The notes below the pieces were generated by a model, which was not told the DNA's origin, did not search any database, and saw only the letters and a program-made list of their open reading frames with translations. A program made the position numbers and the translations under genes. A stretch of 64,000 bases of DNA from Tetrahymena thermophila SB210 (lineage: Eukaryota > Ciliophora > Oligohymenophorea > Hymenostomatida > Tetrahymenidae). Location: assembly GCF_000189635.1 (NCBI RefSeq), contig NW_002476163.1:124001-188000 (forward strand), in the 5' to 3' direction. Within the stretch, counting starts at the first letter, position 1, and every line of letters starts with the position of its first letter. Below are positions 1 through 64,000 of this stretch, one piece after another.

Positions 1-3004
<3,004 letters not shown>

Positions 3005-5097
3005 ATTTATATTTTTTATATAAATTTGTTTATTTATCCTTAATGTATGTATATATTATTTCTTATTTTTCCTTTAATTTGAATGATATCAAGCAAACTC
3101 TCTATATTTTTATTTGCCAATCAAATCAAAAACAAAAGATTTTTACAGGATATTCTTAATTTTTCTTACATATTCTATCGAACATAGAAACAGTACATGC
3201 ATTAGCATATGAATGAATAAATAAATAAAAAAATAAATAGTGTTTTTGATCAACGAATAAATAAAAAGTCAGCTTTATGCCTGCTATAATTAGAGTAGAA
3301 AAAATAATTGTAAATTTATTTCTAGAAATTTAATTAAACTTTTAGAATTTTTATATCATACATGAAATAAAATGGTTGCAATTAAATCAGACAGACCATA
3401 CTTTTATTTAAATTAGCATAAAATATTTCTGGTAATTAGAATCACAAGATGTTTCTTTTTAAATTTTTTAAAACTTATTATAAGAAATAATTTAATTATA
3501 TCAAAGTAAAATAAAATACAAAATAAATTTGTCTGTCTAAAAAATAATATTTAAATAAATTAATTATCCATTTTATTCTAATTTTTTTCTTTTTAAAATA
3601 ATCAAAATTACAAAAAAGTAGCATGATTATACAAATAGTAATTTCACTCTTAAATATTATCATAAATTTTTTTATGAAAATTATATCAAGTTTAGATTAT
3701 ATTAGAAAAAACTTTTAAGAAAATTTAAGATTATTTATTAATTGATATATTACCTTTTGAGGAATTTAAACATATATTTTATAATAGCCTAAATACAAAA
3801 AAAATTATTTTGAAATATAACTAAGTACCTAAAATATTTAGATTAAAGGCATTTAACTTATATTTAGTTTTCAGGAGTAATTCAAAAAAAGCAATTATGG
3901 TATTCTTATTTATAAAAGGATAAAATTTGTAAAAAAATAAATAAGATAAGATAACTAAAACATCTGTTTTATAATACTAAATAAACATTCTCAATAAAAA
4001 TAAAATTCACTTAAATATTACTTGATTTTAAGTTTTAGATAACTTTATGTGTTCATGTTTTTAACTAAATGGTTAAATGTATTAGCTATATAAGAATTAA
4101 TTAATTTTTTACAATTAATTATGTTATTAATTAGGCTTATGATATATTAATGTTACCGTTCTTTCTATATAAAATGTAATTTATATAAAAAATTAATATA
4201 AATTATTTAAATACTCTCTAAAATACTAGTAGTTTGTTAGTATAATTATGTCAAAAATTTAAGTTTTATTATTTATTGGAGTAAACAAAATAAAAGAATT
4301 AATTTGAAAATTGATGTAATCGATTGAACAGTAAATTATTTTCTTTCCTTTTTTAGTTTACAATTGAAGTGTAATTAAAAAATTTATAATAATATTACCA
4401 TATAGGTATTTTACTTTTAAAGTACACTAAATTATTATTAAATAATCATAGATAATTTTTAACATTTTCTTTGTTTAATGTAAATAATTTTGGATTTGGT
4501 GTAAAGCTATTTTAAAATCTGACGAATTCTCAAATATGAGAAATAATTTGAAGATAAAGATTAATAAAATTTTGATTTTTAAAAAGGAAATATAATACAA
4601 AAACCTTAATCATGCTTTAATTAGTTAATGAAAAATTAATCAAAATTTCTAAATGATTTAATTTATAGTAATGAATCATAGCTAACTATTTCTTTAATTA
4701 TTTTTGTAATTATTTTATAAAAATTAAAATATTTCTTTCTTTCCTTTATTAAACTTTTTATTATAATTTTATTTTTAAAATAATCTCTTTTAACAAACAA
4801 CCACTTTGATAAAAATTTTAAGTATAAATACACAATATAATACAATACAATATTTGTTTCTATATCCTTTAGTTTAATTAGGGAATCTGGTAAGGAATAA
4901 AAATTTTCTTCTATTCTAATAATTGATAGTTAAATTAATAACTTGAATTTCATATTTATGAGTCTATTTTAATTTATGGTCTAATTTTGTATAGAACGGA
5001 TAACATAAAATATAATATTGTCTTTTAAATATTTTATAATAAAAATTTAATGTCAAATAATACTCTTTAAAGTTAAAACTAAGACAAAAAATAACTA
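3005..5097. other. AT-rich intergenic region between divergent genes
   Basis: About 2.1 kb separating the divergent protease and DUF2306 genes. It should contain both promoters, but no defined element is recognisable. I saw only A/T runs and short tetranucleotide repeats such as the AATA-rich stretch near 3214-3240. Open stretches in it, for example around 4663-4845, have the composition of noncoding DNA. Confidence 0.6.
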
Positions 5098-5829
5098 ATG
5101 AACTTCAAATTAATCAACAATAAGTTTTGGTATATTCTTTTAGCATTTTGTGCATTTTTAGTTGCTATGTATGGACTCACATTCAGACAAATTTCATACT
5201 TTTGGTTTTCACCTTTTACATGGAATTAACATTAGGTTCCAGCAAGAATCCACTTTATAACAGGTCCAATAGTATTAATTTTAGGTATATTTTAGTTTTC
5301 TGTCTCCATGAGGAAGAAATATCCTACTTTACACTGCTGGTTAGGCAGAATTTATGTGCTTTCTTTGTTGATTAGTTCTGGCTCTGTTTTTGCAATTTAT
5401 TAATATTCTGCCTACGGAACTGTTGTTTAAGTTAGTTTGCTTATTCTTAACATTATTTGGCTGCTCTCTGTTTTAGTTGCTCTTTTTTTTATCTTAGTAA
5501 AAAAAAATATTACTCTACACTAGTATTGGATGACAAGAAACTATGCATTAACATGCTCTGCTATTACATTGAGAATAATTTTTGGAGTATTATGGGGAAT
5601 TCTTGGTGATTAAGGCACAGCATATTAAATAGGTAAAATAAATCATTTTAAAATTTTTGAAATTTGACTTTAATATTATATTTTTTTAAAAGCTGTTGCC
5701 TCATGCTATATAATTAATATTATAATTGGAGAAATCATTATTTACTAATACAAAAAATATTAAATTTAATAAAATGGTTGTTTCATAGAAAAATCTTAAG
5801 ACACATAGAATTTAAAAATAAACAATTGA
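5098..5829 (+). CDS. DUF2306-like multi-span membrane protein
   Basis: Two exons, 5098-5632 and 5693-5829, joined by a 60-bp GT..AG intron in phase 1, give 223 residues ending at TGA 5827-5829. The protein starts MNFKLINNKFWYILLAFCAF and has about six hydrophobic spans. The region ARIHFITGPIVLILGIFQ, then RKKYPTLHCWLGRIYVL and later RNYALTCSAITLRIIFG, matches the pattern of bacterial and fungal DUF2306 membrane proteins (conserved His in the first segment, H..LGR.Y in the second, RNYALT..A.TLR in the third). These conserved His/Arg residues resemble haem- or quinone-binding membrane proteins, but function is unknown, so I assign only the family. It reads away from the protease gene; the next gene downstream is on the same strand 1.2 kb away. 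Confidence 0.72.
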
Positions 5830-6130
5830 AAATACGAACAATTATTAGGTAGAGAAAAGAAGATCAATGTTGTTAATCCATTTCTAAATTTATAACATTA
5901 AAATATTTTTATATATTTAAATTTTAGAATTTATAAATTATATTTTTATATAGCAGTTCCTGCATTATATTTTTGATAAATTTTTTTTTTTATATAGCTT
6001 AATTATTCTTAATTATTTTCTTTATATTTATACTTAAAAGGCCTACTAAAATTAATCAAAATTTTATTTTACCTAATAATTAAAATTAAATAATACTTAA
6101 TTGTTATTTTTGAAAATAAGATATATTTTT

Positions 6131-6340
6131 TAATCTAAAAAAAATAATTTAAAATTAAACAAAATCATAATTTTGAATGAAAAATACTAATAATGATAAT
6201 TTAGTTATAGTTTTATATATTAAACACATATGACGCAAATATATTAGGCAAAAATAGTAAAATCTTCTTACTACAATATGAAATATACAAATTAAAATAT
6301 TTTTTTTTAATTTTATTGAAAGTATTGTTGCTATTTTATT
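6131..6340. repeat. Diverged direct repeat, copy A
   Basis: Begins with taatctaaaaaa, then an ataattttgaatgaaaaata block and a gaaatatacaaatta block, and ends in attttattgaaagtatt. The same blocks recur in the same order at 6415-6630. Noncoding, probably an old local duplication. Confidence 0.5.
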
Positions 6341-6414
6341 AGAATTTTTTATTAAAAATAAGAATAAATTTAATATATCTTAATTATGATTTATCAAAAT
6401 AATATTTTTATTAT

Positions 6415-6630
6415 TAATCTAAAAAACAAACATTTTGAAATTAAAGTAAACCAAATTATAATTTTCAATGAAAAATATAATTTCTCTTAACGAAATTTTG
6501 TAATATCGTACATCAAATTCATAACCGACCAATAAATTAGTTAGAAAAATAAATTCTTTTAATGATAAAATGAAATATACAAATTTATTACAATATTTTT
6601 TAATTTTATTGAAAGTATTTTTTTTATTTA
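6415..6630. repeat. Diverged direct repeat, copy B
   Basis: Second copy of the 6131-6340 sequence, in the same orientation about 285 bp downstream. Shared blocks include taatctaaaaaa, ataattttcaatgaaaaata, atgaaatatacaaattta and attttattgaaagtatttt. Base differences and small indels show the duplication is not recent. Confidence 0.5.
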
Positions 6631-7042
6631 AAAAAAGTTAAGTATGATAATTTATTTACATTTAATCTGTAATAGAAGCTAAATTAATTTTCCTTATCTT
6701 TTTTTCAATAGCTTTTAATTCTAATTAAGTTGTCGTTTCACCTTATTTTATTCTTATTACCCTTATAATTTTAAGTTAGTAGGAAGTGAGTAAGAAGGAT
6801 ATATATAGATTTTTATTAATTCATCTCAAAATATGGAGAATAGATAAAATAATGTTTGTTCAATTCTTTTAGTTTTAGGTCCAGAAAAATTTCAGCTTAT
6901 TTAAGTCGAATATGATGTTATAAAATCTTTAATTTTATAAATACAAAGTAGATATTATCATTGAAAAATAATTAAATAATTAGTTAATTAATTACAAAAA
7001 TATAGGCGAAAGAAATATAGCAAAATATACTTAGAAATGGGT

Positions 7043-8224
7043 ATGAATTAAAACCAAATCAATATTCTCTGCTTATCGAAAGTATTTTTTAGTACTTGCT
7101 CAAGTCTTATATCAAAATGGTAATAAAAGTAGTCAGTTGATGGACATGATTTCGTTCATCCTTTCATGCAAAGTTTATAAATGTTTTTAGGTGAAGCTCT
7201 TTGTTTCTTAGTTTTCTTAGTATACAAAAAAAAATTTGCTGCCAGATATGAAGAGGGTAGACAAGTAGCTGTAGCAAAAGGTGCATCTGATAAGATTAAC
7301 TATTTGATTTTTAGCTTTCCTACTATGTGCGATTTTATCACCTCTACAATTTCTTTCTTTGCCATTAATATGATGCCTCTATCCATCAATCTTATGATTA
7401 AAGGAGGTAACATTATTGTGACTGCAATCTTCTCTATTATCTTTTTAAAGAAGACTCTTTACAACCACCACTACTTAGGATTAGGATTGGCAATTGCTGG
7501 TTCAGTTTTTATGGGAGTTATGAGCATGCTTAATACCAATAATAGTGATGATGATTAAGCCTAGATGCTTATTGGTATTCTACTTACAGTATTTTCTTTT
7601 TTCACTTTTGCTACATAGATGGTTGTTGAAGAAAAATTCTTCAGTTAATATTATTTGCATCCATTTTAAGGTGTTGGCATAGAAGGTTTCTGGGGTATAG
7701 GAATTACATCTATAGCTATTGCAATATTCAACTTCATCCCAGTTCCTAATAACTTTAAAGCCCCACCTAATGGAAATATGGAAGACTTCCCTAATTTTAT
7801 GTATTAAGTGTTTTCTATGCAAAACTTGGTCTTATTTTTTACCTTCTTTGCATATATAATAGTAATTTTATTTGTTAATGGGCTTGCTCTTACTGTAACA
7901 AAATACGCTTCTTGTATTGTGAGGTCTTTATTGAATATAACCTCTCCATTTTTGGTTTGGGCTTTCTGCTTGGCTGTTAAATGGGAAAGCTTCTAATGGT
8001 TCTAGCTCGTTGCTTATATTTTCATAACATGTGGTACGTTGGTTTACAATGAAACAATTGAGATTCCTTTATTAGGTTTAAACAAAAATTTAAAGAAATA
8101 TATTAATAAAAAAGAAGAAGAAGAACCATTTTTAGACTAAGATAATAATTTAGTTCCCTAACACCCATACAGATCTTTCCATAAACACTCTGAACAAATT
8201 GATAGTAACTTTTCAGAATCTTGA
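7043..8224 (+). CDS. SLC35F6: SLC35F6-like (drug/metabolite transporter superfamily) membrane transporter
   Basis: Intronless, 393 residues, TGA stop at 8222-8224. The start at 7043 (MNQNQINILCLSKVF...) gives the first span plus the family-typical stretch STCSSLISKW, then FVHPFMQSLQMFLGEALCF, which matches the SLC35F6 pattern HPFxQxxxMFLGE. Ten hydrophobic spans follow, including SINLMIKGGNIIVTAIFSII and later GVGIEGFWGIGITSIAI. The last spans read LALTVTKYASCIVRSLL then FLVWAFCLAVKWESFQWFQL, again as in SLC35F6 (VTKxxSxxxRxxLDxxR...WExF...Q). The C-terminus is acidic and hydrophilic (KKEEEEPFLDQD). Related proteins sit in lysosomal or mitochondrial membranes and their substrate is unsettled, so no substrate is claimed. 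Having no intron is unusual beside its intron-rich neighbours. Confidence 0.85.
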
Positions 8225-9216
8225 AAAGTTAATAAAAAGTATTAACGAAAAGAAAAGTTAATTTGTTAAAAAATAAATATCAAAACTCTCTCTTTTTTCT
8301 TAATATAATTAATCTTTTATAAAGTTGCATGTATTTTTAATACAAAATATTTCTGACTTAACCAGATAACTCTTACCTGCATAATTTTCTCCTATATTTA
8401 GTAAAAGATTTCTAAATACAATTTTTGATACATTTATATCTATTTAATTCTGAATTAAAATTTTCCAATCTACATATCTTCATTAATTCTAATTTTTAGT
8501 GAATGATAAAGAACAAACTAATTAATTTATTTATTTATTCATGATTTATAAATTATATTTTTTATCTGAGTTTAAAAAAATATTTTTAAGATGAGTAAAA
8601 TTTTATTTTAAAAATATTTATTATTTCTTTAAAAATAAATTATTCAATAAAACTATTTTTTATTTTAAATAAAAATGTTCAAATATTAAATTTTTAATTG
8701 CAACTACGATTTTTAAATTAGCTCATACACTATCATTGATCTATTTTAAGGTTTTAAATTTTAAAAATACTAATTTTAAAAATCAAATTAAAGAAGCTAT
8801 GAGTAAAATCAAGAACGGAATAAAAGTTAATTTAAATATTTAATTACATTATATATTTTTAAAAATCAATATTTAAATTAAAAAGCTAAATTTTTACTAA
8901 ATATTTATTGCAAATAAAATAAATTTATGTAAACATAAAGATAAATACAAAAAATTTAGAATACAGATTTTATTGAAAGATATTTATTTATTTATTGTAA
9001 GTTGTTAATACTTGAAATTTATATACAAACAAGTGAGCTTAAGAATTTAAAATATTATGATAAATTATTTCACAGAGTTTGATAACAAAAATAGAAAGAA
9101 AGAAAGAATTTATTAATTGCTACCAATTACTTAAGAAAAAATTAAATAGTTTAGTGTTTATTTTATGTTTTTTTTTTTTTGAGTATATGTTTGAGTGAGT
9201 GATTGAATGAATGAAT
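8225..9216. other. Convergent intergenic region
   Basis: Lies between the 3' ends of the SLC35F6-like (+) and CCCH (-) genes. I see only A/T-rich sequence with a poly-T run near 9169-9180 and tgag/tgaa tetranucleotides near 9192-9215 just past the CCCH stop. No gene is recognised. Confidence 0.55.
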
Positions 9217-12200
9217 TCATTAGAAAATGAGTTTTGATCCTATTTTCTCCAAGCTTTATTGTAATTTTTCTAATTTTTATTTTCTCTTTTCTTATTCTTC
9301 TTATTTATTGGTTTTTGTATTCATAGCTTGTTGAGGTTAGAACTGCATAAATGACTTTATCTTATGTATTAATCTAGAAGGTTAATCCATACCTGTTACG
9401 TCTACTACAGGTAATTTCTTAATTTGAGAAGAAAAAGAAACTTTGCTGCTTGAATTTCCTAGAACATTGCTTTACTCTTTATCATTTTATATTTGAGAAT
9501 TTTGTCTTTGCTAATACTTTTAAGAAGGTTTTTATTGAGAATCACCATCAGATTTATCAGATTTGAGTAATTTTTTAAGTGAATTTTCACCTGTATCTTC
9601 TTCTTATTATTTAGTAGGAGTAAGTTTTCTTTTTTTAAGATACACTAATTATGACGATGACATCTAACTATCATCGCTATCATATTTATTATCCCTTTAA
9701 TTTACAATTTTATCTATACTTGGCTGTTTAACTCTGCTTTCATTTTTAATTGCTTATTGTACATTATTTTCTTATTATACTAAAGAAGCTAATGTACTTG
9801 CCTGAGATTCTTATTATTTTATTCTATCCATTAAATTCACTTAAACGTCTGAGAGTGAATTATTTGTTTCAGTTTTTTATTTTTCTTGAAGCTTCCTTAA
9901 CTATCTAGGGTCTTTCATATTTATTGATTTATTTTCATTGCTTTAAGCTTATAAAACCAATTTTTATTATTATGATTATTAATAATTTGATATATTATCC
10001 ATGCTATTTCCCCCATATTTTTCCTCATTTCTAATCATGCTGTTTGAATTACTTCTATTTACTAGTCCTCCATCTTAATCTTTGTAATTCTATCCAAACT
10101 AATATTACTAATTACCCTTATTTATTCCTTATTATTCAAGTATTGAGCTCAAGCTCTAAGTGCTACCTTGCTAATTTTCATGATTAGGAGTTTTTTTACC
10201 AGATACTTTTTTGCTTTCATTCATTTATTAAAGTATACCTATTGCTTACATTTACTTTTTGAATTAATCAGGGGCTTGCTGATTGTTATCCTATTCAGTT
10301 TCAAATAAATCATCTTATTATTAAAACTTTTTGTTTCCTTCGCTTTCAGGCTATATATAATCACTTATCTCATTCATTCTTTTATTCTAATAAAAAGGTT
10401 TAAATAAAAATTTTTTTTCTTTCTAAAAATATTCAAAACAATTCAAAATAGAATTTATAATAATGAAAAAAATTATCAAATTTTACTTAAGGATAATTAG
10501 AAGATGAGTTTACTTTTGATAACCCTGATTGTTGGGAAATATTTTATTGAGATCCTTATTACTGCTAATTTTGTTGTTAATAAGATTGACTAGAATTTTG
10601 TCTATTTTTGAAGTTAAATTATTAGTTATTGGCTTGATTTTAAGATATTTTTTGTCTATCATCTATATTAAATGGTGAAGGTGCAAAATTTTCGAACCCT
10701 CTAAGCTGACTAGAATTTTAGTTAGGGTTTGGTATGGGAATGCTTTGAGATGGAGATTATTAATTGAAGTTGTTGTTATTATTGATTTGATTATTCTACA
10801 TTTTATTACCTTCATAGCTTTGAGTAGTAATATTAGGAGGTGGAATATTAGTGTTTATATTATTTTGGTTCATTTTTATCGAATTCATTTAGATTTGTGG
10901 GATAGATATATTTTTAGGAACATTTAAAATACTTTGACTTTATTGTATCTTGGAGTTATTCATTTGATTTCCAAAGTTTTAAGACGATTGAGAACTTTAA
11001 ATTTATTATTAAGGTTGCTGCTATTAATTTTAAATAGGTGGAGGTGGTGGAGGGGGAGGTTAATATAATTTGGTTTATTAAGCAGTCATCTAAATAGGTA
11101 GATTGTTTTAACTTATTGATGGAAGATTTGGCGGTTGCAATTATTAAGGTCCTCCCTTTTTAATCATTGAAGTGTTGTTGTAATTTTAAAGTGAAGGATT
11201 TTGTTAAGAAGATTGGAAGAAATCTTATTAAGGTTGCAATGAGTTATTTGAATTTGATTGCTAGTCCTATATAGACTATGATGAGTATGTACCTTGTTGA
11301 ATACTCTAATTACTTCCATACAAATTTTACTTAATTCCCTAATTATTTCCTTACTAAATAATCTTATTTTGCTAATTAATTTAAGAAGAGCTATTGCTGA
11401 TAGAACTGCTCTAATTATTTGAGTTATTTGATATTTAGTTTATATTCATTTGGTACTGAGGCTATTAATTTGGTATAGGAGGATTATTTTGAGTAAGCTT
11501 ACTTTACGAGGCCTGATTACTCATGTATTGATTCTAATAAGGTATATTTGGAGGTTTTTATTACATAGGAGGAGGAACACTTTGCTAAGGAGGTTTGTTA
11601 TAGTTATTGTTTTACATAGGTGGAGGTTAACCATTATTTATATTAATTTAGTTATTTTCTCGACTATATTAGTTAAAGTTATTTTAATTTGAATTATTAT
11701 TCTAATTATTGTTATTGTAGATACTTTAATTATTATTATTATAGGGTGCTTAATAGTTGGTGTTGTAATTTTAATTGCTATTCATACTTTGTTATTGAGA
11801 GTTTGAAGGTAGAGGTACAGACATTTGCTAGCTTCCTTTATATTAAGAATTATTGCTATTATACATTTAGGGGTTAGGAGGTGGAGGTGGAGGTTACTGT
11901 TATTAATTTTGGTATTACTAGGTAGGATTTTGATAATCAAAATTCCCACTTTATTGTTGGAGAGGGAATCTAGAATTTGATGATTAAGATGATGAAGAAG
12001 AAGAAGATGGAGCTAAAGGAGGCCCTTGCTTATTTAAATTAACTACTTTCTATGATTAATAATTAGGTTAATTTTATTGAGAATGCTCGAATTGATTATT
12101 ATATTGAGGAGGTTTTATTTGCTATTTAAATTGATTAGTAGGAGGGTTATAGCCAGTAGGTGGAGGAGGAGGAGGTGGTTAATTTATGCCTCCTTACATT

Positions 12201-14290
12201 TATTTTTAAATACCACTGCCATAATAAGGATTCATGGGAGATGAATTATTGACTTATTGATTATTTGATGAAGGATAATTATTAAATGAATTATTTTACT
12301 TTTCATTTAAATTGTTGTTTGATGTACTTTTGAAATACTAATTTTAATTAAATTATTCCTAATATTCATCATTAAATCCCCTATCTCCAGCTTTTCTTTC
12401 GTTATCAGCTTAAGATTAAGACTAAGGAGGTTAATTATACATATTTCCTTTCTAATAAGGCTCATTATATGAGTTTAAATGAGAATTAATGTGGGGTGGT
12501 GGTGGAGGTGGAGGATTCCAAGAGTATTAGTTTTAACTTTAATTTGAATATTAATTATTATTATTATTATTATTATAATAAGGTTACTGCATTTTCCCTC
12601 TTTCCTAATTCTGATACTAAGGGCTCTGGATTTAGCCTGAACCATTACCACTCATTAATTAGCTAGGGATAAGCAAATTTTAATTCTTTTCTTAGTCAAT
12701 TTAAGTTTACTACTATCTCTTTTATTCTAAAAACTTTAAATATTTGTTGTTAAGTTTACCTACATTCCCTTAATTCTTAAATAGATCAGTAAAAAATTAA
12801 CTATTTTCATCAAAAAACTGAAACGCTGTTGAAATTTATAAATAAAAAAATAAATTTTAAATTTATTTATTCAACAAACATTAAAATAAGCTAAGAATAT
12901 TGTTTATAATTAATTCTTGAATAAGCTTTTTAGGCAAATAAGATGATAGATGTTGATGCTTGTTGAATAAGTCAGCAAACAAGTTATCCAAAAATATAAG
13001 AAACAAATCAGCACATATGTAATAAATAAATAAGTAAGTAAGTACCTTCTTGGTCAGTCTATAAAAATCTATATTCTTCGTGGCTGAATGGACACATTGT
13101 ATGCTTGTCACATTCTCTTGTAAAATAAAACTTGCATGGATAGTTTTCTAATTAATGGGAAAATTAGCAAGAATCACCCTTTTCACAAGAATTTCCAAGA
13201 AAGAACCTGCATATAGTCTTTTAGAAATAATTAAAATTATATTTAAAACTGAATTTAAGAGAATTAAAATATATCTGTTTGCCAAAAAATAATATAATTT
13301 ATGTAATTTGCTTTAATCTTTACAAAAATGTGCATCTAAAATTATTTTTATTTGCTCTATATTTCTTTTTAAAAATTGTTTAAATCTAATTACATTCTAT
13401 TTTTTGACTTCAAAGTCATGAGAAAATGTGCAATCTGCTCCCTTAGCGCATGATCCCTTTTTTAAAAATTCGCAAGGTACAGTCTTGTAATTTGATGAAT
13501 AAAATTATGGGGTTTCTTAATTGCCATTTTAGCTGTTTGAGGATCCATTCTTATTACTTTGCTTTTGTTAATAATTTTGTGTCTTAGAACTATTATTATT
13601 TTTTTTCTTTTTTTTCTCTGCGCTAGATTCCAAATGATTTTATGCTTATCTCTGCTAACTACTACTCTAATCAACTGTTTAGCTATCCTTCTTCTTTCCT
13701 TTTTTCTTCACTTTCCTAATTTAAATAATTATACAGGTTAAATGAATGCCATATACATTTTTTTAAAGCTATATCCTTCATTTGATTATCACTCACAAAC
13801 GAATTAATTGAATAAAAAATAAAAATATTCTTCTCCTATTTCTGATCAATTTTTGATAAAAAATATGAAATAAGGTATAACTTAAAGAGTTTATCTATGA
13901 AAAAATGTACTTGGGGACAGAGCTTTCTAGATCAGAAGAATGCCCAGCATCATCTTAGTCGCGTTTCTAAAATATTTCATATAAAACATATGTACTTTAA
14001 AGAAAGATAGGTAGGGAAAAGATTAAACGTAAAAAATAGTAGAAGACCATAAAATTTTGAAATAAGAGTTAGTAACAAAATAGGTTAAAAAGAAAGATAA
14101 ATTGGAAGAGAGAGTATGGAAGCGAAGTGAAGCCGTTCTTTACAATATTGATCGGTCACTTATAAAAATAGCTTATTAAGTCTTAACGACAAAAAATATT
14201 CTTGTTAACTGATTTAAAATCATATACAATATTGCTATTTAAAGGTTCTTAAAATGATATTTCTCCTTCTTCTAAATCTTAGCTAGACAT
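9217..14290 (-). CDS. Triple CCCH zinc-finger protein with long Pro/Asn/Gln-rich tail (ZC3H4/ZC3H6-like)
   Basis: Predicted RNA-binding protein. Phase-consistent exons: 14228-14290 (MSSQDLEEGEISFQEP...), 13911-13966, 13394-13715, 13046-13217, then 12825 down to TGA at 9217-9219; one more intron is likely near 10393-10490. A Lys/Asn/Ser-rich stretch precedes three tandem CX7CX5CX3H fingers: C121/C129/C135/H139, C150/C158/C164/H168 and C175/C183/C189/H193 (motifs PCEFLKKGSC, ICRFFLGNSC, PCKFYFTREC). Three closely packed fingers after an acidic 'DLEEGEI'-type N-terminus resemble the ZC3H4/ZC3H6/ZC3H8 family, which acts in noncoding transcription restriction and termination; that functional link is inference. 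About 1,100 residues follow, rich in Asn and Gln, with poly-proline blocks encoded at about 11039-11062, 11878-11893, 12160-12178 and 12492-12515, and an Asn tract near 12553-12580. The C-terminus is a charged helix (QEEQEKRKQKLEKLQQSLEK). Confidence 0.85.
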
Positions 14291-15155
14291 ATTTTTGTAT
14301 CTTTTTAGGAAGAAAATTCAATAAAGGAAAGCTATATCAAACTTTTCTTTTCTTTTGCTTTTAATTTTTAAAATATTCGATATTTACAGCGATTTCCTTT
14401 GTTTATAATTTTTATTTATTTTAATTATTTCAAATAAACGAGTTTTCTTCTTATTAATTACTTTAAATCCATTTATTTTGTTTTTCATCCCTATTTGCCT
14501 TAAATACGCCAAATTAATTAATATTTTTTACATCAACCACAAGAATTCTCATCTTAGCACTAAATATCTAAATTTACTTCTTTTTTGTACATTTTCAAAA
14601 CTGAGGTTATTTATTTTAAATAAATATAGTTTTCAATAAAAAATATCCTAAAAATAGTATTTTATTTCATAATGGTTAAGCTTTTAAAAGTTTAACAAAT
14701 AATTTATTTAAATAATATAAAAACTCAGTTCATCTAATATATAAAAATGTGCTAATTCTCTCCTTTTCAAAGCGATTTTCAGTTAACTTTAAATAAAAAA
14801 TATAATTAATAATATTTATTTTTAATAAAATAAGGTATTTTTATTCTAATCCCTCACTTATTTTTTACAAACCATCAAATATAAAGCTTAAGTGTAAGTT
14901 TATTTTTATTTTTTTTTCACAAAACACTTTAAAATTTATCTAAAAAAATATTTTAAAAGTAGAAAATAATTTGATTGAGATTATCTATCTATATAATCTT
15001 AATTACATGTATGTATATATAAAAAGACACTTATGTTTATCTATTAATCTATTATTTTCTAAATCTAATTTACTAGAATAAATAAGTTAATTTTTCATTG
15101 TTTATATTAAAATATTTTCTTTATTTTTTATTAAAAGGAATTATAATTTTTTGTA
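14291..15155. other. Intergenic region
   Basis: Between the CCCH start and the MATE stop, both minus strand. It is A/T-rich with no coding signal seen; it should carry the CCCH promoter and the MATE 3' UTR. Confidence 0.55.
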
Positions 15156-17371
15156 TCAAAGCATGCTAGGTCTAATTTAAGCAACTTACAAATCATGGTT
15201 TCCCATCATTGAAGACATTCTGTTGCTAACTTACTTTAAATTTTCTTATTCTTATTTTTCGTTATCTACTCTTTCCTTTACAAATTCTATGCATTTATCC
15301 CAATCCATTCTTTGAATTTCATAGTAAAATATCAAGGAAGATGCTCCAGAAGCTATAATAAGACCATACCATATACCAGCAACTTCTAAATCTAAAGTGA
15401 AAACCATGAAAAGAGAAGTAGGGAAACCTATAGCGTAGAACCCAATAATGTAAATCATCATGGCTCTTTACTCAAGACCTGCAGAACGAAGGATAGCACC
15501 AAAAATGCACTATATGTAATCAGGAATTATATATCCAAAAATATAAATGTTATAGCATATATCATAATAATAACCAATTTCTTCTGAAGTAACTAAAAAG
15601 CTTCTAAATATAGGATGTAACACGACACCAACAATCATGAAAACAACAATTTCTAATAGACAAGCATATATTCTATTTGCAAAATGATTAAAAAATTAGT
15701 TTCTTTATAAATTAAAAATGTAATTTTTACGAAATTTTATAGAAATTAATTGCTATTTTCTTTTTTCCATCACCAACACAGCTACCTAAGAAAGAATTAA
15801 CACTCATAGAAAGACCTAAAGGCATCATGTAAAAGAATAATGTCATACTTTAGAAAGAAGTATGACCAGCTAATTAATTATCATCTTAAAGCATACCAAC
15901 AATAATAGTTGTGACTTCATAAAAAGCCCATTCTAAATAAACAATAGATCCTACTGGGATAGCAACCTTTAAATATTCTTTAAAAAAAAGAAATAAAATT
16001 AGCAAATTAATAATCATTTTTAGCTTTGAATGGAATATTTTAAAATAAATTTTAACCAACAAGCACTCTAATTTCAAAAAAATTTTTAGCAAAGTCTTGC
16101 AAAAAAATAATATTTTTTAAAAAATTGAATTTAAAGCTATTACTTAACCATCCTCTAAGAGTTTCCATTTCAAAAAAGGGCTAATATATTTCATTTAATA
16201 TTTTGCATGTTTTCTTTTCTTTGTGAATGTTGTATAACAGATTGAGTAAAATATTTAAATCAGAAATGCATCTTGCAAGTGACATACCTTTTAATGAGAG
16301 TAAAATTATAATTGTTATTATTTTTAAATACAATAAATTCTGAAATAAAATAAAAATTTCGAAATTTTTTAATAAAAGAAATTTGAGAATAAAGTACCGA
16401 TTACTACCATTCCAAAATGGTCAAAGAAAATAAGAAGCCATATAGGATGCATCAAATAAGAAAGCATATAGGAATTCATGACTAGATCCATCTTTTAAAT
16501 ACCTAAAAGAGCATTTCTCAAACAATCAGATATTGCTACTAAAAATAATGAAGGGATCAACCATACAACAAATTCTTAAGCTATTATAGCTGTTTCTTCT
16601 TTGATTCCAAAAAATATCATAATATTAGCTGTATTTAGAATCATAATTAATGCAAGACAAGAGAAAGTGAGTGCTATAGATAATGCCTATTTAAAAAAAA
16701 AGAACATAAATAAACTATAATATACATTCCTTAATTATGCTAAAAATACTAATAAAAAATTTACTTTATTAAATAACTATCCAATAAGTTTGAAATTCTA
16801 TGCTCCATAAGCTTAAGCTACTTGAGTAAACAATCCATTATTCAAAGAAAGTAATGCAGAATAACAAGCAGAATGGAACCTAAATACATAATTGTTAAAA
16901 TGTAAAAGCTAAATAGAAAAATTAATAATGAATAAATATATGAATAGAAGAAAAAAAATGAATAGTTTCTATGATTTTTCTAATTTTCTTCTAGAACTAA
17001 ATATTTTTTTGTAATATTTACCATGTGGTAGCTAAGCCATAAGCACCAACTATAAGAGGACTTTTTGTCTTTTGAATGAAGTACATATTTACAAACAAGA
17101 AGAATGTTGTACTAAGCTGAGTAAATATGTTTGGGATAGAAGCACGAAGTAAGTTTAAGACCTTTGAAGGAGTATTTTTAAGAGTCAGCTCTTCTTCAAA
17201 CAAGAAATTGTATATTTTATATCTCATTTGATCCTCTGTAATACCTCCATCCTCTTTTTTTACTGGAGGTGGTATTTATATGATTTCTTAATTGCTTTCC
17301 TAGTCATGGAGTTTAAGAACTTGCTATAATTCATACTCCTCAGGATTATTTAATTTATCTTAGCCTCCCAT
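15156..17371 (-). CDS. MATE-family multidrug/toxic compound extrusion transporter
   Basis: Cation-coupled efflux transporter of the MATE family. The start at 17371 (MGGQDKLNNPEEYELQQVLK) is the first ATG in a frame continuous with the membrane domain; a cytosolic acidic/Gln-rich N-terminus precedes the first span. Recognisable segments include LLRASIPNIFTQLSTTFFLFVNMYFI then SPLIVGAYGLATTW (first repeat). In the second repeat, G-x-G-D-G-K-KKIAINFYK runs through an intron (15673-15730) into IYACLLEIVVFMIVGVVL, FRSFLVTSEEIGYYYD and the last span pair before a charged tail ending at TGA 15156-15158. At least five short introns cut the gene (for example about 16690-16775 and 16870-17022), so only the outer limits and the 15673-15730 join are exact. 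The GDG-KK motif and the repeated N- and C-halves support MATE over other 12-span families. Substrate unknown. Confidence 0.85.
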
Positions 17372-19436
17372 CGCTTCAAAATTATAAACTTGCTATTTTA
17401 TGATTTTTTATGCAAACTCTTATTTCTACTGAATTACTTATAAAATTTCTAATAATACTTATATTTTTTAATGTTCTTTGATTATATATGAGACAAAATC
17501 AGCTTGTAGATACAAATTTAATATTGGATATCATTATTTGATTTTAGCATACCTTTATTAAATAATTTATATACCCAACCCACCCTTCAATTTTAATAAA
17601 TTTCTTAAGATATATATATAAAATATTAGTATTGGCTAATTTATGCAATTTTATCAAGAATACCTTCAAATCTAGTAATTATATTACATGTTTTATTGCA
17701 TCATATATTTACTAAAATAAATGATCTCATATAGTTGTGTAGTCACTTACATTAATTAATTCATTAAAATCCAGTTTATATTTATTTTTTGTACTAAAGG
17801 AAGTAACCTGTATAAGGAATTTGTTATTCTTTTTACTACTTAACAAATTCAATAAAATAAATCATACATTTTTAAATAATTTAAGTCTTTAATTCTAGTA
17901 TTTTTACTCCACTCATTAACTAAATAACTCTTTTAAATTATGAACAAATTATTTCAATCCTAAAATTACCTGTAAAATTTTAACAAAATTAAATATTTTC
18001 ACAATAATTAACTTAAATTTCTTATTTAGATATACATTACATCTTATTTTATAAATTTAGCTTCTACTTGATTTCATAATTAACTTCAATTTATATTGTT
18101 AATATTTGCATTAAATTAATTGTAAATTTAGTTTTTTAATAGAAATTTTGTTAATTGCTTTTTGTAAGCTGGTTTTAATTCTGTAGTAAGGTGAATAATG
18201 AATATCTTTTTTATTTTTATACATAAATTTTGTTTGTAATTATAAGAAATTTATTTAATATAATTAAGTAAATTTATTAAACATTTTTATGTAAATTTAT
18301 TATATAAAAAAAGATTTTTTTTTTTAGTACTGTGTTTCTTTGCTACCTAGAGCCTATAGGTATTTTATCTAAAAGATTATTTAAATAATACACATTAATT
18401 ATTCAATCATATTTGAGGTTTAATAGAAATTTAATGTGGGTTAGTTTTAAACTAAAAGAATCAAAAAATTTGAAAATATTAAATTAAAAAAAGGTTTTAA
18501 GTTGTATAGCTAAATACCTTTCTATAATCTGATTATAGGGCATCACTTTTTTTTGAAAGGCCTTTATTTTTTTATAATATTTTAAAAAATTAAATTATAT
18601 AAAATAGATTTTGATTAATAATCTTATTAATTTTAAATCTATTAAAGACTTTTCATTTTTTATTAAATTTTATTTTCAAAAAATTTTTTACTTCCAAATT
18701 CTTATATTTTAGTTTTAGAGATACAATATTTTCTCTCAATTTTCATAATTTTCATAGAAAGTTAGAATTTTCTATTTACTAATTTTAGCAAGACTATTAT
18801 TTAACTTAAAATGATTTGTGAAGAAATTCTTTTTTTCTTGAGAAATTCTTAGAAATTATTTAAAAATAAAAAATTAGCCCCAATTTTGAAATTTTCAATT
18901 CAAAAATTCATATAAAAACCAAATTTGTAAAACAGATTAAAGATAAATAATCATTAACATTTCAAATTAAAATTAATTATATGTATTAATATTAAATTTA
19001 GTAATAAATTTAAATATTACTTTTTAAGATTTTCTATTGGCATATTGCTTATTATATTATGTAATAAATAAAATTACATCAATAGTACAAAGTAAATATA
19101 ATATGAAGTGAACCACTTATGAAATGCAATTTATTTAAAAGATGAATTATTTATAACATATTATATGTAATAAAACTTAGGTATCCCTTATAAAATCCAT
19201 GAAACTTATGAAACTTGCTACTGACATTATTTTTAAAATGATGTAAAGACAAAACGTAAATTATAAAATATTATCACTTATTATAATTTATATTGATAAT
19301 TTTATTTAATATAATTAAAAAAATATTTATTTTTATTTTACTATCAAAGTATGAAGGAAAAATCAAATATTAATTAAATCTCATTTTTTTTCTTTTATTA
19401 AATTAATTTTTTAAGGCAAGAAAGCTTTATCTTTTT
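17372..19436. other. AT-rich region between MATE gene and transposase relic
   Basis: About 2 kb in which I see no exon-like composition. The open frame just upstream of the MATE start (to about 17545) lacks an ATG and is taken as 5' UTR. Confidence 0.5.
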
Positions 19437-20110
19437 AGTATTAAAGAATATTGATTCTATTTATTTGAAAAGTAAATCATCTTTAATTTCTGAATCAATA
19501 CCATTGATTTGGTCTTTCAAGTAGCCCAAATTCTTTCTATTGTAAAAGAGTCTGTCTTGAAAGAAGCAATCTCCATTTAATTGATAAAATTTTGTAAGAT
19601 TTTACTATAATTATTACAGCACAAATTTCCCATAAATAAAGTTATTATTAGGGATATTTTTCAAGTTAATAACAATCTTCGCTTTAGATAGTATTTAAAG
19701 AGGAGTACCATAAACATTTAGTACCAATTTTACCATTTTTGAGAATCATCTCATCAGAAAACAAAACTATTTTCCATCTGATTGTCCAAGAGTGCGCTTC
19801 TTTTACAAATTCAAGTCTTTTATAATTTTAATCTTAATTAATTAGCATTACCTTATGTTTTTGTAAGCATTTAATCCACTAATATTTAATACATTTTTAA
19901 TTTTAGTTTGGGATACTTTGATTAAATTCTTCATTTTGTTCAGCTTTTCTTAATGATTGAGATGGAGTAGAAACAAAAGAGAAAAAAATTCCTTATTTTC
20001 GTCTTCATCTAGCTTATTTACTCTCTCACAGTTCTTAAATTTAGCGGAAATATCTTAATTTTTCTCAGATTATTCAAAAATTTTACTGATTATATCAACC
20101 CAATATGTTC
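19437..20110 (-). pseudogene. Decayed Tc1/mariner-type transposase
   Basis: On the minus strand, broken frames read in order like a Tc1/mariner transposase. First comes a helix-turn-helix end KVSQTKIKNVLNISGLNAYK (family pattern VSxxTVxxxLxxxGLxAxK). After a frame change near 19850 comes KRLEFVKEAHSWTIRWK then IVLFSDEM, which is the family's RLxFAxxHxxW...WxxVxFSDE motif with the first catalytic Asp. A further frame change leads to GDCFFQDRL, a possible remnant of the second FQxD motif, and then LGYLKDQING, like the end of the family's PIExxWxxLK block. The 50-60 residues normally between the second Asp and that block are missing. Frame changes, an internal deletion and no clean start show it is not functional. 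No clear terminal inverted repeats were found beside it. Finding it in presumed macronuclear DNA is unusual because ciliates normally remove transposons. Confidence 0.6.
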
Positions 20111-21238
20111 CAGTAATTCCTTACTCTACTTTATAATTTTTAGCTAATCTAAGCATTTATTAGAATTAAAGACATTAGATTTTAAAGTAAATATTACGCC
20201 ACTAGTTAATGGAGATATAAAAATAGTTATTTTAACTATTAACTTTAAAAATTATGATAAATGTAAATATTTTAACAAAATAAATAAAATTTTTTTTACT
20301 AACCTTTAACTAAAAAATCAATAAGGAGATACCGTCATTTATAAAAAGATATATATTTAATTAATATAATTAAGATACTATACAAAGACAATAAATTTGA
20401 AAAATAAGCTAATTGCATTATGTATCATGTATCAAAAAAGGAAACTTTTTTTACATGTAATAATTATTATAACATTAGATATGGTTGATCTAGATTTTAT
20501 GCTATTTAACATATAAGTAAAAAAGATTTATCAAATATTTATTTACTCTTAATTTTATTTTACTACTTTATATTTCATCTGGTAAAAATAATTACTTTAA
20601 TTATACTTATTCAAGTGCTTATGTTTTCTAGAAAACATCTAAATTTTTAGATTTTATAAATTTAAAAAAAATACCTCTCATTAAAACAATTTTTGTAAAC
20701 TTGAATCAAGGTAACATGGTATTTTATTGAATATATTTATTTACTAACAGGTTACTTATTTTAATAATCAAGCAAAATAGCTTTAGTATGAATTATGTTT
20801 TTTTAAAAGAGTTAAATTTATTATTTTTTAATTTTAATACATTTACAATATTTTACTTTATTTTAAAGCTTCATAAATATATGTAAACAAAAGTAGATAG
20901 ATATGCATTAAATTTTTGTTTATTAATGATCTAAATTATTATAAGTTATTTTTGAAAATTAATAATTTATTTAAAATAAAATCTATTTTTAAAATAACTC
21001 ATTTTTTGAATTGAAACATTTTTTCAAAATCAATAAATGAATAAAAGTTTATTGAATAATTTCCTAATATAGTTGTATAAAAATTGGATTTAAAATTTAT
21101 GCTAATTGAAATTATATTTTAAATGATCAACTATACTTTTATTTTAAAATTCTATTGCTTATTTATTAATTAATTGATTTAAATAGTAGAATATATCTTA
21201 TTAAATAAACAGAATCTCATATAAACGTATCATCTCTA
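20111..21238. other. AT-rich region upstream of the S11 peptidase gene
   Basis: No gene seen. It should include the promoter of the plus-strand peptidase gene and possibly the 5' remains of the transposase relic, where weak coding-like sequence extends to about 20170. Confidence 0.45.
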
Positions 21239-23902
21239 ATGGATTGCTCTAAATCAATAGAAGAGGATATCATTAGCTCTTCAAGCAGGGATAGCAGTAT
21301 TGATTATGAAGAATAAAATAATGTGGAGGCTTCTTTTGATTATAATAATGTTTATGAAGAGGATTATTCTGATGATGATTAGGATTATGAAGAGGAAGAA
21401 GAGGAAGAAGTATTATAATCGCCTTTTTAAGAAAAAAATGTAGAACAAAAGATAAATAAAAATTTTCAAAATACTCAAAGAAGCGAATTGACTTAAAATA
21501 TGTATAATTGCAATCGAGATTCTATTATTAAATTTTATTATTTCATAGTAAAACAGTTCTTTAAGAAGCTACAAATAATGAAAGCAAATTAGCAGATGAA
21601 AAAAAGAATTTGATGTATAGTTTGTTATTAAAAAAAAAAATATTTTAATTATTTAAATTTAATGTAGCAACTCTATAAACAAATTAAAAAAGCAGAATGA
21701 TTATACTACTCTTGATGTTTTATAACAATAAAACTAGAAAAAAGGAGTTAAAGATAATTTGAATAGGGAATAATAAGATTAAGATAGATTATAAACAAAT
21801 GAAAATGAGTGTTCATCATAAAATTAAAATATTAAAAGCCTGGCTTAATTAAATAATAGTATAATCATGTCTATTCCTAAAAGCTCATCTACTTAATTGG
21901 ATCTATAAAGCACAAAAGTCAGCAATAGTGATTTATTATAAAAGTGCTCACAGAACTCAATAAAAAATATTGTTTCTACTAATTCTTCAAAAAAAAAAAA
22001 TATTATAACATTCGAACTAAACAAAAACGAAAGCAAATTAACCTTGGATCTTTTAAAAAAAAAACAAGTTAAATCTTAAATAGGAGAATATCTAAATATA
22101 AAACAAGGAGAATCCTTTAGAGTATTACAAAGTCCGAGAGATGGTAAAAACCTCCCAAATATTGATAAAATAAAAGGTATCAATCTAAAAATACATAAAA
22201 ATTAATATTTTTTTTAACTTTGATCAGTAAATTAAATTTCTGATGTGTATTTATTTCAATATAAATTTTAGAATTAAATATTTATTTTTTTAAATATCTT
22301 AATAGCAAAATTTAATAAATTAAAATAAAAACCTCCAAAAATAACAAGTAGAAGCTGGATAATCCTAAATGGTAAAAATAAAAAGTTGGTAGCAGGTTAG
22401 AATGAAAATTAGGTTAGGGAGATAGCTTCTTTAACTAAAATGATGACTTGTTATATAGTAGTGCATTATATAAGAAAGCTGAATTTGATTCCAGAAAAAA
22501 CATATTTCAAAGTTTCAGCTCATGCTGCAAATTAACCAGGTAATAATGTTAGCAAATATTTTTTTCATTTAATATTTATTTTGAACTCATCTTATGTACA
22601 TTTATGAAAAATTAATATCAAATTCTATTTTTAATTTGAGATAATTGACAATTTTGTGTAATTTTAATCAGGTACCACTGCAGGATTAACTGAAGGAGAT
22701 GTAGTAAGCATAATGGATCTTCTCTATGGGATGATGCTTCCAAGTGGTAATGATGCTGCTTTTGTATTAGCTGAAAATTTTGGAGTTTATTTATATATGC
22801 AAACTGATAAATTTAAAGAGAAATATGGAAATGCTTAAACAAACAAAAAATTAAAAGTAATTAATTAGAAAGGAATAAATTTTATTTATAGAATATTTAA
22901 ATTAAACATTAACGGATGTGTCCAGTTAAAATTATTGAAAGTGAATTTTTACACTCCAAATTTAAATAAAAACAAAATACCTGATCTTCAAACAAATCAA
23001 TAAAATAAAAGTAAAAATATAATTTACCAGTAAAAATTTAAAATTAAAATTTGATTCAAGCAAAATAAAATTAAAAATTTTTGATTTTCGCAAATTTAAT
23101 TAAAACAAATAAATTAAGTAGGAATTATTTCCTGCATTATTTCTGGGATATATCCGTTAATAAATAATCACGAGTATCATTCAAGCTATTTTCTTTTTAA
23201 TTGCAAGAAATAGTTAGTGATGATTATTTTAAATCCTTTTTATATCTTAAAATAAAATTGAACAAAAATAATCTACTTTTGCTAAAATTAATATAATATG
23301 TGGTAGGATTTTTATTAGAATTTATTTTTTAAATTATTGTTTATTTTACCTTTAATGTAGTATTAATTACAAAAATCGAAAAGCTCACTTATTAAATATA
23401 AAAAATATGAGTATAGGTCAAGAATCCAATTACTTATTTTATCAAAGAAATGAATGATTTTGCAGAAAAATTAAATATGCAAGACACATATTTTACTAAC
23501 CCTCATGGTTTAATGCATAAAAAGAACAAATCTACTTCTTATGATGTTGGTCTGCTTTCCTATTATCTTATACATGATCCTTTGATAAAGTAGATAATGG
23601 CATAATAAACCTATAATGCAAATATAATGACCGAAACACTTTAACTTAAAAATCCACCTACAATATGGAAAAATACAAATAAAATGCTCAAAAAAACAGG
23701 ATTTTTGGGGCTAAAAACAGGAATTACACCTAGTGCTGGTCCATGCTTAGCAAGTTGGTATAATCATGAAAATATAAATTTAATAATTATCTTGTTAGGA
23801 GCAAAGAGTCTAGAAGAAAGATGGGTTGAAACTGTCCAGTTGTTAGAATGGGCAAAAAAGTAAATGTAATAAAAAAAAAAGGAAAAAAATGTAAATTCAT
23901 GA
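21239..23902 (+). CDS. Peptidase S11 (D-Ala-D-Ala carboxypeptidase / penicillin-binding protein-like) with disordered N-terminus
   Basis: Six phase-consistent exons (21239-21501, 21549-21614, 21668-22176, 22306-22539, 22672-22856, 23417-23902) give 580 residues. Residues 1-270 are acidic then Asn/Gln/Lys-rich, with no signal peptide. Residues 280-560 form an S11 serine peptidase domain with every catalytic motif: SLTK (Ser321/Lys324), SGN (Ser382-Asn384, in LLYGMMLPSGNDAA) and KTG (Lys519-Gly521, in GLKTGITPSAGPC), plus the family signature TNPHGL near 447-451. In bacteria this enzyme trims D-Ala from peptidoglycan stem peptides. Ciliates make no peptidoglycan, so a role on ingested bacteria or on another D-amino-acid or beta-lactam-like substrate is inference, and the missing signal peptide argues against simple secretion. 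Most likely an old bacterial gene acquired by transfer and since filled with introns. The 560-bp last intron carries an inverted-repeat element; the other four are 47-132 bp. Confidence 0.9.
22912..23157. mobile_element. MITE-like element inside the last intron of the S11 gene
   Basis: The left end acggatgtgtccag (22912-22925) and the right end ctgggatatatccgt (23143-23157) are imperfect inverted repeats of about 14-15 bp, flanked on both sides by TA (22910-22911 and 23158-23159). This is the target-site duplication expected for Tc1/mariner-type insertions. The 246-bp interior has no coding potential. It accounts for most of the extra length of this intron. No second copy was seen in the window, and the ends do not obviously match the nearby transposase relic. 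Confidence 0.55.
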
Positions 23903-26127
23903 AAAGAATGGAAAATTATATAAAATTTTATATAAAAATATAAAATATAATATTATAGAATTTTTTTATATTATTTGTTACATGATGCATCAGTAATAAA
24001 TTTATTTACTTGACAGTAAAACTTTTATAGCAGTAAAATTTATAAAGAAATATAAAACTTATTATTACAGTAATAAAATTACTTAATAATTGCATAAGAA
24101 AAAGCTAAAGGAATATATATATAATAATTTCATTTCAGATTACATCAATTAAAATTATTATAGAAAATAGATGAATTTTGTTTGATAAATAGATATTTAA
24201 ATTATTTATATAGGTTATTATCATAAATTATATGAGCTAAAAGTGATTTTCCCTTTCTAATTAAATAAACAAACGAAGTTTTATCTATCTTTCAATTTGT
24301 AATAATTTAAAAAAATATATTTAAATTGAAAAGCTCAATGATTTCTAGACTAAATCAAGTCTATTTATCATTAATGTATGTTAAATTAAAAAAAAAATAG
24401 TTAAAAATTTAAAAATCTTTTATGTTTTATACTTAGAAAAATTAAGTGTAAGAATGCTTGATCTATTTCTCTTTTGATTTTGTGATAGAATAATTTACTA
24501 TTGAATGTTTGTTTTTCTAAGAATTTAAAAGTATATTCGTTTTTACGTTTAATCAAAAAAATTTATAGAAACATAGATAATATAATATTTTGTTATTTCT
24601 AAACATAAATATATGCTTGAATTTAATATAGGTAAAGAAATGGATAAACACTATAAAATAAATAATAAATTAACTATTTTAAATATTAAATACAAAATAA
24701 TAAATTATATTGTAAAAATATTAATTATAGACAAAATTTAATTCCTATTGTAATAATAAATATATTAATTATCACATATAATTAATATATTAAAAGACAA
24801 AATACTTTTAAAGATTTAACTTTCAAAAAATTTAAATTATCTCCTTTTTAAAATATTTAAATAAGAATAAGCACGAATCAATAAATAAATTATATTTTCA
24901 AATGATTCAAAAAAATGTATTTGGTTGTAAATTATATAAATAATCTTAATTCTTGTGTTGTCAATTTAAAAGTAAAATGAAGATCTACAAAGAATATTAA
25001 CAAATAATTTAAGCAATTTTCTTAGTGTAGAATGTAATGGTTGGAGTATTTGAGATTTTGAATTCTAACTTAACTTTTGAAATGGATTTATTTATTTAGT
25101 ATAGCAGTTAGTACGTGTTTTTTTGTTACTATTGTCAGTAATATATTACATATTTTCATATTATGCATCATTGATTTTACACTAAATTTAGTACACATTA
25201 TGACTAGCTTTTTATAAATTGTTGTAAATAAGAGAGCAAGCTATTATTTGAGCTTGTAGATCATGGAATTGCTCAATTAAATTAAATATTGTAAATTTAA
25301 AATTTATTAATTTTTGATAATTAATCAAGAAAGTAAATGGTTTGCTTTTAGATAAAAGCAGAAGGCATGGGTTGTTTTCTTTTTTTCAGCGAAAAAAATT
25401 AAAAAAGGTAAAAGAAATTAATAAATGAATGAATGAAAATTATGTGCAAGTGCTGAAATAAATAATTATTATTAAATTAATATAGTTGACTGTACAAGAT
25501 ATCTTGATTGATAATGACCGAAGATTGATACTGCGAAAAATTAAATAAGTACTATAAAAAATTCTAAATTTTTAATAAATATTTTTTAATTTTTATCAGT
25601 TCTTTGCAAATATAAAGAAAAAATAAATATCTAGTTTCTTTAATTTTTTCCTCTTTTCATTTTGTTTATTTTTTAATTGCATAATAAGTATGTTTGTAAG
25701 AATGAATGAATGAATGAATGAATGTATGTATGACTCATTCTATTTATTTGTTATTCTATCTTTATTTAGTTTTATTTTTAAGGTGAAATAAGATACACAG
25801 AAACTTTATCAACTGAAATATATTAATTAAAAAAAAAAGTAAATAAATAATTAATTAATTATCAATTTTCAAGTAAAATATAAAGAAAAGTAGAAAAATT
25901 AAAAAAAACCCTATTAATAAAGGCAACATAAATTTTAATCGCTTAAAAAGGGTTTCCTTCTGATTATAAACGACTCTTAAACTATTTTTGGTAAACCCAC
26001 TACGTCCTAAATTGCCTAAGACTACTAAAAGCATAATAATTTATACTTTATACCATATTCAACAACATTTGAAGTAATATTGATGTCTTGCCAACTAGAA
26101 GTTTTGTAAACTTGTGTAAGCGCTTTT
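23903..26127. other. AT-rich intergenic region
   Basis: No gene recognised over 2.2 kb. It contains an (AATG)n tract at 25701-25730 and similar short tetranucleotide runs near 25425-25440. Confidence 0.55.
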
Positions 26128-27663
26128 ATGATGGGTCTGATTAATCATAAGCAAATCCCTAAAAAACTAGCTAAGAAATGCAAAGTGTTTGATTATTTAT
26201 GCAAGAAATTCCCTCTCGATTAATCCCAATTAGAAAATTATTCCAAGCTGATTGCTTTTAATAGCAATGCAGAAGTAGAAAAAAAATTTATTTAAGATAA
26301 TTTGCTTGATATTTTGATATTCAATAAATGTGTATCAATTGATTCCTCAGTTGTCTAACTAAGTAACTCTGGATCTACAACTCTATTAGATTCTTCAGCT
26401 GAGTGCATTTCACCATATATGTTAAGAGTTAAAAATAACATGCTAAGTGCTAACCCCTCAGCTAATGCTCTCTTAAAAAATGAATAGACTTTAATGAATA
26501 TTCCTATAGTAAAAAGCATTACTAGTATACAAGATTAATCCTGCAGTAGCAGTGGAGGTATCCTTGGTTTAAATTCTGGTTAAGCTTCAAACTAATTAAA
26601 TTCTACTGTTCCAGCTTAAACTGTGTAATTTGCAAGCAGCAACAAGGCTGAAAACCAGAACAAACCACCTCTTCCTAATACAAATCAAAACTATGCTATT
26701 GGTAACATGTAATCTACTTAAGGTAATTAGTATAACCTAGGTATAGAGATGAAATCATAGAATAATGGTAAGAGTGCTAATGCTACAAACAGTCTTGAGC
26801 CTCCAAAGAAGCAAGTACCCCTTATTAATCTTTAGTCTCCAATCTAAAACACCAATCCATATCAGGTTCCATAGACTTAGCGTCCTTCAACACTGTAAAC
26901 ACCAACAAGTGTTAACACTAAACCTACCTTTCCTAGCTAAGAAGATATTAAAGTTAATTAATTTACTCTTGGATCAAACAATAAGCCCATAGTTTCCACC
27001 AATAATTAACAAGCAAGCAACAATAGCAATAGTAATAATATCAACAATAACAACAAACAACACTTAAGTAATAAGCAAACCAGTAACTAATTCTATTATC
27101 CTCTCTGTATTAAACCTATAAATTTCAACATGACAATGAGCAATAACAAAGATTTCACCTAAAACTATCTTGAAAGCAGCATTAACCAAGGCAAAAGTAA
27201 TACTTCCATGAACAATTATAAGTTGAACTAGTAATTTAATAATACAATTTATAACTTGAGCTAATAAGATTTAATTATCAAATCAAACCCTCAGCCAGAG
27301 AGAGTGAATAACTTTAACTCATCTAACTTGCTTTCAAAAGTGAGGAGTAATCTAGCTAATTTTAAGGAAGACACAGAAAAAATTGTGGCTTTAATTGAAT
27401 CTTCTGGTGTTACAGAATCACACATTACTCCAAGCATCATACAATCCTAAAAAGCATAACAAGCTAATAAAAACAACACAAACATTAACATTAATGTGAA
27501 CAACAAACCCATCCAATACTAAAACACTCACTTAAATGCTAATTACTACTAAACAAATAATGGAATTCGTTACTATACAGATGTGAAGAGGAAAAGTTAC
27601 ATGCTAAAAAATATGAGTATCTATTAACAAAATAATGCAGCTTTTAAAAAAATGAATGTTTGA
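26128..27663 (+). CDS. Asn/Gln/Ser-rich protein of unknown function, intronless
   Basis: One uninterrupted frame of 511 residues from ATG 26128 (a second ATG follows at 26131) to TGA 27661-27663. The first 80 residues (MMGLINHKQIPKKLAKKCKV, then a leucine-rich segment) look folded and may form a small helical domain. The rest is low-complexity, rich in Asn, Gln, Ser and Thr, with an Asn/Ser cluster near 27000-27075. A more ordered helix-rich stretch lies near residues 390-430 (SNLLSKVRSNLANFKEDTEK), and the tail is basic (GIRYYTDVKRKSYMLKNMS). No membrane span or signal peptide. Codons are richer in C and G than the flanking DNA (frequent AAC, GCT, ACC), as in well-expressed ciliate genes, so it is probably a real gene. 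I do not recognise the family. Confidence 0.8.
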
Positions 27664-30400
27664 AATGCAGGCAGTAATTCATAACTTTAATTTAATTTTT
27701 AGAAATACCTCCCTTCCCTCCTCATTCATTCTTTTATTCACATAATAATTTTGACTATCCATCAATAATCAATCAAAAAAATTTTGTTTAATTAAAATTT
27801 CAATCTTCACACGAAAAGGATTAATTAATTAATAAATTATCCTTTTTACATTAATTGCTATTTCGTCTCAATTTCATTGATGTATTTTGAAGAAAAAATA
27901 AATCTATGATACAATAAATAAATAAGTAAGTAAATAAATTAATTAATTAAGTTCTTTTTTACTTGCAATCAAGATAAAATAGATCATATGAATTAAAAAG
28001 TGGATTTGAAGATACATAGTTATTTAGAAGTAATATATATATAATTTAAAGAGAGAAAAGAACTAAGACAAAAACAAAAACAAAAACTTAAAGTACAAAA
28101 AATTACAATATTTATAAAAAAAAAGTAAAATTGAACTATACGAATAGCAACATTTCTTTCTAGCCTTTTTTACAATAAAAAAATATAAAATTGAAATCTA
28201 TTTATTCTAATAATAAATAAGCTATAAAAATCTAACACTGATTAAATAGCAATAATAATTGTTATCAATTTCAAATAAATTTTAATTCTAGCAATTTTGA
28301 TTATATTTAATGCATTTATAATAAAAATAATAATAACAATATGATGTAAACTTTTCTTTATTTCCTTAAGAATTTATTTATAATTTTGTTTATATGTTGT
28401 ATGTATTTTCTTTATTTTTTTCAATTAAAAAATTATTTTAAAAATACATTTTATCCACTTCCCCCTTCCTCATCCTTGCCATTGAAGATAAAGTTTCCTT
28501 TCTTTTTTATTTGTTCAAAAAGCAGTCAGTGTATATACGTATATTAATAGAATCTTTTTTTGGTATCTTACATGGTTAGAATCTTATCAAATAAATTTTT
28601 ATTTGAAGTAATATACTTTTTTTCAAATAAATTTTGTCAAAATATTTATAAAATCAAATAAATTGAACACATACGCATATATATTAATTTATTTACTTAT
28701 TTTACTTTATTAAAGATAATTTAGATTCTTATTTAAAAAGGAATCTATCAAATTTTTAGAATCTGTTTTTCTCAATATATAGTTTTTGTCTATTTTCGCA
28801 AATAAAAAAATAAAGGGAAGCTTGTTACTTACACATATTTAAAGATATTTTAGAGATTTTAATGCTTTAATAGCTTTTTATTATAACTAGAATTCGATTA
28901 TGAGTATTTATTTTTATTCAGTAAAAATAATTTATAATTTTATAATGTTGCCAACTTAGAGGTATTCTTATAAATATAATTAAACTAAATATTTTCTGTA
29001 GTTTAATTTAAATTATAAAGAAAAAATTAATGATTGCATTTCACATTTCTATTTGATTTATTAGCTTACGTCTATCTAATTTTAAGTTATTGCTAAAAAA
29101 TTCATTGCTTTCTCTTAAAACAAAGAAAATTAAAATAGTTAAATTTATTGCTTTAGTGTTATCATAGTCATCAAAAATTAATTTCCTTATTTAATTTTAA
29201 AATATAAATTTATCCTTTTTATTTCATAAATATAATTTAGTTAGGTTATTTATTACTGGTGATACATATATCTAAATATTAATGATAACAAAGTATATGA
29301 TGCTTAACGCATCTTAATAAAATTGATGGTAATTTATTTATCTTAAAGATTATGGTTATATTCAAAGTTCTAATAAATTGATATAATAAATTGACTTTAC
29401 AGCTAAAATCAAAAGCATTATTTACCAATAAATATTGATGTTAAAATATTATGAGTAATTAATTACGTTTACTGGTAACAAAATGCACTTTTCATTGAAA
29501 GTAAAAGTAATAAATACATATTTACATTTAAAACCATGAAAAAATGATAAATTTAATTTTGAGTATAGAAATTTTAAATTATTTAGATTATCGTTTGATA
29601 ATTTTATCTCATTAAAATTGTATTTTTATATACTCACTGATTTTATTAATTTATAAAAAAAAAATCCATAAATTACACAGATGATTATCAATTAAAATAA
29701 ATTAATACTAACATATTCAATTTGAACAAAAAAGAAAAAATTATAAAAATATCATTTTTAAATTTTATAATTATTAATACATTTTAATTTTATTGTGAAA
29801 TTAAAGTAAAATATTTTGAATCAATAATCAATTCAGGGCTCAAAAAATAAATAATTATGATTAGAAAATAAGTATTCGACTATTATTTATTTAGTTATTG
29901 TTAAATATATTTATTTTTAAAATAAAAAAATATAAATTTGTTTTAATTTTATAACATTCTTATTCATATTAAATTTTAATATTAAGATCGAAAAAATTCC
30001 AAATTTTAGCAACTTAATTTAAATATAATATTTATTTCAATCCTTCCTTATTTTTTTATTTGTTACTCAATTCTAGAAGTACCATTAATAAATATAAATC
30101 TAAAGTAACATTAAAATTAGGAATCTTCAAATGCTCTTTATCATTAAATAAATATTTAAAAATCAAAATTACTTTTTTTGATTTAACATTTTAAATTAAA
30201 AAAGTGTGATCAATGATATATTTTTGGATAAAAAATTTTTTAATTCAAGTAAAGAAATTTCTGTAAAATAAAATATTGGAAGTATTTCAATACTAATATG
30301 TATTACCTAAAAATTTTATTAATTTATTTACTAAGATATTAATATAATTTTAGGAGTTTTTTAGATAATTTCAGATAAAAGTAAAGTTTAAATATTAATT
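27664..30400. other. Long AT-rich convergent intergenic region
   Basis: Between the 3' ends of the Asn/Gln-rich gene (+) and the TmcB-like gene (-). No coding signal, RNA gene or clear repeat seen beyond A/T tracts and aataa-type tetranucleotide runs near 27915-27945. Confidence 0.55.
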
Positions 30401-33400
30401 TCATATTTCTAAAACCTTTTTAAGTAAGAAAAGAGTCATTTGATCTAATTAATTTTAAAAAAGAATATTTTAATTTATAAATAAATTTGTAAGAAAATTA
30501 GTTACCTTCACAGAGTCTCTTAAATGGAATAAGCTGAATACCTCTTTTGATGTATTAATAGTTTGATCTGATAGTGGATAAGAAGAAAACCATAACTATG
30601 AAAAAGGTTACAACATAAACAAAGCAACCCAAGATCAGTATTAGCTGGAAGATAGTAAGAAAAGTATTTTTAATTGAAACATTTTCATTCTCAAAAAGAA
30701 CTATGATGCTTTTTAATAGATGGTCAATCATTTAATAAACAATTAAACTTTCTGTATAATCTTGCTAATTTATCATTTGCTATATATATTTAGGGTCATT
30801 TTCAAAATAAACTTCATTTTGAATTTAGTTAAGCATTGATGTTATTGAGTATTAAAGTCCTTTCTGAAGCAGACCATTCTTTGTTTAAGAGCAAAGAGCT
30901 TACTATGCTTCTGAAAAGTAAGAACTTTCGCAAGCATTTCCTTAGTTTATTTTTAACATATCTTACTAAAAACTTCCTGAAGTTTATTGATTCACTAAAC
31001 TGTCATATTAAGTACTAAAGAACTTTTATGCTTATTAGAAGTTATTTGACCTGAGAGATTACAATTCTCCTACTTTCAACGTGGAGATAGATTGATAACC
31101 TTAAGTAGCTAGTAAAGAATTAATCATAAGTATATTATGAGAACTTACCATTGTAGAAAACTCTAAGGATCCCTACAAGAAATATTAGTATCTATTGGAT
31201 GGAGGGTCAAATTATGAAGGGAATGTTTCCATGTAAACAAATACCTATATTTATTATTTAAATTTTTAATCAAATCAAATATCAGATTAGTTTTAATAGG
31301 GATAGGTTTATTTTTATAAGAATTTTTAATCAAAATTATCAATTTAGTTGGTTTGTAATTGTGTCCTTCATTCTAAAATTTGATTTTAAAAAAATCTAAA
31401 CCTATTTTTTTTAGATTTGAAATTTCTTTTCCATACTTATTTTGGATAGGCTAGATAGAGTGAGATTTAGAATTATTGTTAAACCTAAGGAAGTTAGTTA
31501 ACCATTAAGCTTATAATATGAATTTGTATATGGAAATGAGAAAAATAACTTTAAAAATTCAAATTTAATGAATTTTATAGAATATCGAAGTTGGTTAAAA
31601 TGCTTTAATTACTGTAACAAAGAAGCTGGTTGACATAAAGCATAGAAGAACCAAAGTGTAGAAAAATGAATTAAATTTAATTTTAGGATCATTAATTCTA
31701 TCAGTTAAATTGCTATTTTTCTTTCTCGATCCTGATTTATCCCTCTTGGATTTTGATTTTGATTCCTAATGACCATCTAGGTGTTAGTCATCCCGTAAAG
31801 CTAAATTCGAAAAATCTATGTGTAAATAGTCATCATTGAGTGAGAATAGTTATGTTGTCATAAAAGTAAGACCTGAAACAATTGTTTCTGCTTCATGTTC
31901 AGTCATTCTACTTATAACTGCCAAAATTCTTTCTGTATTTTATTTAAGCATTTAATAAGGACTGCAAATGAAAACGAAAGAGAGTGCTATTAAAAAAGTT
32001 CCCAAAACAACGCTAATTACATTTACTTTTATAATGCTGTTCTTTAAATTTAGCAGATCAGCTGCTATTTCTTATTAAGTTTAGTATAATAATTAATACA
32101 TGCTATTTATATTATTTGTTAGCAACTATCTTTAGTCATTTGTTATGGTAAGAGCTTCTAATTCATAAATTTAATTAATAAAATAAAAATTTCTATAGTT
32201 ATAATGGCTAACTATGCAATCTCAAAAAATTACGCTAAATTTAAGTCATCATGAGCTAGTAAATGCTTTCTGTAGTCTTTTTTAGAAATTCAGTAAAAAA
32301 CATTTATTGTTCGTAAGAGTTTTAATTTGCTTAGATGAGAGCAGTGATTTGATAATTATAAAACGTATTTTAGTAATTATAGGATATTTATTCATTTAAA
32401 AAGTTATAATAAGACGAAATAAAATCCGAAAAACCATCACTAACATTATCAGTCATAAACTTATTTATATCTTAACTTTAAACAGGCATTTAATTCATAT
32501 TTTGTAAGCATAAGAAGTCTGTGGTTAACAGAGTTTAACAAACAGGAGTCAGTATTTTTGAGCACCTAATTATTTATAAAAAATAAATATAATTTATTTT
32601 AGGATTCACATATAAAACAAAATAACTTCAATGCTTCTCAATATAAAATAAAAATTTATCAAAGGTGATTCAATAATTTTAAAATTAAGATTATACCTTC
32701 CCATTTCATTCATAGCTATATTTAATTAATAAATAAATAAAATAAATAAATAATTTATTTTTTGATTAAAAAAAAATAGGAAATTTAGATAAAAAGAAGT
32801 ATTACATCCTGTGTAGTCTTAAAAGTTTTTGGAGATTGTAACAATAAGCACGATGACAACTCCTATGAAAACAAAGAACTAAAAGATAAAAACAGTATTG
32901 AGGCCAATTAAAAAAAATGGTGTTTTTGTTGCTTCTGAGCTGAAAACAATTTTTTTGATTATGCTAGTTTCTTAGCTATTTATGCTTGTCTATTGAGATT
33001 AATTTTCATTTAATTCTTGCAGTACGTGGTTATTTTAATTAGTTATTAATTAATTTTTAATATCGTATTGCTCTCTTTTCTCCCTATCAGTATCGAAAGA
33101 TACAATTTGTTATTTTTTAGAATCTTCATCATCTGATGAATCAACTTATTTCTTTTACTCATTTTGATTGCTATTTTACATATTTTATTACTATTCAGTT
33201 GAATTACCAAAGTAGCCAGCTACAGAAGTATTCAAGACATTTGCTTCTGTAGTTGCTTATTATTTTTATTTCCCTTCCTTAATTGATTTTTAAGAGAGAT
33301 TAGATTAATAATCAACTAATTATTATGCCACGTTTTAAGATGCATTTTATTTTTATTAATTTTCTAAATCACGCTATTGGTTTGCTTAATTTTGTTAAAG

Positions 33401-36400
33401 ACTTATTCCAGCATAATTTGCTTCTACTTCAAACTATTCCTTGACTATTTAATCTTATTATTACTCTTTAATTTGGCTAGTTCCTAGGGGATTATGTATA
33501 ATATCATTTATTTTTTCAAACTAATCTTGATAATGCTCTCTATTTGCATTTAAGAGAGCATTCGAATCATCTACAACAGTTGTAAGCTAATTAATGTTTT
33601 CTAAGAACTATTCCTTTACAAATGAACCTTCATTTGGGAAAGGCTTTGCATCTCCTTACTCACTTAAAACAGCTGAATGTAAAATGTCTTCTTCGTTCAA
33701 TGGCTTCAAAACTTAAATGTCATTAAATTTACTATTTTACACAGTGTTTTACTTTTAAAATGTTTCAAGAGTATTATATTTATCTATTTGCTATTACTAA
33801 ACTATCTTTTCAGCTGCACGATTTTTTGGATTAGATTATTGTTTTTTATTTGATTTATGTTCACTACTCGGGTTAAATGTTTCATTTAAAGGAGCTTCTT
33901 CATAATCTGTTCCATTATTCTTATCTATAATTAATTTTTAAAGGGTAAATAAATAGATAAAATCTTTAATTAAAAACTACCTTTATGGTGACCATTTTTA
34001 GCTTAAAATGTTTCTTATTGTAAAAATTCTTCTGTTTGACCTAATAAAAACAAAATAACACGTCAAAAAATTTTAAAAGTTTATAAAATATTTAAAAGAA
34101 GCTTAATGAAATGTGTGAATTTAAAAAGAAGGTTTTTTAACAATTAAGATGTTTTAATTAGTTGATTTTATATACATGAATAAATAAATTGATATTAGAG
34201 CTTTAATTTTAAAAAAATTAATTTTTAATATTCTAATAAGTTACAAAAGATTTTCAAAAGCTATTTAAAATAAATAAAAAAAATTAACCTTGCAAATTTA
34301 AATTAAAATCTTATGAAGTAGGTTATAAAGTTTAAAATTTTTAATTCCTTCTTAAAGAAAATTTATGAAAATGAAAAATTTGTTTCTATAATTTATTAAA
34401 AACAAATTAGTTTCTTAAATTTAAAAGAAATTTATTTCTTTTCTTTATGTTAACTTATTTAATTCATAAAAAATAAAAAAGTTTCAAAAAACTTATTAAA
34501 AAAAATTAGTTTCTTAAATTTTTAAGAAGTTTTATGTTATTTAGTTAAATTACTAGATAAAATCTCTTTATTAATTCATTATCTTACTTGCAAAAAAATG
34601 TAATTTTATTGATAAATAAATAATTTTGATTGATAAATAATCTTAGATTTTAATTGGATTTTTTTAAATTATTTTTTTAATAAAAATCATTTTTACCTTT
34701 AATTTCTTTAGTTGCAAATTCTCCTTGTCTTGATTTTCCTGTGTTTCTTGTACTTCCAGATAAAAGCGAATTAGTTTCATCCCAAGGTAACATTTTTTCT
34801 ATTTCAATAATAAACAATCTTACAACACGATCTATTCCTTCGAACTCCTCAACTCTTATATTTAAAATTGATTCATAACTGAAAATATTTCCTTTTCTAT
34901 TTTTGATAAATTGATTCAAATTTTTCCTCCAATTATCTCTATCAACATCCCATCTTTAATGAAAATTTTTATGGTGATTGATGAATTAACTAGTGAAATT
35001 TATTGGATCTTTTGTTTTTAAAAATATTATTCATTGAAATAAAATGTTATTTTTAAATAAAATTTACCTTTTGGAAAATCTGTTCTATATTTAAGGAAGG
35101 CATATTCTTCTTATGGATCATATGACTCAATGAAATCTAGAAACTATGGTATGTATATGCTGACGTGGCATTGCTTGAAGTAGCTAATATCAATATCTTT
35201 GGCGTTCATTATTTCTACTATACCCTCTGTTAAATCTTCTATGTATCCTTGCTCGTTAAGGATCATATAGTTGCTGTGTGTCTAAATCTTAATTATCAAG
35301 GCAGAAAAAGCAAAATCATCTTATTTTACAAAATAGTAATTGATAAATAATTTGCATAGGAAGATAAATCCATTCTTATTTTTGGCAAACATAGTCCTGT
35401 AACTTCTTACAGTTTTTGCAATACCAGTCTAAATTAATCTTTGTAAAAATTAATCGTGCAATATCGATATACAGTCAGGGATCAAATCTTTTACTCTATC
35501 CTATTTATTTTAAAATGGAAGATAAAAAATGTTAATTTTTGATTGAGTTTGTTTTAGCTCTAATGGTATCATATGATAAAAAATGAATAAAATTAGAGAA
35601 AACTCTGGTACATTTAATTAAATAATAAATGTTAACTTTGTTCACAAACTCTCCTCTGTCGTAACTAAATATCTAAGGTATTCTTTCACTGTACTGAAGT
35701 ATTTTTCCTGCATCTTTTTCTGTTTTAAAACTTGCAATAATGCTTCCAACGTTTCCAGATAGAATAGTAAGAGAAGTGATAGTTGTAGCATCACTGCTCT
35801 TTTCTTTGTTAAACATATCTTATAAATCGCTTTCTATCTTACGAGTATATAAAGGATCAAAAATCAAGAAGGATTTAATCATAGCCAACAACTTCAAAAA
35901 ATAAATGTTATCAGGATTTTCTTCAACCATTTAAAGTAGCCCATTTTCTATTCTACACACCTAATTTAAAATGTTTTTTATTAATTTTGTATATATGTAT
36001 GTTTGTAATTATTAAACTTTTATGGTATAATTATATTAATTTTTTTATCACTTTAATTATAAAATAGAAATAAATTAGTTAAAAGTTCAAGAAAAACTTA
36101 ACTCATATTATTAACTGAAAGTACAGCTAAAAATTATGAAAAAAATAAAATCAAAATAATTTATTAATAAAAAATATTTCTTACTTATTTTATCAGTTTT
36201 ATCGCTGAATCTTACATTATATTGTAGTTAGTAAAACCAGTTATAAGTTAGTTCATAAATTCTACTTTTTCTTTCATCACTGACCCTACTAACTTTTTAA
36301 GGTCATTTTTCTTTGTTTCTGTTAAAACCATTTTTTCAAATTTCACATTATTAGCTGCGTCGCTTCTATCCTTTTGTCTATAAAAAAATTTGAATTGTAG

Positions 36401-38538
36401 CATACATAGAAAAATATAGGATTGGTTATACCTGTAAGAATAACTGTGCGCTTTATCTCTTTCCTTCAATCTATTTTCAATCAGATTCGTTAGACTTCTT
36501 TCAACTGTAGCAAAAAATGTATTTTTGTGTATTATTAGTGTTGTCATGACTTTGTTTTGAAACAGTGCTTTTATAGAGTTTTTCTTAAATTTAATTAAGA
36601 AGAACCAGTATCTTAAACATACTTCCTATAAATATAATTTTTGAATATACTTTTATAAAAATCAAAATAAAATTACTTAGCAAACTAATTATTCTCCCTT
36701 TTTGATAAGGAATGCTATCAATACTTCAAACTAAAAGTCTATAAAGCTCTAAAGCCATCTTTCAAATAACAATTCATTTTAGCAAACTCTTGAAAAGTCC
36801 ACTCCTTTTATTTTAATATCTCTTCCACAGTCAATTATCATACCTCCTGAAAGTGTTGGCTTTTCATCGCCTTATAAAATTTTTTATTAATAAGATACCT
36901 CAAATTTAAAATCCTTTAGTTTAAAAAAATTTTTACCAGCTAATTTATTGATTTCTTCATTTTTACAAGGGCATAGCAATGCTTTGCAAAAGTTTTTGTG
37001 CAACTACAAAGTTCCAAACAAAAGCAGTTTTTAAGAAAGAGATGTATAGTTTTTCTCATAAAGTTCGCATAATTTTTCGAGATAAAGACAGGTTTCTTAT
37101 GGAAAATCTAAAAAAATTATTTAAGTAAATTAAAAATATGTTGTATGAATCATAATAAAAAAAACTACCTCCTAGCCTATTTGGGTCTACTGTCATTGCA
37201 AGAATAAATTTTTTGTTCCAGATTATTTTAAAGAGCCCATAAGACAAAGCAATAAGCATTAAAAAAACAAAAACAAAATTTCTATCTGAAAAAAAGTCGA
37301 AATACTCCCTAATTAAGAAGAGGGTTGTAAATATTTCAAAAACAGAAATGAGCCAGCCATAAATATCAGAAATATTTTTATCGACCAAAGGAAAATGCAT
37401 AAAATATTCAATCATCAAAAAGATTCCAAACGTATGGGCAACTATAAAAACAATGAATACACTGCCAAAATATGAAAACATTACTAAACATATTTCTAAA
37501 AAGGGTTCAACTGATTTAAGAACTGAATATCTTGACTTTAGTTAATTTACTGCATTGAATTCTTGTTTAAATAAAAATTTTCTCTATTATTCATTTAAAT
37601 ATGTTTTTATTATTATTTATTTTTTATTATCTATGAAAAAAACCAATAATGCTTCAACTATGCACATTCAAATTGAAAGAAAATTTTTATTTATAAAAAA
37701 TTAATTAATTAATTAGATTTTTACCTGGATTGTGATATATCAATATATTAATCAAGCTAATTGTAATACTAGTGATTAAGACAAAAAAGAAAAGTAGAAG
37801 AATAAGTCCTCTATATAAAAACCCTTATTCACTAAATTATATCACAGCGCCGCAGCGACTGCTTATAATTGGCCCATTTGTTGAGCTGCAAAAGTAACAG
37901 GCAAATAACAGATCAAATTTAGGTAAACAATATATCCATTTTTGATGCTCTAAGTAAAGTTAGAGTGTACTAATATTCTTTTCTTATCTTTTCATCACAT
38001 CACAATCATCTAAAATATTTTAGGAAAAAAGTATTTATTATCTTGAATATTATTGAATGAATAAATAAATAAATGTCTCGCTTAAATTTAATTGTCAAAT
38101 ATTTTATTTTAAATTTCATGAGAGTGAGAGAGGATTAAACTTAAAAATTTTTGTAAATATAATTGAAATTTAATATTAACCTTTTATATTAGCTAAGCTA
38201 AGCACATATGCACAATAGATGACATAGACTTCCATCACTAAAATGATCAATAAAATGATTACAGGGATTATTCCATTCGAGACTGAGCTGATAATAGGAA
38301 GAAATCTTGCTTTTTAAAGAAACTCAAAAAAGTAGTAAGCGTAAGTATCTGTAGACTCTTTTTAGGAAAGGGTGCACATAAATCCACATATTTATACAAA
38401 ATAAAATGTCACCAAGAAAATATAATAGGTTTTAGTTCTATTCCTTTCGTTGTCTTTTAAGAACATGAGCAGGAATAAATTGCTAAGAGCATTATAAAAC
38501 CTTTCTTTGAGTGGTGGTTACTTATCAAAAACTTTCAT
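30401..38538 (-). CDS. Giant multi-span membrane protein of the ciliate PAS/TmcB-like type
   Basis: Many short introns; probably about 2,000 residues. The N-terminus (MKVFDKQPPLKERFYNALSN, start 38538) leads into a block of hydrophobic spans over about 36900-38400 (for example GIIPVIILLIILVMEVYVIY and FSYFGSVFIVFIVAH). Helical, charged sequence follows over 35600-36600, compatible with the TPR-like region of these proteins. At about 35100-35400 a PAS-like segment reads FAFSALIIKIQTHSNYMILN then EQGYIEDLTEGIVEIM. A Gln/Asn/Ser-rich region spans about 32980-34040, and further spans lie at about 32850-32900, 31950-32040 and 30560-30650 (FQLILILGCFVYVVTFFIVM). The tail ends PFKRLCEDQMTLFLLKKVLEI, reached through an intron, with TGA at 30401-30403. 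The architecture matches large ciliate proteins annotated as PAS-containing or 'tiny macrocysts B-like'. A sensory or channel-associated role is inference. The minus frame is open across 30540-31250, which supports one gene rather than two. Confidence 0.7.
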
Positions 38539-39030
38539 GTTTATAAGAAATGCTTAAAAATATAAAGTTTTTCTTGTATTCTACTAGTTAATTCTACTAA
38601 CTACCTCTTATTTTTTATCTCCTTATTTTTTATTATAAGCTTGAATTATTTAAACAAAAACAAATTATTTTCTCTTTTCTCTTTTTCTTATCTATTTAAA
38701 ATAACTATCTCTTGCTTTCCAAATCATCACCAACAAATAAAATTCTTTCTTATCTAAGCAACAAATTTAAATAGCATGAAATAACATAAAAACAAAGTAA
38801 TAGAGATAAGCATTGATTGAATACATTTATTTTAAACTAGCTATCTCACAATTTATTTTTAATTATTATTCTCACCATCATCATTATTAAGTCTAAGGAT
38901 ATACCATATGTCGATTAAATTAATAAGCATATTATTAATTAATTATTTCTTAAATAATTTCACTAATTACTTATTACTTATGATTATTTTTTTTACTGTG
39001 CGAATATTATTTATTATAATAATTATTAGA

Positions 39031-39299
39031 TTACAAAATCTGTTGATTACTGCCTTGTGTAGGAGTTTAATCAAGTAGAGAAGAGTGAGTGAGTGAGTGA
39101 GTGAGCCACTGAATTTCTTATATTTTACTTCCAAACACAATTTAAAAAGTGTGATTTTATTTTAGCTGTTTAATATTATCAAATTTTAAAATTTTATTTT
39201 AGTTAACTTATCTATAACTATCATAGCAAATAATCTTTCCCAGCAAATAAATCATTTTTTAGAACAATTAATATTATAGAATTTATAATTTCAACAAAT
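39031..39299. repeat. Tandem direct duplication, copy 1
   Basis: Starts ttacaaaatctgttgatta and ends atttataatttcaacaaatt. About 90% identical by eye to 39316-39583. It includes a gtga microsatellite at 39085-39105 (about five units) that is only about two units long in copy 2. Noncoding. Confidence 0.85.
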
Positions 39300-39315
39300 T
39301 AAAATTAATTCAGAA

Positions 39316-39583
39316 AATTACTAAATCTGTTGATTATTACTTTGTGTAGGAGTTTAATCTAGTAGAAATAAGTGAGTGAGTCACTGAATTTCTTATATTT
39401 TACTTCCAATCACATTTAAATAAATGTGATTTTATTTTAGCTGTTTAATGTTTAATATTATCAAATTTAAAAATTTTATTTTAGTTAACTTATCTCTTAC
39501 TATCATAGCAAATAATCTTTCCCAACAAATAAATCATTTTTTAGAACAATTAATATTTTTAATTTATAATTTCAACAAATAAA
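39316..39583. repeat. Tandem direct duplication, copy 2
   Basis: Second copy of 39031-39299 in the same orientation, with a period of about 285 bp. Long exact blocks include gtgtaggagtttaatc, cactgaatttcttatatttt and tttagttaacttatct. Differences are small indels and a shorter gtga tract, so the duplication is fairly young. Confidence 0.85.
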
Positions 39584-39747
39584 TTAAAACTTAGTAAGTA
39601 TTTATTTTAGTTCTAAAAAAAAATATATTTCATTTAATCAGAAAATGTCCTTTATAATTTTTTAAGTGATTAATAATATAAAATTTAAAGAAATAGACTT
39701 ATAAATTGTGTAATAAAATAGTTTTATAAAATTAGAATTAATAAATC

Positions 39748-40005
39748 TCAGCTTAGCTAATCATATAAATAATACAAACTAAATATTTGTTTAAGTGTCT
39801 CAAAAAAATAATTACATCTAGAATAAATATCTTGAATTAAAGAAAAGATTGATATTAGCATAAAATAGAATATTGACAATATAAGTAAAATATGGAGATA
39901 GAAACTACTAAATCTCTTTAAGAGGAACTCTTTGTTGATAAGTCTGATAATTAGAGAAATTATATGAAAGAACTCTAAGACTGCATAGAAAAAAACGTAT
40001 TTCAT
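39748..40005 (-). CDS. Small hypothetical membrane protein
   Basis: Open frame of 85 residues (MKYVFFYAVLEFFHIISLII) ending ...YYLYDQLS at TGA 39748-39750. An in-frame TGA sits immediately before the ATG, so this start is forced. It has two strongly hydrophobic segments. With TGA as the only stop and such AT-rich DNA, an open frame this short can arise by chance, and Phe/Ile/Leu-rich content follows from composition. It may be a small gene or a piece of something degraded. No homologue recognised. Confidence 0.3.
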
Positions 40006-40018
40006 TCAATTCATCCTC

Positions 40019-40156
40019 TCATGATAAACAATTAATTAAAATATAGATGCCATAAATGATAGAAATAGTTAGGACTGAAGAAAAAATTGATAGTACATTG
40101 AGGATATTACTAAATTTCAAAATATAATATCCTGAGAATTACAAAAAGGTATCCAT
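40019..40156 (-). CDS. Very small hypothetical hydrophobic ORF
   Basis: ATG at 40156 (MDTFLQFSGYYILKFSNILN) to TGA at 40019, 45 residues, hydrophobic in its second half. It lies just upstream of the small ORF at 39748-40005 in another frame, and no acceptable GT..AG intron joins the two. It also overlaps the zone where the 5' end of the plus-strand helicase-like gene might lie. Probably not an independent gene. Confidence 0.15.
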
Positions 40157-40243
40157 CTTTTTTATCACCTATGCTCTTTTGCAAAAAGATGTTTTCTCTA
40201 GCTATAATTTAGAATTAAAGCTAAATAATTTTTTTGCTAAAAA

Positions 40244-42780
40244 AGCATTTATTTTTTTCTTAAAACATTAAAGTAAACCAAAATTTATTTATAAAATTAT
40301 AAAAAGATAGTAATATGCTGCTAGAGAAGCTAAGATACAACTTAATATTTTGAAAAGGCGACTCAACTAGCTGAAAAATACCCAGAAATTAAAGAAAAAT
40401 TACTTATTTTAAAGGTTTCAAATAAAAGAAATCTTTGCATTGAACCAACTAGAGAGGATAAATATGATGAGGAAATATTTTGTAAATATAAAAGAAAAGT
40501 TGATACAAATAAATGTAAATTTTACGAAGAATTCAGAAATATTGTTAAAGTAAAAAAATATATTAATAATGAACCTAACATCTTGTTAAATCCTATCTTT
40601 TTTTGTATAAATAAGAGCGAACTTAGCAATCGAAAGGGTATATACGATTAAAATAAATTAGTATAAGAGGGTAAAATGAAAGGATTTTGTTCTTATTTTG
40701 CCTAAAATGAACTTATTAAAGATGCAGACATTATAATATGCGAACATAAGAATATATTTAAAGATGAAGACAAACAATAAGATATATATTAATTTATTCC
40801 TATGCAACAAAACAAAGAAAATAAAGGCACATTTCTATTTGTTGACTAGTCTTAATACCTTTATGAAGATATCTAAACCTACAATACGTAACTTTTAAAA
40901 ATATATTTTATGGAATTCATTTTCATTCTATTAATAAATAAAATTAGATTTAACATCGAGCAGCAGGTCATCCATTAAGCTGTAAATAAATGCAGGTAGC
41001 TAAAATAGGTTATTTATGAGCAAGTAGAGTTAGTAAAAAAAAACGAATTAGTAAAAAACAACAAAGTCACAGACTTTTTTAAAAAGGATTACAATGACTT
41101 AATGTCTAAATTAGAAAAATAAATGTTAAAAGCAGTAAATGACCAAGAAGTAAGGAACAATTTAAATAATTTTTTTATTTAGTAATTGATTTTTAAACTA
41201 ATAAGAATGGCGCTCAAGAAAAGCCTCAATAATTTCCTGCATACGTAAAGCATCCGATATTATTGGTAGAATTTTTGCAAAATGTTTCTCTTGAGTTAAA
41301 TTAATGGTTTGAAAATCATTTCAATAAGAAAAAGTAGTATAATTGTAAAATTTAGCTTTTTAAAATAATAATTTGATATTTTTTAGAAATGATTTAGATA
41401 GATAAAATAATTTTAATAATGCTCACCATGCAAGTGCTCCAATCTTGGTAAATGAAAAAATACCCAAAGAAGATTTGCAAAATTTGAAAAACTTATATCC
41501 GATGAAAATTAAATTAAGGTATTTTATTAATTTATTTTATTATTTCATTTAATATAAAATGAATAAAATAATTAATTAGACTTGTAATTGATGAATTACT
41601 TTCATATATGTTCAAATACATATACCCAGAAAACAGCTAAGAGAAGGATGATACATTTTAAAGTCTTTATATAATAGGTGACTTCTTGTATTTCTTTAAT
41701 TTGTATTACTAGTCAAATGACTATCCTTTAAGAGTCTTCTTCTAAGATCATCCTGAATACTTAAAGGAAGCTATTTACTATCCTATTCTAACTTGCACCC
41801 CTTCTCAAATAAAAAATTTTTCAAAGCGTATTTTTGACACCTCCTCTAATTACATATTGACTTCAGACTGCATTTTATAAAAAAATTAAATGCGTACAAC
41901 AACAGTATTAGGTTTGCAAAAACTAGCAAATCTAAGATAGAATTTCTTTCCAAGATTTGATTTAGAGGATAGAGTTAAATTCAACTGTAAACCTATGTTT
42001 TTTACAAAATGGAATGACTAATCAACATTCTAATCACAAAAAATTGAACACTCTCCTCTACAATTAAGAAACTATGTAAATATAATAAATAGAGTATCTG
42101 AATTTACTCCTGATGGTATTGTAGTATATCTACCAAACATAGCAGTATTTTTCAGATTTATTAAAGAAAAAGTTGATGATATACTTTCAAAGAGACCTGT
42201 TTACTTTGAATCTCCTTTTTCACCTGAAAAAACTAAGGAAGTAAATTCAAATTTAACTTAAAATAAGCTAAACATATTTATAAAAAAAAGGCATTTAATT
42301 ATTATAAAACAAATTGTGATAACGGATAAGGTTCTTTCTTTTTTTGTGTTGCAAACGGATGGGCTAGCAGGCATCTTGAATTCTAAGATCACTGTGCTAG
42401 AGCTGTTTTAATCCTTGGTTATCCAAAAAGACAAGAATTCTATTAATATATTTCTCATGATAAAAAAATCTATGGTTTAGAAGAAGAAGATTTTTACACC
42501 TTGGATTCTATGACAAAAGTAACTTAATGTATAAAGAGTGTATATACTCACACAACAGATTACTGCACTATAATCCTCGCTGATACAGTAAACTTTTCTT
42601 TCTTTTTTTAAATGATAATAACTTTTGATAACTTAAATAAATTAGAAATTAAGAGCAGACTCTGATTATCTTCCAGCATGGGCAAACTAAAATTTAAAAG
42701 GTTAAGATGAACTTACGGTTGATGATCTCTTTTAAGAAATCCTCTTAAACCAAAGAGCCATGGGGAAATTATATGGCTGA
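40244..42780 (+). CDS. Divergent RAD3/RTEL1/FANCJ-like helicase homologue with eroded ATPase motifs (5' end unresolved)
   Basis: Multi-exon gene homologous to Fe-S XPD-family DNA helicases. All four Fe-S cysteines are in place: NLCIEP, IFCKYK, NKCKFYEE and GFCSYFAQ (about 40430-40700). Motif Ia is recognisable as KIVICCQRSQ (about 40304-40333). The DEAH box position reads FLFVDQSQYLYED (about 40831-40870), so the catalytic DE and H are gone. Motif V is NGWASRHLEF and motif VI is TQCIKSVYTHTTDYC (about 42522-42566), lacking the usual QxxGRxxR arginines. No Walker A is visible upstream. Family-typical regions otherwise continue (VSEFTPDGIVVYLPNIAVFF; CDNGQGSFFFCVANG) to TGA 42778-42780. Introns restore frame, for example one ending at AG 42653 or nearby. 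Exon phases are kept, so it is probably expressed but without ATPase activity. An N-terminal exon outside the visible region cannot be excluded. Confidence 0.72.
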
Positions 42781-43427
42781 TAATAAAGCGATAAAATATG
42801 AATTCTATTTCAATAATACTATTAAATATATTTTTAATTAAAACTATAAAATATCTTAATCAATAAAAACATTTTTTTCTATATAAATTTGTGAATAATT
42901 TTAAAGTTTGTAAAAAACCATATTCAAATATTCAAGTTCATTACATGCATTAATAATAAAAAAATTGAATAAAAATTTTATAAAAATGAATTATTTTGTT
43001 GAGACAAACAAAGAATCAATCATTTTATTGAAATATATTTTTTAATATTTTATATTTAAAGTTTACTTAAAAGAATTTCTGTATATTTTCTCTAAAAAAT
43101 CATATAAAAAAATGATTAAATATCTATTGTATTTTATTAGGTTTATAAATGTTACAAAAAATATACTTATTTATTTCAGTAATAAAGCCAGAACAAGCCA
43201 AACAAATACAAACCTATTTGATGATAATATAAAGTTTGAAATCAATCATTAAATCGCATTTGTAATTTTAAAAATCAAAAATAATAAATAACTTTTGATA
43301 AATAGAAAAAATTTCAATTAATATTTGATTCAACTATTATTTAAAATAAATAAATAATTAATTAAATTTTTAATCAAATTTAAAATATTTGTTCATTCAT
43401 TCATTCTTAAAAATATCTATCAAATAA
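42781..43427. other. Intergenic region
   Basis: About 650 bp between two plus-strand genes. A/T-rich with tcat/attc repeats near 43391-43406 just before the IFT27 start. No gene seen. Confidence 0.6.
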
Positions 43428-44213
43428 ATGAAGAAAATAAAAGCAAAAGTTTTAGTTGTAGGTTAGAATACATTCATTCATTCATTCAATAATCTTTCAA
43501 TAGTGAGATTTTTATTAAGAATCCATCTTTTTCTATAAAATTTAGGTGATGCTGCTTGTGGCAAAACAACTTTAATATAAATGTATACAACTAATGGTTA
43601 AACCTTCTTGAAAGATTATAATATGGTACATAAATATTTGCATTAAAATGATAAAGTTTACTTATATCAAATTAACTTAAATTATTTATTAAACAGACTT
43701 AAGCTGCAGAAGTTTCTTCCAAAATCATTCCTTTTCCTGAAAAAGATAAAGATGTAGAGCTTTTCTTTTTTGATATTAGTGGATAAGACTGCTACTAATC
43801 GATCACATCTGAGTTAGTAAAAATATTAAAAAGTTAGCAAAACAATATTTTAAAAACTCTTCTTTTTAATAGCTAGGACAAGCAGATCTTTTAGTTTTAG
43901 TTTATGATTGCACAAGCTAAGAAAGCTACAATAAACTTTAGACATGGTATGATAAAGTCAAACAAAAGAATTCTAAATCTCTTTAAGGTGATTAAATAAA
44001 TGAATATATTTTAGTTAGGTTATTGACAGTTATTAATATATAAAAGGTGTTTTAATTTCAACTAAAAACGATTTAAGTGGTGCTAGATAAGTAGATCCTC
44101 AACAAGCAAGAGACTTAGCAAAGAAACTTAATTTATAATTTTTTGAAGTTTCTTCAGCACGTAATACCAACATAGATCTACCTTTCTAAAACTTAGCAGA
44201 AAGACTTGTATGA
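43428..44213 (+). CDS. IFT27: IFT27 (RABL4) small GTPase of intraflagellar transport complex B
   Basis: Five phase-consistent exons (43428-43461, 43546-43625, 43697-43816, 43873-43987, 44047-44213) give 171 residues, close to the usual about 180. The order is: beta strand MKKIKAKVLVVG; P-loop GDAACGKT; IFT27-typical KIIPFPEKDKDVELFFFD; switch II DISGQD; ADLLVLVYDCTSQESY; base-recognition GVLISTKNDLSGARQVDPQQ; and FFEVSSARN. The segment between P-loop and switch II, with its xxVPVPxxxDxVELFIFD pattern, and the GxLxxxKxDLxxRRxVDxxxA stretch distinguish IFT27 from ordinary Rabs. There is no C-terminal prenylation cysteine; the protein ends AERLV, as expected for IFT27. The base motif reads TKND rather than NKxD. 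It pairs with IFT25 in cilia. Intron 1 contains a (CATT)n tract. Confidence 0.92.
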
Positions 44214-44476
44214 TAATGAAGTTAAATAAATAAATAACTAATTAATTAATTTTGATATAAATACATAATAAATGTTTTAAATAGTATTATTATTATTTTA
44301 ATATAGAAAAATAAATATAAAACTCTCAAAATATTTTAAATCAATTGTTGCATGTTTGTTTTTAATAGTTTTAAAGAATATAAAATAATCTGATAAATAA
44401 ATGATAACAGTTTAAATAATAATAATAACTTAGTTTTATCTTAAATATAAGCTTCATTTAAATATAAAAATACACT

Positions 44477-47400
44477 TCAATGATGTGTATGCTCTCTTCT
44501 TTATGAAGAGCCTATTCTTTATTAATTATTTTAAATTGATTTGTTTTTAGAAATTGCTCTAGATCTAGGCTTTAATCCTTCTAGCTAAGGAAGTATGTTT
44601 TAAATTTTACTTTGTTAATTTAAAAATGAAGCATTGTTCTGTGAGGTATTAGCATAGTTTGTTCTAAATTACTACTAATCATTGTTTGAAAGTTAAGAAT
44701 TTATATAAAATCTTCCATTATGGGAAAAGCTGCTTGTGCTATTTTAAGTAATTGCAGTTCTTACATTGTCCAAAGCAGAATTTTATGTGTTTATGGCACT
44801 ATTGTTAATTATTTTATTGCTAAAATTTGTTGGAGCTTGCTTATTACTTTCTTCATTGACTTATTCGTTATTTTAATTTGCTTAATCGGTTCTATTTAAT
44901 GATACGTCTAGCACATCATTTTATGAGGAGGATTCAATTTAAGAGAGTTCTTAAAAATCATTAACATTTTACTTCAGACCATATTATTAACGAGCTGCTT
45001 GCAATAAACGTGTTGCAACTTCTAAGACTTCCTCTCTTTTGTAGCTTCTGCCATCTATGTTAACTGTAGAAGGATTATAAGCTAAACAAGCCATTTTAAA
45101 AGCTTAATTTATTTGAGCAGATTAACCGCTACAGCTGATACAGTTTTGATCTAAAATTAAATTTGGGAAAGCTCCTTTTGATATGGTTTTTTATGCAACA
45201 TTTGAAGTAGTTCCAGGTGAAGAAGCCATTATTGCAGGATTTCTGAGAGTTTTTACCATTCTTATTTAAGTTAAAATTGAAAAAATATATTTAAATAATA
45301 GTTTGATAATTAAAGTTACTTTGGATCATCACTAAAGTTTGATCTAAAACCATATAGAGCTATGCTTTGCTTGTCGAGCTCATCTTAAAGAACAAGCGAG
45401 TTGCTTAAGGTATTGAAATGTATTAATTTATGAACTGTTTCACTTAAAATATTGAAAGTGTTAACTATTTTTTCCAGCTCATTCCAGATTCCTGTTATTT
45501 TTTTATCTAAGACCCCTGTTTCGAGCAAGACGTTGTTGTTTTACTGCTTAAGAACATTTATACCCTTCTCCATTTCTTCTTATATTTTAGATATATTAAT
45601 TTACATAATTTCTTCATTTTCTAGAAGTCCATTCTATAAATTTGTAGTTTTATTTTCAATTGCTTCTTTCATTCTTTATACTTCTAAGTCAATCATTAAT
45701 TTTAGTTATGCAAATTACCTATTGCTAATATCGTATTTCTACTACGAGTTTAAGCTATTAAGAGAAGACCTCTTTGAATGTTAAGTATTTACTTTATTTT
45801 AAGCTTAAATAGTTGTATTGTTATTATTATTATTACTGTTGTTTGTATTATTTACTGGAGTTATAACTTAATTTTAAGAAGCTATGTTATTGTTATTACT
45901 GCTACTTGCATTTCTATTACTACTACTACTATTATTTCTTTAAACACGTACTTCAATATTAACATTTTAAGGTTGGATAGTGTTATTTGAGAAAGGACTT
46001 AAAGATTTTTGTTCATAGTTAAAATTGTCTTCGTCAACAGAATCAATTCCATTACTATTTTATCTAAAGGTATCTACAAATCCAAAAGGGATAGAGATTT
46101 CATTTTAATTAGAAGGAAATGGATAAGGGTCATCAGTGTTGCCATTTTTTTATTACAAATATTTAGCATTTCTCTTGACTATTTTCTCTAAATAGTTAAT
46201 ACTTTCTTCAATTTTTTAGTTTAAATTAGGAATACCATCATCATTTAAAATCACTTAATTCATCGCTGCAAAAGCCTTTATTTTTTAAATAAAAGCCTAA
46301 AAAAAATAATAATAAATTTAATTATACTTTATCTTCATATTAAATAAGTTTCCTTTTAGAGCTCTTATCAAGTACACTGAAGAGAGTATCAGAAATTTAG
46401 CCTTGGACATACAAAGAACTGTATTTTTCAATATAATTTTCAACCATTTTAAACTTTTTTTTAAAAGAAATACTAAAAAATAAATGTGTGAACTCCTCAA
46501 AATAATTACTTTATTCATTAGTTCTTCAATTTTGTTAGTAAGTTTCTTGGCTGTATTTATATTGTTTTACATTATTGATATAGCTTTATTAGCTTATTCC
46601 ATACTCTGCTCAAAGTTTGAGTTTTTCTTTATTCAGTTAAAAGATAAAAATTAAAATAATTACAATCTTAAATATTTTTTTTATATTTTTAAAAACTAAG
46701 TTAAAATTTACTAAATTAATTTATGTTAATTTCTCAAAAATTTCATTAATTTTTGAATTGTGAATTTATATTTCTTGTGTGTTTTAGTTAGTTTAGTGAT
46801 CGATCTTCAAAATATGCTCCCAACTTTTAGAGAACTCTTGCTTAGTCCACTATGAGGAAGTAGTAATTTCTTTATTTAAAGAGCTGATAATATCCTGAGT
46901 GTTCTTTTTAAAGCTCTCAAAATATTCAATTAAACTATTCTTATCTTCTTAAAATTTATCTCTAGCTATAATGAAATATTAAAAAAGACATTACTAAAAG
47001 AAGGTAATTATTATTCATTCTTTTTAGTTCTAATATAAATATTTAGTTTATCAAATAAAATAAATATTTCATACATTTGTGAACTTCTCTCATTTCATCT
47101 TTTATGTGCTGAAAATCTTTTAGTAAATTCTATTCGAACTACAGTATCCTTTCTTATTATTAATTATGTTTATTATTGAGAATTTCTAAATTTGAGTTTG
47201 TGGTAGCTATTTTTTAATATATATTATCTATGACTTTAACACCATCATTATTGTAATGAATAATATCATGAAGACATTTTACTGAATCATTATTTTTGTC
47301 TATTTTATCATTTATATCATCAAGCATCTTTTTATCTATTGATATTTTTTTAATCGTTGGTTGTAGTAACTCATTCACAAATTTCCTTATTTTAGTTTCT

Positions 47401-47570
47401 ACCTCAAACCACTCGAATTCTCTAATTTTGAAACTCTAATTAAAATCTTTTAGATTTGCGTTGTTAGATATCGAATTTATAGTGTTAGCTTTTTAATATG
47501 ACTCTAAATCTGTGGAATTTCTAGAATTTCCGCCAGCAATTTCTCTGCTTCTTTCTGCATTAATGCTCAT
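44477..47570 (-). CDS. Coiled-coil protein with a C-terminal Cys motif region
   Basis: Start at 47570 (MSINAERSREIAGGNSRNST). The first two-thirds are mostly charged heptad-like helix, for example KKISIDKKMLDDINDKIDKN, LEILNNKHNQQQERILQFEQ, then across introns (for example about 46980-47090) IWNELEKIVNTFNILSETV and KEAIENKTTNLQNGLLENEE. A compact segment follows near 45040-45190: PNLILDQNCISCSGQSAQI then FKMACLAYNPSTVNIDGRSY and KREEVLEVATRLLQ. This looks like a small conserved domain. The tail is disordered Asn/Gln/Ser-rich, ending GSSQRREHTHH at TGA 44477-44479. Long coiled coils with a short conserved end are common in ciliary and basal-body proteins, and the gene is convergent with IFT27, but that is weak evidence and I assign no function. 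Several minus-strand introns (near 45270-45320, 46300-46660 and 46675-46790) are approximate. Confidence 0.75.
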
Positions 47571-48544
47571 TTTTACTTATTAAAGAAAGAAATACCTATT
47601 TTGGTTATTATTTATGCAAATCAACTATTGATCACAAAATATTTAATAATTTATTAAACAATTAAATTTTGATTGCCTTATTTTGAATGGTTCGTTAGAA
47701 ATGTATTACAAAAATCAATAAGCAAAGCATTTCTAAAATTAAATTTATACAATTTAATCAAATTAAAAATCTATTTTTTAATTTTAAGTATTTTAGTTTT
47801 TAAATGATATTTTAGCTTGAAATGCAATTTATTTTTCTTTATTACAGTTTTATTTAACTAAAAAAGATGTACACACATACGTAATCTTCAGTTTTTTAAC
47901 ATTTTTATTTTAACTATTTAATTAAATTTGTAAAGTATTATTTTAAGCTTAAGGTTCTTAAATTCTAATGGATTATAAAATCTAATCAAAAAAAGAATTC
48001 ATAAAATAAAATAAAAATTATAAAATGCATTTGAATATAATAATATTATAATCTACATTAAAATCTTTATAAGTTTAGCATTAATTTTTAACTGTTTAAT
48101 AAATTTAAAACTCAATTTCGAATAATAGAGTATATTTTAATAAGAAATTTCTTCAAAGATATTATATACAGGCAGCATTGAGAGTTGAAATAAACAAATA
48201 AGCCTATTTTAGAGTTTATATGAAATTTCTTTCATGCAAAAATTTGAGATGTTTTATCCAAAGGTTATAATCCATTTTGATAACTCTAAGTAAGTTAATT
48301 TTTAACTAAACTATTTAGAATAAGGAATGTCTATTAAATGATTTCAATAAGATTTTTAAATACTATATTTGATAAAATATTATTTTCATATTTGTAATAA
48401 TCAATATAAATTGAGTATTAGACAGGCTAGTATATAAATTAAAATAGAAAAACTATAAAAATTTTTAAAGTATTTAATCTATTTACAATTTATATAAATT
48501 AAATAGTAACTATACACTTATTTATGATAAATACATTTTTTTTT
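47571..48544. other. Intergenic region
   Basis: A/T-rich, between SRP19 (3' end) and the coiled-coil gene (5' end), both minus strand. No coding signal or repeat recognised. Confidence 0.55.
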
Positions 48545-49255
48545 TCATTTTTTTCCCTTTTTTGATTTACCCTTTTCTTATTTCTAAACAACAGGAACTT
48601 CTTTTTTTTCCTCTTCCATTTTTGAAATTTAATCTAATTTAAAAGGATGGGGCTTTCCATTTGGATTTTTAATTCTATCATCTAATTATTTAACATATTC
48701 GCATATCTTAGCATAAAGTACCTTTTCTATTTATATTTTTATAAATGAGTTTACAATTTTATTTGTGCAAAAGAATCTTTTGCTATTAAGCACAATTATA
48801 TTTATTTATAGTACTATATTATTTAATAAAATGATATACTTGAAGGTACTGATGGATTTACTAGCTTATTGCTATCATCAAAAAGCATTACTTTCACTCT
48901 TCCTTTAATCATTGTTTCTCTAGGATATGACTAAATAAAAATAAGATTAAGCGCTTGTTTAACTTTCTTTATTTATTTAAAAAGCTATTACCTTATGCAC
49001 TTCAACAACAACTGGTACCTTAACTTTTTCTAATGCCTTAGCCATTTCCATAATAGTGATATTAGGAACTCCTACTGCTTTAGATACACGACGTCCTTAT
49101 ATTAATTGATATTGATGTTTAGTTAAATGCTCAAAATAAAAAAATTTTGATTAATATATTCTACCTTCTTGTTATGAAAGAGTAGAGTCGAGATAATGAG
49201 GATAAACTGTCTTCCAGGTTTTAGCCTTGATTATCATGTCTTCTTATTTCATCAT
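48545..49255 (-). CDS. SRP19: Signal recognition particle subunit SRP19
   Basis: Binds the tips of SRP RNA helices 6 and 8 and allows SRP54 to join the particle. Start at 49255 (MMKQEDMIIKAKTWKTVYPH). The N-terminal pattern W..VYPHYLDSTLSQQEGRRV, then SKAVGVPNITIMEMAKALE, matches SRP19 (IYPAYLNxxKTxxEGRRIxxxxAVxNPxxxEI). An intron at 49096-49164 splits the glycine of EGRR in phase 1 and restores that match. Next come VPVVVEVHK, then across an intron the basic SYPRETMIKGRVKVMLFD (pattern YPRxxxxxGRVRVxL), and further on YAKICEYVKQLDDRIKNPNG. The C-terminus is a Lys-rich tail (QKQEKGKSKKGKK) as in other SRP19 proteins, ending at TGA 48545-48547. Introns also lie near 48740-48840 and 48930-48990. 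Typical length for the family. Confidence 0.9.
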
Positions 49256-49760
49256 TTTTTAAAGCTATATTTATTATTTTACTTGTTTATTAATGTATTT
49301 TTAAATGAAGCTTAATTTTTTGAAGAAAGATATTGATTATTTCTATTCAATGCATTAATAAACTTTTCTCAATAGTTAAATTACGTTTAAGGAATATTAT
49401 TAATCTGACTTATATCTCCTTAAAGAATTTTAATTAATTTCTACACGTATTTACTTTCTTTTCATACAACTTCAATCAAATCAGTGAAGTGAATACAATA
49501 ACATATTCATTTTAAAAAAACATTTACATCTTAATTTAGCTTTAAAAAGGTTTTATCTAAATTACTGTTTCAAGACATAAAATAAATAAATTGATTACAT
49601 ATTATAATATAAGTTATGTTTTTATAATTTAAATTAATTTGTGTAAGAATATTTTTTTATCATTATAAGTATTTATATGAATTCATTTTTGTTAATTTAT
49701 TTCATTAATAGTAGTGCAACTATCATTTATTTCATTCATTAATAGGCTCATTTCATACTT
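49256..49760. other. Intergenic region
   Basis: About 500 bp between NAP (3' end) and SRP19 (5' end), both minus strand. A/T-rich with ttcatt repeats near 49700-49750. No gene seen. Confidence 0.55.
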
Positions 49761-50917
49761 TCATTATTATTTACATTGATTATCTTCTAAATATTACTCA
49801 TCAGCTAATTCTTCATCGGCTTCTTCTTGTTATTGTTGAACAAATTTCGATTTAATCTTTTTCTTTTCTTAATATTATTCCATAAGTTGTTTTTCAAGCA
49901 TTTCCTATTTTAAATTCGGAGTCCTTGCATTTAAATAATATTCTAAAGAGTAAGGTATTAGCTCATCCTTAAAAATTAGAGCTATTTCATAACTTCTCCC
50001 AAGTTTTGTGCAAAGATCATGAGCATCAGATATCTTTATTTATTTCAAATTATATTAGAATGTTTTTAGGGGCAAACATAAAATTTACCTTATTGAGACC
50101 CTCTTCTAAATTGACGTTTTAAAATAGTTAAAGAAATATTCCTGTTGTAGCTGTTTCTTTATTGCCTGTTTTGATTTTGAATTCAGCATTTGACTCTTAT
50201 CTGTAAGCATTTACTGAATCAATCAGATAAAAAGTCACTTAAACAAATGAATTTGTAAAATATTTCTAATCTTAAGAGAATTAAAATGATAAAGTAAACG
50301 ATTTAGTTGTTTTAGTTTCTTCTCTTGAAATTTCTATCTTTTAAAATTAAATCATATTAAAAAAATATAAAATATGATTAATTTATATAAATTTTGATGG
50401 GTTTATTATGTAAAAGTTACAGTTTCTAAGCATTGTGCTATATCTTAATCTTTTTTAGTAAATTAATGCTATAAAATTGTGCAGTTTTGTATGCAACTAG
50501 ACCAATATTTTTATATTTTTGGGTAAGCAAGTGGCTCTAAATAATTAGGATCTCCAGGCATTGTAAAATGATCAGAAATATCAGAGAAATCATTCAAAAT
50601 AATAGTTCCTTCTTCTTTTATTAAAGACTGTTTAAAATTTATTTTAAATATAAACTAATGTCATATTTATATAATAGGTTTACATTCATCTATTTAATTA
50701 TTTCATATGTCTTCTTTTCATAATTCCTTTTCAACTTTAAAAGCTCATTATGTAAATCTTTATCAAGATTTTATTTCTATTTATGATGATATAACATAGC
50801 GCATAACTTAATTCTAAATTTAGGTTCGAAATGCAATATTTTTTCAGACATTTTATTGCTTAAATCTTTGTGAAAAGAAATGTAATCTTCCTCAACTATA
50901 TTCTTTTTACTTCTCAT
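49761..50917 (-). CDS. Nucleosome assembly protein (NAP/SET family) histone chaperone
   Basis: Histone chaperone of the NAP1/SET family. Start at 50917 (MRSKKNIVEEDYISFHKDLS). The long dimerisation helix with KFRIKLCAMLYHHKQKQ and ELLKLKRNYEKKTYEIIKQM corresponds to the NAP1 region where a helix ends in E.KYE..Y..I. After an intron comes ILNDFSDISDHFTMPGDPNY. The earmuff-fold beta region reads TKSFTLSFQFSQDQKYFTN (NAP1 pattern FxLxFxFxxNxYFxN), then KIKTGNKETATTGIFLQLFQ in place of the SFFNFF motif. It continues ISDAHDLCTKLGRSYEIAL and KDELIPYSLEYYLNA (pattern ..EIxxxIRDxIIPxAxxYY). An acidic tail (EEADEELADEQYLED) ends at TGA 49761-49763. About three introns, near 50065-50090, 50350-50520 and 50640-50690. 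Divergent from canonical NAP1; a SET or testis-type branch is possible. Confidence 0.82.
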
Positions 50918-51659
50918 TGTAATAAGTGGACAACTAATCTTAATAATTTCTTATCAAAATATACAAAATTTTTTAATTCTAAAGAAAACATCAAAAATTA
51001 AAAGATTTGTATGAACTATAAAAATATTTTGAAAATTTAATAGTTTATTTTTAATAAATTAAATAATGTTAAATAAATATTAATAAATATACTTTAAACG
51101 TTCAAATATTAAGGCACGCCTCTACTCTGTTTAAAGCCCTTTATAAGGGTCTTAATTTAAGAATTTTCAAAAAGAAAAATTTTGATTATTAGCAATAAGG
51201 TTTGTAGAAGATTGCGATATTTTTATATAATATATTGATAAATTTAAATGAAAATTTACTATGAAATATACAGATTACTAGCTAAAGAAATACAAATAAT
51301 TATCTTTATTTTATATAAAAATTAAAATTTCTAAATTTTAATTAATAAATAAAATGATAAAAAATTAAAAATAAAACTGAAATAAATAAATATAAACTTA
51401 TGTTACTTTATATATTTTGCTTAAATATTAAACATAAAAGACAAATTAAAATATTTGAACAAGACCTTAAAAAAAAACTTTTTAATTGGGTTTTAAGCTC
51501 AGAAAATAATTTAAATTTACTTTTACACAAGTAATACAAAAATTAAAAATAAAAGAATATATTTTTCTATTCATAATTTGTAATTTATTTTTGTTAGAAT
51601 ATTTTCAATTCAACACTTTTAATTAATAAAAGACTGCTATTTGAAAATTGTATTTTCTT
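50918..51659. other. Intergenic region
   Basis: A/T-rich interval between the 3' end of the first tandem membrane-protein gene and the NAP start. No gene recognised. Confidence 0.5.
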
Positions 51660-54013
51660 TCATTAAAAATTTTAAGGTTATTCTGTAGGCTACACAAAAC
51701 CTTCTTATTAAATTGGTTGAACATATTAAACGGGCTAAAGTTGTTATTCTTAATCCTATATCTAAGCATATACTTATTATTCTTAAATAGGATAGGCATA
51801 TTATTGTTATTATTATACAGGATAAGTATATTATTAATTTTGTTATACTGGTTAGATGTATGGTCCTTATTAATATCCAGATTAAGGGTAAGCGTTTGCT
51901 TACTATGGGTATACTGTTTAGGCATACATTGGTTATTAATTATGCTATTAAACATAACCAGGTTGCTAGATTACTGGTTATGCAGCAGGATAACCATAAT
52001 TTGGCAAATCCTAATAAGTACCTTAAAATTAAGCTTGACCTACGGGTTGAATATTTTACATTTATATATTGGTATATTAAGGTTAAGGTAAAGGTTATCC
52101 TGGATATTAATTTTGATTAACTGGATTCTATTCCTCATCCATGTTAGGTTTAGCAGGCTCTTATTGAGAGTTAGGAGTTTTATTTTTAAAGCATAAAGCC
52201 TTTAAAATTAAAACTACATCTATAAAGAGGGTAATTGCAAGCACAATAAGAGCAGAAAGATTCTTTTTGTATACTTAATCTTCTAATTGTGTAGAAAATG
52301 CTAAAATTTATGAGTTGAAAATAGGATCCATAGGAGCAGCATTTGCAACTTCAGAGATAACATCCTTTTTTTGAGCTGATACAATGAATGCCCAGAGAAG
52401 GAACTAATTTATTTATTTAAAAAATCGGTTAATTAAGTGAAATAATTAATTTTTAAATGAATTATTTGAAGAATAAATTACAGGAACTTGCAATAATTTT
52501 CCGCCATAAGATAATATTGTTTTGGTTTTTTTAATCTTAGCTGATTCTTCATCTCTAGAACCTTCGAAGCAAGGAACATCTTTGCCCATAAGATTATAAA
52601 CTTCAGAAATATTAAGAACGATAGATACCATAATGCATACAAATATATTGATAATCATAACTACTAATTAAGCATTTTTTAGATCAGTTAAAGAATTTGA
52701 GGCATCAACAAAACCTTTCATCTAAAAAAAAAAATAATTTTAATTACAACAAATTAATTTTAATTTATTTTACTAAATTTCTTTTAGGGATACTCCATGA
52801 TAAGTAATTTCTTTGATAAGTGTTAAATGGAGCAGTTGAGCTAGGAATTTGAATTCCTGAATAGTTTGAGAGAATCTTATAATCGCTTGAATTCATATTC
52901 ATAATAAAATATCTATTTTCAGGGATCTATTAATTAAAAACATTTAATTATAAATAAACAAAATTTTTGCAAATATTTTATATTTTACTGAGAATCCATT
53001 TTAAATAAATGTAGGATCAAATTAAGAACATGAGGATCTACCTTAAATACTAAGAATATATTCTGATTATCCATTTGGAAGATTTTCTTTTATATAAAAT
53101 AATTTTTAATTGATTATTTTTAAATTATACAATTTTAATTTTACTTTAAGTATTGTAAATTTGGCAAACTCCTGCACCCTAGGTTAATCTAAGTTCACTC
53201 AAAGGCTCTTTTGTTGCGCTGGCCCCAATATTATCATAATAAAGATATTTGCCATTAGGTAAAGAAATCTTTGAATATCCAACGTAACTTGGATCAGATG
53301 AAGCAGAAGAAACTTAAATATCATAAATTGGGCAAGGGTCGTCTTTTGAAACACAGAAAACACTTTTAGGATACTATAAATTACCACACAACTTTTAGCC
53401 TACACATGATTCTCCTTTTTATTAATCTGCAACCTTGTAATAAGCGTATTTGCTTAAACCTCTCTTTACGCATACATTCATTCTAACATTTGATGGTCCT
53501 TTTTGATTATTTGTTTTTGATAGTAAAATTTATTATAAAGATTTAATTTCAAATTACCTTCAAAAAAGTTGAATGTTGTGGCATTTATTCCAGTTGTATT
53601 GTAGCATCCATAGCTTGTATAATTAGCTGAACAATGGCCACGGTACATGGTCTTTGATATTTCAGTAGTGTTTGCATAAGTACAATCACAACCATCACTC
53701 ATACCTCCCCAATTCCAATTGAACAAAGAGGTATAGTTAGAATCACAATTTAAGTCTTACTTGCTTTAAATATCTACAATAGGGACTTCTTTTAAGTTAG
53801 AGACTATGTTGTCATAAAGCTAGCTTGTATCAGTGAACTTAGTATATGCCTAAATACTATTTTAAATGTTTTTTTAACAAAACGGGTAATTAATTGAGTT
53901 CAAAATAAATTCAAAGTAGTAGAAAATGAAAAATACCTAACAATTAATGTAAATAGGCCATAGAAAACCATCAATATCATATAAGCAATGGTACCTATTT
54001 TTTTGAGATCCAT
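51660..54013 (-). CDS. Cys-rich multi-span membrane protein with Tyr/Pro/Gln tail, tandem copy 1
   Basis: Start at 54013 (MDLKKIGTIAYMILMVFYGL); the N-terminal hydrophobic segment is a first span or signal anchor. A large Cys-rich ectodomain follows, with many N-glycosylation sequons (NYTS, NTTE, NYTS, NTTG, NATT) and motifs LFNWNWGGMSDGCDCTY, GESCVGQKLCGN and DDPCPIYDI. After the ectodomain come a span QLVVMIINIFVCIMVSIVLN, the loop MGKDVPCFEGSRDEE, a short span FLLWAFIVSAQKK and a last span SALIVLAITLFIDVVLILKA. The cytosolic tail of about 150 residues is repetitive (QQQQYAYPIQ, YTYPVQQ) and ends at TGA 51660-51662. At least six introns. The product is 60-70% like the protein encoded at 55833-58107 by eye, in the same order and orientation. 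I recognise it as ciliate-type but know no function; a surface receptor or adhesion role is only a guess. Confidence 0.8.
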
Positions 54014-55832
54014 TTTATTTCTTCCTTTTTTTTAATTTAGATTATTTTTCAGATTTTTGTTGTACTTTTTTTAATTATTTACAATTTAATTATTTATAAA
54101 TTTTACTAAAACTTAAAGTTTTTAATCAGAACCAGAAATTAAGCAATCACTTTCACCACACAGAACTTTATAATCATTACTATCACTAAGCTAAACAAAA
54201 ATAACTCCTTCCAAATTTACAGTAGCATTAAATTAATTAGATCTAAAACTATTATTACCAATTAATTTTTTTAGTTTTATTACATTTTGATGAAATAAAT
54301 ATTCAATAATATAAATCTAATAATTTAACTTAGTTTATTTATTTTTTCACATGCAAAATACCATTGAGCTTGAAGTATTTTACGCATGCATATTATATTT
54401 AATAATAAAGCGTTTCAAATAGTTCCTTTTTTAGGAATAATTAAAATATCATATTAAAATAGATAAATAAATCATACAGATGATTTCTTCTTAAATTATG
54501 ATCATAAGATTTCTAATTTTACTTTCTTAATTAGAACTAATTAATATTTACTTATTTTAACTTCTTAATATTAATTAAATTGAACTCAAAACAAATTTAG
54601 GTATAGTTAATATTATTTGAAAAGGCATGCTGCTACGAAATTTATAACGCTTTTATTTTTCTATCAAATAAATGTACTAGCTAACAATCTAAATGAGAGA
54701 AAAATTAAAAGTTAAATTTATATCTAATATTATCTATGTATGTATTAATAACCTCTTAAATTTAGATAGATTTTTAAAGTTTAATATTTTTAATATATTA
54801 CCTATAAAATTTAAAAATGCTTAAAAACAGTTATTTATATTTTTATAAATATCTAATCAATCTAGAGTATTTATATTTTACACAAGATAGTTTCTTTTCC
54901 ATATGAAACTAACATTTTGTTTTTCATGTATTTATTAATTTTTTTTTACACTCATCAGTAATAGTTATTTTTTTATTTGATAATTTTAAAGCAATTTTAT
55001 ATTTTAGTAATAGCAAAGTCGGTTTTTTAAGACTTAGTTCTTTTTAATTACTTATTTTACTTTTACATATTACCATGCAAAACAGATACAGTAAATGCTG
55101 TTAAATTGGAATCAAATCAAAATTTAATATTACATAAATTATTAAGCAAACAATAAAGTATTTTTAAATTATTTGAGCACATGAAAAAATGTAATATTTT
55201 ATAAAATACAAAAAATATCAAAATTAATTGCATATTTAATTATTTCATATAAAAATTAGCTAAATTTTTAATAATATTTCAGTCAACTTATAATTTTTAA
55301 AGGTATTTACTGTTTAAAATCTTTTAAATGATGATTATCATACCACATTGCCTTAAATGAACTTCAATTTTATAAGTGCTAAACATAGTAAAATAGAAAG
55401 TTCAATCGTGCATTTTCTCGTAATTATTGCAGTATTTAAAATATCTTATATTTTTAGTATATTTTATTATTTTTATAAAATTTTGAGCTCAATAAAGTTA
55501 AGAATATGATATTTTAAGAGAAAGAATTATTTAGAATGATTAAAAGTATTAAGAAATCAACCAAAAACTAATAATAAATAGCTACGAAAAAAAAGCTAAT
55601 CGCAACTTAAAGTAATTATATAAATTAAAATAAAGCAAATTGTTAATTTATGATTTCCTCTATTTACAATTAATTTATATTTTACCAAATAGTTAGTTAT
55701 GTATAAAGATAATACTTTTAGTTAAATAAAATATTTAATTTTATTTTCTCTTTTTATTACTGATGTATCTAATTAGAAAAAATACTTAGAATAAAATAAT
55801 GAGTAATTATTTTTTTAGCATAATTATTTTTT
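54014..55832. other. Spacer between the tandem membrane-protein genes
   Basis: About 1.8 kb, mostly A/T-rich. It is featureless except for one exon-like block at 54122-54242, annotated separately. Confidence 0.5.
54122..54242 (-). other. Possible orphan exon upstream of tandem copy 1
   Basis: After an AG at 54243-54244 the minus strand reads FNATVNLEGVIFVQLSDS then NDYKVLCGESDCLISGSD, with balanced codons and a Cys-x4-Cys pair unlike the surrounding A/T-rich DNA. No partner exons, start or stop are evident; reading on, the frame stays open into the downstream gene's ATG. It could be an extra 5' exon of copy 1, the last exon of a small lost gene, or chance. Copy 2 has no counterpart upstream. 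Confidence 0.3.
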
Positions 55833-58107
55833 TCAATAATAATTTTAAGGTTATTAAGTTGGCTATACGAAGACTACTTGTTAAGCAGGTTAAACGTATT
55901 GCACTGGTTAAACGTAAACTTATTATTATTACACAGGCTAGACGTATACTGGTTATTATTATATAGGTTATACATATACTGGTTGTTATTGTTATACAGG
56001 CTATACATATACTGGTTATTACTAAACATAGCTAGGTTATTAAGTAACTGGTAATGGAGTAGTATAACCTTAATTTACACCAGGTTATACACTTTGCATA
56101 GGTATATTAGAATATTATGGTTATGATTGCATAGGGAATTAGCTTTAATTTACTGGTTTCTATTCATCATTCATATTAAGTTTAGCAGGTTCAACCTAAG
56201 AATTAACTTCCTTTTTAGAACAATATTTAGACTTCAAAAACAAAAGTATGTCTAATAAGATGGTAAGTCCAAGCACAATAAGGGCAGCTAAATTCTTTTT
56301 GTAAACTTAATCTTCTAATTAAGTTGAAAATGAAGATATTTATGAGTTAAATGTGGGATCCATTGGTGCAGCATCAGCAACCTATGAAATAATACCTTTT
56401 TTTTGAGCTGAGACTATGAATGCCCAAAGGAGAAACTATTTTATAAAATGAATTTTAATTTAAGTTGAATAAATTTCATAAAATATTTTTATTTAGAATA
56501 GTTTTTAAATTAATTTATTACAGGAATTTGCAAAATTTTTCCTCCATAAGATAGTATTTTTTTTGTTTTTTTTATTTTAGCCTATTCTTCGTCTCCTTAA
56601 CCATCAATACAAGGAACATCTTTGCCCATAAGATTATATACTTCTGAAACAGTAAGGATAATAGATACCATTATGCAAACAAATATGTTGATAATCATTA
56701 CAACTAATTAAGCACTTTTTAAATCATTTAGAGAGCTTGAAGCATCCACAAAATCTTTCATCTAAAAAAAATAATTTTACAAAAAATATTTAATTATTAA
56801 TTATTTTACTAAATTTCTGTTTGGAATATTCCATGATAAATAGTTTCTTTGGAAGGTATTAAATGGAGAAGTTGAGCTTGGGATTTAAATTCCTGGATAA
56901 TTAGTCAGAGTTGTATAATCAGTTGGATTCATATTTAACATAAAATATCTATTTTCTGGTATCTATTTATAAAATAAATAAATGAGTTTGTGAAAATATT
57001 GATGTTTGTTTTACAGAGAATCCATTTTAGACAAATGTGGGATCAAATGAAGAGCATGATGTTCTATTTGAAATAGTTAAGACATAATCTTATTATCCAG
57101 AAGGGAGATTCTCTATTTTTATATAATAATTACAATTTTAATTTCGATGAAAATTACAAATATCCAATTTTACTCTAAGTATTTATTAATTGACAAACTC
57201 CTCCTCCTTATGTTAGTCTAAGTTCACTCAAAGGCTCTTTTGTAGCAGTTGCACCAAGATTATCATAATAAAGATAATTGCCATTAGGAAGGTTAGTTAC
57301 TTTATATCCAACAAATCTAGAATCAAATTAAGTAGAAGAAACTTATATATCATAAACTGGGCAAGGATCAGTTAAAGCTACACAAAAAACACTTTTAGGA
57401 TATGCTAAGTTACCGCATAGCTTTTTACCTACACATGAAACTCCTTTCTGCTAATCGGCAACCTTATAATATGCGTATTAGCTTGAACCTCTTTATATAC
57501 ATACATTCATTTTAGTGTTTGCAGGTCCTTATTTTATATTAAGTTTAAGTTAGTAATTTTGAGTTATATTTTTGGGGTAATAATAATAAAATTAGAAAGA
57601 TTTATTTATTTTTAAATTACCTTCAAAATAGTTAAAAGGTTAGGCATTAATACCAGGAGCTTATGTACAACCATAATTAGTGTAATTAGCTGAGCAGGTA
57701 CCACGATACATCCTCTTCTAAATACTTGCGTTAGTTGCTTTAGTGCAATCACAACCATTGGACATACCTCCCCAATTCCAATTAAACAAAGAGGTATAAC
57801 CGGAGTCGCAATTCTATGTTGACTTGCTTTTTACATCAACTATAGGAATTTACTATAAGTTAGAAACAATATTATCATAATACTAGGTTGTATCAGTAAA
57901 CTTTGTATACGCTTAAATACTAATTTATAAAAAATTTATTTTAATGTTTTTATTCATTCATTCATAAAGAAAAGATCTTTTTAAATTTAAGATTTAAATC
58001 GTAAACCAAATGGCAAAGTTTTAAGATATACCTTAGAATTAATGTGAATAGCCCATAGAAAACCATAACTATCATATAAGCTATGGTACCTATCTTCTTT
58101 ATGTCCA
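55833..58107 (-). CDS. Cys-rich multi-span membrane protein with YVQPVQQ-repeat tail, tandem copy 2
   Basis: Start at 58107 (MDIKKIGTIAYMIVMVFYGL), end TGA 55833-55835. Same exon order, spans and cysteine pattern as the gene at 51660-54013: NWNWGGMSNGCDCTKA, KGVSCVGKKLCGNLAYPKS, TATKEPLSELRLTYGGGVCQ, a late span and the MGKDVPCIDG loop. The tail differs: it is built from repeats of VYVQPVQQQQ and close variants (about seven units, 55850-56100), where copy 1 has looser YPVQQ units. The extracellular and membrane parts are the better conserved. This is a tandem duplication of a whole gene of about 2.3 kb, with independent change of the repetitive tail. Function unknown. Confidence 0.8.
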
Positions 58108-61100
58108 TTTTTCTTTCTCTTTTTACTCTACTTTTATTGAGTTATCAGAATAATGTTGTTAGTTAGTTAGTTTGTATATAATTTAATTATTAATTAATAA
58201 ATTATTAGATTTGAACAAACATCATCACGAATTTAACTTGAACTAAAACATTAATTAATGACTTTAATAACTTAAATTGTTTACAAATATTTGGTTTTAT
58301 TAAGATAATCTCCTTCCCGTTTGGCTTTACTAACACTATAAGAAATTGTTATTTGGTTTGATTTCGATATAAAATAATGAATGATAATTAATATCAATCT
58401 TTTGTAACATACATTTTGATATAAAAATATTGATTCATTTGCACTCGAATTTGTATTTTTATTCATCGAAAGATTTCTATAACCCATAAATCCCATTTAA
58501 TAAATTATTAATGATAATAAACATTCATCATTTTAAAAACAAAACTATTGCTCATTCATAACACTTTTATTGTGCATGGTACTTTAACTGTTTTAATATT
58601 CTTATTTCAAATAAAAAAAAATAATTTTGAAATTTTCTATCTCATTAAAATATACTATTTATAGACAATATTTTCAAGACTACCTATTTCATGAAATTAA
58701 CTAAGTATAAAATAATAAAAAAGATTGGTATTTTTTAGATAATATTCTTGTGGTGTTTTATGAAACTCTTAAATTTGAACAAAAAAATTTTCTATATTTT
58801 ATATGTATTTAATTTTTTAATTAAGTGATAAATATCACAATAATTTAGATAGTTTTCTAACATATTACGCATAGTTTAAAATATGTAACTATTTTATTAT
58901 TATATCAACTAACAAAAATACATATGAAAAAATGTAATTGAAATTAAAATTACTACAATTAATTCATAGAGTATAATTATGTTCTCAATAAAATTAATTT
59001 TTATTTTACATTCTATAATTCTACTTTAAACTAAATTAGACTAGCTTCATTCAACATTTTATCTATGTAGTCTATATCTTTGATAAATAATTAATTACAA
59101 GAAATAAAAATTAATATTAGTTTTTATTTTCTTTTATTTTGTTCATTTTTGTAATACAGACTTTCTATTATTTAAAATAAATAACTTTATATTTCTCATT
59201 CTATTTTTAGGTTTTTTCTCCTTTAATTATGTTTCTTAATATAAACACCTATTAAAGCAATTATCTATTTAAACAGATTATAAAAATATAAACTTAATAC
59301 AACAATTAAAAAAGATTTTAATTACTTATATCTTAAAAAATAATTTTTATTTAAATTAAATAAATATATTTTTATTTACTATTTTTGAGTAAATTAGAAA
59401 AAAAAAAGTAAATAAATATATTTTTATACTCAGTTAGAAGATAAAAATAGGAAATTCTTCTATTTTGATTTTTACAGTCTTAGAAAAATTGCCAATAAAC
59501 AAATTAATAAAAAATAAAATAAAATTCGATTGATGCAATTTATAACTTGAAAAATTAATGTTTAATTTAATTTCGAGTAAGAAAATATAAGTTTCAAAAA
59601 GTATCTCTGATTTAATAATGATTATAAACATAATTAATTTAGTATTAATATTATAAAATTGTATTTCGAACTCACATTTAATTAATAATTTAATATTTTT
59701 AATTGTTCAATATTATTAATTTTATATAACTTAAGAGTTAAAATAGACAAAATTAATAAAAGTATTAATGAATTTTATCATTTTTTAATTTATTAAAAAA
59801 ACACACAATTTCAAGAAAATGTCTTAGTTCCTTACTATTCTTTTTTAGTAATACACTATAGCTTATTTACTCTTATAGATATGTAAAATTTTTAACCATT
59901 TTGTTAATTAAGCTAATGCATATTATAATAATTAATTGTTTTTCTTCTTTAAAATATAAAAATTAAGCAATCAAACAATGAATAAATAAATAATCATTAT
60001 TTTTCATTATTTTAAAAAAGAAATAATAAATAATAATAAGAAATTAGATTAATGCAAAAAAGAATACACTCAATTGAAAAAAATGGTTTATTTAAGCTTT
60101 TGCATTTCATTTTTATCGTGGATCAATAAAAATATTTATTGGAAAATTATCCTTTTGTGTATATATTTGAAATGTTTATTTTAAAATCTATGAATTGTAT
60201 CATTAAAAACTGATTGTTTTTATTTTCATAAATTTATACAAAAATTTGCTATGTTAAATGAAAACTTATATAAAATGTATATTATTAATCTATAATTTAG
60301 TAAATCTAAAATATAGAATACTTAATACTAAGCAAAAGTAGCTTTATCTATTATAATTTTTGAATAGGTTTCAATTAATTGTATTAAAGTAAATCCTTGT
60401 ATTTTATAATTTATATTTTAACCTTAGTTATTACCTTATTTCCTCCTGAGCTCGAATCTCGAAATATCATACATAAAAAATGAAAAAAATATTAAAACTA
60501 TTTAGAATGTTAAACTTATTTTATTTTATGATCTAATGAATTTAATAAAAAATTATATTTTATATTTTTAAATAAAAAATCTAAATTTTTTTATTTCATT
60601 TTTTTATTTTAAATAAATTTAAAATTCATTTTTATTTTTTTTATTATAAAATAGATAATTTAGAAAAATATTGTTTTTACTTATAAACTTATAATTATTG
60701 TAAAATTATCAAAAATAATATAAAAACTCTCAATAAATAATTACCTGATACAAAGAGAAAAAAATATTTTTAAGAGAAAAATTAAGAAAAATATTTTTTT
60801 CTTGTTTAATGATAATTTCTAAGTTATTTTAATTCATAAATTTCATTTTTATGGTTAAAGTTGATAAATTTAATTAATTTTTTAACAGTAATAGATATTT
60901 GAATTTAAATAAATTAAAATGTTAATATTGTTCTGTATTTGCAACTTAAATTAAATACCAAATTTATTTATATTAATTAATGTATTAAAAGCTTAATAAT
61001 TTTTTTTTAAAATAAAAATGAATTTTACTTTTTAAAAAAATGAGTTTATTTTTAAATATAGCTAAAATTTATTTTGAAAGCTTTGATTTTAAACAGAAGT

Positions 61101-62298
61101 AAATCCATTTATTTATAAAAAATATTTCCTTTTACTAAATCTTGCATTTCGTTTATAAAAATATGAGCAAATTATTATTAAATTATTATTTTCAAAAATA
61201 TTTTGCCTTCATATGTAAGAATCTTTTATGTTTTAAAATAACTTCGAATTTATATTTTTGCATAATTACTTTAATTTATATTTTTGAATAATTACTTTAA
61301 TTTATATTTTTGCATGATTACTTTAATTTATATTTTTAAAATTACTGAATGATATGTTTTTTAGAATTAAATTTTTATTTGATTAGATTAAATAGAAGAA
61401 TAGATTTATAAATTAATTAATTTGATCCCTATCTAATAGTTAAAGTTAAAAATTATGTAATTAACTATGAAATGTTTGTCAGAAAGAAAATTAAAAGAAT
61501 GTTTTAGGAAAATTTATAAAAAAAAGTAAATTGATTAAAATAATTAAATTAGCAGCAAAGAATTGTAAAAAAGAAAACAAAGATAAGTATAAAATTGTAA
61601 GTAGAAGATAGGTAATTTGTTGAAGTGTTATTTATGCATTTAGGCTATGAAATATTTATTTACTTGTTTTTAAAGTGTTCTAAGTAGTAATTTTGAGTAA
61701 AGTTTTATGTTTTCACTATAAAAGATGGCGATGCATAGCAATAAAGAAAATAAATTTAATAAAAGTAGTAAAAAAGTGTGTATAACGTTTACTACCAGAA
61801 TAATCCAGAACTGGATTTGTTTTTTATTTATAATGACAATTTGTATTAATTTTAATAAGAATATCTTTTCATTCTTTTTTGATAAAGAAGATTTAAGTGA
61901 TAAGTATATGTATCTAATTACACCTTTTATGAATTCATAATATAGTTTTTTTAAAAATCAATTAATAGAACTCTCCCTCATTTCGTAAATAAATAAATAA
62001 ATATTAAATAAAAAAGAATCATCCGAATCAAACAAAAAGAAGAGGTATATTAATTAAATATTCTTTATTTTGTAATTCCATATTTTACAACACACCTCAT
62101 CCCTTTAACAATACTAAGACATTAGTTTATTTGCTCCTGCATTATACTTTACTTTACGTAGTTAAGCAATGAATATTATCCCATTTAGAGATGAATATAC
62201 TTCATATTATTACTTATTCTGATCATTTTTCAACTTGCATATTAATTCTTAATTACTGATTAATTTAAAAACTAGACCAAACAAAAACTGCTTATATC
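58108..62298. other. Long AT-rich divergent intergenic region
   Basis: Over 4 kb between tandem copy 2 (-) and the AIFM3-like gene (+). I see no convincing gene. An ATG at 61725 opens a stop-free stretch (MAMHSNKENKFNKSSKKVCI...) that runs on through many TAA/TAG codons into clearly noncoding composition, so it is not annotated. A short tandem repeat lies at 61248-61346. Confidence 0.5.
61248..61346. repeat. 26-bp tandem repeat, about 3.8 copies
   Basis: Unit atttatatttttgcataatt plus acttta, repeated head to tail with single-base variants (gcat, gaat, gcat before the second half). Noncoding; possibly part of the promoter region of the downstream gene, but no role is evident. Confidence 0.8.
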
Positions 62299-64000
62299 AT
62301 GTTTTATAGAACTGCATAGACCTTTGGCAGAGGATTATTTAGAGCCTTACAAAGAAATCAAAAACGTATTGCCATGACAGCATTGCCTATCTTTTTGTTT
62401 TCTCAATAGGTATCTCAAAGATTTATGGCTCAAGAGGCTGAAGCTCCATAGGAAACTGTTGAAGTTAGCCAAAACGGAAAAAGCTCAGTAACTCCTAAAG
62501 TTGATGCTACCGGAGCTATCTAACTTTGCCATAAGAATGACCTTAAAGATGGTGAATTGAAGTTATACACAGTCGGAGATAAGAAAATTCTTCTTGCTAA
62601 AATAGGTGGCTAATACTATGCTTGTGATGCTGTTTCTCCAGTAGATAATAAAACACTACTTGATTCTACTTTGCTCATTGGTGATAAAATCTACGATATA
62701 GTTAATGGTGCTATCTTCTCAATTAAGGATGGTAATCAATAAATATTCACTTACTAATTTTAAATGATAATAAGTATCCAAAATGTGTGTAATTTAGAAC
62801 TAACACATGATACTAAAGATTTTACTTAATTTGTTTTCATACTTCTATTTTATTTTAAAAGGTGTCACTGAATACTCTCCTAATTTAGAACAACTTAAGG
62901 TATTAAAAGTAAATGAGACAGATGACCATGTTATCTCTGTCCGCTATACAAATGAAAAACCATTCTTTGATACTGTTAATATGAGAGGTTGGGTTCCCGA
63001 TTTCACTAACTTGGTTATTTTAGGTAGTGGCATTGAAAGCATTAATATTATTAGAACTCTCCGTCAAGCTAAATACAGAGGTCTTATCACTCTTATGTTT
63101 GGTGAAGATATTGATGGCCCTTATGATCTTAACCTCTTGTTCGAAGATTTGGAAAATACTGAAAGACCTCCAATTAGAGAAAAGGAATTTTATGAATAAT
63201 TCTAAGTTAAAATAGCTAAGAATAAAGAAAAAGTAAAATATATCAACATTGATGAGCAAGTCATTAAAACCGTTTAGGGTAAAGAAGATCCTGTTCCTTA
63301 TTAAAAGTTAGTTTATTCCTTAGGAATACGTCCTCGTTTCCATGGTGTTAGTGGACTTGGTTTGCAAGGTATTTATCAACCATGTTCATTAACTGAATTC
63401 AAGTAGATCAAAAAGGATAGTGCAAATTTCAAGAACATCGTCATAGTAGGTGATACTGTTAATAGTATCCGTTTAGCTTGCAATCTAAAGAAAAACACTA
63501 AAGCAAATATTACTTTAGTAACTGAATCTAGCAATGTCCTAAGCAAGGATAATTTAGGAGAAGACATTTCAGCAACTTTAGTTTAAGAGTTGAAGAACAC
63601 TGGCGTTAAAGTTGTCAAATCTCAACAATTAAAAGGTAAAATATTTCTTTTTCAAAATCTTTATGCAAAATAAGTTAAGTTTATGTAAGCAAGCTCGTTT
63701 AATAAGCTAAGAAGATACAAAAGATATGCATTAATTATTTAATTAAAAGTTAAAAGCAATTCAATCTATTTTAATATAAAGAAATTTACTTGAAAAGTGT
63801 AAGTCGAAAAAAATAAGGAAATAAGAAAAATTTTAATTAATTTTTAGAGCGAATGCATATTAAACTTTACTTAAATTTAATAAATTAAAGATACTGAACT
63901 TAATTAATAAATTAATTAAATATCTAATATTTAATAGCCATAGAAGGAACAAAAGCAGTAGAGTAAGTAGAATTATCAAAGGATAAAATAAAGTGCGATG
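62299..64000 (+). CDS. Mitochondrial AIFM3-like protein (degenerate Rieske domain plus FAD/NAD oxidoreductase fold), 3' end off the window
   Basis: Exons 62299-62731, 62862-63635 and 63938->64000, phase-consistent. The N-terminus MFYRTAQTFGRGLFRALQRN is a strong mitochondrial presequence. Residues about 76-155 align with the Rieske domain of AIFM3 (LCHKNDLKDGELKLY, VNGAIFSIKDGVTEYSPNLE), but the cluster ligands are gone: the CPHYG position reads SPVDN and the CPWHG position reads YDIVNG. From residue 193 a pyridine-nucleotide-disulfide oxidoreductase fold follows: NLVILGSGIESINIIRTLRQ (GxGxxG changed to GSGIES), YSLGIRPRFHGVSG (family G.RP) and NIVIVGDTVNSIRLAC (second motif GDTVNS). Both glycine motifs are eroded, so FAD and NAD binding is doubtful. 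Codons are C-rich and look well expressed. Probably a mitochondrial protein kept for a structural role; whether it sits in a respiratory complex is inference. Confidence 0.85.

Follow-up and report, generated by a model that had tools for sequence, protein, structure and literature searches.

The genome of Tetrahymena thermophila probably encodes an anciently acquired and expanded family of active, non-secreted serine acyl-enzyme hydrolases of the S11 (PBP5/K15-type) class, acting on a substrate other than a cell wall. One member lies in the window, a stretch of 64,000 nucleotides (C327:124001-188000), and our searches of the genome (101.0 Mb in 445 contigs) recovered S11 matches at 12 places, one per contig, with the same 12 being found by the Pfam profile PF00768 and by the window domain as queries. 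The species is further indicated by the genome's cytochrome c1, of which a 188-residue stretch agrees at 188/188 positions with PDB chain 7tgh_3D, a Tetrahymena thermophila entry. All 12 domains could be modeled, with the model of L018 wanting the first 18 profile positions. Beyond the single gene described in an earlier sequence-only reading, there is apparently a 12-gene, mostly tailed and intracellular S11 family.

The window gene (L020 among the paralogs, whose coordinates become window coordinates on adding 17999) spans 21239-23902 of the forward strand. It is predicted to encode 580 residues in the ciliate code, with six exons and five introns in a single frame, an ATG at 21239 and a TGA ending at 23902; 27 TAA and 5 TAG codons are read as Gln and all five introns take the form GTA...AG. 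Its features are:

21239..21501, forward strand: exon 1, with the ATG and an acidic Ser/Asp/Glu-rich N-terminus; in-frame codon-usage signal; ab initio model agrees
21502-21548, forward strand: intron 1, 47 bp
21549..21614, forward strand: exon 2, short and hydrophilic; weak coding signal; flanked on both sides by frame-consistent GT-AG introns (47 and 53 bp)
21615-21667, forward strand: intron 2, 53 bp
21668..22176, forward strand: exon 3, Q/N/S/K-rich tail, probably disordered going by composition alone; ab initio model agrees
22177-22305, forward strand: intron 3, 129 bp
22306..22539, forward strand: exon 4, where the tail gives way to the S11 domain (alignment begins at 22335); spliced alignment to paralogs
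22428..22439, forward strand: SLTK (SxxK, with the nucleophile Ser and Lys), read by eye; Ser, Thr and Lys identical in 12/12 domains
22540-22671, forward strand: intron 4, 132 bp, phase 1; occurs at the same position in three other paralogs (alignment column 79; L013, L015, L016, L020)
22672..22856, forward strand: exon 5, central part of the S11 domain; spliced alignment to paralogs
22743..22751, forward strand: SGN (second catalytic motif, within MLPSGND), read by eye; 12/12 domains
22857-23416, forward strand: intron 5, 560 bp, phase 0; low coding score inside
23417..23902, forward strand: exon 6, last part of the S11 domain, followed by a tail of 15 residues rich in Lys and Gln and by the TGA stop
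23495..23512, forward strand: TNPHGL signature, read by eye; Gly-Leu in 12/12 domains
23714..23722, forward strand: KTG (third catalytic motif), read by eye; 12/12 domains

The three domain exons were recovered independently through spliced alignment to the paralogs with a purpose-written program, and a simple ab initio search returned identical upstream exons, save that exon 2 ended at 21623 rather than 21614, adding three residues. Codon usage, scored after training on the remaining 11 domains, tracks the exons as proposed, with a strong signal in exon 1 and the core and a weak one in exons 2 and 3; the drop of the score in the two domain introns is partly built in, since both of these were in its non-coding reference. 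The length of open frames is no evidence here, because, with TGA as the sole stop, AT-rich DNA such as this can by chance stay open for as many as 400 residues. The earlier proposal of a ciliate gene with five introns was thus reproduced down to its coordinates and six exons.

That the fold and active site of the window protein are of the S11 type is well supported by sequence comparison. PF00768 matches the 580-residue model with 154.3 bits (curated cut-off 27.6; E=5e-45), covering approximately its last 290 residues, and a Pfam scan of the protein (E 0.001) returned in addition just PF13354, below its cut-off. The SxxK, SxN and KTG motifs occur in this order in the window gene and in the other 11 domains; in domain numbering, S32, K35, S93, N95, K230, T231, G232 and R265 are identical in all 12 paralogs. 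An S11 domain with intact SLTK, SGN and KTG motifs and a TNPHGL signature had been claimed before, and both the domain and the motifs hold good, the catalytic residues being invariant throughout the family. A profile of the 12 domains matched 35 PDB sequences, including dacB (3mfd, 8.6e-46), a DD-transpeptidase (1es4, 1e-44), dacC and PBP5; the organisms behind the dacB, DD-transpeptidase and PBP5-type entries are presumably B. subtilis, Streptomyces K15 and E. coli.

The 12 domains have a mean pairwise identity of 0.383 (range 0.295-0.541), and the 41 invariant columns of their alignment include every catalytic residue. Hence, across the paralogs of this one genome, the sequence has drifted with the catalytic site held. 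The retention of the catalytic motifs in every copy argues for an active acyl-enzyme, and we infer that the window protein and its paralogs are likely to be enzymatically active. Two further positions bear on the chemistry. Arg265, C-terminal of KTG, is present in 12/12 ciliate, 36/36 Planctomycetota and 11/36 Bacillota rows, with a gap there in 21 Bacillota rows. From PBP5 structures, we take it to be part of the carboxylate pocket, a role for which our search of open-licence papers returned no support; this placement would favor carboxypeptidase chemistry. Domain position 167 is Asn in all 12 ciliate domains and His in 34/36 Planctomycetota and 34/36 Bacillota, with Asn in two Bacillota; this substitution may mark a changed specificity.

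Among the nearest known counterparts are the bacterial S11 enzymes without PBP5_C, such as that of Streptomyces K15 (which we take to be the enzyme of 1es4) and those of Planctomycetota (e.g., L028, L041). They share with the ciliate proteins the fold, all the catalytic motifs and the presence of little or nothing after the domain, and the Planctomycetota additionally share Arg265 and a Trp at domain position 8 (36/36, against 9/12 ciliate rows), a residue outside the four commonest letters there in Bacillota. Gly106, likewise common to ciliates and Planctomycetota, is found in 33/36 rows of the latter versus 10/36 of Bacillota. In contrast, bacterial S11 loci mostly present a hydrophobic stretch upstream (at most 73/80) and many of those from Planctomycetota display, by eye, an extra domain or repeat upstream, whereas the ciliate genes are distinguished by introns, low-complexity tails and the lack of a leader. 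As a separate observation on the Planctomycetota, the matched span in L021, L024, L025, L029, L031, L034-L037, L039, L043, L051, L052 and L059 runs to 403-637 residues, as would be expected if S11 were preceded by another, related enzyme domain; other frames from this phylum show a repeat resembling a peptidoglycan-binding domain (both by eye).

PBP5/DacA, DacC and DacD also share the S11 domain, with the NCBIfam DacD model matching at 2.8e-28 and 98.7 bits versus a cut-off of 610. They differ in that the ciliate genome yields no PBP5_C match, and the window protein has no leader and only a 15-residue hydrophilic tail after the domain. Going by its fold and motifs, the window protein is thus to be classed as S11, yet it appears to fail two defining features of an exported PBP5-type enzyme. 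A further parallel is offered by LACTB, which we take to belong to peptidase family S12. The mammalian protein is reported to be a mitochondrial, filament-forming PBP homolog (PMC9815587, PMC9454609). The sole resemblance is the reuse of a PBP-type serine enzyme in a eukaryote without peptidoglycan, the peptidase family and the compartment being different. PF00144 (beta-lactamase/S12) had no match in the window protein in the Pfam scan at E 0.001; elsewhere in the genome, it has matches on contigs C214, C72 and C110, which are possible LACTB relatives.

Upstream of the domain, the window protein carries an N-region of 287 residues that is K/N/S/Q-rich, 25% hydrophobic and of net charge -7, with the strong acidity confined to its first 80 residues (net -21). 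The 270-residue disordered acidic N-terminus of the sequence-only reading therefore stands as to acidity for the first 80 residues or so and falls for the N-region as a whole. No NCBIfam model matched this tail, nor did any Pfam model as part of the 580-residue protein. Comparable N/Q/S/K-rich stretches occur in the paralogs, most clearly before the domain in L010, L012, L013, L014, L015 and L019, and after it in L011 and L018, with L010 having both; the tails do not align with each other (best E 0.62). In the best, low-scoring model of L009, the start lies 12 residues ahead of the aligned domain. Beyond the domain, the N-termini were modeled ab initio with a simple scorer, and the models are trusted only next to the domain: for L011, L015, L018 and L019 at the least, the upstream part seems to enter other genes or noise, and the distal exons modeled for L012, L016 and L017 are likewise open to doubt. 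Such fast-changing low-complexity tails would probably place or regulate each paralog.

As a measure of a leader, we used a 12-residue window with a mean hydropathy of at least 2.0 in the N-region, a simpler gauge than a trained signal-peptide predictor. By this measure, 11/12 modeled S11 N-regions have no such stretch, a count that depends on the models; these include that of the window gene, in agreement with the earlier claim that it has no signal peptide. The sole model to pass, L011, does so with a leucine-rich stretch that looks spurious in a doubtful model. As a positive control, the starts of three GH25 lysozymes, picked by eye, all passed with values of 2.7-3.2; these loci (L156-L158, on contigs C187 and C17) lie at three places in the same genome and have clear hydrophobic leaders. 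Up to 73/80 bacterial S11 loci also passed, this being an upper bound as each of their frames was extended back to the preceding stop codon. Given the doubtful ab initio N-termini, some paralogs may have a leader exon that the models miss. On these models, an intracellular, non-secreted location of the S11 proteins is moderately supported.

We looked for four peptidoglycan pathway or enzyme families in the genome by exon-by-exon domain searches, which could miss a split domain. PBP5_C (PF07943), the PBP transpeptidase (PF00905) and alanine racemase (PF00842, C-domain) had no match in such searches, and the D-Ala ligase-type PF07478 had one weak match at 5.6e-4, just over the cut-off. The lack of secretion signals in the models, together with the lack of matches for three other peptidoglycan-linked domains, points to an intracellular, non-wall substrate as the most likely one.

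On the question of provenance, a scan of GTDB (prokaryotes only), which looked for two peptide patterns, placed Planctomycetota first among the best 80 of 565 relatives (best 2e-51), with the best Bacillota at 4e-39. In a tree with these 80 bacterial rows, the 12 ciliate domains form one clade of their own (100/99) and do not fall inside a clade of bacterial contaminants, the outcome for which such a tree had been suggested as a check. Ciliates and PVC-type rows are set apart from Bacillota at 87/97, in a tree whose bootstrap had not settled and in which many ciliate rows are odd in composition. The AU test kept both the grouping of ciliates with PVC-type rows (p 0.6; tree 4.78 above the free tree in score) and that with Bacillota (p 0.48), and the mean identities in the PVC-type versus Bacillota comparison are close (0.337 and 0.321). 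No nearer relative was found on plasmids (190 records, with about 31% identity in the best rows), and the viral relatives (52 loci, best 2e-20) are weaker than the bacterial ones. Taken together, the S11 family is of old bacterial origin, probably a single one, with both the PVC-type and the Bacillota placements passing the AU test. Separately, seven of the viral loci (L104, L107, L132, L133, L140, L148 and L151) are genes of S11 type carried by viral contigs 240-355 kb long; hence, large phages appear to carry DD-carboxypeptidase genes.

The introns speak to the age of the family. The phase 1 intron at column 79, which splits the Gly codon of a GT(S/T) motif, is present in four of the 12 genes (L013, L015, L016 and the window gene), drawn from three subclades; a second domain intron position exactly common to any of the 12 paralogs was not seen, and the domain of L014 is intronless. 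The simplest reading of the column 79 intron is a single old gain followed by losses. The best reading of the family is a bacterial origin, followed by intron gain and expansion at an early date, within the ciliate line or prior to it. Long residence after bacterial acquisition, as had been surmised from the window gene, accordingly gains from the 12 divergent domains in one clade and the intron position common to four of them. We reject bacterial contamination on account of the genetic code, the shared intron, the 12 copies in one clade and the neighboring genes. Contamination or recent transfer would account for a domain of bacterial type, but the in-frame TAA/TAG codons read as Gln and GT-AG introns of the window gene, the intron common to four paralogs, the 12 divergent copies in one clade and neighbors matching Ras and DEAD_2 leave it with a negligible probability. 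Of the 28 neighboring frames of at least 330 residues, 20 were scanned and seven of these matched a Pfam family, with CCCH zinc finger, MATE, DEAD_2, Ras and Pyr_redox exceeding their cut-offs and EamA and SRP19 falling short of theirs. Among the window's other frames is one of 1114 residues in the ciliate code (10433-13777, reverse strand), which contains 130 reassigned codons and a single zinc finger of the CCCH type.

Briefly, the fold and residues suggest the following mechanism. The SLTK serine would attack the C-terminal peptide bond with the lysine of the same motif as the base, whereas SGN and KTG would hold the substrate and its C-terminal carboxylate; hydrolysis of the acyl-enzyme would then release the last residue. 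As the substrate, we consider a peptide or small molecule inside the cell most likely, rather than a cell wall. As a more specific and tentative version, one to which we would give somewhat less than an even chance, these proteins could be intracellular serine carboxypeptidases trimming the C-termini of cellular proteins or peptides, with S11 having moved to the cytoplasm and diversified into 12 mostly tailed paralogs as a case of PBP reuse independent of LACTB.

Other functions are less probable. Tetrahymena is bacterivorous, its genome has GH25 lysozyme matches at three places, and the S11 catalytic residues are the same as in the bacterial enzymes; thus, the proteins might trim D-Ala from the stem peptides of food bacteria beside the lysozymes, reaching the food vacuole unconventionally or via a missed leader exon. 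Against this, no credible hydrophobic leader is seen in the 12 S11 models versus 3/3 GH25 loci, and the long low-complexity tails are unlike those of lysosomal enzymes, making such digestion, which had been entertained earlier, rather improbable. Cytosolic handling of peptidoglycan fragments or D-amino-acid peptides from ingested or symbiotic bacteria, be it detoxification, recovery or sensing, would fit both the conserved bacterial-type active site and the missing leaders; however, 12 copies that diverged long ago and differ in their tails seem a large number for a single salvage step, and we consider this, too, unlikely, if a little less so than digestion. That only the fold was kept, in a catalytically dead or structural protein, could be argued from the His to Asn change at position 167 in every ciliate domain, but the three motifs being kept in 12/12 domains despite the low overall identity makes this very unlikely. 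We therefore favor a family of active intracellular hydrolases.

Ciliate databases probably label such genes as D-alanyl-D-alanine carboxypeptidases. Our search of open-licence papers found no published study of a ciliate S11 protein; the genome paper of Ichthyophthirius reports 25 serine proteases in 10 families, and in the passages searched "S11" occurs thrice, as table or file names only (PMC3341644). If active, the Tetrahymena proteins would be enzymes that react with penicillin within a eukaryote for which peptidoglycan synthesis is not known. A tractable model organism would gain a new kind of intracellular hydrolase, with activity-based labeling offering a route to the substrate, and the family would exemplify how an enzyme of the bacterial cell wall can be domesticated and multiplied in a eukaryote.
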